Assembly: GCF_001261715.1 (NCBI RefSeq) | Contig: NZ_CVRU01000187.1 | Span: 1 to 46,598 of the forward strand | Source: Dysgonomonas sp. HGC4 | GTDB lineage: Bacteria; Bacteroidota; Bacteroidia; Bacteroidales; Dysgonomonadaceae | Direction of reading: 5' to 3' | DNA length: 46,598 nt | Shown here: piece by piece, positions 1 to 46,598 of the stretch | Layout: every line of letters begins with the position of its first letter | Numbering within the stretch: position 1 is the stretch's first letter | Translations under genes and position numbers: made by a program | The notes under the pieces: model-generated | What the model was told of the DNA's origin: nothing | Database searches by the model: none | What the model saw: the letters and a program-made list of their open reading frames with translations, nothing else

Positions 1-128
1 AGATATAAATACCCCTAAACGAGTAGAGATATTTTTTTTATAAAATGATAATTATTGAATGGTATACTTTCAAATCGCAACAAACTATTGCCGTTGTACT
101 CACTAAAGTAATTGATAAGTCTGAGACC

Positions 129-728
129 TTATTTACTTAAAAACATGTATCCATGATGAAGAATAAGTGTGGTTAATAAAGGCAGTGCACTATTAGGACG
201 GTTATAATGCTTGAGGATATATTCCCTTGTCTTTTTTATAGCTATCGACATTTGAGCCTCAACTGTTTTCACAGAAAGGTCTTTTTCTTCGGCTATTTCC
301 TTATATGTTTTATTGAGTTCGCGGCTCAACAGAAATATTTCCTGACATTTGGGTGGTAAATCTTTAATGGCTTGTTGATAGACCAAACTAAATTCTTCCA
401 TATTCACACAGTCTTCCGACTTTTGTTTCTCAATCTCTCTATTTGCCCATTCCTCTATCAATACCGATCTGTTTTGCTCATCCCTCAGATGATTCAACAT
501 TCTGTTTCTTGCAGCATTATAGAGGTATGTTTTGATGAAGAATATATTTACGTTTTCTCTGTCTTCCCATAGTTTTATGAAAATATCCTGAATAATGTCT
601 TCTATCAAAAACTGATCATGAGTATAATAATTCAAAAATGTACAAACATCCTTGAAGTATAAATCGAAGAACTCTTTTAGTGTAGTTTCATCAATTACAA
701 TTTTATTATGCTCTAATGATTTTACCAT
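129..728 (-). CDS. RNA polymerase ECF sigma-70 factor
   Basis: This 199-residue protein has the layout of a Bacteroidetes extracytoplasmic-function sigma factor. Region 2 lies at roughly residues 20-85 (FDLYFKDVCTFLNYY, then EDIIQDIFIKLWED). Region 4 lies at roughly 120-172 (LPPKCQEIFLLS, then the helix-turn-helix YKEIAEEKDLSVKTVEAQM). It would direct RNA polymerase to a small regulon. In this phylum such factors are usually paired with a FecR-type anti-sigma factor and a TonB receptor. None is visible in the 128 bases left before the window edge, so its target is unknown. It lies downstream of the DtxR gene on the same strand with a 160-bp gap and appears to have its own promoter. The family call is secure; the role is not. 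Confidence 0.93.
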   Translation of the reverse strand: MVKSLEHNKIVIDETTLKEFFDLYFKDVCTFLNYYTHDQFLIEDIIQDIFIKLWEDRENVNIFFIKTYLYNAARNRMLNHLRDEQNRSVLIEEWANREIEKQKSEDCVNMEEFSLVYQQAIKDLPPKCQEIFLLSRELNKTYKEIAEEKDLSVKTVEAQMSIAIKKTREYILKHYNRPNSALPLLTTLILHHGYMFLSK

Positions 729-772
729 TAATTCACATCTTGCGATTTTGTTTAGAAATATTTAAGATTTCC

Positions 773-804
773 CAAATCTAGTAATTATATTAGAAAAAAG
801 TCAA
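773..804 (-). promoter_or_regulatory. Candidate promoter of the ECF sigma factor gene
   Basis: On the minus strand TTGAC (804-800) is followed after 19 bases by TAGATTTG (780-773). This fits the Bacteroidetes pattern of a TTG-containing -33 element and a TAnnTTTG -7 element. The start codon at 728 is about 40 bases downstream. A small perfect inverted repeat, CTCTAA-CC-TTAGAG (833-846), lies just upstream and could be an operator. Both are read by eye only. Confidence 0.5.
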
Positions 805-888
805 TCTTTATGAGAATATTGGGATCAGGCAGCTCTAACCTTAGAGAAAAAGGTCATCCTGAAAAGAAGAAGATAAGAGTATATTATT

Positions 889-1542
889 TTATAATTTCAC
901 AACAAGTAGCCTGTCACAGACAAACTTACTCAACACATCTGCTTTCGTATCTTGATAACTGATAGTCATACTTCCATCAAAATTTTCCACAGAGTTAATA
1001 TTTAACTGAGTGCCTAGTACTAAACTGCGTTTGCTTAAGTAGTTCAGAAAATCTTCGGATGAATCGATTACTGCCGAAAAAGTAACGACTTCGCCAATCT
1101 TGCAATCGCTCAATCTATGATAATCTATTTGGGGAATATTTCCTTTTTTATCAGGAATAGGAGAACCGTGAGGGTCTATGTGCGGATGATTTAATAATTC
1201 GTCCATTCGATCAAAGAATACAACTGAATTGATATGCTCTATCTGTTCGGCTATTGAATGAACTTCTTCCCAACCCAAACCCATCTTTTCGTATAGAAAC
1301 ATTTCGGTCAGACGGTGTTTACGAAGAATTAAAGCTGCCTCTTGCCTGCCCTTTTCGGTCAACTTTAAAGGCTTGTAGCTTTCGTAATGAACTAAACCTT
1401 TCTCCGCAAACTTTTTCATCATGCTGTTTACGGTAGACATCTTTATGTCTAATGACTTGCTTAATTCATTAACAGTAGCTTCACCCAGTTTATTTTCCAG
1501 ATAAAACAGATTTTTAAGATAGTTTTCTTCGGTTGGAGACAT
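889..1542 (-). CDS. DtxR/MntR-family metal-dependent transcriptional regulator
   Basis: The 217-residue length is typical of the DtxR/IdeR/MntR family. An N-terminal winged helix (about 1-65) contains NELSKSLDIKMSTVNSMMKK. A metal-binding and dimerisation segment (about 66-140) contains RKHRLTEMFLYEKMG and EEVHSIAEQIEH, with the His and Glu residues expected as ligands. The C-terminal 70 residues look like the FeoA/SH3-like domain. Such proteins bind Fe(II) or Mn(II) and repress uptake genes when metal is plentiful. The gene diverges from feoA with 183 bp between starts, so control of the feo operon is the natural inference. Whether it senses iron or manganese cannot be told from sequence. 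A TAnnTTTG-like element (minus strand, 1557-1550) lies so close to the ATG that the mRNA would be nearly leaderless. Confidence 0.92.
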   Translation of the reverse strand: MSPTEENYLKNLFYLENKLGEATVNELSKSLDIKMSTVNSMMKKFAEKGLVHYESYKPLKLTEKGRQEAALILRKHRLTEMFLYEKMGLGWEEVHSIAEQIEHINSVVFFDRMDELLNHPHIDPHGSPIPDKKGNIPQIDYHRLSDCKIGEVVTFSAVIDSSEDFLNYLSKRSLVLGTQLNINSVENFDGSMTISYQDTKADVLSKFVCDRLLVVKL

Positions 1543-1593
1543 TGTACTACAAATATATATAAAAACAAAAGAATAATGAAAATAAGAATCGAA

Positions 1594-1601
1594 TAAATTT
1601 G
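1594..1601 (+). promoter_or_regulatory. Candidate -7 promoter element for the feo operon
   Basis: TAAATTTG matches the Bacteroidetes -7 consensus TAnnTTTG and lies 125 bases before feoA. No clear -33 TTG is seen at the expected distance. Between this element and feoA are widely spaced inverted arms CTTTCTA (1616-1622) and TAGAAAG (1644-1650), a possible but weak operator for the divergent DtxR-type regulator. Confidence 0.35.
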
Positions 1602-1698
1602 TTTTATTAATCTAACTTTCTAATTTTACAATTCTAATTACAATAGAAAGAGAACAAGAAGAATATTTTTTTGTTTCATAATTACTAAAAGTAATAAA

Positions 1699-1711
1699 AG
1701 GTCTGCGACCT
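1699..1711. repeat. AGGTCT-type palindrome before feoA
   Basis: AGGTC-TGC-GACCT forms a 5-bp stem with a 3-base loop and ends 14 bases before the feoA start codon. It differs at one position from the consensus AGGTCTNAGACCT that recurs between genes of the PUL near 20-32 kb. Its upstream flank AATAAA also resembles the flank of those copies. It could be an operator or a hairpin at the 5' end of the mRNA. Confidence 0.6.
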
Positions 1712-1725
1712 AAAAAACGGAAACG

Positions 1726-2004
1726 ATGGAAAATGAAGCTCTACAAATAGAAACTAAATTATCGGAACTCACCTACGGGGAAGAAGCCGAAATACTCGGT
1801 ATTTCTGATAATTGCAAAGGCGAAATAAGAAGACGCTTGCTTGATTTAGGATTTGTGAGAGGCACCCGAATTACGGTTCAGAACATAAGTCCATTGAGTA
1901 ATCCTGTTGCTTATAGTTTACGCAATACACTGATTGCTTTACGAAACGAACAAGCAAAGCTTATATTAATAAAAAAACTTTCTGACAATGACAAACGCTT
2001 GTAG
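1726..2004 (+). CDS. feoA: FeoA ferrous iron transport accessory protein
   Basis: This 92-residue protein is one SH3-like FeoA domain. Its core reads LSELTYGEEAEILGI, then IRRRLLDLGFVRGTRITVQ, then AYSLRNTLIALRNEQA, all characteristic of FeoA. FeoA is a small cytoplasmic protein thought to support the FeoB iron channel. Its 3' end overlaps the FeoB G-domain start (1988) by 17 bases, indicating translational coupling. In many Bacteroidales FeoA and FeoB are fused; here they are separate. The gene opens the feo operon and faces away from the DtxR-type regulator. Confidence 0.93.
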   Translation: MENEALQIETKLSELTYGEEAEILGISDNCKGEIRRRLLDLGFVRGTRITVQNISPLSNPVAYSLRNTLIALRNEQAKLILIKKLSDNDKRL

Positions 2005-2740
2005 TACATGCAAATATAATACTGTCTCTGATCTGAAAAAGATGGGAGAGCAAACTACTTCTTTTGACTATACGATAGCTCTTGCCGGAAATCCTAATAC
2101 CGGAAAGAGTACTGTCTTTAATACCCTTACGGGGCTTAGACAACATACAGGAAATTGGCCGGGTAAAACAGTTACCACAGCTCAAGGGAGTTTTTCCTTT
2201 TTAGATAAGAAGTTTAAATTGGTTGATCTACCGGGAACTTACTCTCTATTATCTACCTCAGAGGACGAAGAGGTTGCTCGTGACTTTATTCTTTTCGGAA
2301 AACCCGATGTTACTATCGTGGTAGTAGATGCCAGCAGATTGGAACGAAACTTGAATCTGGCATTACAGATTCTGGAAATTACCAACAAAGTTGTTTTGTG
2401 CGTCAACTTAATGGATGAAGCTAAAAGACATAATATAGAAATAGATGACAGAACTCTTGCCCGAGATTTAGGTATTCCGGTTGTAACAACAAGTGCAAGA
2501 TCGAATGAAGGCATAACTGATCTCTTGCATGCCGTACACGATTTAGCAATAGGTGAAATAGTTACAAAACCGTATCACTTCGAAGATATACCGAGAACAA
2601 CCAATAAAGCAATTGAGAAATTAAATGACGAATTGCTAAAGTTATACCCTCAATTAGCAAACAGCCGATGGATTGCCATGCGTTTGCTGGAGGGTGACGA
2701 GAGTATAATAAAGGCTCTTAAAGAAGGGAGGTTGCATTGA
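1988..2740 (+). CDS. feoB: FeoB N-terminal GTPase part (ferrous iron transporter, split)
   Basis: These 250 residues hold the cytosolic G domain of FeoB and its helical GDI region, but no membrane helices. G1 is GNPNTGKST (34-42), G3 is DLPG (80-83), G4 is NLMD (140-143) and G5 is SAR (169-171). Two cysteines near the start (C5, C8) form a CxxC. An alternative start is the Met at residue 19. The frame stops at TGA 2738-2740, exactly where a single-chain FeoB would lead into its membrane part. That part follows in another frame. Either FeoB is made here as two chains, or one frameshift interrupts it. The combined length of about 724 residues matches an intact FeoB without fused FeoA. Confidence 0.9.
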
Positions 2741-4161
2741 TGACAGAGGATAGAAACGAACTTGATAAGTTACTCGAACTAGCAGAGGATTTACGGAAAG
2801 ATGTGGGAGATAACTACCACGATAATCTAACCGAGAGTTTTTATGCCGATGCTTCTAAAATTGTAAAGAACTCAGTTAAATCTGACGATCAACACCGTAC
2901 ATTTCGGGTTGATAGAGCTATTGATAATATTGTTACCAGCAAAATATGGGGTTTTCCTATTATGCTGCTTTTATTAGGCGTAGTACTTTGGCTGACTATA
3001 ATAGGTGCAAATTATCCGTCTCAGCTATTATCGTCACTGTTTCTGGAAACAATTTACCCATTCTTGAAAAGTGGTGCAGAAAGCCTTAGTATTCCCGCAT
3101 GGATTAGTGGATTACTTATCGACGGGGTTTATCTTTCTACTGCTTGGGTTGTAGCTGTAATGCTTCCACCAATGGCAATATTCTTTCCGTTATTTACATT
3201 AATGGAAGATTTTGGATATTTACCACGTATAGCTTTCAACTTAGACAATATATTTCGCAAAGCAGGGGCACATGGTAAGCAAGCCTTAACTATGAGTATG
3301 GGCTTTGGCTGCAACGCAGCAGGAGTAGTTGCAACACGTATAATAGACAGCCCTAGGGAAAGGCTTATTGCTATAATCACCAATAACTTTTCGCTGTGTA
3401 ATGGACGATGGCCTACTCAAATTCTGATAGCTACCATCTTTATCGGAGCAGTTGTGCCAACAGGTTTGTCTCAATTGGTATCTACGGGATCGGTTATAGC
3501 TATTGCCGTATTAGGTATTGGTTTTACATTTCTGGTGTCTTGGTTTTTATCCAAAACCATGCTAAAAGGCGAAGCTTCATTCTTCATCTTGGAGTTACCT
3601 CCCTATCGCCCGCCAAGAATATGGCAAACAATATATACGTCTTTAATTGACAGAACATTGATAGTTCTAGGACGAGCTGTTGCATTTGCTGCACCTGCAG
3701 GAGCAATTATCTGGTTGATCAGCAATATTAATATTCAAGATCAAAGCATTGCCTTATGGTTAATAGAGGGGTTATCTCCTTTTGGGATCATACTTGGCTT
3801 AAATGGAGTTATCTTATTAGCATACATTCTGGCTATTCCTGCTAATGAAATTGTTATACCTACTATACTAATGCTTACCACGCTTACTTTCAGCAGCATG
3901 GGGGTTGGCAATGGTGCAGGTGTACTTTTCGACGGTTCAGAAAATGAGGTAGCTAATATTCTGCATGCCGGGGGATGGACATTACTCACCGGAATCAATT
4001 TAATGCTATTTAGCTTACTGCACAATCCATGTAGTACTACCATATACACTATCTACAAAGAAACACGCAGTATTAAATGGACTGCTGTTGCTTCGCTATT
4101 GCCTCTTTTATTAGGTATTTTTGTCTGCTTTATGGTAGCTCAAATCTGGCGATTATTTTAA
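2740..4161 (+). CDS. feoB: FeoB C-terminal membrane part (ferrous iron permease, split)
   Basis: Starting at ATG 2740, this 473-residue protein carries the polytopic inner-membrane part of FeoB. It opens with a charged linker, then a hydrophobic segment ([17 protein letters not shown]). The first Gate domain has [15 protein letters not shown] and the signature MGFGCNAAG near residue 188. The second Gate half includes [17 protein letters not shown]. The ATG overlaps the preceding TGA as TGATG. A Shine-Dalgarno-like GGGAGG (2726-2731) lies 8 bases upstream, unusual for this phylum, so re-initiation is credible. A TTG at 2737 is an alternative start. The same frame is open back to 2722, so a frameshift reading through from the G-domain gene is equally possible. 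Confidence 0.9.
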
Positions 4162-4198
4162 CATCTACACTTTTCTTACTCCTATAAATAAAATGCTT

Positions 4199-4229
4199 GC
4201 AGTTGGTCTAAAAAACAACTGCTTTTTTT
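4199..4229 (+). terminator. Rho-independent terminator of the feo operon
   Basis: GCAGTTG (4199-4205) pairs perfectly with CAACTGC (4216-4222) across a 10-base loop and is followed by seven T residues. It lies 38 bases after the end of the FeoB membrane gene. Confidence 0.9.
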
Positions 4230-4307
4230 GCAATAGTGTCCAAACAACACGATAATATACTTTTTTTATAAAAAAAAAGATTAATGCCATCAGATGCGCC
4301 TATCAAA

Positions 4308-4323
4308 ATGATTAAATAATCAT
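4308..4323. promoter_or_regulatory. Palindrome upstream of the first fimbrillin gene
   Basis: ATGATTA-AA-TAATCAT is a perfect 7-bp inverted repeat about 105 bases before the fimbrillin start at 4428. It sits within wider CAAAAT...ATTTTG arms (4304-4309 and 4329-4334). It is operator-like, but AT-rich, so chance cannot be excluded. I could not place a convincing -7 element in 4230-4427. A T7/A9 homopolymer pair lies at 4261-4279. Confidence 0.35.
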
Positions 4324-4427
4324 ATCTTATTTTGACGAATGCACTACTTTTTAGATATTTATACATAACAACACGCCTTAGGAGCTTACTTATAGATAAG
4401 ATTTAAGGTTATCAAAAACAAAGTAAA

Positions 4428-5372
4428 ATGAAAAATAAAGCTTTCAAATTAACATTTCAGTATTGGTTTATTGGAATTCTTTTGAGTCCGATATTTTACT
4501 CTTGCGATGATAATTCGTCTGACATAGAAACTGAAGTAAACAACAAAATAGCTATAAACGCTAAAATCCGATCTATTCAACAAGATACAAGATCGACTTC
4601 TATGCAAGAATTTATCGAGAAAGATAAAATAGGCATCTATCTTGTAGATTACAAAGGATTGCAACCCGGTAATATCGGTGATATTAACGAGTATATGAAT
4701 GTACTTCACACCTACGATGGTAATTTGTGGAATGCTGATATAGCGGGAGGGCTTTATTTCCGTAACGCTCAAACTGTATCCGATATATATGCCTATTATC
4801 CATACGATAATGAGATGGGAAGTATTGCAGGTAAAAAAGACCTCAACAAGTATTTATTTACAGTATCGCTAGATCAAACAGTATCTAATGGCACGAGTAG
4901 TGACTTCTTGTGGGGGAAAGTATCGGGTTTATCACCAGATAATAATACTGCCAATATAACATTCGAGCATATTTTGAGTAAATGTATTATCAATCTGAAA
5001 TACAGTGATTCTTCTATAAATGAGAATAATGCTTCGTTTGAGATACATAACATCAAAGCTTCGGCACTTATTGATATGAGTATAGGAAAAGCAACCTCAG
5101 CAGGGAGTAATCAGATTATAGTACCCAATAACAGAACTGATATACCAACAGGTTACAAGCTAGCATACGAAGCGATTGTAGTACCTCAGATTATAAAAGC
5201 GGGTACACCTCTGTTTGCTATAAGGTATAACTATACAGATCTTATGTTTGTCACACAACAAGATATAGAATTTTCACCTCAAAAGGTATATACTTTCAAT
5301 ATGACGATAAATACATTGGGACGTTCATCAGCAACTGTTTCTCTAGAAAATATAAGTATTGCAACATTCTAA
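4428..5372 (+). CDS. Fimbrillin family lipoprotein (stalk-like, no FISUMP domain)
   Basis: The 314-residue protein has a type II signal peptide with the lipobox FYSC at Cys26, so it should be lipidated and exported. The rest matches the fimbrillin (Mfa-like) fold of Bacteroidales. After a short N-terminal strand region come TRSTSMQEF and KDKIGIYLVDY, then SDIYAYYPYD and SDFLWGKVSGLSP. The same landmarks appear in the two genes downstream, so the three are tandem paralogues. This one lacks their C-terminal half and ends after the fimbrillin part. It is followed after 10 bases by the next paralogue, so an operon is likely. A stalk or anchor subunit is a reasonable inference; the polymer itself is not proven. 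Confidence 0.85.
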   Translation: MKNKAFKLTFQYWFIGILLSPIFYSCDDNSSDIETEVNNKIAINAKIRSIQQDTRSTSMQEFIEKDKIGIYLVDYKGLQPGNIGDINEYMNVLHTYDGNLWNADIAGGLYFRNAQTVSDIYAYYPYDNEMGSIAGKKDLNKYLFTVSLDQTVSNGTSSDFLWGKVSGLSPDNNTANITFEHILSKCIINLKYSDSSINENNASFEIHNIKASALIDMSIGKATSAGSNQIIVPNNRTDIPTGYKLAYEAIVVPQIIKAGTPLFAIRYNYTDLMFVTQQDIEFSPQKVYTFNMTINTLGRSSATVSLENISIATF

Positions 5373-5382
5373 ATAAACATGT

Positions 5383-7326
5383 ATGATTATAAAAAATAAA
5401 ATTAAACAGCATATATCTTTTTCATTATCAATGCTACTCACTCTAATGGGAGTTTTCTTCTTAGGAGCATGCAGCCATGATAACGAAGATTTTATCGAGC
5501 AGGATAATTTCATTAGAATAGCTCCGTCTATTTTGGAAACTAGAACCAAAATAGTTGGAAGCAACTTTGAAACAAATGATCAGATAGGCTTATACATTGT
5601 ACCATTTACAAATAGCAATAATACTGCCGGTAGTATCGGTACAAACAATTATGCATCAAATCTTAAGCATGTGTTCAATGGTAAGGCATGGAGTTTAGAT
5701 AATGGGTCTAAAATTTCATGGCCTAATCCGACTTCTAAAATTGATATATATGCCTATTCCCCATACGATTCGAACCTCTCGGGAAGTAATCCGACAGCAT
5801 ATTCGTTTACTGTAAAAACCGATCAGCAAACCAAATTGGGATACAATGCAAGTGATTTTTTATGGGCTAAATCGGTTTCAACAGCACCAACAACAAGTGC
5901 CATAGACTTATCGTTTTCGCATCGATTGAGCAAAGTGAAGGTAAATATCAAATCTGAAATAGACTTATCTGCCGACGAGATAAAGAATGCTATCGTAAAA
6001 ATCAGAAATACGAAGGGAACGGGTATCGTAAACCTCCAAAACGGGCAAGTAACACCTCAAGAAGGAAGTTTAGTAGACATACTTCCTCTTAGATATGCTA
6101 CTCCCGTAACAGGATATGACATTAGTGTAGAAGGTATTATTATACCCCAAACTCTGTCAATAGGTTCTAGATTGGTAGATATAAATTTTGACACCAACAG
6201 AATAGGCTATGTGTACGATATGGATGCAGCATTAACTTTTGAAAGCGGCAAAGAGCGTACTATTAATCTAACGATTACACAAACCGGTATGACGGTTACA
6301 GTAGGCGAGATTAAAGATTGGCAGCCTGCACCAGTAGTTGAAGGGAATATAGATCAGTCGATAGGAAAAGCTATGGATCTTAGTAAAATAGATTGGAATA
6401 AATCGCTGGTACATAACGTATATGATGCCAGTGGATACAAAGTAGCGATAGTCGTCAAAGAGTATTTGTCGTTAAAAACAGCAACCCCTCAAACAATAGA
6501 TAATCAGGCAATAGTAATATATCCCGTAGATGCCAATGAAAATCCTCTTTTAAACAGAGGCTTTGTAGCTCAGGTTATGAGTAATACAATAAATAATACT
6601 ACTTACGAATATGACCCGCTTCAAACAAATGTGCATGGCGGAGCCGTAAGCTGGAATACCAGTACCAATGCAGTTGCAAGTTATACAGCAGGGAATTTAC
6701 CCTTGATCAATAAGGTCGAACTTACTTCGGGTAGCATATTAAGAGCTACTGCTGATAATTATATCTGCCGATTGACAATCTCTCCCGATCTCGTTACTGA
6801 CATTGACAACAATACGTACAGAGTAGTAAAAACGGGAACACAGTATTGGACATTAGACAACCTAAAAGTTGAAAGATATAGAAACGGGGTAAATATACCT
6901 CATTACTACTACAGCAATAACCCTATTTATAAAGATGTATATGGGACAATGTATAATTGGAATGCAGTTGCAGATGCAAATGAAATTGCACCTGAGGGCT
7001 GGCATCTGCCAACAAAAGCCGAACTCGAAACTTTAAATAAGTTTGGAGGGAGCGCTGCAACCAATTTAAAACATGTGGGCAGTTGGTCTATCATGTCTAC
7101 AAACAATACAGGGTATGGTATGCTACCCGGAGGCTTAATGCAGATAGTAAACACATTTGAATCTTTTTCGGGGATTGCACTTGTTGCCTATGTATGGACA
7201 TCAACGCCCGTCTCAACAACAAGTACCAGTGCTTATGCAATGAGAATATATAATTCGGGAACGGTTGATTTCCCTAGTTTTCCTAAAGTTTCGGCATTTT
7301 ACGTACGTCTTATAAAAAACAACTAA
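5383..7326 (+). CDS. Fimbrillin-FISUMP lipoprotein, candidate tip adhesin
   Basis: This 647-residue lipoprotein has the lipobox LGAC at Cys30. Residues 35-310 are fimbrillin-like, with ETRTK, DQIGLYIVPF, IDIYAYSPYD and SDFLWAK. Residues 320-470 form a segment shared only with the next gene (KIDWNKSLVHNVYD, then GFVAQVM). Residues 480-647 are a FISUMP domain (Fibrobacter succinogenes major paralogous domain): TGTQYWTLDNLK, YGTMYNWNAV and PEGWHLPTKAELETL. In this phylum such C-terminal modules are found on secreted surface proteins. A subunit fused to a variable C-terminal module fits a pilus tip protein, which is inference. It lies 10 bases after the previous gene and 13 before the next. Confidence 0.83.
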   Translation: MIIKNKIKQHISFSLSMLLTLMGVFFLGACSHDNEDFIEQDNFIRIAPSILETRTKIVGSNFETNDQIGLYIVPFTNSNNTAGSIGTNNYASNLKHVFNGKAWSLDNGSKISWPNPTSKIDIYAYSPYDSNLSGSNPTAYSFTVKTDQQTKLGYNASDFLWAKSVSTAPTTSAIDLSFSHRLSKVKVNIKSEIDLSADEIKNAIVKIRNTKGTGIVNLQNGQVTPQEGSLVDILPLRYATPVTGYDISVEGIIIPQTLSIGSRLVDINFDTNRIGYVYDMDAALTFESGKERTINLTITQTGMTVTVGEIKDWQPAPVVEGNIDQSIGKAMDLSKIDWNKSLVHNVYDASGYKVAIVVKEYLSLKTATPQTIDNQAIVIYPVDANENPLLNRGFVAQVMSNTINNTTYEYDPLQTNVHGGAVSWNTSTNAVASYTAGNLPLINKVELTSGSILRATADNYICRLTISPDLVTDIDNNTYRVVKTGTQYWTLDNLKVERYRNGVNIPHYYYSNNPIYKDVYGTMYNWNAVADANEIAPEGWHLPTKAELETLNKFGGSAATNLKHVGSWSIMSTNNTGYGMLPGGLMQIVNTFESFSGIALVAYVWTSTPVSTTSTSAYAMRIYNSGTVDFPSFPKVSAFYVRLIKNN

Positions 7327-7339
7327 ACAAATATATTTC

Positions 7340-9253
7340 ATGATTCGACATGTAAGAAAAATTAGTTTTACAAGCAATATATATACCTCTTTTTTCATAA
7401 TTGTTACTACAATGATGGGGCTTCTTTTCGCAGGCTGCTCGCATGAGGACGATTTCGAGAATGAAAGCAGTGGTGAGTATCTGCAACTAGCTTCGCACAT
7501 AGGTCTTAGACAAACACGTATAACTGATAATAATTTTGAAAAAGACGATCATATAGGTGTTTATGTTGTAGAATATAATGAAGACAATATAACTCCGGGA
7601 CAAATTGGTGTATCAAACTTTGCATCCAATAAAAGACATACATTCAACGGAACTGAGTGGTTGATGGATGCCGGCAATAAGATGTCTTGGCCAAACAGAC
7701 CTAAAGTAGATATCTATGCATATGCCCCTTACAGCGAAGCATTGCCTAATCCAAAGAACTATACGTTTATGGTACAAGGCAATCAAAAAATAGAGGAAAG
7801 ATATCGGGCTAGCGATTTTCTATGGGCTAAAACCTCAGACTTATCACCAACAAAAGAGGATGTTCACCTTACTTTTACTCATAGAATGAGTAAAATAAAA
7901 CTAAATATAAAATCTGAAAATGGATTTCTGGCAGACCGATTGCCAAATTCCTTTGTAAGAATTACAAATACAAAAGTGGAAGGCTCTATCGATTTATCAA
8001 ATGGAAATGTAATTCCTTCTGAAACATCACTAATAGCAAATATTTCTCCCGGACAATCTACTGTTACAGAATCGGGATATGAAATTAGTCTGACAGGCAT
8101 TATAGTACCTCAAACTCTTAGTGCTAAAACGGGCATTTTTGCTATAGTATTCGTAGAGGATGGGGCACGATATAATTATAAGTTAGAGGAATCTATTACT
8201 TTCGAATCGGGAAAAGAATATACATTTGATATTACACTTAGCCCGATGAAAATAACGGTAACAACAGGTGCCATTGCAGACTGGATTTTAGATGATCCGA
8301 TAAAGGATGACATGGAAGAATTAAGTACGAAGGTTCTAAACTTAAATGACATCGATTGGACAACATCTCTTGTACAGAAAGTATTCGACAACAATGTACA
8401 AGTAGCCCAAGTTTGCAAAGAATACCTTTTTAAATCGGGGTCGATAGATGCTCAGGCAATTGTTGTATATCCTATGGCGAAAGGTAAACCTGATCTGACA
8501 AATGGCTTTGTGGCTCAAGTTATGATTCGGAAGATGAATGCTGCAACCAACAGCTTTGATCCTCTCCAAACATCGGTACATGGTGGCAAGGTCTCTTGGA
8601 GTGACAAGGCAATAGCTACATATACTGAGGGGAAACAAGCTCTTTTCTCAAAAGTTGAGATAAGCAACAAAGGGATAATAGGGGTTACTGACAATATTGT
8701 ATATGGTTTAAAAGCTGAACCCGAATTACAAAAAGATATTGATGGTAACAATTATAAACTTGTAAAAATAGGAACTCAATATTGGATGACCGAAAATTTA
8801 CGAGTTGAGCATTACAGAAACGGAAATCCAATCAATTATGCTTACTATAACGATGATAGAGCTTATAAAATTCAATATGGAGCAATGTATGATTGGAATG
8901 CCATAATGGATTCGCAGGGAATAGCTCCCGAGGGTTGGCATGTACCTTCAACTGAAGAAATAAATACTCTAGTTACTTATTTGGGTACAACTTCTGTTGC
9001 AAATAAATTATCAATGCAAGGCGACAGCTCCACGGATAATATTACGGGGTTTTCGGGGCAGTTAGGCGGAGTAAGAACGCAAGATTTTAAATTCTCTCAA
9101 AAAGATATATATGGTTATTATTGGACAACAACACTTTATTCGGATGTATTGTATGCCAACCGATATTTTATATACAAAAATAATGTGAATCTAAATTTCC
9201 AATTAAATTCTCTTAGAACCATAAGTAATTCGGTAAGACTTATCAGAAACTAA
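7340..9253 (+). CDS. Fimbrillin-FISUMP lipoprotein, second paralogue
   Basis: This is a 637-residue paralogue of the preceding protein with the same order of parts. The lipobox FAGC places the lipidated Cys at residue 33. The fimbrillin part shows QTRITDNNFEKDDHIGVY, VDIYAYAPYS and SDFLWAKTSDLSP. The shared middle segment begins near NDIDWTTSLVQKVFD and includes GFVAQVMIRKM. The FISUMP domain covers about 470-637 (IGTQYWMTENLR, YGAMYDWNAIMD, PEGWHVPSTEEINTL). The fimbrillin and middle parts look better conserved between the two copies than the last 80 residues. That would suit a scaffold with diversified tips. It ends the fimbrillin cluster. Confidence 0.83.
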   Translation: MIRHVRKISFTSNIYTSFFIIVTTMMGLLFAGCSHEDDFENESSGEYLQLASHIGLRQTRITDNNFEKDDHIGVYVVEYNEDNITPGQIGVSNFASNKRHTFNGTEWLMDAGNKMSWPNRPKVDIYAYAPYSEALPNPKNYTFMVQGNQKIEERYRASDFLWAKTSDLSPTKEDVHLTFTHRMSKIKLNIKSENGFLADRLPNSFVRITNTKVEGSIDLSNGNVIPSETSLIANISPGQSTVTESGYEISLTGIIVPQTLSAKTGIFAIVFVEDGARYNYKLEESITFESGKEYTFDITLSPMKITVTTGAIADWILDDPIKDDMEELSTKVLNLNDIDWTTSLVQKVFDNNVQVAQVCKEYLFKSGSIDAQAIVVYPMAKGKPDLTNGFVAQVMIRKMNAATNSFDPLQTSVHGGKVSWSDKAIATYTEGKQALFSKVEISNKGIIGVTDNIVYGLKAEPELQKDIDGNNYKLVKIGTQYWMTENLRVEHYRNGNPINYAYYNDDRAYKIQYGAMYDWNAIMDSQGIAPEGWHVPSTEEINTLVTYLGTTSVANKLSMQGDSSTDNITGFSGQLGGVRTQDFKFSQKDIYGYYWTTTLYSDVLYANRYFIYKNNVNLNFQLNSLRTISNSVRLIRN

Positions 9254-9297
9254 GCAAAGAGTTTTATCTATTATGATGAACTATTTCTCAAGAATAC

Positions 9298-9329
9298 GGT
9301 TCATTAGATAGTATCTTATCTAATGAACC
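9298..9329. repeat. Perfect 13-bp inverted repeat abutting a start codon
   Basis: GGTTCATTAGATA (9298-9310) and TATCTAATGAACC (9317-9329) are perfect reverse complements separated by 6 bases. No T-tract follows on either strand, so it is not a standard terminator. The right arm ends two bases before the likely ATG (9332) of the barrel gene, so the hairpin would sequester its translation start region. It could also stop transcription leaving the fimbrillin operon or be a protein-binding site. Confidence 0.8.
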
Positions 9330-9331
9330 TA

Positions 9332-10531
9332 ATGAAGAGAACGTTTATAACGATTCAACTGACAATAGTATTTATCTTGGCTGCATTCACGATAAAGGCT
9401 CAAGAGAAAAAAGTAAATATCATCCCATTTCCCGTTCTTGCAACCAATCCAACCGTAGGTTTCGCATTCGGCGTATCTCCCGGATTTACATGGTACATGG
9501 GCGATCAGCAAAACACCAGCATGTCGTCTGTTGTGGCATCATTGGTCTATACTACAAATCAGCAATTTTTATTCAGTACCAGAGGAAATACTTTTTTGGA
9601 AGGTGACAAATGGAATATCATGGCAGACCTCAGGTATCAGATAACTTCGCAACCTACCTATGGACTAGGTACAGGAAGCGGCTCTATACATCCTTTGGTA
9701 AATAACGATTACGGATATTCGGAAAGACATTATCTAAAAAAACATCAGATGATGGAATATGATCTCATAAGAGCTTATATGACAACTCTGAGGAAGCATG
9801 AAGACACTCGTTTCTTTTATGGTTTAGGATACCATCTGGATGTAATATATAATATAGACGACAATTTACTCGATCTGGATACTGTACCTCAACAAGTAAC
9901 CCAGCATTACCGCTACAACAAACTCAAAGGTTTCAGCACAAAAGGCAATACGGTATCGGGTGTATCTCTCAATTTGATGTACGACAGCAGAGACAATGTG
10001 GCGAACCCTTATTCGGGACGCTATGCCTTTGCTAGTTGGAGGTTGAACCCTAAATTGATTGGAAGTACACAAAATTCGAGTACACTTTGGCTGGAATATC
10101 GCGACTACTTTAATTTATCTAAAGAACGCCCCCGTCACCTCATTGGTATATGGACATACGGATGGTTTGTTACAAGTGGTAACTTACCCTATATGAATCT
10201 GCCCGCCATTGGCTGGGATATGTTCAGCAGATCGGGAAGAGCTTACACTTCGGGACGTTTCAGAGGTGAAGATTTGATATATACCGAGGTTGAATACCGT
10301 TTTCCCTTACAAGCAAATAGCGACCTCTTGGGTGGTGTAATTTTTGCCAATACCACCACAGCGAGTAGCCGTACAGAGAATATAGATCTTTTTCAGAATG
10401 TAAACCTAGCTTACGGTTTAGGCTTGCGCGTTATGATTAACAAGAAGAGCCGTTCTAATGTCAATCTCGATTACGGATGGGCAACCAACGGCTCACAAGG
10501 GTTCTTTATATCACTAAATGAGGTATTCTAA
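9332..10531 (+). CDS. BamA/TamA-like outer-membrane beta-barrel protein
   Basis: The protein has about 399 residues from ATG 9332; an in-frame ATG at 9323 lies inside the hairpin arm and is less likely. A signal peptide ends near IKAQ. The body is a string of amphipathic strands with aromatic and glycine turns, including NPTVGFAFGVSPGFTWYMG, VSLNLMYDSRDN and FRGEDLIYTEVEYRFPL. The pattern RDN..PYSGRY followed by a C-terminal barrel is typical of the surface-antigen (Omp85-type) barrel. Length and content leave no room for POTRA domains. It follows the fimbrillin operon by about 80 bases and converges on the deacetylase gene. A role in placing surface proteins is possible, but its cargo is unknown. 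Confidence 0.78.
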   Translation: MKRTFITIQLTIVFILAAFTIKAQEKKVNIIPFPVLATNPTVGFAFGVSPGFTWYMGDQQNTSMSSVVASLVYTTNQQFLFSTRGNTFLEGDKWNIMADLRYQITSQPTYGLGTGSGSIHPLVNNDYGYSERHYLKKHQMMEYDLIRAYMTTLRKHEDTRFFYGLGYHLDVIYNIDDNLLDLDTVPQQVTQHYRYNKLKGFSTKGNTVSGVSLNLMYDSRDNVANPYSGRYAFASWRLNPKLIGSTQNSSTLWLEYRDYFNLSKERPRHLIGIWTYGWFVTSGNLPYMNLPAIGWDMFSRSGRAYTSGRFRGEDLIYTEVEYRFPLQANSDLLGGVIFANTTTASSRTENIDLFQNVNLAYGLGLRVMINKKSRSNVNLDYGWATNGSQGFFISLNEVF

Positions 10532-10560
10532 AAAAGCTTTCTGTTGCCATCAAGAAACCA

Positions 10561-11409
10561 TCATTCGGGATATGCACTTAGATATTCGAAGCAATAATTG
10601 TTATCTTTTAATTTAGTAATCAATTCTCTAAGATCGTTTTTCTCACCTACCTTTGCAAACATTTGGTCGTGCATTAACAGTACAACATGGTTCGCTGTAA
10701 ACGTTCTGGAAGAGTTATAAGAGGCTTCAATCTCTTCAACCAATTCGTCAATGGTTTGTTTAGGCATATAATCTTTTGCATCGTAATTCCACTCTACATC
10801 CCAACCAAATACTTTATAACCATTCTTTACCAATAAATCGGCAGAGGTAGCTCCTGTTTGATTATAGTTCTTTTTTCTTTCCCCTATCTGCCACAAATTA
10901 CGTCCGGGTAGGCGTGTAATCTTATGAGTGATATCAAAGTCTGACTGATTTTTATCAAAGTCTTCTAAAACCAATTCGGGGTTCTTATAAAAATCAACAT
11001 ATCTATTATTAGCATGCGAATAACTGTGGTTATAAATCTCAATATTGGGATTCTGTTGAAGCATCTTATAATATCTCGAAAATCTACTGCTTCCATCTAT
11101 GGCATTGCCTACAACAAACAGACTAGTCTTTATCTTTTCACTTGATATAATACTATCAATATACATACTTCCGTTGAGAGGAGCATCGTCAATTGTGAGG
11201 TAAATATATTTTCGGGTACTCAACGAGTCGCTCTTTTCAATAGTTGCAGTAGTTTCAATTATTGAATCCGAAACTAGATCAGGATAAGAAATAGAATCAG
11301 CAACCGAAACAGCATCAATTCCTATATCTTGACTATTATCAAACTCGGAACAACTTATATTCATAAGTAATAAGAGCGTAAAGAAGAGGAGTGTTTTTTT
11401 CTTTTTCAT
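10561..11409 (-). CDS. Polysaccharide deacetylase-like lipoprotein (NodB homology)
   Basis: The 282-residue protein has the lipobox NISC at Cys20 and a low-complexity linker to about residue 65. A NodB-type domain follows. Motif 1 reads YLTIDDAP (Asp74, Asp75), motif 2 is HSYSH (His128, His132), and later motifs are RLPGR and LLMHD. These enzymes use a divalent metal bound by Asp-His-His to remove acetyl groups from carbohydrate polymers such as peptidoglycan or exopolysaccharide. Motif 1 has DDA where DDG is usual, so the substrate may be atypical. It lies downstream of the phosphodiester glycosidase-like gene on the same strand with a 173-bp gap. Family confident, substrate unknown. Confidence 0.82.
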   Translation of the reverse strand: MKKKKTLLFFTLLLLMNISCSEFDNSQDIGIDAVSVADSISYPDLVSDSIIETTATIEKSDSLSTRKYIYLTIDDAPLNGSMYIDSIISSEKIKTSLFVVGNAIDGSSRFSRYYKMLQQNPNIEIYNHSYSHANNRYVDFYKNPELVLEDFDKNQSDFDITHKITRLPGRNLWQIGERKKNYNQTGATSADLLVKNGYKVFGWDVEWNYDAKDYMPKQTIDELVEEIEASYNSSRTFTANHVVLLMHDQMFAKVGEKNDLRELITKLKDNNYCFEYLSAYPE

Positions 11410-11582
11410 GACCTTTTAGAGTTAATGTTAGTTAGTATGTTATTATATAAGTGTCAGTTAGAGTGTTTCTATTAGGTATAAAATCTCCAGTAGGCAAGAC
11501 TTACGCTTGTCAAAAAAGACATATGATTCTCTAGTCGAAGAAACTACTTCAACCTTAATCAGCTAATATTTAATGGATTATT

Positions 11583-12449
11583 TTATTTACTATGCCAAGT
11601 TATGTATGAGATATTTTCGGGAACATCCGATAACTCTTCCCCAAACTCTTGTAAAACTCCTTCTTTGTTGTGATACCATCCAAAGGCATTCCCTCCCACC
11701 AGATATATGGCATCGGATACACCTATATCAATCAATGCCTGCGAAAAGTCGTGAAACGATTCGTTATTTCGGCTCTCTATCATCATTACCTGCTCGTTAC
11801 GAACAGCAAGGGCACGACGTATCGATTTGTTTTTAGGCTTATTCTCAACCAATTCTCCATTCTGCACCAGAGGGTACTGTCTGAAAAAAGAGCCTTTATT
11901 TGCAATCACTTGCTCCAATAAAGGGGTATACTCTCCCACCCCAATAGAAACCGTTTTATCTTGAATGGCACAAAATCCTTTTTTAGCAACTCCTTTTGAT
12001 AGTTGCTCTCCTGAAAGAACAAAGTCTCCTACAATTTTCTGATTATCCTTACGTATATCGGCAGCCATTGCAGCATATAGAATAGAGGAATCCGATCTGT
12101 CGGGCATCCCTAACGATAGAGACATTGTAGCTCCATTAGGTATATATATTAATAGAGGTACATCATTTATAGTATCCGATAGAACTTCAATGTATCCTTC
12201 TTTACTCGGACTGCTAATAGTATCAATTGTTATAGATATACTTTCTGACGTTGTTTCTTCAGGTTCAAAGTAATATTCGGGAGCTTGTTCCTTTGTTAGG
12301 AAGAAAAACAAAAGGCTTGCTAAGATTATTAAAGAACAGATAGTCAGAATAAGCCACTTCACTCTGGTTGTAAGCCCTTTTCTTTTTTCCTTAATTTCAG
12401 AGCCAAGAATATATACTTCGTTATCTTGTTTATTCTTCTTTGTCATCAT
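11583..12449 (-). CDS. Membrane-anchored phosphodiester glycosidase-like protein (NAGPA domain)
   Basis: This 288-residue protein begins with a basic cytoplasmic segment and one membrane helix at about residues 31-52 (VKWLILTICSLIILASLLFF). The remainder should lie outside the inner membrane. It resembles the phosphodiester glycosidase (NAGPA, uncovering-enzyme) domain. Relevant pieces are AADIRKDNQKIVGDFVLSG, RRALAVRNEQVMMIESRNN and the terminal DAIYLVGGNAFGW. Proteins of this group are often linked to exopolysaccharide or envelope glycan turnover. The gene overlaps the upstream LytTR gene by 4 bases (ATGA), so the two are translationally coupled. The family call rests on motif resemblance only. 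Confidence 0.7.
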   Translation of the reverse strand: MMTKKNKQDNEVYILGSEIKEKRKGLTTRVKWLILTICSLIILASLLFFFLTKEQAPEYYFEPEETTSESISITIDTISSPSKEGYIEVLSDTINDVPLLIYIPNGATMSLSLGMPDRSDSSILYAAMAADIRKDNQKIVGDFVLSGEQLSKGVAKKGFCAIQDKTVSIGVGEYTPLLEQVIANKGSFFRQYPLVQNGELVENKPKNKSIRRALAVRNEQVMMIESRNNESFHDFSQALIDIGVSDAIYLVGGNAFGWYHNKEGVLQEFGEELSDVPENISYITWHSK

Positions 12450-12829
12450 ATTCCAATCCTCCTACTTTTTATACTATCCTCCAACACTGTCTTAAGAGCC
12501 TTCAATGCTTCTTTCGAAGCCGAAAGCGTAAATTTATTAGAGAAACTACCATCCGAAAGTACAATCTGTTGCTTTGAGACATTTACGTAGTAGATATACT
12601 TACCATTAATAATGAGGCTTTTTCCTAAACGAATAAATGTTTGCGCATCAGTACCCAATTGCTGCTCTATTATTTTTTCGAACGAAGCCAGATTGAAAGA
12701 AAACACATGCTCGTCTTTATCTACAAGTGTCATCGTAGAATAATTCCCCTCCGACAGTATGTACACAATCCGTTCGGGGGTAACCCTCACGACTTCATTG
12801 CTATTGGTTAATACTAAATACTTTGACAT
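12446..12829 (-). CDS. Stand-alone LytTR-domain DNA-binding protein
   Basis: The 127 residues form almost nothing but a LytTR DNA-binding domain. ERIVYILSEGNYSTMTLVD and FEKIIEQQL are followed by FIRLGKSLIINGKYIYYVN. There is no receiver domain, so it cannot be a normal LytR/AlgR response regulator. In Bacteroidetes such single-domain LytTR proteins are common and usually act on nearby genes. It is coupled by a 4-base overlap to the phosphodiester glycosidase-like gene, which suggests control of its own small envelope-glycan operon. It lies 163 bp downstream of the HTCS gene but has its own candidate promoter. Confidence 0.8.
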   Translation of the reverse strand: MSKYLVLTNSNEVVRVTPERIVYILSEGNYSTMTLVDKDEHVFSFNLASFEKIIEQQLGTDAQTFIRLGKSLIINGKYIYYVNVSKQQIVLSDGSFSNKFTLSASKEALKALKTVLEDSIKSRRIGI

Positions 12830-12849
12830 CCTTCATTTTTTAATAAGAA

Positions 12850-12873
12850 CAAAGATATGTCTTTCCAAACATA
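12850..12873 (-). promoter_or_regulatory. Two candidate -7 elements for the LytTR operon
   Basis: On the minus strand TATCTTTG (12857-12850) and TATGTTTG (12873-12866) both match TAnnTTTG, 21 and 37 bases upstream of the LytTR start. No clear -33 element is seen for either. They suggest that the LytTR group is transcribed separately from the HTCS gene. Confidence 0.45.
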
Positions 12874-12992
12874 TAATAATACCTATTTATCCCCATTTCA
12901 TAAAATAGCATACTGGTTGTATGAAATGATCGGAATTGATGATGAAATGATATTTGAGAATAAACTAATTCTGATACAATACAAGATTTACG

Positions 12993-15900
12993 TTACTTCT
13001 TAGTATAATCTTTAGGTAAAATTTCGAACTGCTTATAAAAACATTTTGTGAAATAGGATGGAGAATTAAACCCAACCATATAACATACTTCATTCACGTG
13101 TGCTACATCTTCTTTGAGTAATCGGGCAGCTTTTTTCAAACGTTCGAGACGCAAAAATTCATTGGGGCTAACTCCCACAATTCCTTTAATTTTTCGATAA
13201 AAACTCGATCGGCTCATAAAGAAAGTATCTGCCATATCATCAATACTAAAATTGGGATTACTTAAATTCGATTGGATTATTTCGTTCAATTTGGCTAGGA
13301 ATTCCTCATCAGGTTTTGTGATTGCCATTGTATCGGCAGCCACAAAGGGCGATTTTGTAAATGCTTCGCGTACCTTTTCTCTGTTCTGCAATAAGTTTGC
13401 AACACTAGCCAAAAGATATTCATTCGAAAATGGCTTTTCGATATAAGCATCTGCTCCCGTATCCATTGCTTCTATTTTCGATTGCAAGTTGGTTTTGGCA
13501 GTAAGTAGTATAATGGGCACATGACTATAATTTAAATCCGATTTTATGGCTTTACATAATTCAAAGCCATCCATCTGTGGCATCATAATATCACTGATGA
13601 TTAAATTGACAGAGGTGTTATCGAGAATTTCTAATGCCTGAACTCCATTTTCGGCAGTAAGAACGTCATAATCATCGGACAATACTCTACTGACAAATAG
13701 TAGCATCTCTTGATTATCCTCAACAAGTAAGATAGATGGTTGATTGCTCTTTTCTTTATCCATCTTATGAAGACTACTAATTGGCGAATGATGTGTAATA
13801 GTTGAGTTACCTACTATTTGAATAGTATTCTCTTGAAAAACAGGAAGCGTAAGATAAAAGCTGTTTACGGTTAACTCTTCATCCATATACAAATTACCAT
13901 GATGCAACTCGGCAAGCGAGCGAGACAAGGCTAAACCGATTCCCGTACCCACAGTTGCTTTTTGCGATTCGTCTATATTATACCTTACAAATGGTTTGAA
14001 AATTTCATTCCTCATCTCTTTAGGTATAACAGGACCATCGTTTACTATACTGATATGAAAAACATTATCTTCACTATTACCAATTACTAACGAAACATGA
14101 ACATAAGTTTCTGAATACTTGATGGCATTGTTAAACAGATTGCTGAGTATTTTGGTAAATGCCTCTTTATCTACATGAGCAAAAAAATCATGCTGAGACA
14201 TATTCAGCTTAAAATCAAGCTCTTTTTGTTTTTCTAGGGGAATAAAACGTATTGATGTCTCTCGTAGGATTTCAGAGACATTACACTCTATAAAATTCAT
14301 GGTAATGCCTTGTATTTCTGTCTTTCTAAAATCGAGAAGCTGGTTTGTCAGATTAAGCAAGCGCGATGTATTTTTACTCATTATATCCAGATCGAGACTT
14401 GTTTCATCATCTACGTTTCCTTTCTTTATTATATTGTCAAGAGGTCCTTTTATAAGAGTCAAAGGTGTGCGTATCTCGTGGGCAACATTCGTGAAGAACT
14501 CTATCTTAGTATTATATAATTCCCGCTCCTTCTTTTGATTAAATAAGCTTAGCAAACGACGCTGCTTCCGCTCATTGCGTATTTTGATGTATCTGAAGAA
14601 TAAGAATACAGACCCAACAATAATCAAAAAATAAAGTATATATGCCCAAACTGACAAATAAAACGGTGGCAGTATCTTTATATACAATTGAGTTTCTTTC
14701 TCATTCCATACACCATCGCTATTTGATCCCCGTACTTTAAATACATACTCTCCATGCCCTATATTAGAATATGTAATCAATGAACTTTCTGTTACAGGAA
14801 GCCAATCTTTATCGAAACCTTCGAGTTTATACATCAGCTTATTCATTTCGGGAGCTTGATAACTCATGGCTGCAATACGCAGAGAAAAAGAATTTTGCTT
14901 CGAGCTAAGTTCTATTGAATCCAAAAATGTTATACTTTTTGTCAGTGGAGAATTAGAGCCTCCCACTTCTACCTTTTGATTGAACAGTAAAAAATCGGTA
15001 ATCACAACCGGTGGAATATATTTATTCTCGGAGAAAGAGTTCGGATTAAAAGATATAAGCCCATCAATACTTCCGAATAAAATTGTACCATCGTCTGACT
15101 TAAAGCCCGATTTGTAATTAAACTGATTACTTAACAGCCCATTTGCTACCGTAAAAACTCGTATTGATTTATCTTCGGGATTAAATTTCACAAGCCCATT
15201 ATTTGTAGTTATCCAAAAGAAGCCATTATCATCTTCTACTATCTGAAAAACGACATCGTTAGGCATTCCATTAGACGAATTGTATTGTACAAATGTTTCT
15301 TTCTCTGCATCAAATCGGCAAAAACCTCGCCCTTGTGTTGTCAGCCATATTCGCTTTTTACTATCTTCGAAAATACTTAGCACCTTATTATAAGGCAGAC
15401 TATTTTCTACTTTCTCATTATGTGTGTAGTGTGTCCACTTATCTTTATTTATGTCGTATCTGAAAGCTCCATTTACATAAGTAGCCAACCATAGATTACC
15501 TTTCGAATCTTCTTTTATATCATAAACGAAGATATTTTTCAATTCAGGAATCTCTGTAAAGTCATTCGTAGCTTTGTTATAACGCAAAAGACCAAATAGT
15601 GTACCTAAATATATATCACCCGTACGTGTTTTGCATATTGTAAATACACTGTTATCATTCAACGAATTACTATGATCTCCTTTTATATATGATTTTATAA
15701 TCTGCTTCTTCGAATCAATCACTTTTACTCCTTTCGAAAAAGTACCAACCCATAGATTATCTCCGTCCATACATAAACCATGTACATTGGTAAAATCTTT
15801 ACTGGGAGCAAAAAAATCAAAAGTATTTGTTTTTGTATTGAAATTATACAATCCGTTATCTTCTGTTCCAATCCATAAAGAGCCATCGGTACTCTCACAT

Positions 15901-16994
15901 ATTTCTCTAACTCTGCGTCCTTGCAGATCGGTGTTTCTACCAGTAGGATAGTATTTCTTGAAATAGGTGTACTGTTTAGGTAGATAGTTAATACCATCAA
16001 AATAGGTTCCTATCCACAACCCATCTTCTCTATCTACAAAAAGGCTGTACACCGCATTGTCTGATAAGGAATAAGGATCGTAAGCCGAACTACGAAGATG
16101 AGTACTCTTATCTGTCTTAAAATTGTAAATATAGATTCCCGATTCAGTTCCTATCCACAGTTCATTATCCTGATAGGGAATAAAATCCCTAACAAATACA
16201 AACTCTCCCAACTTATCGGAAAGAGATAAGTTTCTTATTTTATGAGTCGATAGATCGACCTCTTTCATCCCACTTTTTTCAGAACCAACATATAAGCAAT
16301 TATAAGGTCCAAGATAGGTTTTAGATATAACTTCATCTTTAAAAAGCTCCTTGCCATCCTCAGCTTTCAAAGGATTCAATGTCTTCAAATTATCCTTAGA
16401 GAAGAACAAACCGCCTTCATAGAAAGATACCCATACTGTTCCCGTTTTATCAATATTAAAGCTTCTTATATTACTCTTCTTCAATTGATAATTAGTGAAG
16501 CTTTGTGTCTGCGAGTTATAGCAATACAAGCCTTGCATTTCTGCAACAATCCAAATATTACCTTCTTTGTCTCCTGTGATTATTGTTACTGTTTTTTCGA
16601 CAACACTTCCATCGGTTGCTTTCAAGGTAAAAGGTCTGAAAATTTCTTCTTCCGGATAGTAAATATAGATTCCGGCATCTGTACCTACCCATATATTACC
16701 CTCATTATCTTCGAACAAAGTTGTGACAAAACTATTCCCCAAACTATGTTCTTTTTGTGGCGTATACTTAAATATCTGGAAAGATTGCCCGTCGAACCGG
16801 TTGAGACCATCTTTAGTTCCAAACCACATAAAGCCATTACGATCCTGTATAATCGTATTAACCGTATTTTGAGATAAGCCATGTGTAATATTTAGCCTTT
16901 TAAAATAGTAGTTATCCTTATTTTGGAACGGATAAGTTTTGGAATAAAAACTTCCCAACAAAATAAGGATAAGGATAGCAACTGTTTTTTTCAT
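12993..16994 (-). CDS. Hybrid two-component system (HTCS) sensor-regulator of the PUL
   Basis: This 1333-residue protein has the complete one-chain HTCS architecture. A signal peptide is followed by a periplasmic region of Reg_prop repeats (NGFMWFGTKDGLNRFDG, then many GxxWIGT-type repeats) to about 700, then a Y_Y_Y domain. A membrane helix lies at about 781-801. The histidine kinase has HEIRTP near 838 and an ATPase domain with GTGIGLALSRSL. The receiver starts near 1086 (LLVEDNQE) with the phosphoacceptor in ISDIMMPQMDG near 1135. An AraC-type HTH fills about 1233-1333. HTCS proteins bind an oligosaccharide in the periplasm and activate the adjacent PUL. This one lies at the 3' end of the PUL on the same strand. 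Confidence 0.97.
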   Translation of the reverse strand: MKKTVAILILILLGSFYSKTYPFQNKDNYYFKRLNITHGLSQNTVNTIIQDRNGFMWFGTKDGLNRFDGQSFQIFKYTPQKEHSLGNSFVTTLFEDNEGNIWVGTDAGIYIYYPEEEIFRPFTLKATDGSVVEKTVTIITGDKEGNIWIVAEMQGLYCYNSQTQSFTNYQLKKSNIRSFNIDKTGTVWVSFYEGGLFFSKDNLKTLNPLKAEDGKELFKDEVISKTYLGPYNCLYVGSEKSGMKEVDLSTHKIRNLSLSDKLGEFVFVRDFIPYQDNELWIGTESGIYIYNFKTDKSTHLRSSAYDPYSLSDNAVYSLFVDREDGLWIGTYFDGINYLPKQYTYFKKYYPTGRNTDLQGRRVREICESTDGSLWIGTEDNGLYNFNTKTNTFDFFAPSKDFTNVHGLCMDGDNLWVGTFSKGVKVIDSKKQIIKSYIKGDHSNSLNDNSVFTICKTRTGDIYLGTLFGLLRYNKATNDFTEIPELKNIFVYDIKEDSKGNLWLATYVNGAFRYDINKDKWTHYTHNEKVENSLPYNKVLSIFEDSKKRIWLTTQGRGFCRFDAEKETFVQYNSSNGMPNDVVFQIVEDDNGFFWITTNNGLVKFNPEDKSIRVFTVANGLLSNQFNYKSGFKSDDGTILFGSIDGLISFNPNSFSENKYIPPVVITDFLLFNQKVEVGGSNSPLTKSITFLDSIELSSKQNSFSLRIAAMSYQAPEMNKLMYKLEGFDKDWLPVTESSLITYSNIGHGEYVFKVRGSNSDGVWNEKETQLYIKILPPFYLSVWAYILYFLIIVGSVFLFFRYIKIRNERKQRRLLSLFNQKKERELYNTKIEFFTNVAHEIRTPLTLIKGPLDNIIKKGNVDDETSLDLDIMSKNTSRLLNLTNQLLDFRKTEIQGITMNFIECNVSEILRETSIRFIPLEKQKELDFKLNMSQHDFFAHVDKEAFTKILSNLFNNAIKYSETYVHVSLVIGNSEDNVFHISIVNDGPVIPKEMRNEIFKPFVRYNIDESQKATVGTGIGLALSRSLAELHHGNLYMDEELTVNSFYLTLPVFQENTIQIVGNSTITHHSPISSLHKMDKEKSNQPSILLVEDNQEMLLFVSRVLSDDYDVLTAENGVQALEILDNTSVNLIISDIMMPQMDGFELCKAIKSDLNYSHVPIILLTAKTNLQSKIEAMDTGADAYIEKPFSNEYLLASVANLLQNREKVREAFTKSPFVAADTMAITKPDEEFLAKLNEIIQSNLSNPNFSIDDMADTFFMSRSSFYRKIKGIVGVSPNEFLRLERLKKAARLLKEDVAHVNEVCYMVGFNSPSYFTKCFYKQFEILPKDYTKK

Positions 16995-17056
16995 ATTATC
17001 TATTCGAAAAATTCTGAGATTAGTTTAAAGATTTTAGGATCAAACCTTTTCCTTAC

Positions 17057-18007
17057 TTACTTTAGCGTTGGTACACTATACTGAGAATTGATTCTCATTC
17101 TATCAATACCATTCTCATTCTGAAAATACACATCACTTATATACATTGCCCTTGGGTGAATATGGGTTGTATCGTGATGTGCGTGAAATACAATACGCAA
17201 ATTACCTTCTTTATCGGTAAATGTTGCACTATGCCCCACTCCAACTAAATTGCCGGGCTTTTGAAGGATTGGATTCTCCGAATATTTAGTCCATTCGCCC
17301 ATAATGTTATCGGTAGTAGCATAACCAATGCCATAGAAAGGACTTTCGTAGCTATTAGCCGAATAAGTCATGTAATACAATCCATTTCTTTTGATTACAA
17401 ACGGTCCCTCGTTTACTCTTGGCCAAACTTCTTCCCATGCTTGAGAAACATGAATACAAGGGTGCATTGTTTCTGCTTTAATGGACAATAGATCGTCATT
17501 TAACTCTACAACCCAGATATTCAGACCATCATTAAAACGATCGAAAAACAGATAGGCTTTGCCATCATCATCAATAAATAAAGAGTTATCTATTGCTTTC
17601 TCACTATCCAACATCGGTTTCTTATCCTCTTGCTTAAAAGGACCTAGAGGAGAGTCGGAGACGGCGGCACCAATATGCTCATCGCCCGAAAAGTACATAT
17701 AGAACTTCCCGTTTACATGATATACTTCGGGAGCCCAAAACCAACGGCTTGCCCAAGTGCCGTTTTTATGTAGAGCTAATTTAGCTTCTTTTTTCCATTT
17801 ATTCAGATCATTTGAAGTATAAACTTCAATACCATCCTCAGCATTAGTTCCATATGCGTAGTACGTATTATCATACAGCATTATAAAAGGATCACCCAGA
17901 GGAACCAGTGATATTTTAGGCTCTTCGGTTATAGTGGGCTGATTATTTTGGCAGCCAGATACAACGAGAGAGATAATACAAAGCAATAAAAGATTATATC
18001 TTTTCAT
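17057..18007 (-). CDS. GH43 family glycosidase lipoprotein
   Basis: The 316-residue protein has the lipobox VSGC at Cys19 followed by a single five-bladed propeller of glycoside hydrolase family 43. Catalytic residues are in place: Asp39 (LGDPF), Asp140 (KAIDNSLF) and Glu200 (VNEGPF). FFDRFNDGLNIWVVEL and VGHSATFTDKEGNLR are further GH43 landmarks. Expected activities are alpha-L-arabinofuranosidase or beta-xylosidase; the subfamily cannot be fixed by eye. It closely resembles the protein encoded at 32142-33113, at the opposite end of the PUL. It lies between the large GH43 gene (73-bp gap holding a hairpin) and the HTCS gene. Lipidation suggests attachment to the outer membrane or cell surface. 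Confidence 0.9.
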   Translation of the reverse strand: MKRYNLLLLCIISLVVSGCQNNQPTITEEPKISLVPLGDPFIMLYDNTYYAYGTNAEDGIEVYTSNDLNKWKKEAKLALHKNGTWASRWFWAPEVYHVNGKFYMYFSGDEHIGAAVSDSPLGPFKQEDKKPMLDSEKAIDNSLFIDDDGKAYLFFDRFNDGLNIWVVELNDDLLSIKAETMHPCIHVSQAWEEVWPRVNEGPFVIKRNGLYYMTYSANSYESPFYGIGYATTDNIMGEWTKYSENPILQKPGNLVGVGHSATFTDKEGNLRIVFHAHHDTTHIHPRAMYISDVYFQNENGIDRMRINSQYSVPTLK

Positions 18008-18033
18008 TTGAGTACATTTTTAGGATGAAATAG

Positions 18034-18067
18034 AAGAGAGGCTGTATTTTTATAGGCAACCTCTCTT
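18034..18067. terminator. Intercistronic hairpin after the large GH43 gene
   Basis: AAGAGAGG (18034-18041) pairs with CCTCTCTT (18060-18067) over an 18-base loop that can add a TG/CA pair. On the minus strand the stem is followed by a pyrimidine-rich CTATTTC rather than a clean T-tract. It sits between two genes that probably share one transcript, so it may attenuate or stabilise rather than end transcription. Confidence 0.5.
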
Positions 18068-18080
18068 AATTATAGTTTTA

Positions 18081-20891
18081 TTATTCAGGGATATGATATC
18101 TCATAATTCCATTATATATGGGAAGACCTCCTTCCGAAAACAAACCTACCTGAGCAGGAGTTGCAGAAGTTTTTAACCGACAGATTTCTTTTCCATCCAC
18201 ATAAATGAGTAATGAGTCTTTTAACTTTACACACCTCAGATTGTATGAATCTTTAAGCAATTCCTTTACCCGTATCTTATACAAATAAGGGTTTTCATCT
18301 GTTGCCTCCTTATTGATAAAACGCAAAGCCTCAGCTTTTACCTTATCGAAAGTCATCTCATTATATGCTGGATGCTCGGCTACTCCATTTTTTGCATTTG
18401 CGAATGAATGCCACTCTCCGTTTACTGAATATTCGGCTGAAACTTTATCAAACATATTATCTACAAAAAGATCGTCATTATTAAAAGCTTGCCTGCTTAA
18501 CCTAATTGCATCTATCCAGGTAGGTGTAGCAAATGAATATCCTTTCTCTATGAAATCAGTATATTTTATGTCGGCATAATGGGTTTGCCATTTATAAAGA
18601 GGGTAATCGTTTTCTGCTATTAGTTTACCTTTTGTCATAATAACTTCAACTAACTTTTTACGCTCATAATCGAACACTACTTTCACGTAATTATCCTTAT
18701 CAATAAAGATGGCATATACACCCACAGTTCCAGAACCTGAAGAATTTGTTATTTGTGTAGAAAACTCATATTGAGAAAGGAAGTCTCCTTTAAAAACTTG
18801 AAAATTATCGTTCAACACTTCCAATCCTTTTTCTGCAACATTGTATTTACCTATTGTCTGCTCTCCTGATTGTGAATTTCCCCAACCATAGATATTTGCA
18901 TCAGATTCGTCCCAACCAATTGTATAGATTAACCCCTCGAAAGACGATTTTCCTTTTTCCGAAAACAAACCAGGAACTCCTTTTTCTGATACAGTAGTTC
19001 TAAGAATAGATAACTCAGGTGCAGGAATTTCATCAATGCTTATTGAGAACACTCCACTATTTCGTTGTACTGTTATTGTATGATATACACCAAACTTAAA
19101 ATCGGCTGATAATGAATACGATTTTGTATCTATCGATCCTCCTGTATTCGTTTGGTAATACCAACTCTTGTTAGACGAATCGAGTCCTATTTTCAGCCAA
19201 TTATTCTGATCTTTATACCATGCAATTACGCCCGCTTTATCAGTTGTATTTATACCTGCTTCGAAATAATAATCCGTGGACTCGAAACTCTTTTCTAATA
19301 TTGCTGTTTGGGATGCTTGGCTATTAGATATGAATTCTCCATTTGCTACAACCCATTCTTTAGCAGAAAACACCCATTTATTTTTAGATAGTTTGCTATC
19401 ATCAAAAGTATCGCCATAAGTAGGTTTAGTCGGTTCAGGGAAATAGCCTTTGGTATTTGCACTGGTTATACCATCAGAATGCATAGTCTTATCAAAAAAA
19501 TGTATTCGATTGACGTATTGACTACGAAGCTCTTTATTCTTATTTGCCATATAAATCAACCACCATTCAAAACCATTGGGTCCCCGTAGTATATTAGGTT
19601 GTCCGGGTGAGAAAAGAATATCGTCTGCTTTATCGTTCTGCATATTAAAGAGCGAAACATTTATATAACTATGTTTTCCAGCTTTACTTTCAATCGCTAA
19701 ACAGTTCTCTCCGTTTAGTAAGGCTGCTTTTTCTTTCTCTGTCAGATTAATTATACGATAATCGGAGCCCGACTTATCATATATAAGATTACCATTCAGA
19801 TATACTTTTGTATCTCCATCGTGAGTTACACGCAATGCTAGATTTCCTATATCCCATTTGTTGACTGTAAATATTTTTCTCAGATAAATTTCTTTATCAT
19901 TCCATTTTGTTCCTTGTTTACGGACTGTTGATCCTTTTATATTCTCAGAAGCAAAACCACCTTTTCCTCTTTGCCATGAAGAATCATCAAAAGAAACAGT
20001 TTTCCAATCTTGTTGAGGTGCGTTGATTGTATACGTAAAAAGAGGGTTATAAGTTTTACCAAATTGCAACAAGTCTACATACTCTTCCTCCACATTTGTC
20101 TGATTAGACAGTAGTAAAGGATACGAATATTTTGTTCCGTGATTAAATGTAGTCGGCGAATCGGCTTCTGCCACCCCCAATTGATAATTGCCCCATTCGG
20201 TAGCTGTATGATTGGCATTATACATCATATAATAGCGATTCCTGTATTTCATCACCCAAGGACCTTCGGCGACACGATTATCCATCGTTTCCCATGTCTG
20301 AGGCAAGGATGCAAACTGGTAAAGCGGATGACCACTAAATGTGTATGGATCTTTCATCGGGCGAACCCAAATTGTATTGCCATCCGTAAACCGAACCATA
20401 TACATATAGAGTTTACCATCATCGTCTTTAAATACTTTCGGGTCTATTCTATTGTCCATCCAAGTACTTTTTACGGGTTCGGTATAAGGTCCGAGAATAT
20501 TATCAGCATCGGCATGTGCAATGTGTACTATATGCTTATCTTTTCCCCAATAATTGACCGACCAATACAGATGAAATTTTCCGTTTAAATAAATCATATC
20601 ATTGGCGTGAATCTGATCGTTTCCTGCTCCCGTTCCTGCTGTCCATTCATTATTCATATCCAACACATGAACAGGTCCTGTCCACGTCGCCAAATCGTTG
20701 GATACATAGTAACTACCATCGGTAAACACACCGCCTATATAATATTTGCCATTGTACTTTATAACACCTGCATCGGCAACATGTGGTAAAACCGGATTTT
20801 GAATATTCTGTGAGAAAAGCGAACTTATTTCAACAAAAAACAAGAGAGCAATTAATAGTATGTATCGTATATATATTTCATATTTATTCAT
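18081..20891 (-). CDS. Large multidomain GH43 glycosidase with inserted jelly-roll
   Basis: This 936-residue secreted protein has a signal peptide ending near SLFSQ. Residues 30-260 start a GH43 propeller with Asp40 (VADAG), Asp150 (RIDPKVF) and Glu209 (AEGPW) as the likely catalytic triad. Residues about 285-420 are a beta-sandwich typical of sugar-binding domains (WKTVSFDDSSWQRGKGGF, VTHDGDTKVYLNG). Propeller-like sequence resumes at about 425-480 (SPGQPNILRGPNGFEWWLIY), so the sandwich appears to interrupt the catalytic fold. From about 490 two further concanavalin-like modules follow (GDTFDDSKLSKNKW, and about 690-936). It lies just downstream of susD. The exact GH43 subfamily and substrate are unknown. 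Confidence 0.85.
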   Translation of the reverse strand: MNKYEIYIRYILLIALLFFVEISSLFSQNIQNPVLPHVADAGVIKYNGKYYIGGVFTDGSYYVSNDLATWTGPVHVLDMNNEWTAGTGAGNDQIHANDMIYLNGKFHLYWSVNYWGKDKHIVHIAHADADNILGPYTEPVKSTWMDNRIDPKVFKDDDGKLYMYMVRFTDGNTIWVRPMKDPYTFSGHPLYQFASLPQTWETMDNRVAEGPWVMKYRNRYYMMYNANHTATEWGNYQLGVAEADSPTTFNHGTKYSYPLLLSNQTNVEEEYVDLLQFGKTYNPLFTYTINAPQQDWKTVSFDDSSWQRGKGGFASENIKGSTVRKQGTKWNDKEIYLRKIFTVNKWDIGNLALRVTHDGDTKVYLNGNLIYDKSGSDYRIINLTEKEKAALLNGENCLAIESKAGKHSYINVSLFNMQNDKADDILFSPGQPNILRGPNGFEWWLIYMANKNKELRSQYVNRIHFFDKTMHSDGITSANTKGYFPEPTKPTYGDTFDDSKLSKNKWVFSAKEWVVANGEFISNSQASQTAILEKSFESTDYYFEAGINTTDKAGVIAWYKDQNNWLKIGLDSSNKSWYYQTNTGGSIDTKSYSLSADFKFGVYHTITVQRNSGVFSISIDEIPAPELSILRTTVSEKGVPGLFSEKGKSSFEGLIYTIGWDESDANIYGWGNSQSGEQTIGKYNVAEKGLEVLNDNFQVFKGDFLSQYEFSTQITNSSGSGTVGVYAIFIDKDNYVKVVFDYERKKLVEVIMTKGKLIAENDYPLYKWQTHYADIKYTDFIEKGYSFATPTWIDAIRLSRQAFNNDDLFVDNMFDKVSAEYSVNGEWHSFANAKNGVAEHPAYNEMTFDKVKAEALRFINKEATDENPYLYKIRVKELLKDSYNLRCVKLKDSLLIYVDGKEICRLKTSATPAQVGLFSEGGLPIYNGIMRYHIPE

Positions 20892-20910
20892 AACTCTGCT
20901 TTTTTAAAGG

Positions 20911-20949
20911 TCAATAAACCTGATAACAGATAGCTATCAGGTTTATTGA
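20911..20949. terminator. Strong 15-bp hairpin between susD and the large GH43 gene
   Basis: TCAATAAACCTGATA (20911-20925) and TATCAGGTTTATTGA (20935-20949) are perfect reverse complements with a 9-base loop. On the minus strand the stem lies after the SusD stop and 19 bases before the GH43 start. The sequence that follows (CCTTTAAAAA) is not a T-tract. It could lower expression of the downstream enzyme relative to SusC/SusD, or protect the 3' end of a processed susCD mRNA. Confidence 0.75.
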
Positions 20950-20969
20950 ATCTATTTTGAAAAGGATTA

Positions 20970-20982
20970 AGGTCTTAGACCT
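20970..20982. repeat. AGGTCT palindrome, copy between susD and the large GH43 gene
   Basis: AGGTCT-T-AGACCT is an exact match to the palindrome consensus found in this PUL. It lies 12 bases after the SusD stop and 79 bases before the GH43 start, beside the 15-bp hairpin. Unlike the other exact copies its flank is TTTTTG rather than ATTTAT. Confidence 0.75.
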
Positions 20983-20993
20983 TTTTGTATTAC

Positions 20994-22556
20994 TTAATAA
21001 TTGGGGTTCTGCGTCAATTGACCTTCACTATTATCTACTTCTATTTGTGGAATAGGTAGTCTATTGTGTTTACCTATTATAAAATTATTGAAATCTTCGT
21101 CTCGGCTCTTCAGTTCTGCTAATCCAACCTGATTATCCAATAGTCCCCAACGCTTAAGATCGGCCCATCTCCATCCTTCGAAACAAAGTTCAAGAGACCT
21201 TTCCATTTGCAGACGTTTCATAAAGCTTTCTTTCGAATTAAGCGAACTAGCATATATACTGTTGGCTAGTTTAGCTAATCCAACTCTGTTTCTTACTTTG
21301 TCTACATAAACAGCTGCCTGAGTTGTGCTTCCCCCTGTTTCAACAATACATTCGGCATAATTAAGAAGAATATCAGCATAACGCATGATCCGATAGTTAT
21401 TTGGTGCAAAGTAATCTTCTATGGTACGGAAATAAGCAGTATTATATTTGCGGATATAGCACGAAGATCCCCATCCTTTTTCGTCCCACTGGGTAGTTGC
21501 ATTTACCGAATAATACATTGGATTACCGTTCGGGAAATCTTTTATAAAATCACGATAGAGAACGCTATTATATAAACGAAGGTCATTGGCTCCATCTGTT
21601 CTTTTTTCTTTCAGGAACTCATCAACCAACCATCTTCTGGCTTTTCCATCAGCCCAGCCAATACCCTCAGGTGCATAAAATTGGGTACGTTGAAAGCCGG
21701 TTGCCATACTTGCATTATTGCCGGTTCCTCCTTTATTGGTATCATCAAACTGAATCTCGAAAATGCCTTCTTTATTATTTTCATCCAAGTGAGTAAAGTT
21801 ATTTACCCAATTATCTATCAAACCATATAGAGAGCCTTCTTTATTTATCAACCATTCAAACTCGGTCTTTGCCTGATCATACTTTTTTTGTTGTAAATAA
21901 GCCTTGCCTAGTAAAGCCTTTGCCGCACCCATTGTAGCTCTACCAGCATCGGCATCACCCCATTTTTCGGGTAAAGTATTTTCAGTTATTGCAGCTTTTA
22001 AATCAGTTTCTATTTGAGCCCAAATTTGTTCGCCGCTCGATTCTACAGGTACATAATTTGCATCTGTAGGTTCAAGAATAAGAGGTCCTTTTTCCCACAG
22101 AAGATTTACCTGAAAATACCACAATGCTCTCAAGAAATGTGCCTGCCCTAATATCTGAGCTTTTTTATCAGCATCCATGTCAATATTAGGTACATATTTC
22201 AATACTTGGTTACAACGGAAAATAGCCATATAGAAATGTTCCCAATGCATATTATTCCCATCATAAAAATTATAGTTGGTATATGAGAATCGAGTCCAAT
22301 CGGCAAGCTCTATCCAAGGAGAAGAGCTCAGCCCCTCATCCGAAGTAAGATCGTATCTGAATGAAAGCCAACGCATCCACGTACCCTCTTTATAGAAAGC
22401 ACTGTAACAAGCATTTATTCCTGCTTCTGCATCGGAAGCAGTCTTCCAAAAGGTTACCGTAGTACCTTGGTTGGGGTTATCTATATCTAAAAGGCTTGAG
22501 TCGCATGCGGTAAATCCCAGCATGGCTCCGATTAGTAGAATATATATTTTTTTCAT
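20994..22556 (-). CDS. susD: SusD/RagB family surface glycan-binding lipoprotein
   Basis: The 520-residue protein has the lipobox FTAC at Cys18 and the usual SusD start (DSSLLDIDNPNQGTTVTFWK). Helical TPR-like segments follow (AQILGQAHFLRALWYF, AAKALLGKAYLQQKKYDQA). The C-terminal signature is present as YADILLNYAECIVE and LCFEGWRWADLKRWG. SusD proteins bind glycan fragments at the cell surface and form a lid on the SusC channel. The gene follows susC with a 79-bp gap carrying an AGGTCT palindrome. The specific ligand cannot be deduced from the sequence; neighbouring GH43 genes point to an arabinose-containing glycan. Confidence 0.96.
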   Translation of the reverse strand: MKKIYILLIGAMLGFTACDSSLLDIDNPNQGTTVTFWKTASDAEAGINACYSAFYKEGTWMRWLSFRYDLTSDEGLSSSPWIELADWTRFSYTNYNFYDGNNMHWEHFYMAIFRCNQVLKYVPNIDMDADKKAQILGQAHFLRALWYFQVNLLWEKGPLILEPTDANYVPVESSGEQIWAQIETDLKAAITENTLPEKWGDADAGRATMGAAKALLGKAYLQQKKYDQAKTEFEWLINKEGSLYGLIDNWVNNFTHLDENNKEGIFEIQFDDTNKGGTGNNASMATGFQRTQFYAPEGIGWADGKARRWLVDEFLKEKRTDGANDLRLYNSVLYRDFIKDFPNGNPMYYSVNATTQWDEKGWGSSCYIRKYNTAYFRTIEDYFAPNNYRIMRYADILLNYAECIVETGGSTTQAAVYVDKVRNRVGLAKLANSIYASSLNSKESFMKRLQMERSLELCFEGWRWADLKRWGLLDNQVGLAELKSRDEDFNNFIIGKHNRLPIPQIEVDNSEGQLTQNPNY

Positions 22557-22573
22557 CTTATTATTAATTTATA

Positions 22574-22586
22574 AGGTCTTAGACCT
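22574..22586. repeat. AGGTCT palindrome before susD
   Basis: AGGTCT-T-AGACCT lies 17 bases upstream of the SusD start codon, in the short gap after susC. In gene orientation it is preceded by AATAAAT, as are the copies before susC and the 671-residue gene. Confidence 0.8.
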
Positions 22587-22635
22587 ATTTATTGTTTTGA
22601 TGTAGGATAAATCAGCAAGTATTCAATTATTTTTC

Positions 22636-25626
22636 TTAAAATGTAAGATCTAAACCAAACATAACCGATCCCATATTGGGGAATGCAAAATTGTCGGTTC
22701 CTCTATCCCATACATCATTGTTTATAAATTGAGGATCTAATCCGCTATATTTAGTAAAGGTTATCAGATTATTTCCTGTTGCATATACTCTAAGAGCTTC
22801 AATCCCCAAGTTCCTTATAAACTTCTTATCGAAAGTGTATCCAAATTGGATGTATTGCGAACGAAAAAACGAACCGTTTTCCAAATATCTATCGCTATCA
22901 TAGGCATTACGAGCATCTCCATAAATAATGCGTGGAGTATTCGAATTTGGGTTTATTTGATAAGGTTCTTGTCCTTTTTTGAAATTCAAGTAGCTCGAAT
23001 TATCTGCAAAATAAGTTCCCTGCCATTTGGTTACATTATATATATCATTTCCAAATTGACCATACCACATCATCGAAAAGTCGAAGTTTTTCCAGCTACC
23101 CGTAAAGGTCAGAGCCAATTGTGCTTTTGCCCATGGATTTCCAACTATCTGACGGTCATTAGCAGTGATAGAACCACTGTCATCGGTATCTATATAAATA
23201 ACATCACCTAGTTGAGGTCTTTTGTCACCGATAAGAATAGGTGTTCCATTTGATGTTACATAATTATCTATTTGTTCTTGCGTTCTGAAAATACCCGCAG
23301 TTTTATACAAATAATACATAGATAAGGGCTGTCCTATCTCCGATTTAGTTTTTCCCGAATAGTATACATCTTTACCATAGCCCAAGTCTAATACCTTATT
23401 GTTAAGTGTAGTTAAGTTGGCTACTATTCCATAGTTGAAGTCTCCTATTTTATCTTTCCAGTTTGCAGTAAACTCAAAGCCTCTGTTTCTCAAACTTGCA
23501 GCATTAGCCAAAGGTGCACCTTCTTGATTACCTGTTGATATAGCAATAGGCATTGTAGTTAATACATCTCTCGATATAGCATTATAATACTCGGCACTTG
23601 CTGTTAAACGTTGATCTAAGAAAGCAGCATCAAAACCAACATTCACAGTTTCTTTGGTTTCCCATTTCAAGTTTGAGTTAACAATCTTAACCTGAGATGC
23701 TCCCGAAACCAATTGTCCGCCAATTACGGTAACCATACTTTGGTTGATTGTACCTAAATAATCCCAGCTACCAATAGCGGCATTACCCAGACGACCCCAG
23801 TTTCCACGAAGTTTCAAATCTTCAATCCATGACACATTGAAAAATTTCTCCTGAGATATTCTCCAAGCTCCCGATATAGATGGGAAATTTCCCCAACGAT
23901 TTTCTTTCGACAAACGAGATGTACCATCTCTACGCATTGTTCCTGTTAGATAATACTTATTATCGTAATTGTAATTGAATCTTCCCAGATAGGAAATCAT
24001 CGAATTTTGTTGAATACTGTTGAAATTCTGTTGATTACTTTGTCCTGCATCCAATACAGTTAAGTAACCCCCTCCCACCATTGGAAAGTTAAGACGCGAA
24101 CCTCCTACTGTTTCCCATTTATAAGTTTGGTAAGTAAGACCTGCTAATGCATCAATATGGTGTTTTCCGAAATCCTTATTGAAGTTTAATGTATGCTCTA
24201 AAAGTCTGTTATAGGTATTAGCTCTTTCTTTAAGACCTTCTGGATCGCGGTGTTCCTGATTTCTCTGCCAGTTACCTTCTCCTCTGAACCATGATTTCTC
24301 CCAGAAATAATAGTCGATACCAGCATTCAACTTATAAGACAGGTAAGGTAATGGTTTAAATTCGAACCAAGCTGCACCATTAAGTCTATGTTGAATTTCT
24401 CTCTGACGCTCCAAAGTTTCGCGAGCTATCGGATTCACTCCAAATGTATTGGCATTTGCATCTCCATATCCAAATCCTCCGGGGTTGTTTGCATCATACA
24501 CAGGAATGGTAGGAAGCATTCTCATCACATCGTTATAAGGATTGGTTTGCAAAGGGTCTTTATCTGTAGCCGAGAATGCAAGGCTTTGTCCGAAAGAGAA
24601 AACACCTTTCTTTCCATCGGTATTCACCCTGAAACTATATCTGTCGAAATCGTTTCCGAACGAAACTCCTTTATGATTAAAGTAACCTCCTGAAACAAAA
24701 TAGCCTCCATGTTCACCACCTCCCGATAACGATACATTATAGTCTTGAATAACGCCCGTTCTGAACACTGCATCCTGCCAGTTGGTATCATAATCTGAAT
24801 GTTGTTGTAAACCACCTTTCCAACTACCGTTAGCAATTCCTTCGGTATATGCCAAATCATTGTATTTTTTATAATTAGCAGCATCCATTAAGTCGTAACG
24901 AGGAGTCCATTCCATAGTTGCTTTAGCGTTCACGCTAACTTTCATCGGCCCCGATCTTCCTTTCTTTGTAGTTACTATAATTACACCATTGGCTGCACGC
25001 GAACCGTAAATGGCTGCCGAAGAAGCATCTTTCAAGACTTGAATAGTCTCAATATCCGATGGATTAAAGTCTATTCCCGGATTCATAATCATACCATCCA
25101 CAATCCAAAGCGGACTACGATCGCTAAGTGTACCCACTCCTCGAATCTCTATTGAAGCATCTTCACCTGCTCTACCGCTACTACGGACATTTACCCCCGT
25201 AGCCAGTCCTTGCATCTGAGTAGCAATAGTTCCGGCTGCACTTTTTCTCATTTCCTTAGTATCTACTACGGAAACTGCTCCGGTGAGGTCTGCCTTTCGG
25301 ATTGTTTGATATCCAATTACGACTACTTCATCTAAGTCTGCCGCATTTTCTTTGAGAGTAATATTGAGAGGCGTACCATTGTAAACTGCCTCTTGAGTAG
25401 TAAGACCTAGAAAAGAAAAGACCAAGGTTTGTCCTCTTTCTCCTGAGAGACTGAACTTTCCGTCGATGTCTGTAACCGTTCCGGTCGTGGTTCCTTTAAT
25501 TTTCACATATACGCCGATGAGTGGATTGCTTTCTACGTCTACCACCTTTCCGGTAATGTTTACATTCTGAGCACAAACGGCTAGTGTAAACATACTTAGC
25601 ATAAGAATTAATAATTTTTTCATCAT
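22636..25626 (-). CDS. susC: SusC/RagA family TonB-dependent outer-membrane transporter
   Basis: This 996-residue transporter has a signal peptide (ending near VCAQ), a carboxypeptidase-regulatory-like domain (ITGKVVDVESNPLIGVYV to about residue 95), and a TonB-box region (DEVVVIGYQTIRKADLTGAV). The plug domain contains IRGVGTLSDRSPLWIVDG and VLKDASSAAIYGSRAANGV. A 22-strand-type barrel fills the rest and ends in VMFGLDLTF, a C-terminal aromatic typical of outer-membrane proteins. It imports oligosaccharides captured by SusD using TonB-coupled energy. It lies between the GH2 gene and susD. Length is normal and no break is seen. Confidence 0.97.
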   Translation of the reverse strand: MMKKLLILMLSMFTLAVCAQNVNITGKVVDVESNPLIGVYVKIKGTTTGTVTDIDGKFSLSGERGQTLVFSFLGLTTQEAVYNGTPLNITLKENAADLDEVVVIGYQTIRKADLTGAVSVVDTKEMRKSAAGTIATQMQGLATGVNVRSSGRAGEDASIEIRGVGTLSDRSPLWIVDGMIMNPGIDFNPSDIETIQVLKDASSAAIYGSRAANGVIIVTTKKGRSGPMKVSVNAKATMEWTPRYDLMDAANYKKYNDLAYTEGIANGSWKGGLQQHSDYDTNWQDAVFRTGVIQDYNVSLSGGGEHGGYFVSGGYFNHKGVSFGNDFDRYSFRVNTDGKKGVFSFGQSLAFSATDKDPLQTNPYNDVMRMLPTIPVYDANNPGGFGYGDANANTFGVNPIARETLERQREIQHRLNGAAWFEFKPLPYLSYKLNAGIDYYFWEKSWFRGEGNWQRNQEHRDPEGLKERANTYNRLLEHTLNFNKDFGKHHIDALAGLTYQTYKWETVGGSRLNFPMVGGGYLTVLDAGQSNQQNFNSIQQNSMISYLGRFNYNYDNKYYLTGTMRRDGTSRLSKENRWGNFPSISGAWRISQEKFFNVSWIEDLKLRGNWGRLGNAAIGSWDYLGTINQSMVTVIGGQLVSGASQVKIVNSNLKWETKETVNVGFDAAFLDQRLTASAEYYNAISRDVLTTMPIAISTGNQEGAPLANAASLRNRGFEFTANWKDKIGDFNYGIVANLTTLNNKVLDLGYGKDVYYSGKTKSEIGQPLSMYYLYKTAGIFRTQEQIDNYVTSNGTPILIGDKRPQLGDVIYIDTDDSGSITANDRQIVGNPWAKAQLALTFTGSWKNFDFSMMWYGQFGNDIYNVTKWQGTYFADNSSYLNFKKGQEPYQINPNSNTPRIIYGDARNAYDSDRYLENGSFFRSQYIQFGYTFDKKFIRNLGIEALRVYATGNNLITFTKYSGLDPQFINNDVWDRGTDNFAFPNMGSVMFGLDLTF

Positions 25627-25717
25627 CTGAATTAGATTTTATTAGATAAACAAAGGGTCTATACTGCCCAAATTACATGGGTAGTAAAGCATTATTAAAA
25701 TATAGAGATTAAGATTA

Positions 25718-25730
25718 AGGTCTCAGACCT
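25718..25730. repeat. AGGTCT palindrome before susC
   Basis: AGGTCT-C-AGACCT lies 91 bases upstream of the SusC start in the 200-bp gap after the GH2 gene. In gene orientation it is preceded by CCAATAAAT. I see no clear TAnnTTTG element in this gap. Confidence 0.8.
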
Positions 25731-25766
25731 ATTTATTGGTCCCACTGAACGTTATTTGTTCATTCT

Positions 25767-25795
25767 AGTTGTAATAACTTCGGACTGTTACAACT
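25767..25795. terminator. Intercistronic hairpin after the GH2 gene
   Basis: AGTTGTAA (25767-25774) and TTACAACT (25788-25795) are perfect reverse complements with a 13-base loop. It starts 31 bases after the GH2 stop on the minus strand. No T-tract follows, so it is probably an attenuating or stabilising hairpin within the operon rather than a full terminator. Confidence 0.5.
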
Positions 25796-25826
25796 TTGAA
25801 ATACCACATTACCAACTTTCAGCTAC

Positions 25827-27635
25827 TTACTTGTTTAAAGAATTACATATTTCTTGGTTAACTTTTCGGGTGCGAGCTTCGTCTAATTTAATAACCTCAC
25901 GGTCATAGGTCATCAGTCCGTTTACTTCACCTTCAACATCCGTAGTCTGAGTATAAACAGCAGCAGAAAATCCTGCTTTTATCAATTTTTTCAGTACTTC
26001 GGCATACTTTACATATTCGTCGGTAACTTCTTTCGAATTCTTGAATTGCACATATCCCCAGTTTTTGTCGGGCTGCCACAAGTGACCTTCGAGAGGAAGC
26101 CCAATACCACCATATTCACCTAACACCGTTGGTCTTTCGGCATCGTATAAATAAAGTTCGGGTCCCGGATAATTATGCAAATCAAGCATATCGCCTGTGC
26201 GGTAGTGATTACCTCCACTTGCAGGATTTACCAAACGCGATGGATCGTATTTTTTAGTCCATTCGGCAGTTTCAACTGTTTTGAATTGTCCCCAAGCTTC
26301 ATTAAACGGAACCCATGTTACGATAGACGGATATGAAATAAGATAGTCTACAATGTCTTTCCATTCTTTATAGTAGTTTGCTTCTGATTCGCCCGAACGA
26401 ATTAGTTCACTACCATTAAAGTACTGACGGTTTTGCCATTGTGGAGACTTATCTCCATTAGGCATATCCTGCCAAACGAGTATTCCTAATCGGTCGCAAT
26501 GTGTGTACCAGCGAGCAGGTTCTACTTTCACGTGCTTACGAATCATATTGAACCCAAAGTCTTTGGTCTTTTGAATATCATATACCAAAGCCTCATCTGT
26601 GGGAGCGGTATATAATCCGTCGGGCCACCAACCTTGATCGAGAGGACCAAATTGAAAATAGTCTTTATTGTTCAACTGCATGCGTACAATTCCATGATCG
26701 TCTCTTTTACTCGAAATCTTACGCATAGCCGCATAGCTATTTACCTTATCTACCAGTTTACCATTGTTATACAAGTTAACTTCGAGGTTGTATAAGAAAG
26801 GAGATTCGGGCGACCATAATTTCATATCAGTAATAGGAATATTCAATTGCTGACCTACTGCTCCTTTTGCTTTTGCTACAATAGATGAACCGTCTTTTAC
26901 TACAACCTCTATAATATCGGCAGATGTAGTTTTTTGGGTAGACACATCTATTGATAGTTTCTTAGTATCAATATTAGGAATCGTCTTTATTGAAGCTATA
27001 TGTTGTGCATTAACCGGCTCTAACCAAACAGTTTGCCAAATGCCCGAAACGGGAGTGTACCAGATACCTTCGGGTTTGGAATTTTGTTTACCTACCGGCT
27101 GGAAACTATCGGTAGTAGGATCCCATACTTTCACTACTAATTTCTGATTTCCATCTGAAAGAAAAGGAGTTATATCAAACGAGAAAGGGGTATAACCACC
27201 GGTATGGCTACCTATTTTAATGTCATTGAGGTAAACTTCTGTTTTCCAATCTACTGCTCCAAAATGTAACAAGATGGTTTTGTTTTTCCAATTCGCAGGA
27301 ACGTTAAACGAACGTTTATACCACAGTTCGTTATCTTTTCCAAGTTCTTTTTGAACTCCCGAAAGGCTTGATTCGACTGCAAATGGCACAAGTATTTTGC
27401 CATCGTATTTTTGAGGTTCATTCTGTCCATTGGGTAATATTGCATACTCCCACAATCCATTGAGGTTTGTCCATTCCGAACGTTCCATTATCGGACGAGG
27501 GTATTCAGGCAATACATTATTTACATCGATGGTCTGCGCCCACTTCGTCTTTATTTTATCTCCCATCGGTTTCCACTGTGCAAACAACCCGATGCAAGAT
27601 ATCATCATTGAGAATAATAAAAAGTTTCTTTTCAT
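25827..27635 (-). CDS. Glycoside hydrolase family 2 enzyme
   Basis: The likely start is ATG 27635, giving 602 residues and a signal peptide (MKRNFLLFSMMISCIGLFAQ). A longer frame to 27689 only adds residues before that signal. The N-terminal sugar-binding domain (PIMERSEWTNLNGLWEY, ELWYKRSFNVPANW) and immunoglobulin-like domain precede a TIM barrel. Its landmarks are NMIRKHVKVEPARWY, GILVWQDMP, the acid/base Glu446 in FNEAWG and the nucleophile Glu507 in LGEYGG. GH2 enzymes include beta-galactosidases, beta-glucuronidases and related enzymes; I cannot choose between them. No lipobox is present, so a periplasmic location is likely. A partly degenerate AGGTCT palindrome lies 21 bases upstream. 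Confidence 0.92.
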   Translation of the reverse strand: MKRNFLLFSMMISCIGLFAQWKPMGDKIKTKWAQTIDVNNVLPEYPRPIMERSEWTNLNGLWEYAILPNGQNEPQKYDGKILVPFAVESSLSGVQKELGKDNELWYKRSFNVPANWKNKTILLHFGAVDWKTEVYLNDIKIGSHTGGYTPFSFDITPFLSDGNQKLVVKVWDPTTDSFQPVGKQNSKPEGIWYTPVSGIWQTVWLEPVNAQHIASIKTIPNIDTKKLSIDVSTQKTTSADIIEVVVKDGSSIVAKAKGAVGQQLNIPITDMKLWSPESPFLYNLEVNLYNNGKLVDKVNSYAAMRKISSKRDDHGIVRMQLNNKDYFQFGPLDQGWWPDGLYTAPTDEALVYDIQKTKDFGFNMIRKHVKVEPARWYTHCDRLGILVWQDMPNGDKSPQWQNRQYFNGSELIRSGESEANYYKEWKDIVDYLISYPSIVTWVPFNEAWGQFKTVETAEWTKKYDPSRLVNPASGGNHYRTGDMLDLHNYPGPELYLYDAERPTVLGEYGGIGLPLEGHLWQPDKNWGYVQFKNSKEVTDEYVKYAEVLKKLIKAGFSAAVYTQTTDVEGEVNGLMTYDREVIKLDEARTRKVNQEICNSLNK

Positions 27636-27655
27636 GGTTATCGTATTTCTGGTTA

Positions 27656-27668
27656 AGGATTCAGACCT
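27656..27668. repeat. Degenerate AGGTCT palindrome before the GH2 gene
   Basis: AGGATTCAGACCT matches AGGTCTCAGACCT at 11 of 13 positions and lies 20 bases upstream of the GH2 start. The right half and its ATTTA flank are intact; the left half has two changes that break the symmetry. Confidence 0.55.
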
Positions 27669-27759
27669 ATTTAATCTTTTGCGAAGCATAACAACCTAAA
27701 GCTGATATAACCATACAACAGATGATAAAGTCCTTTTTTACTCACTATTTATTTCACAG

Positions 27760-28902
27760 TTACTTTTGTACTGAGAATTTATAAATACATGTTTGGATAT
27801 ATGTTTCTCCCGGATTTAAACGTGTTGTTGGGAAATTAGCATGATTAGGACTATCAGGGAAATGTTGCGTTTCGAGAGCAAAGGCTTCTCTATATTTCAA
27901 CGGCTTGTCAGTTTTTCCCGCGACTTTTCCATCAAAAAAGTTACCGCTATAAAATTGCAATCCGGGTTGATCTGTCCACACTTCCATCTTTCTTCCACTT
28001 GCAGGCTCATAAATAGAAGCTACTAGCTCTACATCCTTATCTGTTTTTCGGTCTATAACCCAATTATGATCGTAACCCGCACCGTTTTTCAATTGCTCAT
28101 TCTCAACATCTATTCTTTCGCCAATAGAAGTCGGTTTTCTAAAGTCAAAAGGAGTACCCTCTACACTTGCTATTTCTCCTGATGGAATTAATACACTATC
28201 AACGGGAGTTGTATTACTTGCATTGATCGTTAGGATATGATCTGTAATAGCTCCGTTTCCTTCTCCTTTCAGATTGAAAAGTCCGTGATGCGACAAGTTT
28301 ATTACCGTCGCTTTATCCGTAGTGGCAGCGTAGGTAATTTTGAATTCATTTTCGGGAGTAAGAGCATAAGTCAAATCTATTTTCATAGTTCCCGGAAAAC
28401 CTTCTTCACCATCGGGCGAAACATACGACAGATGTATTTCGTTGTCAGTCACCTTATCAACATTCCAAACAACCATGTCAAGACCTTTTAAACCTCCATG
28501 TAATGTTTGACCATTGTTATTGATAGGTAGCTGATAGGTAGTTCCATCCAATTCGAATTGCCCCTTAGCTATACGATTTGCATAACGACCAACAATCGGT
28601 CCTAAAAAACGCTCGCCTTTATTATTGATATATCTGTCGATACTATCATAGCCCAGTACAATGTCTTCATATTTTCCATTTTTATCGGGAACCCAAAGCG
28701 CAACCACTCTAGCACCTAAATTGGTAACTTGCATAGTTAATCCGCTTGCCGATTTTAAGGTATATAGATCAACAGCTTTGCCATCTACCTCTGTTTTGAA
28801 TGCAGATTCGTTCAATAGCGGTAGTTCTTTATTGGGGTGTTTATTACATGAGAATAAACATATTAATAAGCTTAGATAAATAAATGTTTTCATATTTTTC
28901 AT
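27760..28902 (-). CDS. galM: Aldose 1-epimerase (mutarotase) lipoprotein
   Basis: The 380-residue protein is a GalM-family mutarotase with a lipobox (LFSC, Cys19). It interconverts the alpha and beta anomers of free aldoses such as galactose, arabinose or xylose. Landmarks are TNLGARVVALWVPDKNGKY, LGPIVGRYANRIAKGQF, the catalytic His in GQTLHGG, NLSHHGLFNL and the catalytic Glu region FALETQHFPDSPN. Its start overlaps the stop of the upstream GH43 gene by 4 bases (ATGA). Export as a lipoprotein fits action on sugars released by the neighbouring hydrolases. A second in-frame ATG at 28893 would still leave the signal peptide intact. Confidence 0.95.
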   Translation of the reverse strand: MKNMKTFIYLSLLICLFSCNKHPNKELPLLNESAFKTEVDGKAVDLYTLKSASGLTMQVTNLGARVVALWVPDKNGKYEDIVLGYDSIDRYINNKGERFLGPIVGRYANRIAKGQFELDGTTYQLPINNNGQTLHGGLKGLDMVVWNVDKVTDNEIHLSYVSPDGEEGFPGTMKIDLTYALTPENEFKITYAATTDKATVINLSHHGLFNLKGEGNGAITDHILTINASNTTPVDSVLIPSGEIASVEGTPFDFRKPTSIGERIDVENEQLKNGAGYDHNWVIDRKTDKDVELVASIYEPASGRKMEVWTDQPGLQFYSGNFFDGKVAGKTDKPLKYREAFALETQHFPDSPNHANFPTTRLNPGETYIQTCIYKFSVQK

Positions 28903-29912
28903 TGTTGAATTTCAAACATAGGTTTCGGAGCAGATAATGAAGGACTTCCGTTTTCCACATAAGGCCAGTTATTATTATCCCACTTTATTTGGTCAAGCAA
29001 CAATACCCTACCCTGCGGATTTTTCACATCCACCCCATGATAAAATATCCAATCGTTGCCAATCTCGTCTTGTACTATTTCGGAACAGTGACCGTTTCCT
29101 ACAAAGCGGCTGTTACTATTGATTACTATATTATATCCGTTATCGACCATACTCTTTCCATCCTTATCTACATAAGGTCCCATAAGTGATTCCGATCGTC
29201 CAACAACCAATTTATAAGTGCTGTTAACGCCTTCGCAACAAGTACCGATGGATGCAAACAGATAATAGTAATTACCCTTTTTATATATATAAGTACCTTC
29301 AAAGGCCGTTCCTGCAATGTATTTCTTTTCAGCACCTTCTTTTACAGTAAGCCCATCATTGCTTAATTCTATACCATAGATACCTCTGAAACTACCCCAA
29401 AACAGGTATTTCTTTCCGCTATCTTCGATATAAAAAGGGTCGATTGAATTTGTCACCCCTATTTCATTACTTCTAAAAAGCTTTCCCTTATCGGTAAAAT
29501 GTCCTGCGGGACTATCGGCAACTGCCACTCCAATTCCACAGGTTTCTTCGCCTCCCCAAACTGACATCGAATAATAAAGGACATACTTACCATCTATGTA
29601 ATTAATATCGGGAGCCCAAAGTCCTCCTTTAGGTTCAAAATCGGGACGGCTACTGTCAGTGAAAACTGTTCCTACAAAACTCCACGCAATTAGATCCTTC
29701 GATTTATAAATTGGCATATTACGTACATCTTCTGTTGCATAGAGGTAGAAATAACCATCGGCAGCTTTAATTATTGTAGGATCGGGCAAACTCCTTGCAA
29801 TCACTGGATTCGAATATGTAGTTATTTCGGGTGCAGGAGGCGAATCATTATTGTTCGATGAACACGCCGCCAAACAAACCAATGTAAACAGATATAAAAG
29901 AGTTTTTCTCAT
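28899..29912 (-). CDS. GH43_5-like arabinan endo-alpha-L-arabinanase lipoprotein
   Basis: From ATG 29912 the protein has 337 residues and a clean lipoprotein signal (MRKTLLYLFTLVCLAAC, Cys17); a longer frame to 29963 is unlikely. Residues 36-330 form a GH43 propeller. Catalytic residues are Asp44 (LPDPT), Asp158 (SIDPFY) and Glu205 (FEGTY). The stretch with CCEGVNSTYKLVVGRSES and GPYVDKDGKSM is characteristic of endo-1,5-alpha-L-arabinanases and related GH43 members, which cut the arabinan backbone. The gene is translationally coupled to galM and lies downstream of the 671-residue unknown gene. It is the best single clue that arabinan or arabinose oligosaccharides are the target. Confidence 0.88.
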   Translation of the reverse strand: MRKTLLYLFTLVCLAACSSNNNDSPPAPEITTYSNPVIARSLPDPTIIKAADGYFYLYATEDVRNMPIYKSKDLIAWSFVGTVFTDSSRPDFEPKGGLWAPDINYIDGKYVLYYSMSVWGGEETCGIGVAVADSPAGHFTDKGKLFRSNEIGVTNSIDPFYIEDSGKKYLFWGSFRGIYGIELSNDGLTVKEGAEKKYIAGTAFEGTYIYKKGNYYYLFASIGTCCEGVNSTYKLVVGRSESLMGPYVDKDGKSMVDNGYNIVINSNSRFVGNGHCSEIVQDEIGNDWIFYHGVDVKNPQGRVLLLDQIKWDNNNWPYVENGSPSLSAPKPMFEIQQ

Positions 29913-30015
29913 AATATTAAGGAATTGAACGTATTTAATAATATATTCTATAAATATAATCACCTCTAATACTCACTCTTACCAAGTGTAATAGATAGCT
30001 TTGCGATCTTAAACC

Positions 30016-32031
30016 TTATTTCTTCTTGTAATTAAAGTAATTTTCCACTCGATCAGGGCTTAGCATTTGCCATAGCGATGCAACTGTCCAGCCCGGAGCA
30101 AAAATATCATTGTAGAAGCCTTTTCCGTTTTTACCATAATCCCAATTTGTATGCTGTACAACTTCAGGATAATAACCAACTTTAGCTATATCGAACATAT
30201 GTCCTTTAACGGGCATCAATTGAAGCATAGAACTTTTGATGATAGACGAAAATTCAGAAAAACGAGGTTCGTTACGTTCTTTAGCCAACCAATCAAGAAC
30301 GGTTGCAAATTCAAAGATAAATACATCAATGTGGTTATTTTCGACTGAAACATTCCCCCAACCTCTCGATTTAAAGTTTACATCGCCCAACATTTGACCT
30401 TGTGCAAAAGGCACATCCCACATATAATACCACGAAAGGCTGAAATAAGCAGCTTGCTTGCTTAGGTCAATATAATGTTGCTGCTCTTTTCCTTTGGACA
30501 CCATTGCCAGATAATACATAGCAGTAGAAGCATATAAAGAAGCTTCTTTATCTTCGCAGTTGGCATCTAGGGTTGATGAAAAATAATCGGCTTTAGAGAC
30601 AAGTTCTTTCTCAAGATAAAGAGCTGTTTTTCTGGCACTTTCTAAATACAACTTATTATTAAAATAGGTATAAGCCATTGTTAATGGTAGAGTTGCCGAG
30701 GGTGTACTACCTCCCGATTCGTCTACTATTTTGAAATTGTCTTCGAATTTACGAGGAAAACTACCATTTACTTCTTGTAATTTGAGAAAATTATTCAGAA
30801 GAGTTTTTATTTTAGCCTCCCATTCTGCATGCTTGCGACCTTTTCTTTTTTCGTATTCAAGATAATTCAGTATTGCAAAGGCTCCTTCGGATTGACGGCG
30901 GATACTGTATATTTTAGTTTCATCATTATGATCATAATCAACAAACTCTCTAAAAAAGCCGGAAGGGGTAAACCCATACTGTAAATAACTATCGAATATC
31001 GAATTTGCTTTTTCTACTAAATCGGGTCTGTTATTTGCTTCACCATACTCTAGAGCATTAAACGCATTCAATAAAACACGACCAACAAAACCAACTTCTA
31101 CCGAACCTGTATTTTTACAATCGTCGGTACGCATGTGTACTCCTGAGAAATATTTCAGATCATATTTATCAACATAACTTTCATGGAAAAAGTTCGAAAG
31201 TATTTCTTTTGCTTCCACTGTCGATAAGTGATCTTTTACTTCCTGAGGTTTTAATGTATCAAATGAATAATCCCAAACGGAAGCTACAAATGTAGAAAAA
31301 TCGGATGCTTTACTTTTTTTGATCTCCCATACTAATTGACGGGTTTCTCCTTTTTCTAATTTATCGAATGCCTGCACAGCTGGAGCTAAAGTCAGTTTAC
31401 GAATATATGTTTTAGGTGCTTCACTATACGGAAATCCAAAAACAAGAGACGATTTTCCGTCTTGATTACGAAACCCTGTAAATCCTAAAGAGGTTTTTCC
31501 TGATAGGATAACTTCCCCTTGACTGTGGCAGGCTAAACTTTCGTTCTTAAAATCATCTAAACGCAATACTGTATAATAAGCTCCCGTTTTTTCGTTGAAT
31601 ATCCCCGTAAGAGGTGTACTCAAACGATCTTCTCTCACCTGCCAGCTATCGCTTGTATAAAACGATGGTGCTTCCTTGGGTGATCTTAAGTTGCGTCTAT
31701 ACCAAAATCCGGGCATATAGAATTGACAATCATCATGATTCATCGTTGTATTATAGCTTTCTTCAAAATTATAATACACTAAATCGTGAGCTTTGATCGT
31801 AATTATCAGCTTCAATACAGAGTCATTTTCGACAGCTTGTTCTTTTATCTCAACTGGTATCTTTTCTGTTGATGTCAACATTCCATTTTGAATTTGCAAT
31901 GGATAAGCTATTGCCGGGTTTCCGGGAGACTTTAATGTTATTTGTCGTACCAAATTATCAGCCATATCAGCTGCATCAATCAATCCGATAGAGGAGATAA
32001 ATAGCGCAATTAGCAAGAGTTTCTTTTTCAT
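30016..32031 (-). CDS. Secreted protein of unknown family, probably an alpha/alpha-toroid glycosidase
   Basis: I do not recognise a named family for this 671-residue protein. A signal peptide (MKKKLLLIALFISSIGLIDA) precedes a beta-rich region to about residue 235, containing QFYMPGFWYRRNLRSP. From about 270 to the end the sequence is helical with repeated aromatic pairs (GRVLLNAFNALEYGEANN, QSEGAFAILNYLEYEKRKG, STAMYYLAMVSKG, AAYFSLSWYYMWDVPFAQG). This beta-sandwich plus (alpha/alpha) toroid plan is common in glycosidases and lyases. Acidic residues such as those in MRTDDCKNTGSVEVG are candidate active-site groups. It lies between two GH43 genes and is preceded by an AGGTCT palindrome, so it belongs to the PUL. 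Function is inferred only from fold impression and context. Confidence 0.55.
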   Translation of the reverse strand: MKKKLLLIALFISSIGLIDAADMADNLVRQITLKSPGNPAIAYPLQIQNGMLTSTEKIPVEIKEQAVENDSVLKLIITIKAHDLVYYNFEESYNTTMNHDDCQFYMPGFWYRRNLRSPKEAPSFYTSDSWQVREDRLSTPLTGIFNEKTGAYYTVLRLDDFKNESLACHSQGEVILSGKTSLGFTGFRNQDGKSSLVFGFPYSEAPKTYIRKLTLAPAVQAFDKLEKGETRQLVWEIKKSKASDFSTFVASVWDYSFDTLKPQEVKDHLSTVEAKEILSNFFHESYVDKYDLKYFSGVHMRTDDCKNTGSVEVGFVGRVLLNAFNALEYGEANNRPDLVEKANSIFDSYLQYGFTPSGFFREFVDYDHNDETKIYSIRRQSEGAFAILNYLEYEKRKGRKHAEWEAKIKTLLNNFLKLQEVNGSFPRKFEDNFKIVDESGGSTPSATLPLTMAYTYFNNKLYLESARKTALYLEKELVSKADYFSSTLDANCEDKEASLYASTAMYYLAMVSKGKEQQHYIDLSKQAAYFSLSWYYMWDVPFAQGQMLGDVNFKSRGWGNVSVENNHIDVFIFEFATVLDWLAKERNEPRFSEFSSIIKSSMLQLMPVKGHMFDIAKVGYYPEVVQHTNWDYGKNGKGFYNDIFAPGWTVASLWQMLSPDRVENYFNYKKK

Positions 32032-32053
32032 GTGTGTATATCTTCTTTTATTG

Positions 32054-32066
32054 AGGTCTCAGACCT
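32054..32066. repeat. AGGTCT palindrome before the 671-residue PUL protein
   Basis: AGGTCT-C-AGACCT lies 22 bases upstream of the start at 32031, after the end of the first GH43 gene. In gene orientation the preceding flank is TTATAAAT, as in the copies before susC and susD. A weaker relative (10 of 13) lies at 30005-30017, just beyond the end of this gene. Confidence 0.8.
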
Positions 32067-32141
32067 ATTTATAATTTTGGTATAGAGATTATCCCATTTC
32101 GGACAGACAAATAGGTATACCCGAACTACCATTTAGTTGTT

Positions 32142-33113
32142 CTATTTGATATTTGTTTGCTGAGGTGCTATAATATTACCCCCAATTTTCATTACTGGGG
32201 TTTCATCTTCAGAAAAAGTAACATCTGCTATATACATTAATCGAGGATGCACATTTTCTTTATCGTGGTGAGCATGAAATACCATTCGCAGTTTGCCCTC
32301 TTTATCTCTAAATATTGCACTGTGTCCAACACCTACAAGATCATCAGGTTTCTGAAAGATGGGGTTTTTATCGTATTTCACCCACGGTCTCATTGGCGAA
32401 GTAGCAGTTGCATAACCTACTCCGTAATTTTGACTATTGAAGTCATTCGCAGAATAAATCATATAATAAATACCTTTATGCTTAACTATAAAAGAGCCTT
32501 CGGTTACACGTCCCAAATCCTTTTCCCATTCTTCTGTTACATGAATACAGGGCTTCATTGTTTCTTTTCTTATCGTTTTCAGATCTGATTCCATTTCGGC
32601 AACCCAAATATTATTTCCGTCCGTAAAACGAACAAATGAGAGGTACGCTTTGCCATCGTCATCTATGAAAAGTGAATTATCGATGCACTTTTCATCTTCT
32701 ATGATCGGCTTTTTTAAGTATTGACGAAAAGGTCCTGTTGGTGAGTCGGAAATAGCAACACTTATATGCTCATCAACTGAGTAATACATATAGAATTTTT
32801 TCTTTTGTGGAATATAATACACTTCGGGTGCCCAAAACCATTTGTCTCCCCACGAATCATCTTTGTGTAGAGCCAATCTGGATTCTTTTTCCCAGTTAAT
32901 AAGATCATTTGATATATATACAGCAATACCATCCTTATCATTAGTTCCATAAGCATAGTAGGTATTCTCATGTAATATTATAAATGGGTCAGCTAAAGCA
33001 ATAGGTTGCTTTAAGTTACTAGTGATTTCATCTTTTGGGGTTGCAGAATTCTTATTAAAAGGAATTATGAGCAGACTCAATAGAATAAAAATTGTGCTCT
33101 TAGATATTCTCAT
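32142..33113 (-). CDS. GH43 family glycosidase, first gene of the PUL
   Basis: The 323-residue protein has a signal peptide but no lipobox (NKNSATPKD follows the hydrophobic stretch), so it is probably periplasmic. One GH43 propeller fills the chain, with Asp42 (LADPF), Asp145 (KCIDNSLF) and Glu206 (VTEGSF) as likely catalytic residues. YGTNDKDGIAVYISND, KWFWAPEVYY and VGVGHSAIFRDKEGKLR are nearly the same in the lipoprotein at 17057-18007. The two are close paralogues that differ mainly in localisation. Activity is probably alpha-L-arabinofuranosidase or beta-xylosidase. It heads the minus-strand PUL, 42 bases after a candidate -7 element. Confidence 0.9.
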   Translation of the reverse strand: MRISKSTIFILLSLLIIPFNKNSATPKDEITSNLKQPIALADPFIILHENTYYAYGTNDKDGIAVYISNDLINWEKESRLALHKDDSWGDKWFWAPEVYYIPQKKKFYMYYSVDEHISVAISDSPTGPFRQYLKKPIIEDEKCIDNSLFIDDDGKAYLSFVRFTDGNNIWVAEMESDLKTIRKETMKPCIHVTEEWEKDLGRVTEGSFIVKHKGIYYMIYSANDFNSQNYGVGYATATSPMRPWVKYDKNPIFQKPDDLVGVGHSAIFRDKEGKLRMVFHAHHDKENVHPRLMYIADVTFSEDETPVMKIGGNIIAPQQTNIK

Positions 33114-33154
33114 GATTTCAGGTTTATTTTTCAGGTTCGATTTCTTTGGTCAAT

Positions 33155-33162
33155 CAAACATA
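33155..33162 (-). promoter_or_regulatory. Candidate -7 element of the PUL
   Basis: TATGTTTG on the minus strand matches TAnnTTTG and would start transcription about 35 bases before the first GH43 gene. No TTG is seen at the expected -33 position, which would suit an activator-dependent promoter. Confidence 0.45.
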
Positions 33163-33188
33163 TAAAAAAAATAAACTAAAAAACACTG

Positions 33189-33237
33189 TCACACGTATTC
33201 TGAATAGTATGTGCTATCCTTTGACATAATTGTGCTA
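33189..33237. promoter_or_regulatory. Operator-like inverted and direct repeats upstream of the PUL
   Basis: TATTC-T-GAATA (33195-33205) is flanked by CACA (33189-33192) and TGTG (33209-33212), forming an imperfect palindrome. TGTGCTAT occurs at 33209-33216 and again at 33230-33237 in the same orientation, 21 bases apart start to start, which is two helical turns. That spacing is familiar from AraC-family operators, and both regulators of this region (HTCS and AraC protein) have AraC-type DNA-binding domains. The site lies about 30-75 bases upstream of the candidate -7 element. Confidence 0.5.
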
Positions 33238-33845
33238 TTTTCTCTCTACTAAGGCTATTCTATTGGGTTTTGAGGCTTTGAGATATATTCTGCAACAATT
33301 TGATCATTCAGTGATATTTCTTTAAAATGATTCAGCCGTATTTCCGAACAAAAAAGGGAATGGACTGAGCTTATCCATAATTTATCAGATTTGTAAATTT
33401 CATGGTTGGGAAGTCAATTATAACTCTGAAGATAATATGCATCAGTTTAAAGTTATAGTTTAATCGTACCATCTTATAATAACAGTACTTTAAAAGAATA
33501 AACACCTACTTTATTCTTTAATCTCTTACCCAATTTCTCGGCATAATGCTATGCTTGAACTCTATATAGTATCAGCGAATCTCTCCTTCTTCAATAATAT
33601 CTATCTTATAAAAAACATATGTACTAGAACAATAGAGTCTAACACTCTGTTATAACAAAGCAGTGGTATTAGGGAGTTTGCAGAATAGGCATCGCCACTA
33701 CCCTTATTGAGTAATACCTTCGCTTAAATCCTCATACAAAACACATAATAAATAAAGAAAATCAGTTCGATCAGAATTGACAGATCTGTTAGGTCTGAAA
33801 TTTACATGTTTGCAAAAGCAGAAATACAGAATCAGTTAACACGGT

Positions 33846-34694
33846 ATGAGAACTTTACATTTAGAAAAAGGATCTTTCCTCCTCAACAATGGAGCAGGTG
33901 ATGATCTTATTATAGAATATATAGAGCTGATAGAGAATAGTACATGGACTCTTTCAGATAAATACAGTACAATGATTTTTGTAATGAATGGAGAGTTATT
34001 GTTCTCCTTCAATGAATATAAAAATCAATTAATTGGTGAAGGGAAAGCCCTAATGATTCCTACTAGTTATAAATTTTCGGCTGTAACAAAACAAAACTGC
34101 ACACTAATTACTATAAAGATTCCTGAGAGTATTCATTTTGATAGAAGCTTTGCTCTGGAATCCCTTCTCTCTACAAAAAGTAGTGAGTATACATATAATC
34201 TTTCTTATTTAGATATTAATGAAATGCTGTGGATGTATTTAAATAACTTGCAGTCATATTTGACGAAAGGGATACAATGTGCCCATTTATTGGAACTTAA
34301 GATCAAAGAATTATTTTTCATCTTTCAAGCTTTCTATTCTAAAGAGAAACTTCTCGACTTCTTCTATCTTCATTTATCAACAGATATATCTTTTAGAGAC
34401 TTGGTTTATAAGAACTATGCAAAAGCAAAAACGGCTCAAGACTTGGCTTTTCTTATGAATTATAGCTCATCCGGATTCCACAAGCACTTTAAAAAAGTTT
34501 TTGGCATGCCTGCTTATCAATGGATACTCCAAAAACGATCTAAAATTATTTTATACGAAATAAGCGAAAGTAAAAAATCGTTTAAGGAAATAAGTGAAGA
34601 ATATGGCTTTAATTCTCCTGCCCACTTTAATGATTTCTGCAAAAACAAATTAGGTTCTTCCCCAGGAACTATCAGAAAAGAATCTTTGAAATGA
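33846..34694 (+). CDS. AraC family transcriptional regulator divergent from the PUL
   Basis: This 282-residue protein has an N-terminal cupin-like part (about 25-110, with MIFVMNGELLFSFNEYKNQ and GEGKALMIPTSYKFSAV). A C-terminal AraC/XylS double helix-turn-helix follows at about 180-282 (AQDLAFLMNYSSSGFHKHFKKVFG, then FKEISEEYGFNSPAHFNDFCK). The cupin part may bind a small sugar or another effector. It faces away from the first GH43 gene, so it may co-regulate the PUL together with the HTCS. It could instead act on the fimbrial operon downstream, which runs in the same direction after a 361-bp gap. Target unproven. Confidence 0.9.
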   Translation: MRTLHLEKGSFLLNNGAGDDLIIEYIELIENSTWTLSDKYSTMIFVMNGELLFSFNEYKNQLIGEGKALMIPTSYKFSAVTKQNCTLITIKIPESIHFDRSFALESLLSTKSSEYTYNLSYLDINEMLWMYLNNLQSYLTKGIQCAHLLELKIKELFFIFQAFYSKEKLLDFFYLHLSTDISFRDLVYKNYAKAKTAQDLAFLMNYSSSGFHKHFKKVFGMPAYQWILQKRSKIILYEISESKKSFKEISEEYGFNSPAHFNDFCKNKLGSSPGTIRKESLK

Positions 34695-35055
34695 ATTAAG
34701 GTAAAAATATAGTAAGAAAATACAAAAATCTATAACAGAAGAGGAGTGTTTTTAGAATAAATTTGCCAATGTTCAAGAAGAAGGTAGTAAAATTAGTTTT
34801 ATAAAAGGTTACAGAAACTAAAGTAGTTGAACAAATTAGATATAGCACAAAGTTCTGTCATATTCTAAAATATGTTATCTGATATAGAATAAAAAAGGGT
34901 TATCTATATCCTCACTCAAATCCAACAAATTTTCAAGATACACAAAAGTATAAATAGATCAGAATTAAATGGTCTGACAAGCACGTTATGGGTATATCTC
35001 TAAGAGAAAGGAACTCTTAATAGATTAATAAAGGTATTACAAAACTTAATGCATC
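34695..35055. other. 361-bp intergenic region upstream of the second fimbrial operon
   Basis: No gene is seen. A TAAATTTG at 34758-34765 matches the -7 consensus but would give a leader of nearly 290 bases. A small hairpin CATATT-CTAA-AATATG lies at 34859-34874. Another, TAAGAG-(7)-CTCTTA, lies at 35001-35019, 37 bases before the DUF3575 start. None is decisive. Confidence 0.5.
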
Positions 35056-35667
35056 ATGGCTAAACGATTAGGTATAATCTGGGTTCTGTGCTTTTTAATG
35101 ATAAATCAAACTTTACAAGCACAAGAAATTTCTATAAGCGATAAACAATACGCCACTCCTTCTTTTGCGATAAAATCAAATCTGCTCTATCTCGCAACTA
35201 CCAGCATCAATTTGGGTGGCGAATTTAAAGTTTCCCCTCAATATACCCTAGACCTTTCGATCAATTATAACCCTTGGTCTTTCTCTAATAATAAAAAGTT
35301 TAAACATATATTGATTCAACCTGAATTGCGTTATTGGTTGAGCTCGCCTTACAGCGAACATTTTTTCGGATTTCACACTCTATATGCCCATTACAATGTG
35401 GGTGGTGTAAAATTGCCATTTGGTATTTTTCCCTCTTTACGAAACAATCGTTACCAAGGTAATCTATATGGTGCAGGGCTAGCTTACGGCTATCAATGGA
35501 ACTTAGCAAAACAATGGAATCTCGAAACTTCTATTGGCTTAGGATATGTGTACATGGACTATAAACGCTATAGTTGCCAAACGTGTGGCGACCTTATAGA
35601 AAGTAGTCACAGCCACTATTTTGGGGTTACAAAAGCAGGAATTTCTATTATCTATTTATTAAAATAA
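35056..35667 (+). CDS. DUF3575 outer-membrane protein of the fimbrial operon
   Basis: The 203-residue protein has a signal peptide ending near TLQAQ and matches the DUF3575 family: FAIKSNLLYLATTSINLGGE, YTLDLSINYNPWSFSNNKK, QPELRYWLSSPYSEHFFGFH and NVGGVKLPFG. These alternate polar and aromatic strands of a small outer-membrane barrel. DUF3575 proteins commonly head Mfa/Fim-type fimbrial loci in Bacteroidales, though their role is not established. It is followed by the fimbrial subunit gene after 55 bases. Four cysteines near the C-terminus (Cys-Gln-Thr-Cys and neighbours) are unusual for this setting. Confidence 0.85.
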   Translation: MAKRLGIIWVLCFLMINQTLQAQEISISDKQYATPSFAIKSNLLYLATTSINLGGEFKVSPQYTLDLSINYNPWSFSNNKKFKHILIQPELRYWLSSPYSEHFFGFHTLYAHYNVGGVKLPFGIFPSLRNNRYQGNLYGAGLAYGYQWNLAKQWNLETSIGLGYVYMDYKRYSCQTCGDLIESSHSHYFGVTKAGISIIYLLK

Positions 35668-35722
35668 AGAGAGAATATTTTCTATAAGATCCATATTTAT
35701 GAACATCTAATTTTAAATTACA

Positions 35723-36856
35723 ATGAAAAAAAATTTCAACTTTTTAATGATTATCGTCATATTGATTACAGGCTTTATAAGCTGTAATAATGACAATGAG
35801 GCCTCTCCCAATGAGTCGATCAATCCTAAAAGTGTAACTGTAAAAGTTAAGATAGGAGAAACAACAACTTACTCGGAAGGAGCAACTGCAGTAGGTGTTA
35901 CTCCTGATCTAACTGATTTGAAGCTATTCTTTACTGATGGCACAAATATCTTAGACACAAGAACTGCAACCGTGGGTTCTATTACTACTATTTCGGGCCA
36001 AACGTTTACTAATGTTCCCGGAGCTGCAACAAAAATTATAGTTGTAGGTAATGCCACAGTTCTAGCCTCTCCTACTCTACCCACAACTGGTACCGAAGCG
36101 GCACTAAAAGCGGCTATGATAGAAATTTCAAAACAAACTCATCCTAGAACTGCCGTAAATCTACAAGGAGAAGGTCTTATATCTGTTACAGCAGGAGTCT
36201 ATACTGCTGCTTTGGATATATATCCAGCTGTATCGCATATTGAAATTGCTCAGGTTATAGCCAAAACAAGTGGAAATGGAGCACAATATCCCTTAACAGC
36301 ATTTAAACTTACCGCAATTTATATTAATAACACTTATACAAAGCTAGGAATGGATAGGTCAACTCTTCCTACAGGTGTTGATATTTTAAATTATGGACAA
36401 AATGCTACACAATGGACTGCTTCGTATCCTGCCAGATTCTGTGACTTACCTGTAGGTCCAGCTACAGAATTAGGAGGTACTACAACAACAAAAGCTCCTA
36501 CAACTGCCGGTCAGAAATGGGGATATTTTGTAGTATCGCCTCTTGCTAACAAGGGAACTACAATTGATGCAGCAGTACAGAGCTCCGTTCCTCATATTAT
36601 ATTGAAAATAGAAAACGCAGTAACTTCTGTATCGGGTGTTGTTCTACCTTCTCCTGCCTATATTACAGTACGAAGTTTGAAAAATGGAGCCACAGCTCTT
36701 ACCGCATTAGATCCGGGTAAAGTATATAGCATTGCATCAATAGATATAGCAGGCGAAAACTTATCAGCGAAACCCGAGACTGCAGCAAAAGCAGATATAA
36801 ATGTTACCGTAACAGTACACCCTTGGACTGATGTAACTGTTACACCTGATCTGTAA
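35723..36856 (+). CDS. Mfa1/FimA-like major fimbrial subunit lipoprotein
   Basis: The 377-residue protein has the lipobox GFISC at Cys21. Its two-domain content fits a major fimbrillin. An N-terminal domain has VTVKVKIGETTTYSEG, LKLFFTDGTN and TNVPGAATKIIVVGNATVL. A second domain from about residue 150 has YPAVSHIEIAQVIAK and FKLTAIYINNTYTKLGMDR. The chain ends HPWTDVTVTPDL, an ending also seen in modified form in the next protein. In FimA-type pili the lipoprotein precursor is exported, trimmed by an Arg/Lys-specific protease and polymerised by strand exchange. A clan-CD peptidase encoded in the same operon could do the trimming. Subunit identity is confident; polymerisation is inferred. Confidence 0.85.
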   Translation: MKKNFNFLMIIVILITGFISCNNDNEASPNESINPKSVTVKVKIGETTTYSEGATAVGVTPDLTDLKLFFTDGTNILDTRTATVGSITTISGQTFTNVPGAATKIIVVGNATVLASPTLPTTGTEAALKAAMIEISKQTHPRTAVNLQGEGLISVTAGVYTAALDIYPAVSHIEIAQVIAKTSGNGAQYPLTAFKLTAIYINNTYTKLGMDRSTLPTGVDILNYGQNATQWTASYPARFCDLPVGPATELGGTTTTKAPTTAGQKWGYFVVSPLANKGTTIDAAVQSSVPHIILKIENAVTSVSGVVLPSPAYITVRSLKNGATALTALDPGKVYSIASIDIAGENLSAKPETAAKADINVTVTVHPWTDVTVTPDL

Positions 36857-36974
36857 TAGATAAAGATTCAAAAAAATCGGTTATTCAAAAATGCACATAT
36901 CAAGCAGTATTTGAGGCTTAATAGTCTCAATACTGCGAAATATGCCAAAAGACAAATCTTTAAATATAGATACA

Positions 36975-37862
36975 ATGAAACTGCTTAAAACTCTGTTTGT
37001 ATTTCTGATAGCAGTATTATTTGGTGGATGTATTGACGAGGATACTAGTGATTGCCCACCAACTGAAAACTTCTCTTTAAGGTTTAATTATATAAATTTT
37101 GGGGAATATATAAACCGTGTCAATATAGGGATATTCGACCGTAGCGGTAGATGCATACAAGTAAGGCAGTTAGAAAAATCTGATTTGAATAATTCTCAAG
37201 GTATCACACTCTCACTAGATACAGGAAAATATACAGCTATATGCTGGGCCAATTCATTTGACAAAACCCGTATAAAAGGCTTAACCGTGGGATCTCTTAT
37301 GTCAGATGGAGAAGTTTATCATACTAACTATGGAACCAATATTCCTATTAACAATAACGATTCGCTATATTATGGTTCACTCAATTTCTCTGTATTACCA
37401 GGAAATAATATTACCGACACACTTTACTTTAAACCTGCACATATAAGACTTAATGTGTATATAAAAGGATTAGAAATGCTTTCTCTGAAATCTTATGCAG
37501 CTAATGATCCCGCTATACGCATCAATAACCTATTGCCTCTCTATGATTTTAAGAGGCAACCAAAAGGAGCACCCGTAAGTTATTATCCATCGATAAGTGA
37601 CTATACTGCAGAGATAATACATATTAAATGCGATGTATTGTACTTTAGTCTGAACGATAAAATAACAGTAGATATTCTGGAGAATACTATCTCGAATAAA
37701 GTATTATGGACTGTAGACCTTATTAAATTCACTCGTGACAATGGTATATCTATCGATGATAACCATCAGATCGATATTCCTCTGCAAGTTACTTTTTTAG
37801 ACGGAAAGATTACCGTTTCATTGGCTCCATGGGGCAACAACCCTGTAGATCCTGACCTCTAA
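36975..37862 (+). CDS. Mfa2/FimB-like fimbrial anchor lipoprotein
   Basis: From ATG 36975 the protein has 295 residues and a lipoprotein signal (MKLLKTLFVFLIAVLFGGC); an upstream ATG at 36942 would add 11 polar residues and is less likely. The mature start IDEDTSDCPP followed by FSLRFNYINFGEYINRVNI and FDRSGRCIQVRQL is typical of the FimB/Mfa2 family. Further landmarks are GKYTAICWANSF and LYFKPAHIRLNVYIKG. Members cap the base of the fimbria and hold it to the outer membrane. It lies between the major subunit and tip-like genes, the order seen in known Mfa loci. Confidence 0.88.
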   Translation: MKLLKTLFVFLIAVLFGGCIDEDTSDCPPTENFSLRFNYINFGEYINRVNIGIFDRSGRCIQVRQLEKSDLNNSQGITLSLDTGKYTAICWANSFDKTRIKGLTVGSLMSDGEVYHTNYGTNIPINNNDSLYYGSLNFSVLPGNNITDTLYFKPAHIRLNVYIKGLEMLSLKSYAANDPAIRINNLLPLYDFKRQPKGAPVSYYPSISDYTAEIIHIKCDVLYFSLNDKITVDILENTISNKVLWTVDLIKFTRDNGISIDDNHQIDIPLQVTFLDGKITVSLAPWGNNPVDPDL

Positions 37863-37931
37863 CATTCTTGATTAAATATAATCCGCAGAAAGACAAATAA
37901 ATTTTGAAACAATCAATATATAAGTAGCAAA

Positions 37932-40319
37932 ATGAAAATATATAGATTATACATTTACCCGATTTTTATTTTGAGCTTCATCCCGATGCTGTTTTTCAGT
38001 TCATGTGTAGTTGACGAGCAAGATAATGAAATAATAGATACAACAGGTAATGCCAATGTCACCTTTACGCTTCAAATGCCAGGACAAGTTGAAGGAGGAA
38101 AAACCTATGCTTTGAATGAATCTAACGAAAATGAAGTAAAAACTATCGAAATATTGGCTTTTGACACCAATGGTGCTTATCAGTACATAGCTTATAGTGA
38201 TGTGATTACAAACAATGGAGCATCGGATAAGAAAAAATTCACGGTTAAACTAGTAAAAGGCACATCCGATCTTGTAATATTGGCTAATGCCCGATCTATT
38301 ATTACCAGCAGCTATCCCACAGGTATTCCATTAAATACACCCAAAGCAACCGTATTGAGTAGTCTAAAGATGGATAACGCCAGTAAATGGATTACCAATA
38401 CATCCTTACCAACCTACAAAGCTATTCCGATGTGGGGAAAGACCGGAAATCTCACTATTAATGAGAGTACTACAATTAACGATATTAAAATGATACGTAT
38501 GCTAGCTAAAGTAGACGTAGCTCTATCAACTGGTGTTGCTAAAGCCAACTTTCAATTAAAAAGTGTTAGCCTTTACAACTATAACAGCAAAGGCTCCTTG
38601 ATACCAACAGGAGTCGGAACCTGGGACGATACCAATAATAAAGCATTATTACCCAATGTGCCAATTGATGCTACTAAGACTTTAGGCCCATTAGTGTATG
38701 AAAATGCCGAAATTACGACTGTCAATGTCTCATCTATAAGTGAAATATATACTTTTGAAGCAATTAAAGGCACTTCTGCAAATTCGTCACAAAACACCTG
38801 CTTGGTAATAGGAGGTGTTTACATTCCAGATAACACAACATACTATTATCGTATTGATTTCTCAAATACTGTAAGCAATGTTACAACCTATCTCGATTTA
38901 CTACGTAATTATAGTTACAAAGTTAATATAACTAACATAAGTGGCCCCGGCTTTACCAGTGCTACAAGTGCCTTCAATGCAGGACCTGTAAATATAACAG
39001 CCAATATATCTGCTTGGAACGATGGAGGGTTATCAGATATAAGCTTCAATGGGCAATATGCACTTGGTGTAAGCGAAAGCAACATTACATTATCTAAAGA
39101 GCAAACCTACTCAGGTATAACTGTGAGTACTAGCTACACAGGAGCAACTCCACGATGGACAGCAGTTAGCTCAGATAGTTGGTTGACCTTATCATCAGCA
39201 TCCTCAGCAATCGAAAAATCAGTTCTTCTATATACAGCTTCAGAAAATACGACAGGATTAAGCCGTTCGGCAACCATAACTATCACAGCTGGCTTAATCG
39301 TGAAAACCATTTATGTAGTTCAAGGGACGGATAGTTATCCTCTTTCCGTTGCTAGTGAGTCTAATTCTTATATTGTCGCCCCACATAGTCTGGGAGTAAT
39401 GCTACCGGTTAGTCGTGCCAATGCCGACCTAACAACACGCATAGGAGCAAGCGATGCCTTTACCGGTAACTTAATCTGGACCGACAATATAAACGGTCTT
39501 AGTCTAAACTCTCCAATCCATCGAATTCTTCGGGTAGGCACAGGTAATTCAGGCAAAATAATTGCGGTACCAGGAACTGTTGAAGGTAATGCTCTTATTA
39601 GCGCAGAAGTAGGAACAGATGCCACTAAAATAAAATGGACCTGGCATATCTGGGTTACCAATTACACAACACCTACAGGTATTGCAATAGGCACCTTTTT
39701 AAATCGAAATATGGGAGCTTTGAGCGGTACACAAACAACTCTTAGAAGTGAATGGGAAAAAACAGTAGGATTAGTATATCAGTTTGGACGTAGCAACCCT
39801 ATGCCTTCAACCTTAGGAAATGTATATGGAGCAAGTGGAATAACCCCTCTTTCTGTTTCGACTACAACTACCAATACCCTAGCTTCTGCAATACAGAACC
39901 CATTAAATATGATGACATCGGGATGGACAGGATCAGCGGCTGGTAACTCATGGAACACTTTATTAGGGGCAAAAACAGTATATGATCCTTGTCCTGTAGG
40001 ATGGCGAGTACCGAAAGTTTTAGCTTGGGCATCACTCCTACTTTCAAACTTCCCCGTAAGTGGTACATGGACCGATCCGAATGCCACAGGAGGAAGATCT
40101 AACGCTTCTATTGGAGGTTTCTACCCTGGAGCCGGATACCGCATAGATACCTCTATTAATTTAGTAGGAGCTGCCGGATTCTATTGGGGTGCTCTCGCTT
40201 CAGCTACTGTGGGTTATTCCTCTGGTCTCGTTTTTGGACCTGCAACTCTTGAAACCAATTATAATCTCAATTATAATGTTGCAATCCCAGTTCGATGTGT
40301 CTCTGAAACATCATTATAA
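37932..40319 (+). CDS. Fimbrial tip-like lipoprotein with BACON and FISUMP-like domains
   Basis: The 795-residue protein has the lipobox FSSC at Cys25. The first 350 residues resemble accessory fimbrillins (NVTFTLQMPGQV, VKTIEILAFDTNGAYQYIA, IKMIRMLAKVDVAL, ITANISAWNDGG). Residues about 375-465 form a BACON-like domain, with SWLTLSSASS and SATITITAGLIVKTIYVVQG. The C-terminal third has the FISUMP-like landmarks GTFLNRNMGAL, YQFGRSNPMP and YDPCPVGWRVP (near 684), ending IPVRCVSE. BACON domains are linked to carbohydrate or mucin adhesion, so a tip adhesin is likely. It follows the anchor gene by 69 bases and precedes the peptidase by 5. Confidence 0.82.
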   Translation: MKIYRLYIYPIFILSFIPMLFFSSCVVDEQDNEIIDTTGNANVTFTLQMPGQVEGGKTYALNESNENEVKTIEILAFDTNGAYQYIAYSDVITNNGASDKKKFTVKLVKGTSDLVILANARSIITSSYPTGIPLNTPKATVLSSLKMDNASKWITNTSLPTYKAIPMWGKTGNLTINESTTINDIKMIRMLAKVDVALSTGVAKANFQLKSVSLYNYNSKGSLIPTGVGTWDDTNNKALLPNVPIDATKTLGPLVYENAEITTVNVSSISEIYTFEAIKGTSANSSQNTCLVIGGVYIPDNTTYYYRIDFSNTVSNVTTYLDLLRNYSYKVNITNISGPGFTSATSAFNAGPVNITANISAWNDGGLSDISFNGQYALGVSESNITLSKEQTYSGITVSTSYTGATPRWTAVSSDSWLTLSSASSAIEKSVLLYTASENTTGLSRSATITITAGLIVKTIYVVQGTDSYPLSVASESNSYIVAPHSLGVMLPVSRANADLTTRIGASDAFTGNLIWTDNINGLSLNSPIHRILRVGTGNSGKIIAVPGTVEGNALISAEVGTDATKIKWTWHIWVTNYTTPTGIAIGTFLNRNMGALSGTQTTLRSEWEKTVGLVYQFGRSNPMPSTLGNVYGASGITPLSVSTTTTNTLASAIQNPLNMMTSGWTGSAAGNSWNTLLGAKTVYDPCPVGWRVPKVLAWASLLLSNFPVSGTWTDPNATGGRSNASIGGFYPGAGYRIDTSINLVGAAGFYWGALASATVGYSSGLVFGPATLETNYNLNYNVAIPVRCVSETSL

Positions 40320-40324
40320 CAAAT

Positions 40325-41449
40325 ATGAGGATAAAGTTGAACATAAAAATAAGTTTTATAATACTTTTAGGCTTGGTAATGCTAAGCTGTGAAAAAGATG
40401 CAGCAACAGAGCCTATCAAGAATATTAGTCATGTTCTTCTTGTATATATGGGAGGTGATAATAGTTTATCAGAAGAAACATATCAGAAGATTGAAGCATT
40501 GAAAAAAGCATACCAACCTAATGAAACCAATAGGTTGGTTATCTATAGTGATCCTTCTGACGATACGCCCAGATTAATTGAGATAGTTAAAGAAAATACT
40601 CTGAACGTAGAGAAAAGCATAAGAGTATATCCCGAAGAGAATTCTGCCAGCGCAATTGTTTTTTCTAACATTCTGAAAGAGGTAAAAGAATTATATCCAA
40701 CAACTTCATATGGTCTCATATTATTTTCTCATGCCTCGGGCTGGTTACCTTACAAGACATTATTACGACCCCGATCAATAGTATCTGATCAACAAGACGA
40801 AATGGATCTAATAGATTTTGCGACAGCTTTACCCGATTACAGTTTTGATTATATCATTTTCGAAGCATGCTTTATGTCAGGAATAGAAGTTGCCTACGAA
40901 CTACGTGATAAAACAGATTATATACTTGCTTCTTCTGCTGAAATATTATCGCCTGGGTTTACAAACACTTATTCCGAAAATATTAATTATTTGTTCGAAT
41001 CGCCAGCTAATCTGTCCAAATTTGCAGATAAAGCATTTACATACTTTAACAATCAATCGAACTCTGATAGATCGGCTACTTTCTCGATCATTAACACCAA
41101 TAAATTGAATAGTTTAGCTGAATGGATAAAACTCAATTGTGATTTTCAGAAAACAATAGATCTTACCACAATTCAACATTTTGATCGCTATAAGTATCAT
41201 CTTTTTTTCGACTTTGAAGATTATTACTCTCAATTATTAAATACTAAGGAACAGAAAGAAGAGCTCAAGCACCTTATAGAAGAATGTGTTATATGGAAAC
41301 AGGCTACACCTAATTTTATGCTCGAATATCAGGGCTTTCCAATCAAGAAACATTCTGGTTTAACTACATATATACCTCAAGCAGATTTCCCATATCTAAA
41401 TGAATCCTATAAAAAGACTAAATGGGGACATACAATATTTAATAAATAA
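40325..41449 (+). CDS. Clostripain-family (C11) cysteine peptidase lipoprotein
   Basis: The 374-residue protein has the lipobox MLSC at Cys22 and one peptidase C11 domain. Its landmarks are LLVYMGGDNSL, the catalytic His136 in LILFSHASGW, and the catalytic Cys182 in FDYIIFEACFMSGIEVAYEL, followed by YILASSAEILSPG. C11 enzymes belong to clan CD, the clan of gingipains, and usually cut after Arg or Lys. It starts 5 bases after the tip-like gene, so it is part of the fimbrial operon. Processing of fimbrillin precursors on the cell surface is therefore a strong working hypothesis, though not shown. It is the last gene of the operon. Confidence 0.88.
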   Translation: MRIKLNIKISFIILLGLVMLSCEKDAATEPIKNISHVLLVYMGGDNSLSEETYQKIEALKKAYQPNETNRLVIYSDPSDDTPRLIEIVKENTLNVEKSIRVYPEENSASAIVFSNILKEVKELYPTTSYGLILFSHASGWLPYKTLLRPRSIVSDQQDEMDLIDFATALPDYSFDYIIFEACFMSGIEVAYELRDKTDYILASSAEILSPGFTNTYSENINYLFESPANLSKFADKAFTYFNNQSNSDRSATFSIINTNKLNSLAEWIKLNCDFQKTIDLTTIQHFDRYKYHLFFDFEDYYSQLLNTKEQKEELKHLIEECVIWKQATPNFMLEYQGFPIKKHSGLTTYIPQADFPYLNESYKKTKWGHTIFNK

Positions 41450-41560
41450 ACTAATTCGACCTGCAACTGGACTAGCTATATATTTATTTTTTGGTATACC
41501 AAACTTACAAGAGGTTACTCTAATTTTGTCATTCAATTCACTAAACCAGTTATATTACTT

Positions 41561-42004
41561 ATGAAACAAATTGAAATCGCAACATTAGAACACTTAAATG
41601 TGTTTGCAGAATTATTCGACAGTTATCGTGTATTCTACGAACAACCATCCGATTTAGAAAGAGGTAAATCTTTTCTAAAAGAACGTATTACGAACAAAGA
41701 AACAGTTACCTTCTTGATAAAGAAGGATAATAAATATGTAGGCTTCGCTCAGTTATATTCCTTATATCACTACAAAACGTTGAAGCGTCAATGGCTTTTG
41801 AGTGATTTATTCGTTGACCCTGCTTATCGAGGATCGGGTCTCGCAATAAATCTCATCGACCAATGCAAACAGTATTGCATCGAAACTGATGCTTGTGGAC
41901 TATTGCTGGAAACTCAAAAGACAAACAAAATAGGTAACAGCTTATATCCTAAATGTGGTTTTGAATTAGATAGCGAGCACAATTACTACAATTGGTGGAA
42001 GTAA
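41561..42004 (+). CDS. GNAT family N-acetyltransferase
   Basis: The 147-residue protein is a single GNAT domain. The core reads VTFLIKKDNKYVGFAQLY, then LSDLFVDPAYRGSGLAINLID with the acetyl-CoA-binding R-G-S-G-L loop, then LLLETQKTNKIGNSLYPKCGF. It would transfer an acetyl group from acetyl-CoA to an amine of a small molecule or protein; the acceptor is unknown. It stands alone, 112 bases after the fimbrial operon, and converges on yggS across a shared hairpin. Confidence 0.9.
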   Translation: MKQIEIATLEHLNVFAELFDSYRVFYEQPSDLERGKSFLKERITNKETVTFLIKKDNKYVGFAQLYSLYHYKTLKRQWLLSDLFVDPAYRGSGLAINLIDQCKQYCIETDACGLLLETQKTNKIGNSLYPKCGFELDSEHNYYNWWK

Positions 42005-42014
42005 TTATAAAGAA

Positions 42015-42052
42015 AAGAAAGCGGTAGGAAGACATCTTATCGCCTTCTTTTA
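42015..42052. terminator. Hairpin between the convergent GNAT and yggS genes
   Basis: AAGAAAGCGGTA (42015-42026) pairs with TATCGCCTTCTT (42038-42049) with one mismatch and one G-T pair. An 11-base loop separates the arms and T residues follow on the plus strand. A-rich sequence on the other side would give a U-rich tail on the minus strand, so it could serve both genes. Confidence 0.6.
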
Positions 42053-42070
42053 ATGCGAATAGGTTCAATA

Positions 42071-42802
42071 TTATTTACCTATCTGTTCATTCCAATAAAA
42101 GCTATCGGGATATATACGCGATCCAAAAACGGATGTTCCTACACGAAGCATTGTAGAACCTTCTTCTATAGCAGCTTCAAAATCGCCACTCATACCCATC
42201 GATAATACACCCATATCAACTCTATCGATGTTTTGAGAGATCGTTTGTTGCTGTATTGCTTTTAGTAAGCGAAAGCATTTTCTTACAGATTCATTATCAG
42301 AACTTAGAATGCCGATAGTCATCAAGCCTTTTATATTTAGTGTGTTATATTGAGCTATATTTTTAATTAAAGCTATTGCCTCATCAGGTGCAACACCAAA
42401 TTTACTATCTTCAAAAGAAGTGTTTACTTGTATCAGAATATCCATCGATCGACCTTCATATTGTAGACGTTGATCAAGCTTTTGAGCTAAATCGAGTCTA
42501 TCAACAGATTGAATGCAGGAAGCATATTTCAGAACATCTTTTATTTTATTGGTTTGTAGATGACCTATAAAATGGCGTTCTACGGAACAGTCTCTTAGCT
42601 CAGGATCTTTATCTCGGAGCTCCTGAATTTTATTTTCGCCGATTAACGATTCTCCACAGTCCAAAGCAATCTTTATTTTATCTGGAGTAACGGTTTTAGT
42701 GGCTAGTAACAACCTTACATCACTTTCGTCTCTGCCTGAAGACTTACATACGGCTTTTATACGGCTATGCATATATGCTAGATTTTCTACTATAGTATTC
42801 AT
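42071..42802 (-). CDS. yggS: YggS family pyridoxal phosphate homeostasis protein
   Basis: From ATG 42802 the protein has 243 residues, close to the family norm; a longer frame to 42856 would run into the divergent promoter region. It is a single PLP-binding barrel of the YggS/PROSC family. The PLP lysine is Lys36 in LLLATKTV. Other landmarks are GENKIQELRDK, RHFIGHLQTNKIK, IQVNTSFEDSKFGV, LKGLMTIG-like (IKGLMTIGI), LSMGMSGDFEAAI and STMLRVGTSVFGSR. The protein buffers and delivers PLP and has no known enzymatic activity. It diverges from a MocR/PdxR-type regulator, which suggests shared control by PLP status. Confidence 0.95.
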   Translation of the reverse strand: MNTIVENLAYMHSRIKAVCKSSGRDESDVRLLLATKTVTPDKIKIALDCGESLIGENKIQELRDKDPELRDCSVERHFIGHLQTNKIKDVLKYASCIQSVDRLDLAQKLDQRLQYEGRSMDILIQVNTSFEDSKFGVAPDEAIALIKNIAQYNTLNIKGLMTIGILSSDNESVRKCFRLLKAIQQQTISQNIDRVDMGVLSMGMSGDFEAAIEEGSTMLRVGTSVFGSRIYPDSFYWNEQIGK

Positions 42803-42818
42803 AATTATTCTTTTTCTA

Positions 42819-42855
42819 CAAAAATACATACAAGATGGTCTATATTTGTATACCA
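42819..42855. promoter_or_regulatory. Overlapping divergent promoters and palindrome between yggS and the MocR-type gene
   Basis: The minus-strand TATTTTTG (42826-42819) and the plus-strand TATATTTG (42841-42848) both match TAnnTTTG. They lie 14 bases apart, so RNA polymerase could not easily use both at once. An imperfect palindrome, TGGT...ACCA with 14 of 20 symmetrical positions (42836-42855), covers the plus-strand element and could be the operator of the MocR-type protein. Confidence 0.55.
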
Positions 42856-42880
42856 CTTGTAATTAAATAAGATATACCAG

Positions 42881-44299
42881 ATGCTTCGACCTTGGACTTT
42901 TCAAATACAATTCGAAAGAGATTCGAAGAAAGCAATTTACCTGCAAATTACAGATTATATTATTGATCTGATAAAAAATGGAACACTTAAATCGGGAGAT
43001 ACCTTACCTAGCAGCAGGTTACTCGCATTAGATTTAGGAATAAACCGAAACACAGTAATCAAAGCTTTAGACATCTTGATTTCGGAAGGATGGCTATATA
43101 GCGAAGAACGCAAAGGCTTGTTTGTCTCTGCCAATCTCCCAGCGAAAGAGAGGTCTAGATACAAAAAAGATATACAAAAATCGATTTTACAAAATCAAGA
43201 GAAAGAATCGGTCATAATATTCGACAGTGGACTACCCGATACACAGATAGCTCCTATGCGCGAATTAGCTAGTGCTTATAGACAGATATTCAACCGCAAG
43301 GCTCGAATAAATCCAATGCTCAACAGAAGCGAGTTTGGAGCACTTCGTTTTAGAGAGTCTGTCTCTAGAATGCTGAATCAAACAAGAGGAATGCATACTG
43401 ACTATTCGGAGATATGCATTACCCGAGGTAGTCAAATGGCGTTGTTCTTGATAGCACATGCTTTATTGAATAAAGGTGATTTAATTCTGGTCGAGAATCC
43501 GGGTTATGGACCTGCATGGGAAACTTTTCGACATGCAGGAGCAGAGCTTATTCCAATTTCGGTAGATGAGAAAGGGATTGATGTAGAAGAAATTGAGAGA
43601 ACTGCATCTACTCAACAAATAAAAGCTGTATATATAACTCCTCATCATCAATATCCGACTACTGTTATTATGAGTTTAGATAGGCGTCTGCGATTGATAG
43701 AGCTATCTAACTTATACGGCTTCACAATTATAGAAGATGATTACGACTGCGATTTTCATTTCGGTCTTCGTCCCATAGCACCCCTATCCTCTTTAGACGG
43801 TGCTAATGATACAATATATATAGGAACCTTTAGTAAAATGATATCTGAAAGCCTAAGGGTAGGATATCTTGTTGCGAATAATGATATTATACAAAAAGTA
43901 GGCAACCTCAGGCGCATAATCGATTTGCAAGGTGACAACATTATGGAACAGGCTATTTTAGAACTAATAGAGTCGGGTGTTATCAAAAAGCATATTCGAA
44001 AAGCATCTAAATATTACTTGCATAAACGTAACTACTTTATTTCTTTAATTAGCAAATACCTCTCCGATAAAGTTACCTATAAAGAACCAGAGGGAGGTTT
44101 AGCATTTTGGTTGAAACTGAGAAACAAGCAGGACATAAATAAACTTAATCAAGCCCTCAAGCTTAGAGGTGTCAGTATAATTCCTTGGACAAATTATTCT
44201 TTCGATAATAAAATAGATGGAATCCGTTTAGGTTATGCATCACTATCAGAGAGTCAGTTAGAAAAGGGTATTGAAATATTAAGTAAGGTGATTAGATAA
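42881..44299 (+). CDS. MocR/PdxR-type GntR regulator with aminotransferase domain
   Basis: The 472-residue protein joins a GntR winged helix (about 15-80, DTLPSSRLLALDLGINRNTV, LISEGWLYSEERKGLFV) to a fold-type I aminotransferase domain (about 120-470). Aminotransferase landmarks are ITRGSQMALFLIAHALL, YITPHHQYPTTV, EDDYDCDFHF and the PLP lysine near residue 319 in FSKMISESLRVGYL. MocR proteins sense PLP or amino acids through this domain; the PdxR branch controls vitamin B6 synthesis. Position next to yggS supports a PLP role. No pdxS/pdxT genes are in the window, so the exact regulon is not visible. Confidence 0.9.
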   Translation: MLRPWTFQIQFERDSKKAIYLQITDYIIDLIKNGTLKSGDTLPSSRLLALDLGINRNTVIKALDILISEGWLYSEERKGLFVSANLPAKERSRYKKDIQKSILQNQEKESVIIFDSGLPDTQIAPMRELASAYRQIFNRKARINPMLNRSEFGALRFRESVSRMLNQTRGMHTDYSEICITRGSQMALFLIAHALLNKGDLILVENPGYGPAWETFRHAGAELIPISVDEKGIDVEEIERTASTQQIKAVYITPHHQYPTTVIMSLDRRLRLIELSNLYGFTIIEDDYDCDFHFGLRPIAPLSSLDGANDTIYIGTFSKMISESLRVGYLVANNDIIQKVGNLRRIIDLQGDNIMEQAILELIESGVIKKHIRKASKYYLHKRNYFISLISKYLSDKVTYKEPEGGLAFWLKLRNKQDINKLNQALKLRGVSIIPWTNYSFDNKIDGIRLGYASLSESQLEKGIEILSKVIR

Positions 44300-44348
44300 A
44301 CTGATCCATCGTAAATACTTTATCATAAAATAATAATACCCTCTCCTA

Positions 44349-45359
44349 TCATGAGGCACTCATAAAAGAGGATTGAAAACTCTTCCGATATTGAGCTGGT
44401 GAAACCTCTAAGAGACTTATAAACTGGCGACGCAGATTTTCAGCCGTTTTTAATCCACAATAAAAAGCTATTTCATCTAACGAAAATTCCGTCTCTATCA
44501 GATGCTGACAAGCATTATCAAGCCTCAACTTATTTATATACTTTGCAGGGGTAACCCTCAATTCGCGAACAAAAACCCGTGCAAAATTACGAGGACTCAT
44601 CGCAACATGTTCAGCAAGCTTTTCTACAGTAAGATCTTCTTTGAGATGTCCGAGTATCCATTCACACACTTTTCTTATAGTTGGATTTCCTATACTTTTA
44701 CAATCTAAATATGTACTAAACTGCGACTGATTTCCGGGACGACTCAAATAAAAAACCATCCATCGAGCAACATTCAAAGCAAAGGACTGTCCAAAATCTT
44801 CTTCTATCAAAGCCAAAGCTAAATCCATACCCGAAGTAATCCCCGCAGCTGTGTATATATTGCCATCTTTTATAAAGATGCGTGCTATCTGAACATCTAC
44901 TGAAGGATACATTTGTGCAAATTCTTCGTTTTTAGACCAGTGAGCAGTAGCTTTTTTTCCATCAAGAAATCCTGCTTCTGCCAAGATAAAGGCACCTGAA
45001 CATACCGAACATATCCGACGAATAACTTTTTCTTGTTCCTTCAACCATTCCACCATCTTATTTTTAAGATTCGGGTCAAGGTGTCGGGCTAATCCTGTAA
45101 TTATTAAGGTATCTATAGGATAGTCTATTTCAGTATAGCAACCCTCGGTCAATATAGATAATCCGGAGGATGTAGTAATTAATTTTTCCGTCTCCATAGA
45201 TACAACATGCGTCTTATAAATGAAATCCACTTTATTTCGGACGAGATCAAACTGTTCAATAGCTTTAGAGAATACATCCAAAGGACCTGCTGTAGTGAGC
45301 AATGTAGAATTGGGAGGAACGAGCAACACTACATGTCTTATTTTTAATTGCTTACTCAT
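44349..45359 (-). CDS. GlxA family regulator (DJ-1/PfpI-like plus AraC HTH)
   Basis: The 336-residue protein has an N-terminal DJ-1/PfpI-like domain (about 8-190) and a C-terminal AraC helix-turn-helix (about 225-330). The first contains VVLLVPPNSTLLTTAGPLDV, VCSVCSGAFILAEAGFLDG and TAAGITSGMDLALALI. The second contains EKLAEHVAMSPRNFARVFV, TPAKYINKLRLDNACQ and LDEIAFYCGLKTAENLRRQF. In this family the first domain senses a small molecule and is not catalytic. Related proteins control amino acid or osmolyte use, but the target here is unknown. It converges on the MocR-type gene and diverges from gap with 161 bases between starts. Confidence 0.92.
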   Translation of the reverse strand: MSKQLKIRHVVLLVPPNSTLLTTAGPLDVFSKAIEQFDLVRNKVDFIYKTHVVSMETEKLITTSSGLSILTEGCYTEIDYPIDTLIITGLARHLDPNLKNKMVEWLKEQEKVIRRICSVCSGAFILAEAGFLDGKKATAHWSKNEEFAQMYPSVDVQIARIFIKDGNIYTAAGITSGMDLALALIEEDFGQSFALNVARWMVFYLSRPGNQSQFSTYLDCKSIGNPTIRKVCEWILGHLKEDLTVEKLAEHVAMSPRNFARVFVRELRVTPAKYINKLRLDNACQHLIETEFSLDEIAFYCGLKTAENLRRQFISLLEVSPAQYRKSFQSSFMSAS

Positions 45360-45464
45360 ACTTTCTTTATTTTGATATTTAAAAGTAGATATTATTTATC
45401 AGAACAAGCCCGAAATGGCAGGAATTGTGCATTTTTTGTCATTTCAGACAACAGTATTATAATG

Positions 45465-45472
45465 TACCTTTG
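45465..45472 (+). promoter_or_regulatory. Candidate -7 element of gap
   Basis: TACCTTTG matches TAnnTTTG and lies 48 bases before the gap start codon. The nearest TTTG upstream (45435-45438) is 26 bases away, longer than the usual spacing. Confidence 0.5.
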
Positions 45473-45508
45473 TAATACAAAAGATATCAAAAATATTTTA
45501 TCACTTAA

Positions 45509-46531
<1,023 letters not shown>

Positions 46532-46556
46532 AGAATAATCTCTAAATTCAATAATT

Positions 46557-46596
46557 AAAACAGGCTGCTTTCCTAAATGAAAGCAGCCTGTTTTTT
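46557..46596 (+). terminator. Rho-independent terminator of gap
   Basis: AAAACAGGCTGCTTTC (46557-46572) pairs perfectly with GAAAGCAGCCTGTTTT (46579-46594) over a 6-base loop, ending in six T residues. The 16-bp stem with an A-rich foot is symmetrical enough to act on either strand. Confidence 0.95.
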
Positions 46597-46598
46597 AT

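Follow-up and report, generated by a model that had tools for sequence, protein, structure and literature searches.

The window analyzed here, a stretch of 46,598 nt from Dysgonomonas sp. HGC4, raises the question of why a 13-bp palindrome, AGGTCTNAGACCT, recurs in the gaps between genes of a PUL and beyond. Exact copies lie at 20970, 22574, 25718 and 32054, together with a copy containing two mismatches at 27656 and a copy containing one mismatch at 1699, all as listed in the original prediction. That prediction considered an operator, an mRNA hairpin or a family of small intergenic repeats, and favored a role at the RNA level. The family of small intergenic repeats proved to be correct, and the repeats are moreover mobile: the palindrome is very probably the right end of a non-autonomous, MITE-like transposon of ~90 nt.

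A genome-wide palindrome at one end of a longer element

Exact 13-bp cores were found at 122 places in the 4.49-Mb HGC4 genome (122 forward-strand and 122 reverse-strand matches are identical places and were counted once), while the reversed-pattern control gave 0, which bears out the claim that the motif exceeds chance. Other Dysgonomonas genomes hold 40-276 exact cores each, with 276 in G005. The motif is distributed over the whole genome and is not particular to the PUL. Allowing up to three mismatches gave 23 matches in the window versus 14.5 expected (23 was attained in 1 of 100 shuffles), and the looser relatives of the core in the window are therefore mostly due to chance. The proposed directionality was confirmed, as most cores are flanked on one side by AATAAAT or a close variant.

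In Dysgonomonas, the palindrome forms the terminal part of a directional intergenic element of ~90 nt. A 95-column profile matched 312 places at E<=1 across 138 loci and the window, and 0 in the reversed sequence; 168 of the 312 matches cover both element ends. The element starts with AGTAACAGnAAGTATTTAATG and ends with AATAAATAGGTCTNAGACCT, TA stands on both sides, and the palindrome is the right end. The two ends are unequal, having just TAAG in common, and the right end is self-palindromic. End-to-end comparison of four element types found TAAG as the only identical prefix, and the end-similarity scores were attained by 120, 1316, 1713 and 577 of 2000 shuffles. A right end lies within 140 nt for 132 of the 161 left-end matches, and at 140-4500 nt for 16.

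Stem pairing at the right end exceeds that of shuffled sequences (754 of 810 cells paired versus 738.2 ± 1.8; 0 of 2000 shuffles). RNAalifold on 94 copies shows the terminal hairpin only, and mutual information across 149 copies gave no sign of consecutive pairing positions within the body, while single folds of seven sequences gave z values from -0.8 to -3.2. The frame ahead of the core contains many stops. A short peptide ending in LLYLPK and a stop, with third positions most variable in one frame, was rejected as coding because in-frame stops are common among the copies.

Filled and empty sites

Orthologous sites were compared in two relatives, G001 and D. alginatilytica (G002). Among the 63 mapped D. 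alginatilytica copies, 27 have fewer than 30 nt between the flanks in HGC4, and the reverse comparison found this for 7 of 46 mapped HGC4 copies. The whole ~90-nt block distinguishes filled from empty orthologous sites, and block gains or losses postdate the split of the HGC4 species and D. alginatilytica. Judged by eye, six of the 26 near-empty comparisons listed show the filled site bounded by TA at each edge and the empty site with a single TA, one of the six being a copy nested inside another copy; the target is not cleanly defined in the other 20. A TTAA target was replaced by TA because the empty genome lacks TTAA at G002:C12 113587 (#17) and at the nested copy at 132627 (#3). The filled and empty sites and the nested copy therefore point to a MITE-like element that inserts at TA. 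Such natural filled and empty pairs also provide a test bed for how small insertions between co-transcribed PUL genes affect expression.

Transposase search and elements in other Bacteroidales

Other Bacteroidales families contain elements with an identical right end but different bodies. The left end of one such element (L213 in G052) is identical in 25 of 25 bases to the sequence preceding a broken DDE_3 (IS630-type) transposase gene in the same genome, and at G105:C335 the fragment of an IS630 transposase precedes a similar left end in inverted orientation. The Dysgonomonas left end is only weakly similar to the IS630 ends, with 73 and 19 of 2000 shuffles scoring as high. The right end was not found on any transposase-bearing element and had no match in viral contigs, and no element copy carrying a transposase was found.

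PF13358 (DDE_3) is absent from all six genomes of the genus and present in four of the six non-genus genomes that carry the core, three of them above the cut-off; the gene is absent from G260 and G293, both of which carry such elements. PF01797 (Y1 transposase) gave 0 in the HGC4 genome and 0 in G005 despite its 276 exact cores, and one each in G001, G002 and G004 (three of six genus genomes). PF04986 (Y2 transposase; IS91/Helitron-like) was found in none of five genus genomes and in one of nine genomes overall, G293. The search for an autonomous partner in Dysgonomonas gave ten proteins between inverted ends, of which nine belong to ordinary families and one had no match. No transposase-like ORF was evident at L130, the one of the 16 wide-spaced end pairs where frames were read, and no element surrounds the core at L231, the sole locus read in G195.

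The element may have been mobilized in trans by a transposase of the IS630 family, which the tested Dysgonomonas genomes did not yield; this enzyme would have recognized one terminal-repeat-like end plus one palindromic end. The unequal ends pose the question of a single transposase recognizing both a terminal repeat and a palindrome.

It is unlikely that the element is mobile as described but was moved by an IS5-type transposase instead. TA is duplicated by some IS5 groups, and ISPg1 belongs to the IS5 family. The BrickBuilt MITE of Porphyromonas gingivalis has printed ends (CCGAAAGGTCTC, AAGACCTTTGCA) that include AGGTCT/AGACCT and are described as most similar to ISPg1/ISPg9 (PMC4596501). 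However, the shared hexamer is a weak likeness, and IS630 is favored by the left-end sequences of G052 and G105.

Relation to known repeat families

RUP of Streptococcus pneumoniae, a MITE linked to IS630-Spn1, resembles the Dysgonomonas element in its size of ~100 bp, ~100 copies, intergenic position and TA target, and an IS630 relative is the proposed mobilizer (PMC2229807). However, RUP is described there with matching terminal inverted repeats, whereas the ends of the Dysgonomonas element have little in common and one folds on itself, and a search of six genomes from the host genus gave no IS630 gene. Correia/NEMIS elements of Neisseria are likewise short, intergenic and TA-flanked (PMC2229807), and their transcripts are reported to fold and to be cut by RNase III (PMC2229807, PMC10969869). 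While the account of Correia elements gives 24-bp inverted repeats, only the right end of the Dysgonomonas element is predicted to self-fold.

REP sequences, as presented in PMC3733652, are similar in being short palindromes found as more than 100 intergenic repeats. The REP/RAYT system differs in that the Dysgonomonas palindrome lies within a ~90-nt block with TA junctions, and in that PF01797 is absent from HGC4 and G005. BrickBuilt is an intergenic MITE from the same order, but it differs in its tandem 23-nt repeats and in having inverted repeats that match ISPg1/ISPg9, as far as a comparison through its printed ends goes (PMC4596501). The Dysgonomonas element is a variant of the RUP/Correia-like MITEs in which the unequal ends are unusual, and this architecture was not found in print in searches of the open-access PMC literature. 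With this element, a large family of mobile repeats becomes known from a group of gut symbionts, and a striking gene-gap motif in Dysgonomonas that is liable to be misread as a regulon is explained.

Placement relative to genes and possible host use

Placement was assessed for 138 copies in contiguous stretches, with expectations derived from TA sites. There were 110 copies in co-directional, 18 in divergent and 5 in convergent gaps and 5 at edges, versus 88.9, 34.0 and 10.1 expected for the three gap types (p 5e-4). No midpoint was more than 60 nt within a called ORF, and 6 of 240 sites of an earlier site set were within called ORFs; the copies are almost exclusively intergenic. The adjoining genes are unrelated and include those for GldL, a carbohydrate kinase, PanB, a peroxiredoxin and YqeY, among others. 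In a set of 162 co-directional sites, 81 are less than 30 nt ahead of a called start. Nearness to start and stop codons probably arises because insertions survive just in narrow AT-rich gaps.

Orientation in the co-directional gaps of the contiguous sample was 58 sense and 52 antisense. Pattern-selected loci showed a sense excess of 88:43, and the ratio was 37:19 for exact AATAAAT+core sites and 34:27 for the remaining copies of the named loci. The sense excess is weak and partly unexplained.

The RNA-level role favored originally would make the palindrome a hairpin maintained by the host, either to stabilize mRNA or to label sites of processing between genes that are transcribed together. The excess of copies between co-directional genes, the stem pairing beyond shuffles, the core at 20970 kept across three species with 25718 nearly so, and the sense excess at pattern-selected sites are in line with this. 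However, the contiguous sample has no sense excess, 27 of 63 copies lack a counterpart in a close relative, the conserved fold is limited to the terminal hairpin, the seven single folds have z values from -0.8 to -3.2, and a ~90-nt block inserted at TA is what comes and goes. Further, Rfam 15 covariance models gave 0 matches in the window at the gathering score and, at E<=1, none on the elements of six loci. As an explanation of the family, the hairpin is quite improbable. It is very unlikely that the palindrome serves as the operator for some transcription regulator of broad action, as its position near many starts might suggest, since divergent gaps are under-used, what is conserved is a directional block of ~90 nt that inserts at TA and is gained or missing as a whole, the adjoining genes are unrelated, and mismatches show compensation that an operator does not require.

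For the mobile element, host use of some copies, such as 20970 and 25718 with cores kept in three species, is possible but unproven. In read-through mRNA, the element end can form a 5-bp hairpin, which may affect neighbors, although such an effect would be unnecessary for explaining the spread of the element. Among 33 D. alginatilytica copies with an HGC4 counterpart of similar length, 20 were set aside for an inexact core in D. alginatilytica. The remaining 13 have an exact core in HGC4 in 8 cases, with 17/151 mismatches in the core and 151/851 in the body. Identities were 89.6% for the core, about 82% for the body and 89-93% for the flanks, with coding flanks and non-homologous alignments mixed in. 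Between species, the core is preserved to a somewhat greater extent than the body, which is not decisive. A tentative and rather less likely reading is an unequal-ended transposon that combines an IS630-type terminal repeat with a portable 13-bp palindrome, its right end present on unrelated bodies in several Bacteroidales families, with pairing kept by compensatory changes and with 20970 and 25718 possibly kept by the host as mRNA hairpins.

Copies within the window

An nhmmer scan of the window found eight copies of very uneven preservation. The copy at 47..131 (+ strand) is near full-length (model 10-94; 41.8 bits, E 6e-12), with the core AAGTCTGAGACCT at 117-129; its orthologous place was not mappable in the relatives. 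This copy was absent from the original list. The copy at 1670..1711 (+) is a 3' part (model 51-92; 15.4 bits, E 0.001) with the one-mismatch core AGGTCTGCGACCT at 1699-1711, upstream of the ORF at 1726 that was read as feoA, and its orthologous place was not mapped in the relatives.

The conservation sought at orthologous PULs holds in part for the six copies within 20968-32091. Three have no counterpart in either G001 or G002: a 3' part at 22572..22607 (-; model 59-94, 23.7 bits, core 22574-22586), a near full-length copy at 27654..27737 (-; model 11-94, 29.7 bits, core 27656-27668 with two mismatches), where the junctions are unclean, and a decayed full-length copy at 29918..30011 (+; model 2-94, 23.1 bits, E 4e-6), where the flanks align well. 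A fourth, the 3' part at 32052..32091 (-; model 55-94, 26.4 bits, core 32054-32066), has an exact core in G002 and is missing in G001. The other two keep an exact or near-exact core in three species. The full-length copy at 25716..25829 (-; model 2-94, 38.2 bits, core 25718-25730) retains its core exactly in G001 and with one mismatch in G002, and the bodies differ. The copy at 20968..20994 (-; model 70-94, 13.7 bits, core 20970-20982) is a short 3' end only, with an exact core in both relatives and a central base that differs among the genomes. It is perhaps an internally deleted element, because the left-end-like TTAAGTAAT directly precedes it.

Of the weak relatives proposed earlier, the one at 30005 belongs to the decayed copy at 29918..30011, whereas the one at 17036 (E 140) and the half-site at 33791 (no match) were not supported. 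Nor was it confirmed that every copy precedes a gene, mostly by 14-25 bases from the start codon. According to the ORF calls, the distances from core to start range from 14 to 91 nt, being 78 nt for 20970, 17 for 22574, 91 for 25718, 22 for 32054 and 14 for 1699, the last measured to the first ATG. The core at 27656 is inside an ORF as called, the copies at 47..131 and 29918..30011 run antisense to the adjoining ORFs, and the core at 20970 lies 11 nt past a stop codon.

Results

Alignment of copies on the 13-bp palindromic core gave a directional block of approximately 90 nt, with its left edge near TAAGTAAC and the layout TAAGTAACAGnAAGTATTTAATGATATATTTT....TATAAC....TTGTTATACTTACCAAAGTAATAAATAGGTCTGAGACCTTA, showing that the motif is the end of a larger block and not the whole unit. 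The central base of the core is G in 80% of 167 tabulated copies. Across 138 loci and the window, a profile of the block (E<=1) matched at 312 places, and 168 of these matches extend from one end to the other; reversed sequence gave no match. As the loci were fetched for containing the motif, these counts describe the element and not its density. The profile identifies eight copies in the window, one of which, at 47-131, is absent from the original prediction. All four exact palindromes named there, as well as the copy at 27656 and the variant at 1699, occur at the positions given. Among its weaker relatives, the one at 30005 is part of a profile copy, and those at 17036 and 33791 have no profile support. 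Loose relatives in the window are mostly chance, since 23 matches with up to 3 mismatches were found and 14.5 are expected. Variant cores AGGTCGAAGACCT after GCGTAAGCAACATTAAA (or GCGAAAGCCACATTAAA) were seen in L125 and L101 (Bacteroidales MAG GMC9), with the stem kept and a different loop.

Unlike the loose relatives, the exact motif is not explained by chance. It occurs at 122 places in the 4.49 Mb, 196-contig genome of strain HGC4 (reversed control 0), and AATAAAT plus core with up to 2 mismatches, a 20-mer, at 143 (control 0). The exact motif was found in 10 of 61 related genomes (reversed control 0-4 per genome): five of six genus genomes have 40-276 places each, the 62% complete G003 has none, four genomes of the same family outside the genus have 2-4, and G052, from another family, has 44. 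Among named genomes, the AATAAAT form is found chiefly in Dysgonomonas (D. capnocytophagoides, D. alginatilytica, D. macrotermitis and others), followed by MAGs labelled Prevotella, Bacteroidales and Acetofilamentum, with one match in each of three unrelated MAGs.

Comparison of filled and empty sites shows that the element moves. When D. alginatilytica copies were mapped to the HGC4 genome, 27 of 63 had <30 nt between their flanks there, and 7 of 46 did so in the reverse direction; each difference may be either a gain or a loss. Of 26 near-empty comparisons inspected (3 against the single-contig genus genome G001), six (#3, 13, 17, 19, 23, 44) were read by eye as joining at a single TA where the filled genome has a TA next to each end of the element, some with an adjacent base change or small indel. 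The element copy in #3 is nested within another copy. In the remaining 20, the junctions are obscured by indels, deletions, core remnants or overlapping copies, and no target can be read from them.

In the window, the copy at 29917-30012 is missing in both G001 and D. alginatilytica, with well-aligned flanks, and those at 22572-22607 and 27654-27737 are likewise missing with messier junctions. The copy at 32052-32091 is shared with D. alginatilytica only. All three genomes have an exact core at 20968-20994, and 25716-25829 keeps its core (1 mismatch in D. alginatilytica) with a different body. No orthologous place could be assigned to copies 47-131 and 1670-1711. The called starts of ORFs 28899-29963 and 25827-27689 fall within copies 29918-30011 and 27654-27737, and the true starts are therefore probably further downstream. 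Several copies of another repeated hairpin, with the form GTAGGGGCAGACCTATGTGTCTGCCC, adjoin or lie within element copies: at 35885-35979 of a D. alginatilytica contig (C33; ortholog of window 25716-25829), at ~32090-32130 of the window, and upstream of 5988 in L080 and of 1885 in L115.

Placement was examined for 138 copies in 0.71 Mb of contiguous sequence from HGC4, D. alginatilytica and G001, on contigs partly picked for holding copies and with approximate start distances from longest-ORF gene calls. Copies lie in co-directional (110), divergent (18) and convergent (5) gaps or at edges (5), compared to 88.9, 34.0 and 10.1 expected from TA sites for the three gap types (p 5e-4), and no midpoint is >60 nt inside a called ORF. 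This is consistent with selection sparing insertions in the gaps between co-transcribed genes and removing those at promoters. In co-directional gaps, 58 copies are sense and 52 antisense. However, pattern-selected sites are more often sense (88:43), as are copies with exact AATAAAT plus core (37:19; 34:27 for other copies), and 6 of 240 sites in another site set lie inside called ORFs. At L040 (HGC4, contig C58), a GldL_N-domain gene has element copies on both sides.

A search with just the 78 nt preceding the core recovered 167 copies, of which 94 have an exact core. In the 162 with up to 6 core mismatches, each stem position is changed in 2-13%, and the halves are paired in 754 of 810 cells compared to 738.2 +- 1.8 for shuffled halves (0/2000 shuffles as high), although kinship among copies can inflate this test. 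Paired double changes include AGGTTTGCAACCT, AGGCATGATGCCT and AGCTCTGAGAGCT. Pairing of the core seems to matter, with a role either in transposition or in the host. Between species, the core is only modestly better conserved than the body (mismatches 17/151 vs 151/851), and 8 of 13 exact cores are still exact in HGC4.

Discussion

AGGTCTNAGACCTTA is present in 13 of 393 Bacteroidales genomes (reversed control 0-2 per genome). In four genomes from four other families (G052, G105, G260, G293), elements of comparable length but with different bodies terminate in the palindrome, and in most of the 19 stretches read there the left end is TAAGYAC....ACAAAAGTTTTT or a variation on it; this pattern was not seen around the core in the single stretch read from G195. 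In G105, left-end matches outnumber right-end matches (123 vs 22, up to 3 mismatches). Of 22 left ends read in stretches chosen for the purpose, 20 are from a sister family with the right end ...ATTCCT|TA, one has an ATTGCT|TA end and one is cut by a contig end. The sister family (G105; L222, L232-L251) has the same left end, and its right end is preceded by ATTGTATCATTGAACC-like repeats that vary in number.

The best candidate for mobilising the element is an IS630 transposase, as left ends adjoin IS630 genes elsewhere. It would act in trans on the Dysgonomonas element and would since have been lost or have diverged beyond recognition. No DDE_3 gene was found in six Dysgonomonas genomes, no Y1 transposase in HGC4 or D. 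capnocytophagoides, and no Y2 transposase in the five genus genomes tested. In G052 (C266), a left end identical in 25 of 25 bases to the element L213 precedes a broken transposase gene with a DDE_3 match. An inverted left-type end follows an IS630 transposase fragment in G105 (C335), and this fragment scores below curated cut-offs; a G208 copy is recognised in its larger piece as an IS630 transposase above cut-off. The Dysgonomonas left end is only weakly similar to IS630 ends.

The nearest known kinds are IS630-linked, TA-inserting MITEs such as RUP, and Correia elements (PMC2229807, PMC10969869, PMC3733652). The Dysgonomonas element behaves like these, but its two ends are not matching inverted repeats and its right end is itself palindromic. 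The G105 transposase fragment holds another small element (L256:1-221), as described for RUP in IS630 transposase genes (PMC2229807). The printed ends of BrickBuilt from P. gingivalis contain the same hexamer (PMC4596501), which is a lead only. No published description of the Dysgonomonas element was recognised in the open-access literature searched. Separately, a DUF805 RNA (Rfam RF03081, 74 bits) was found at L046:4171-4236 in a MAG labelled Prevotella.
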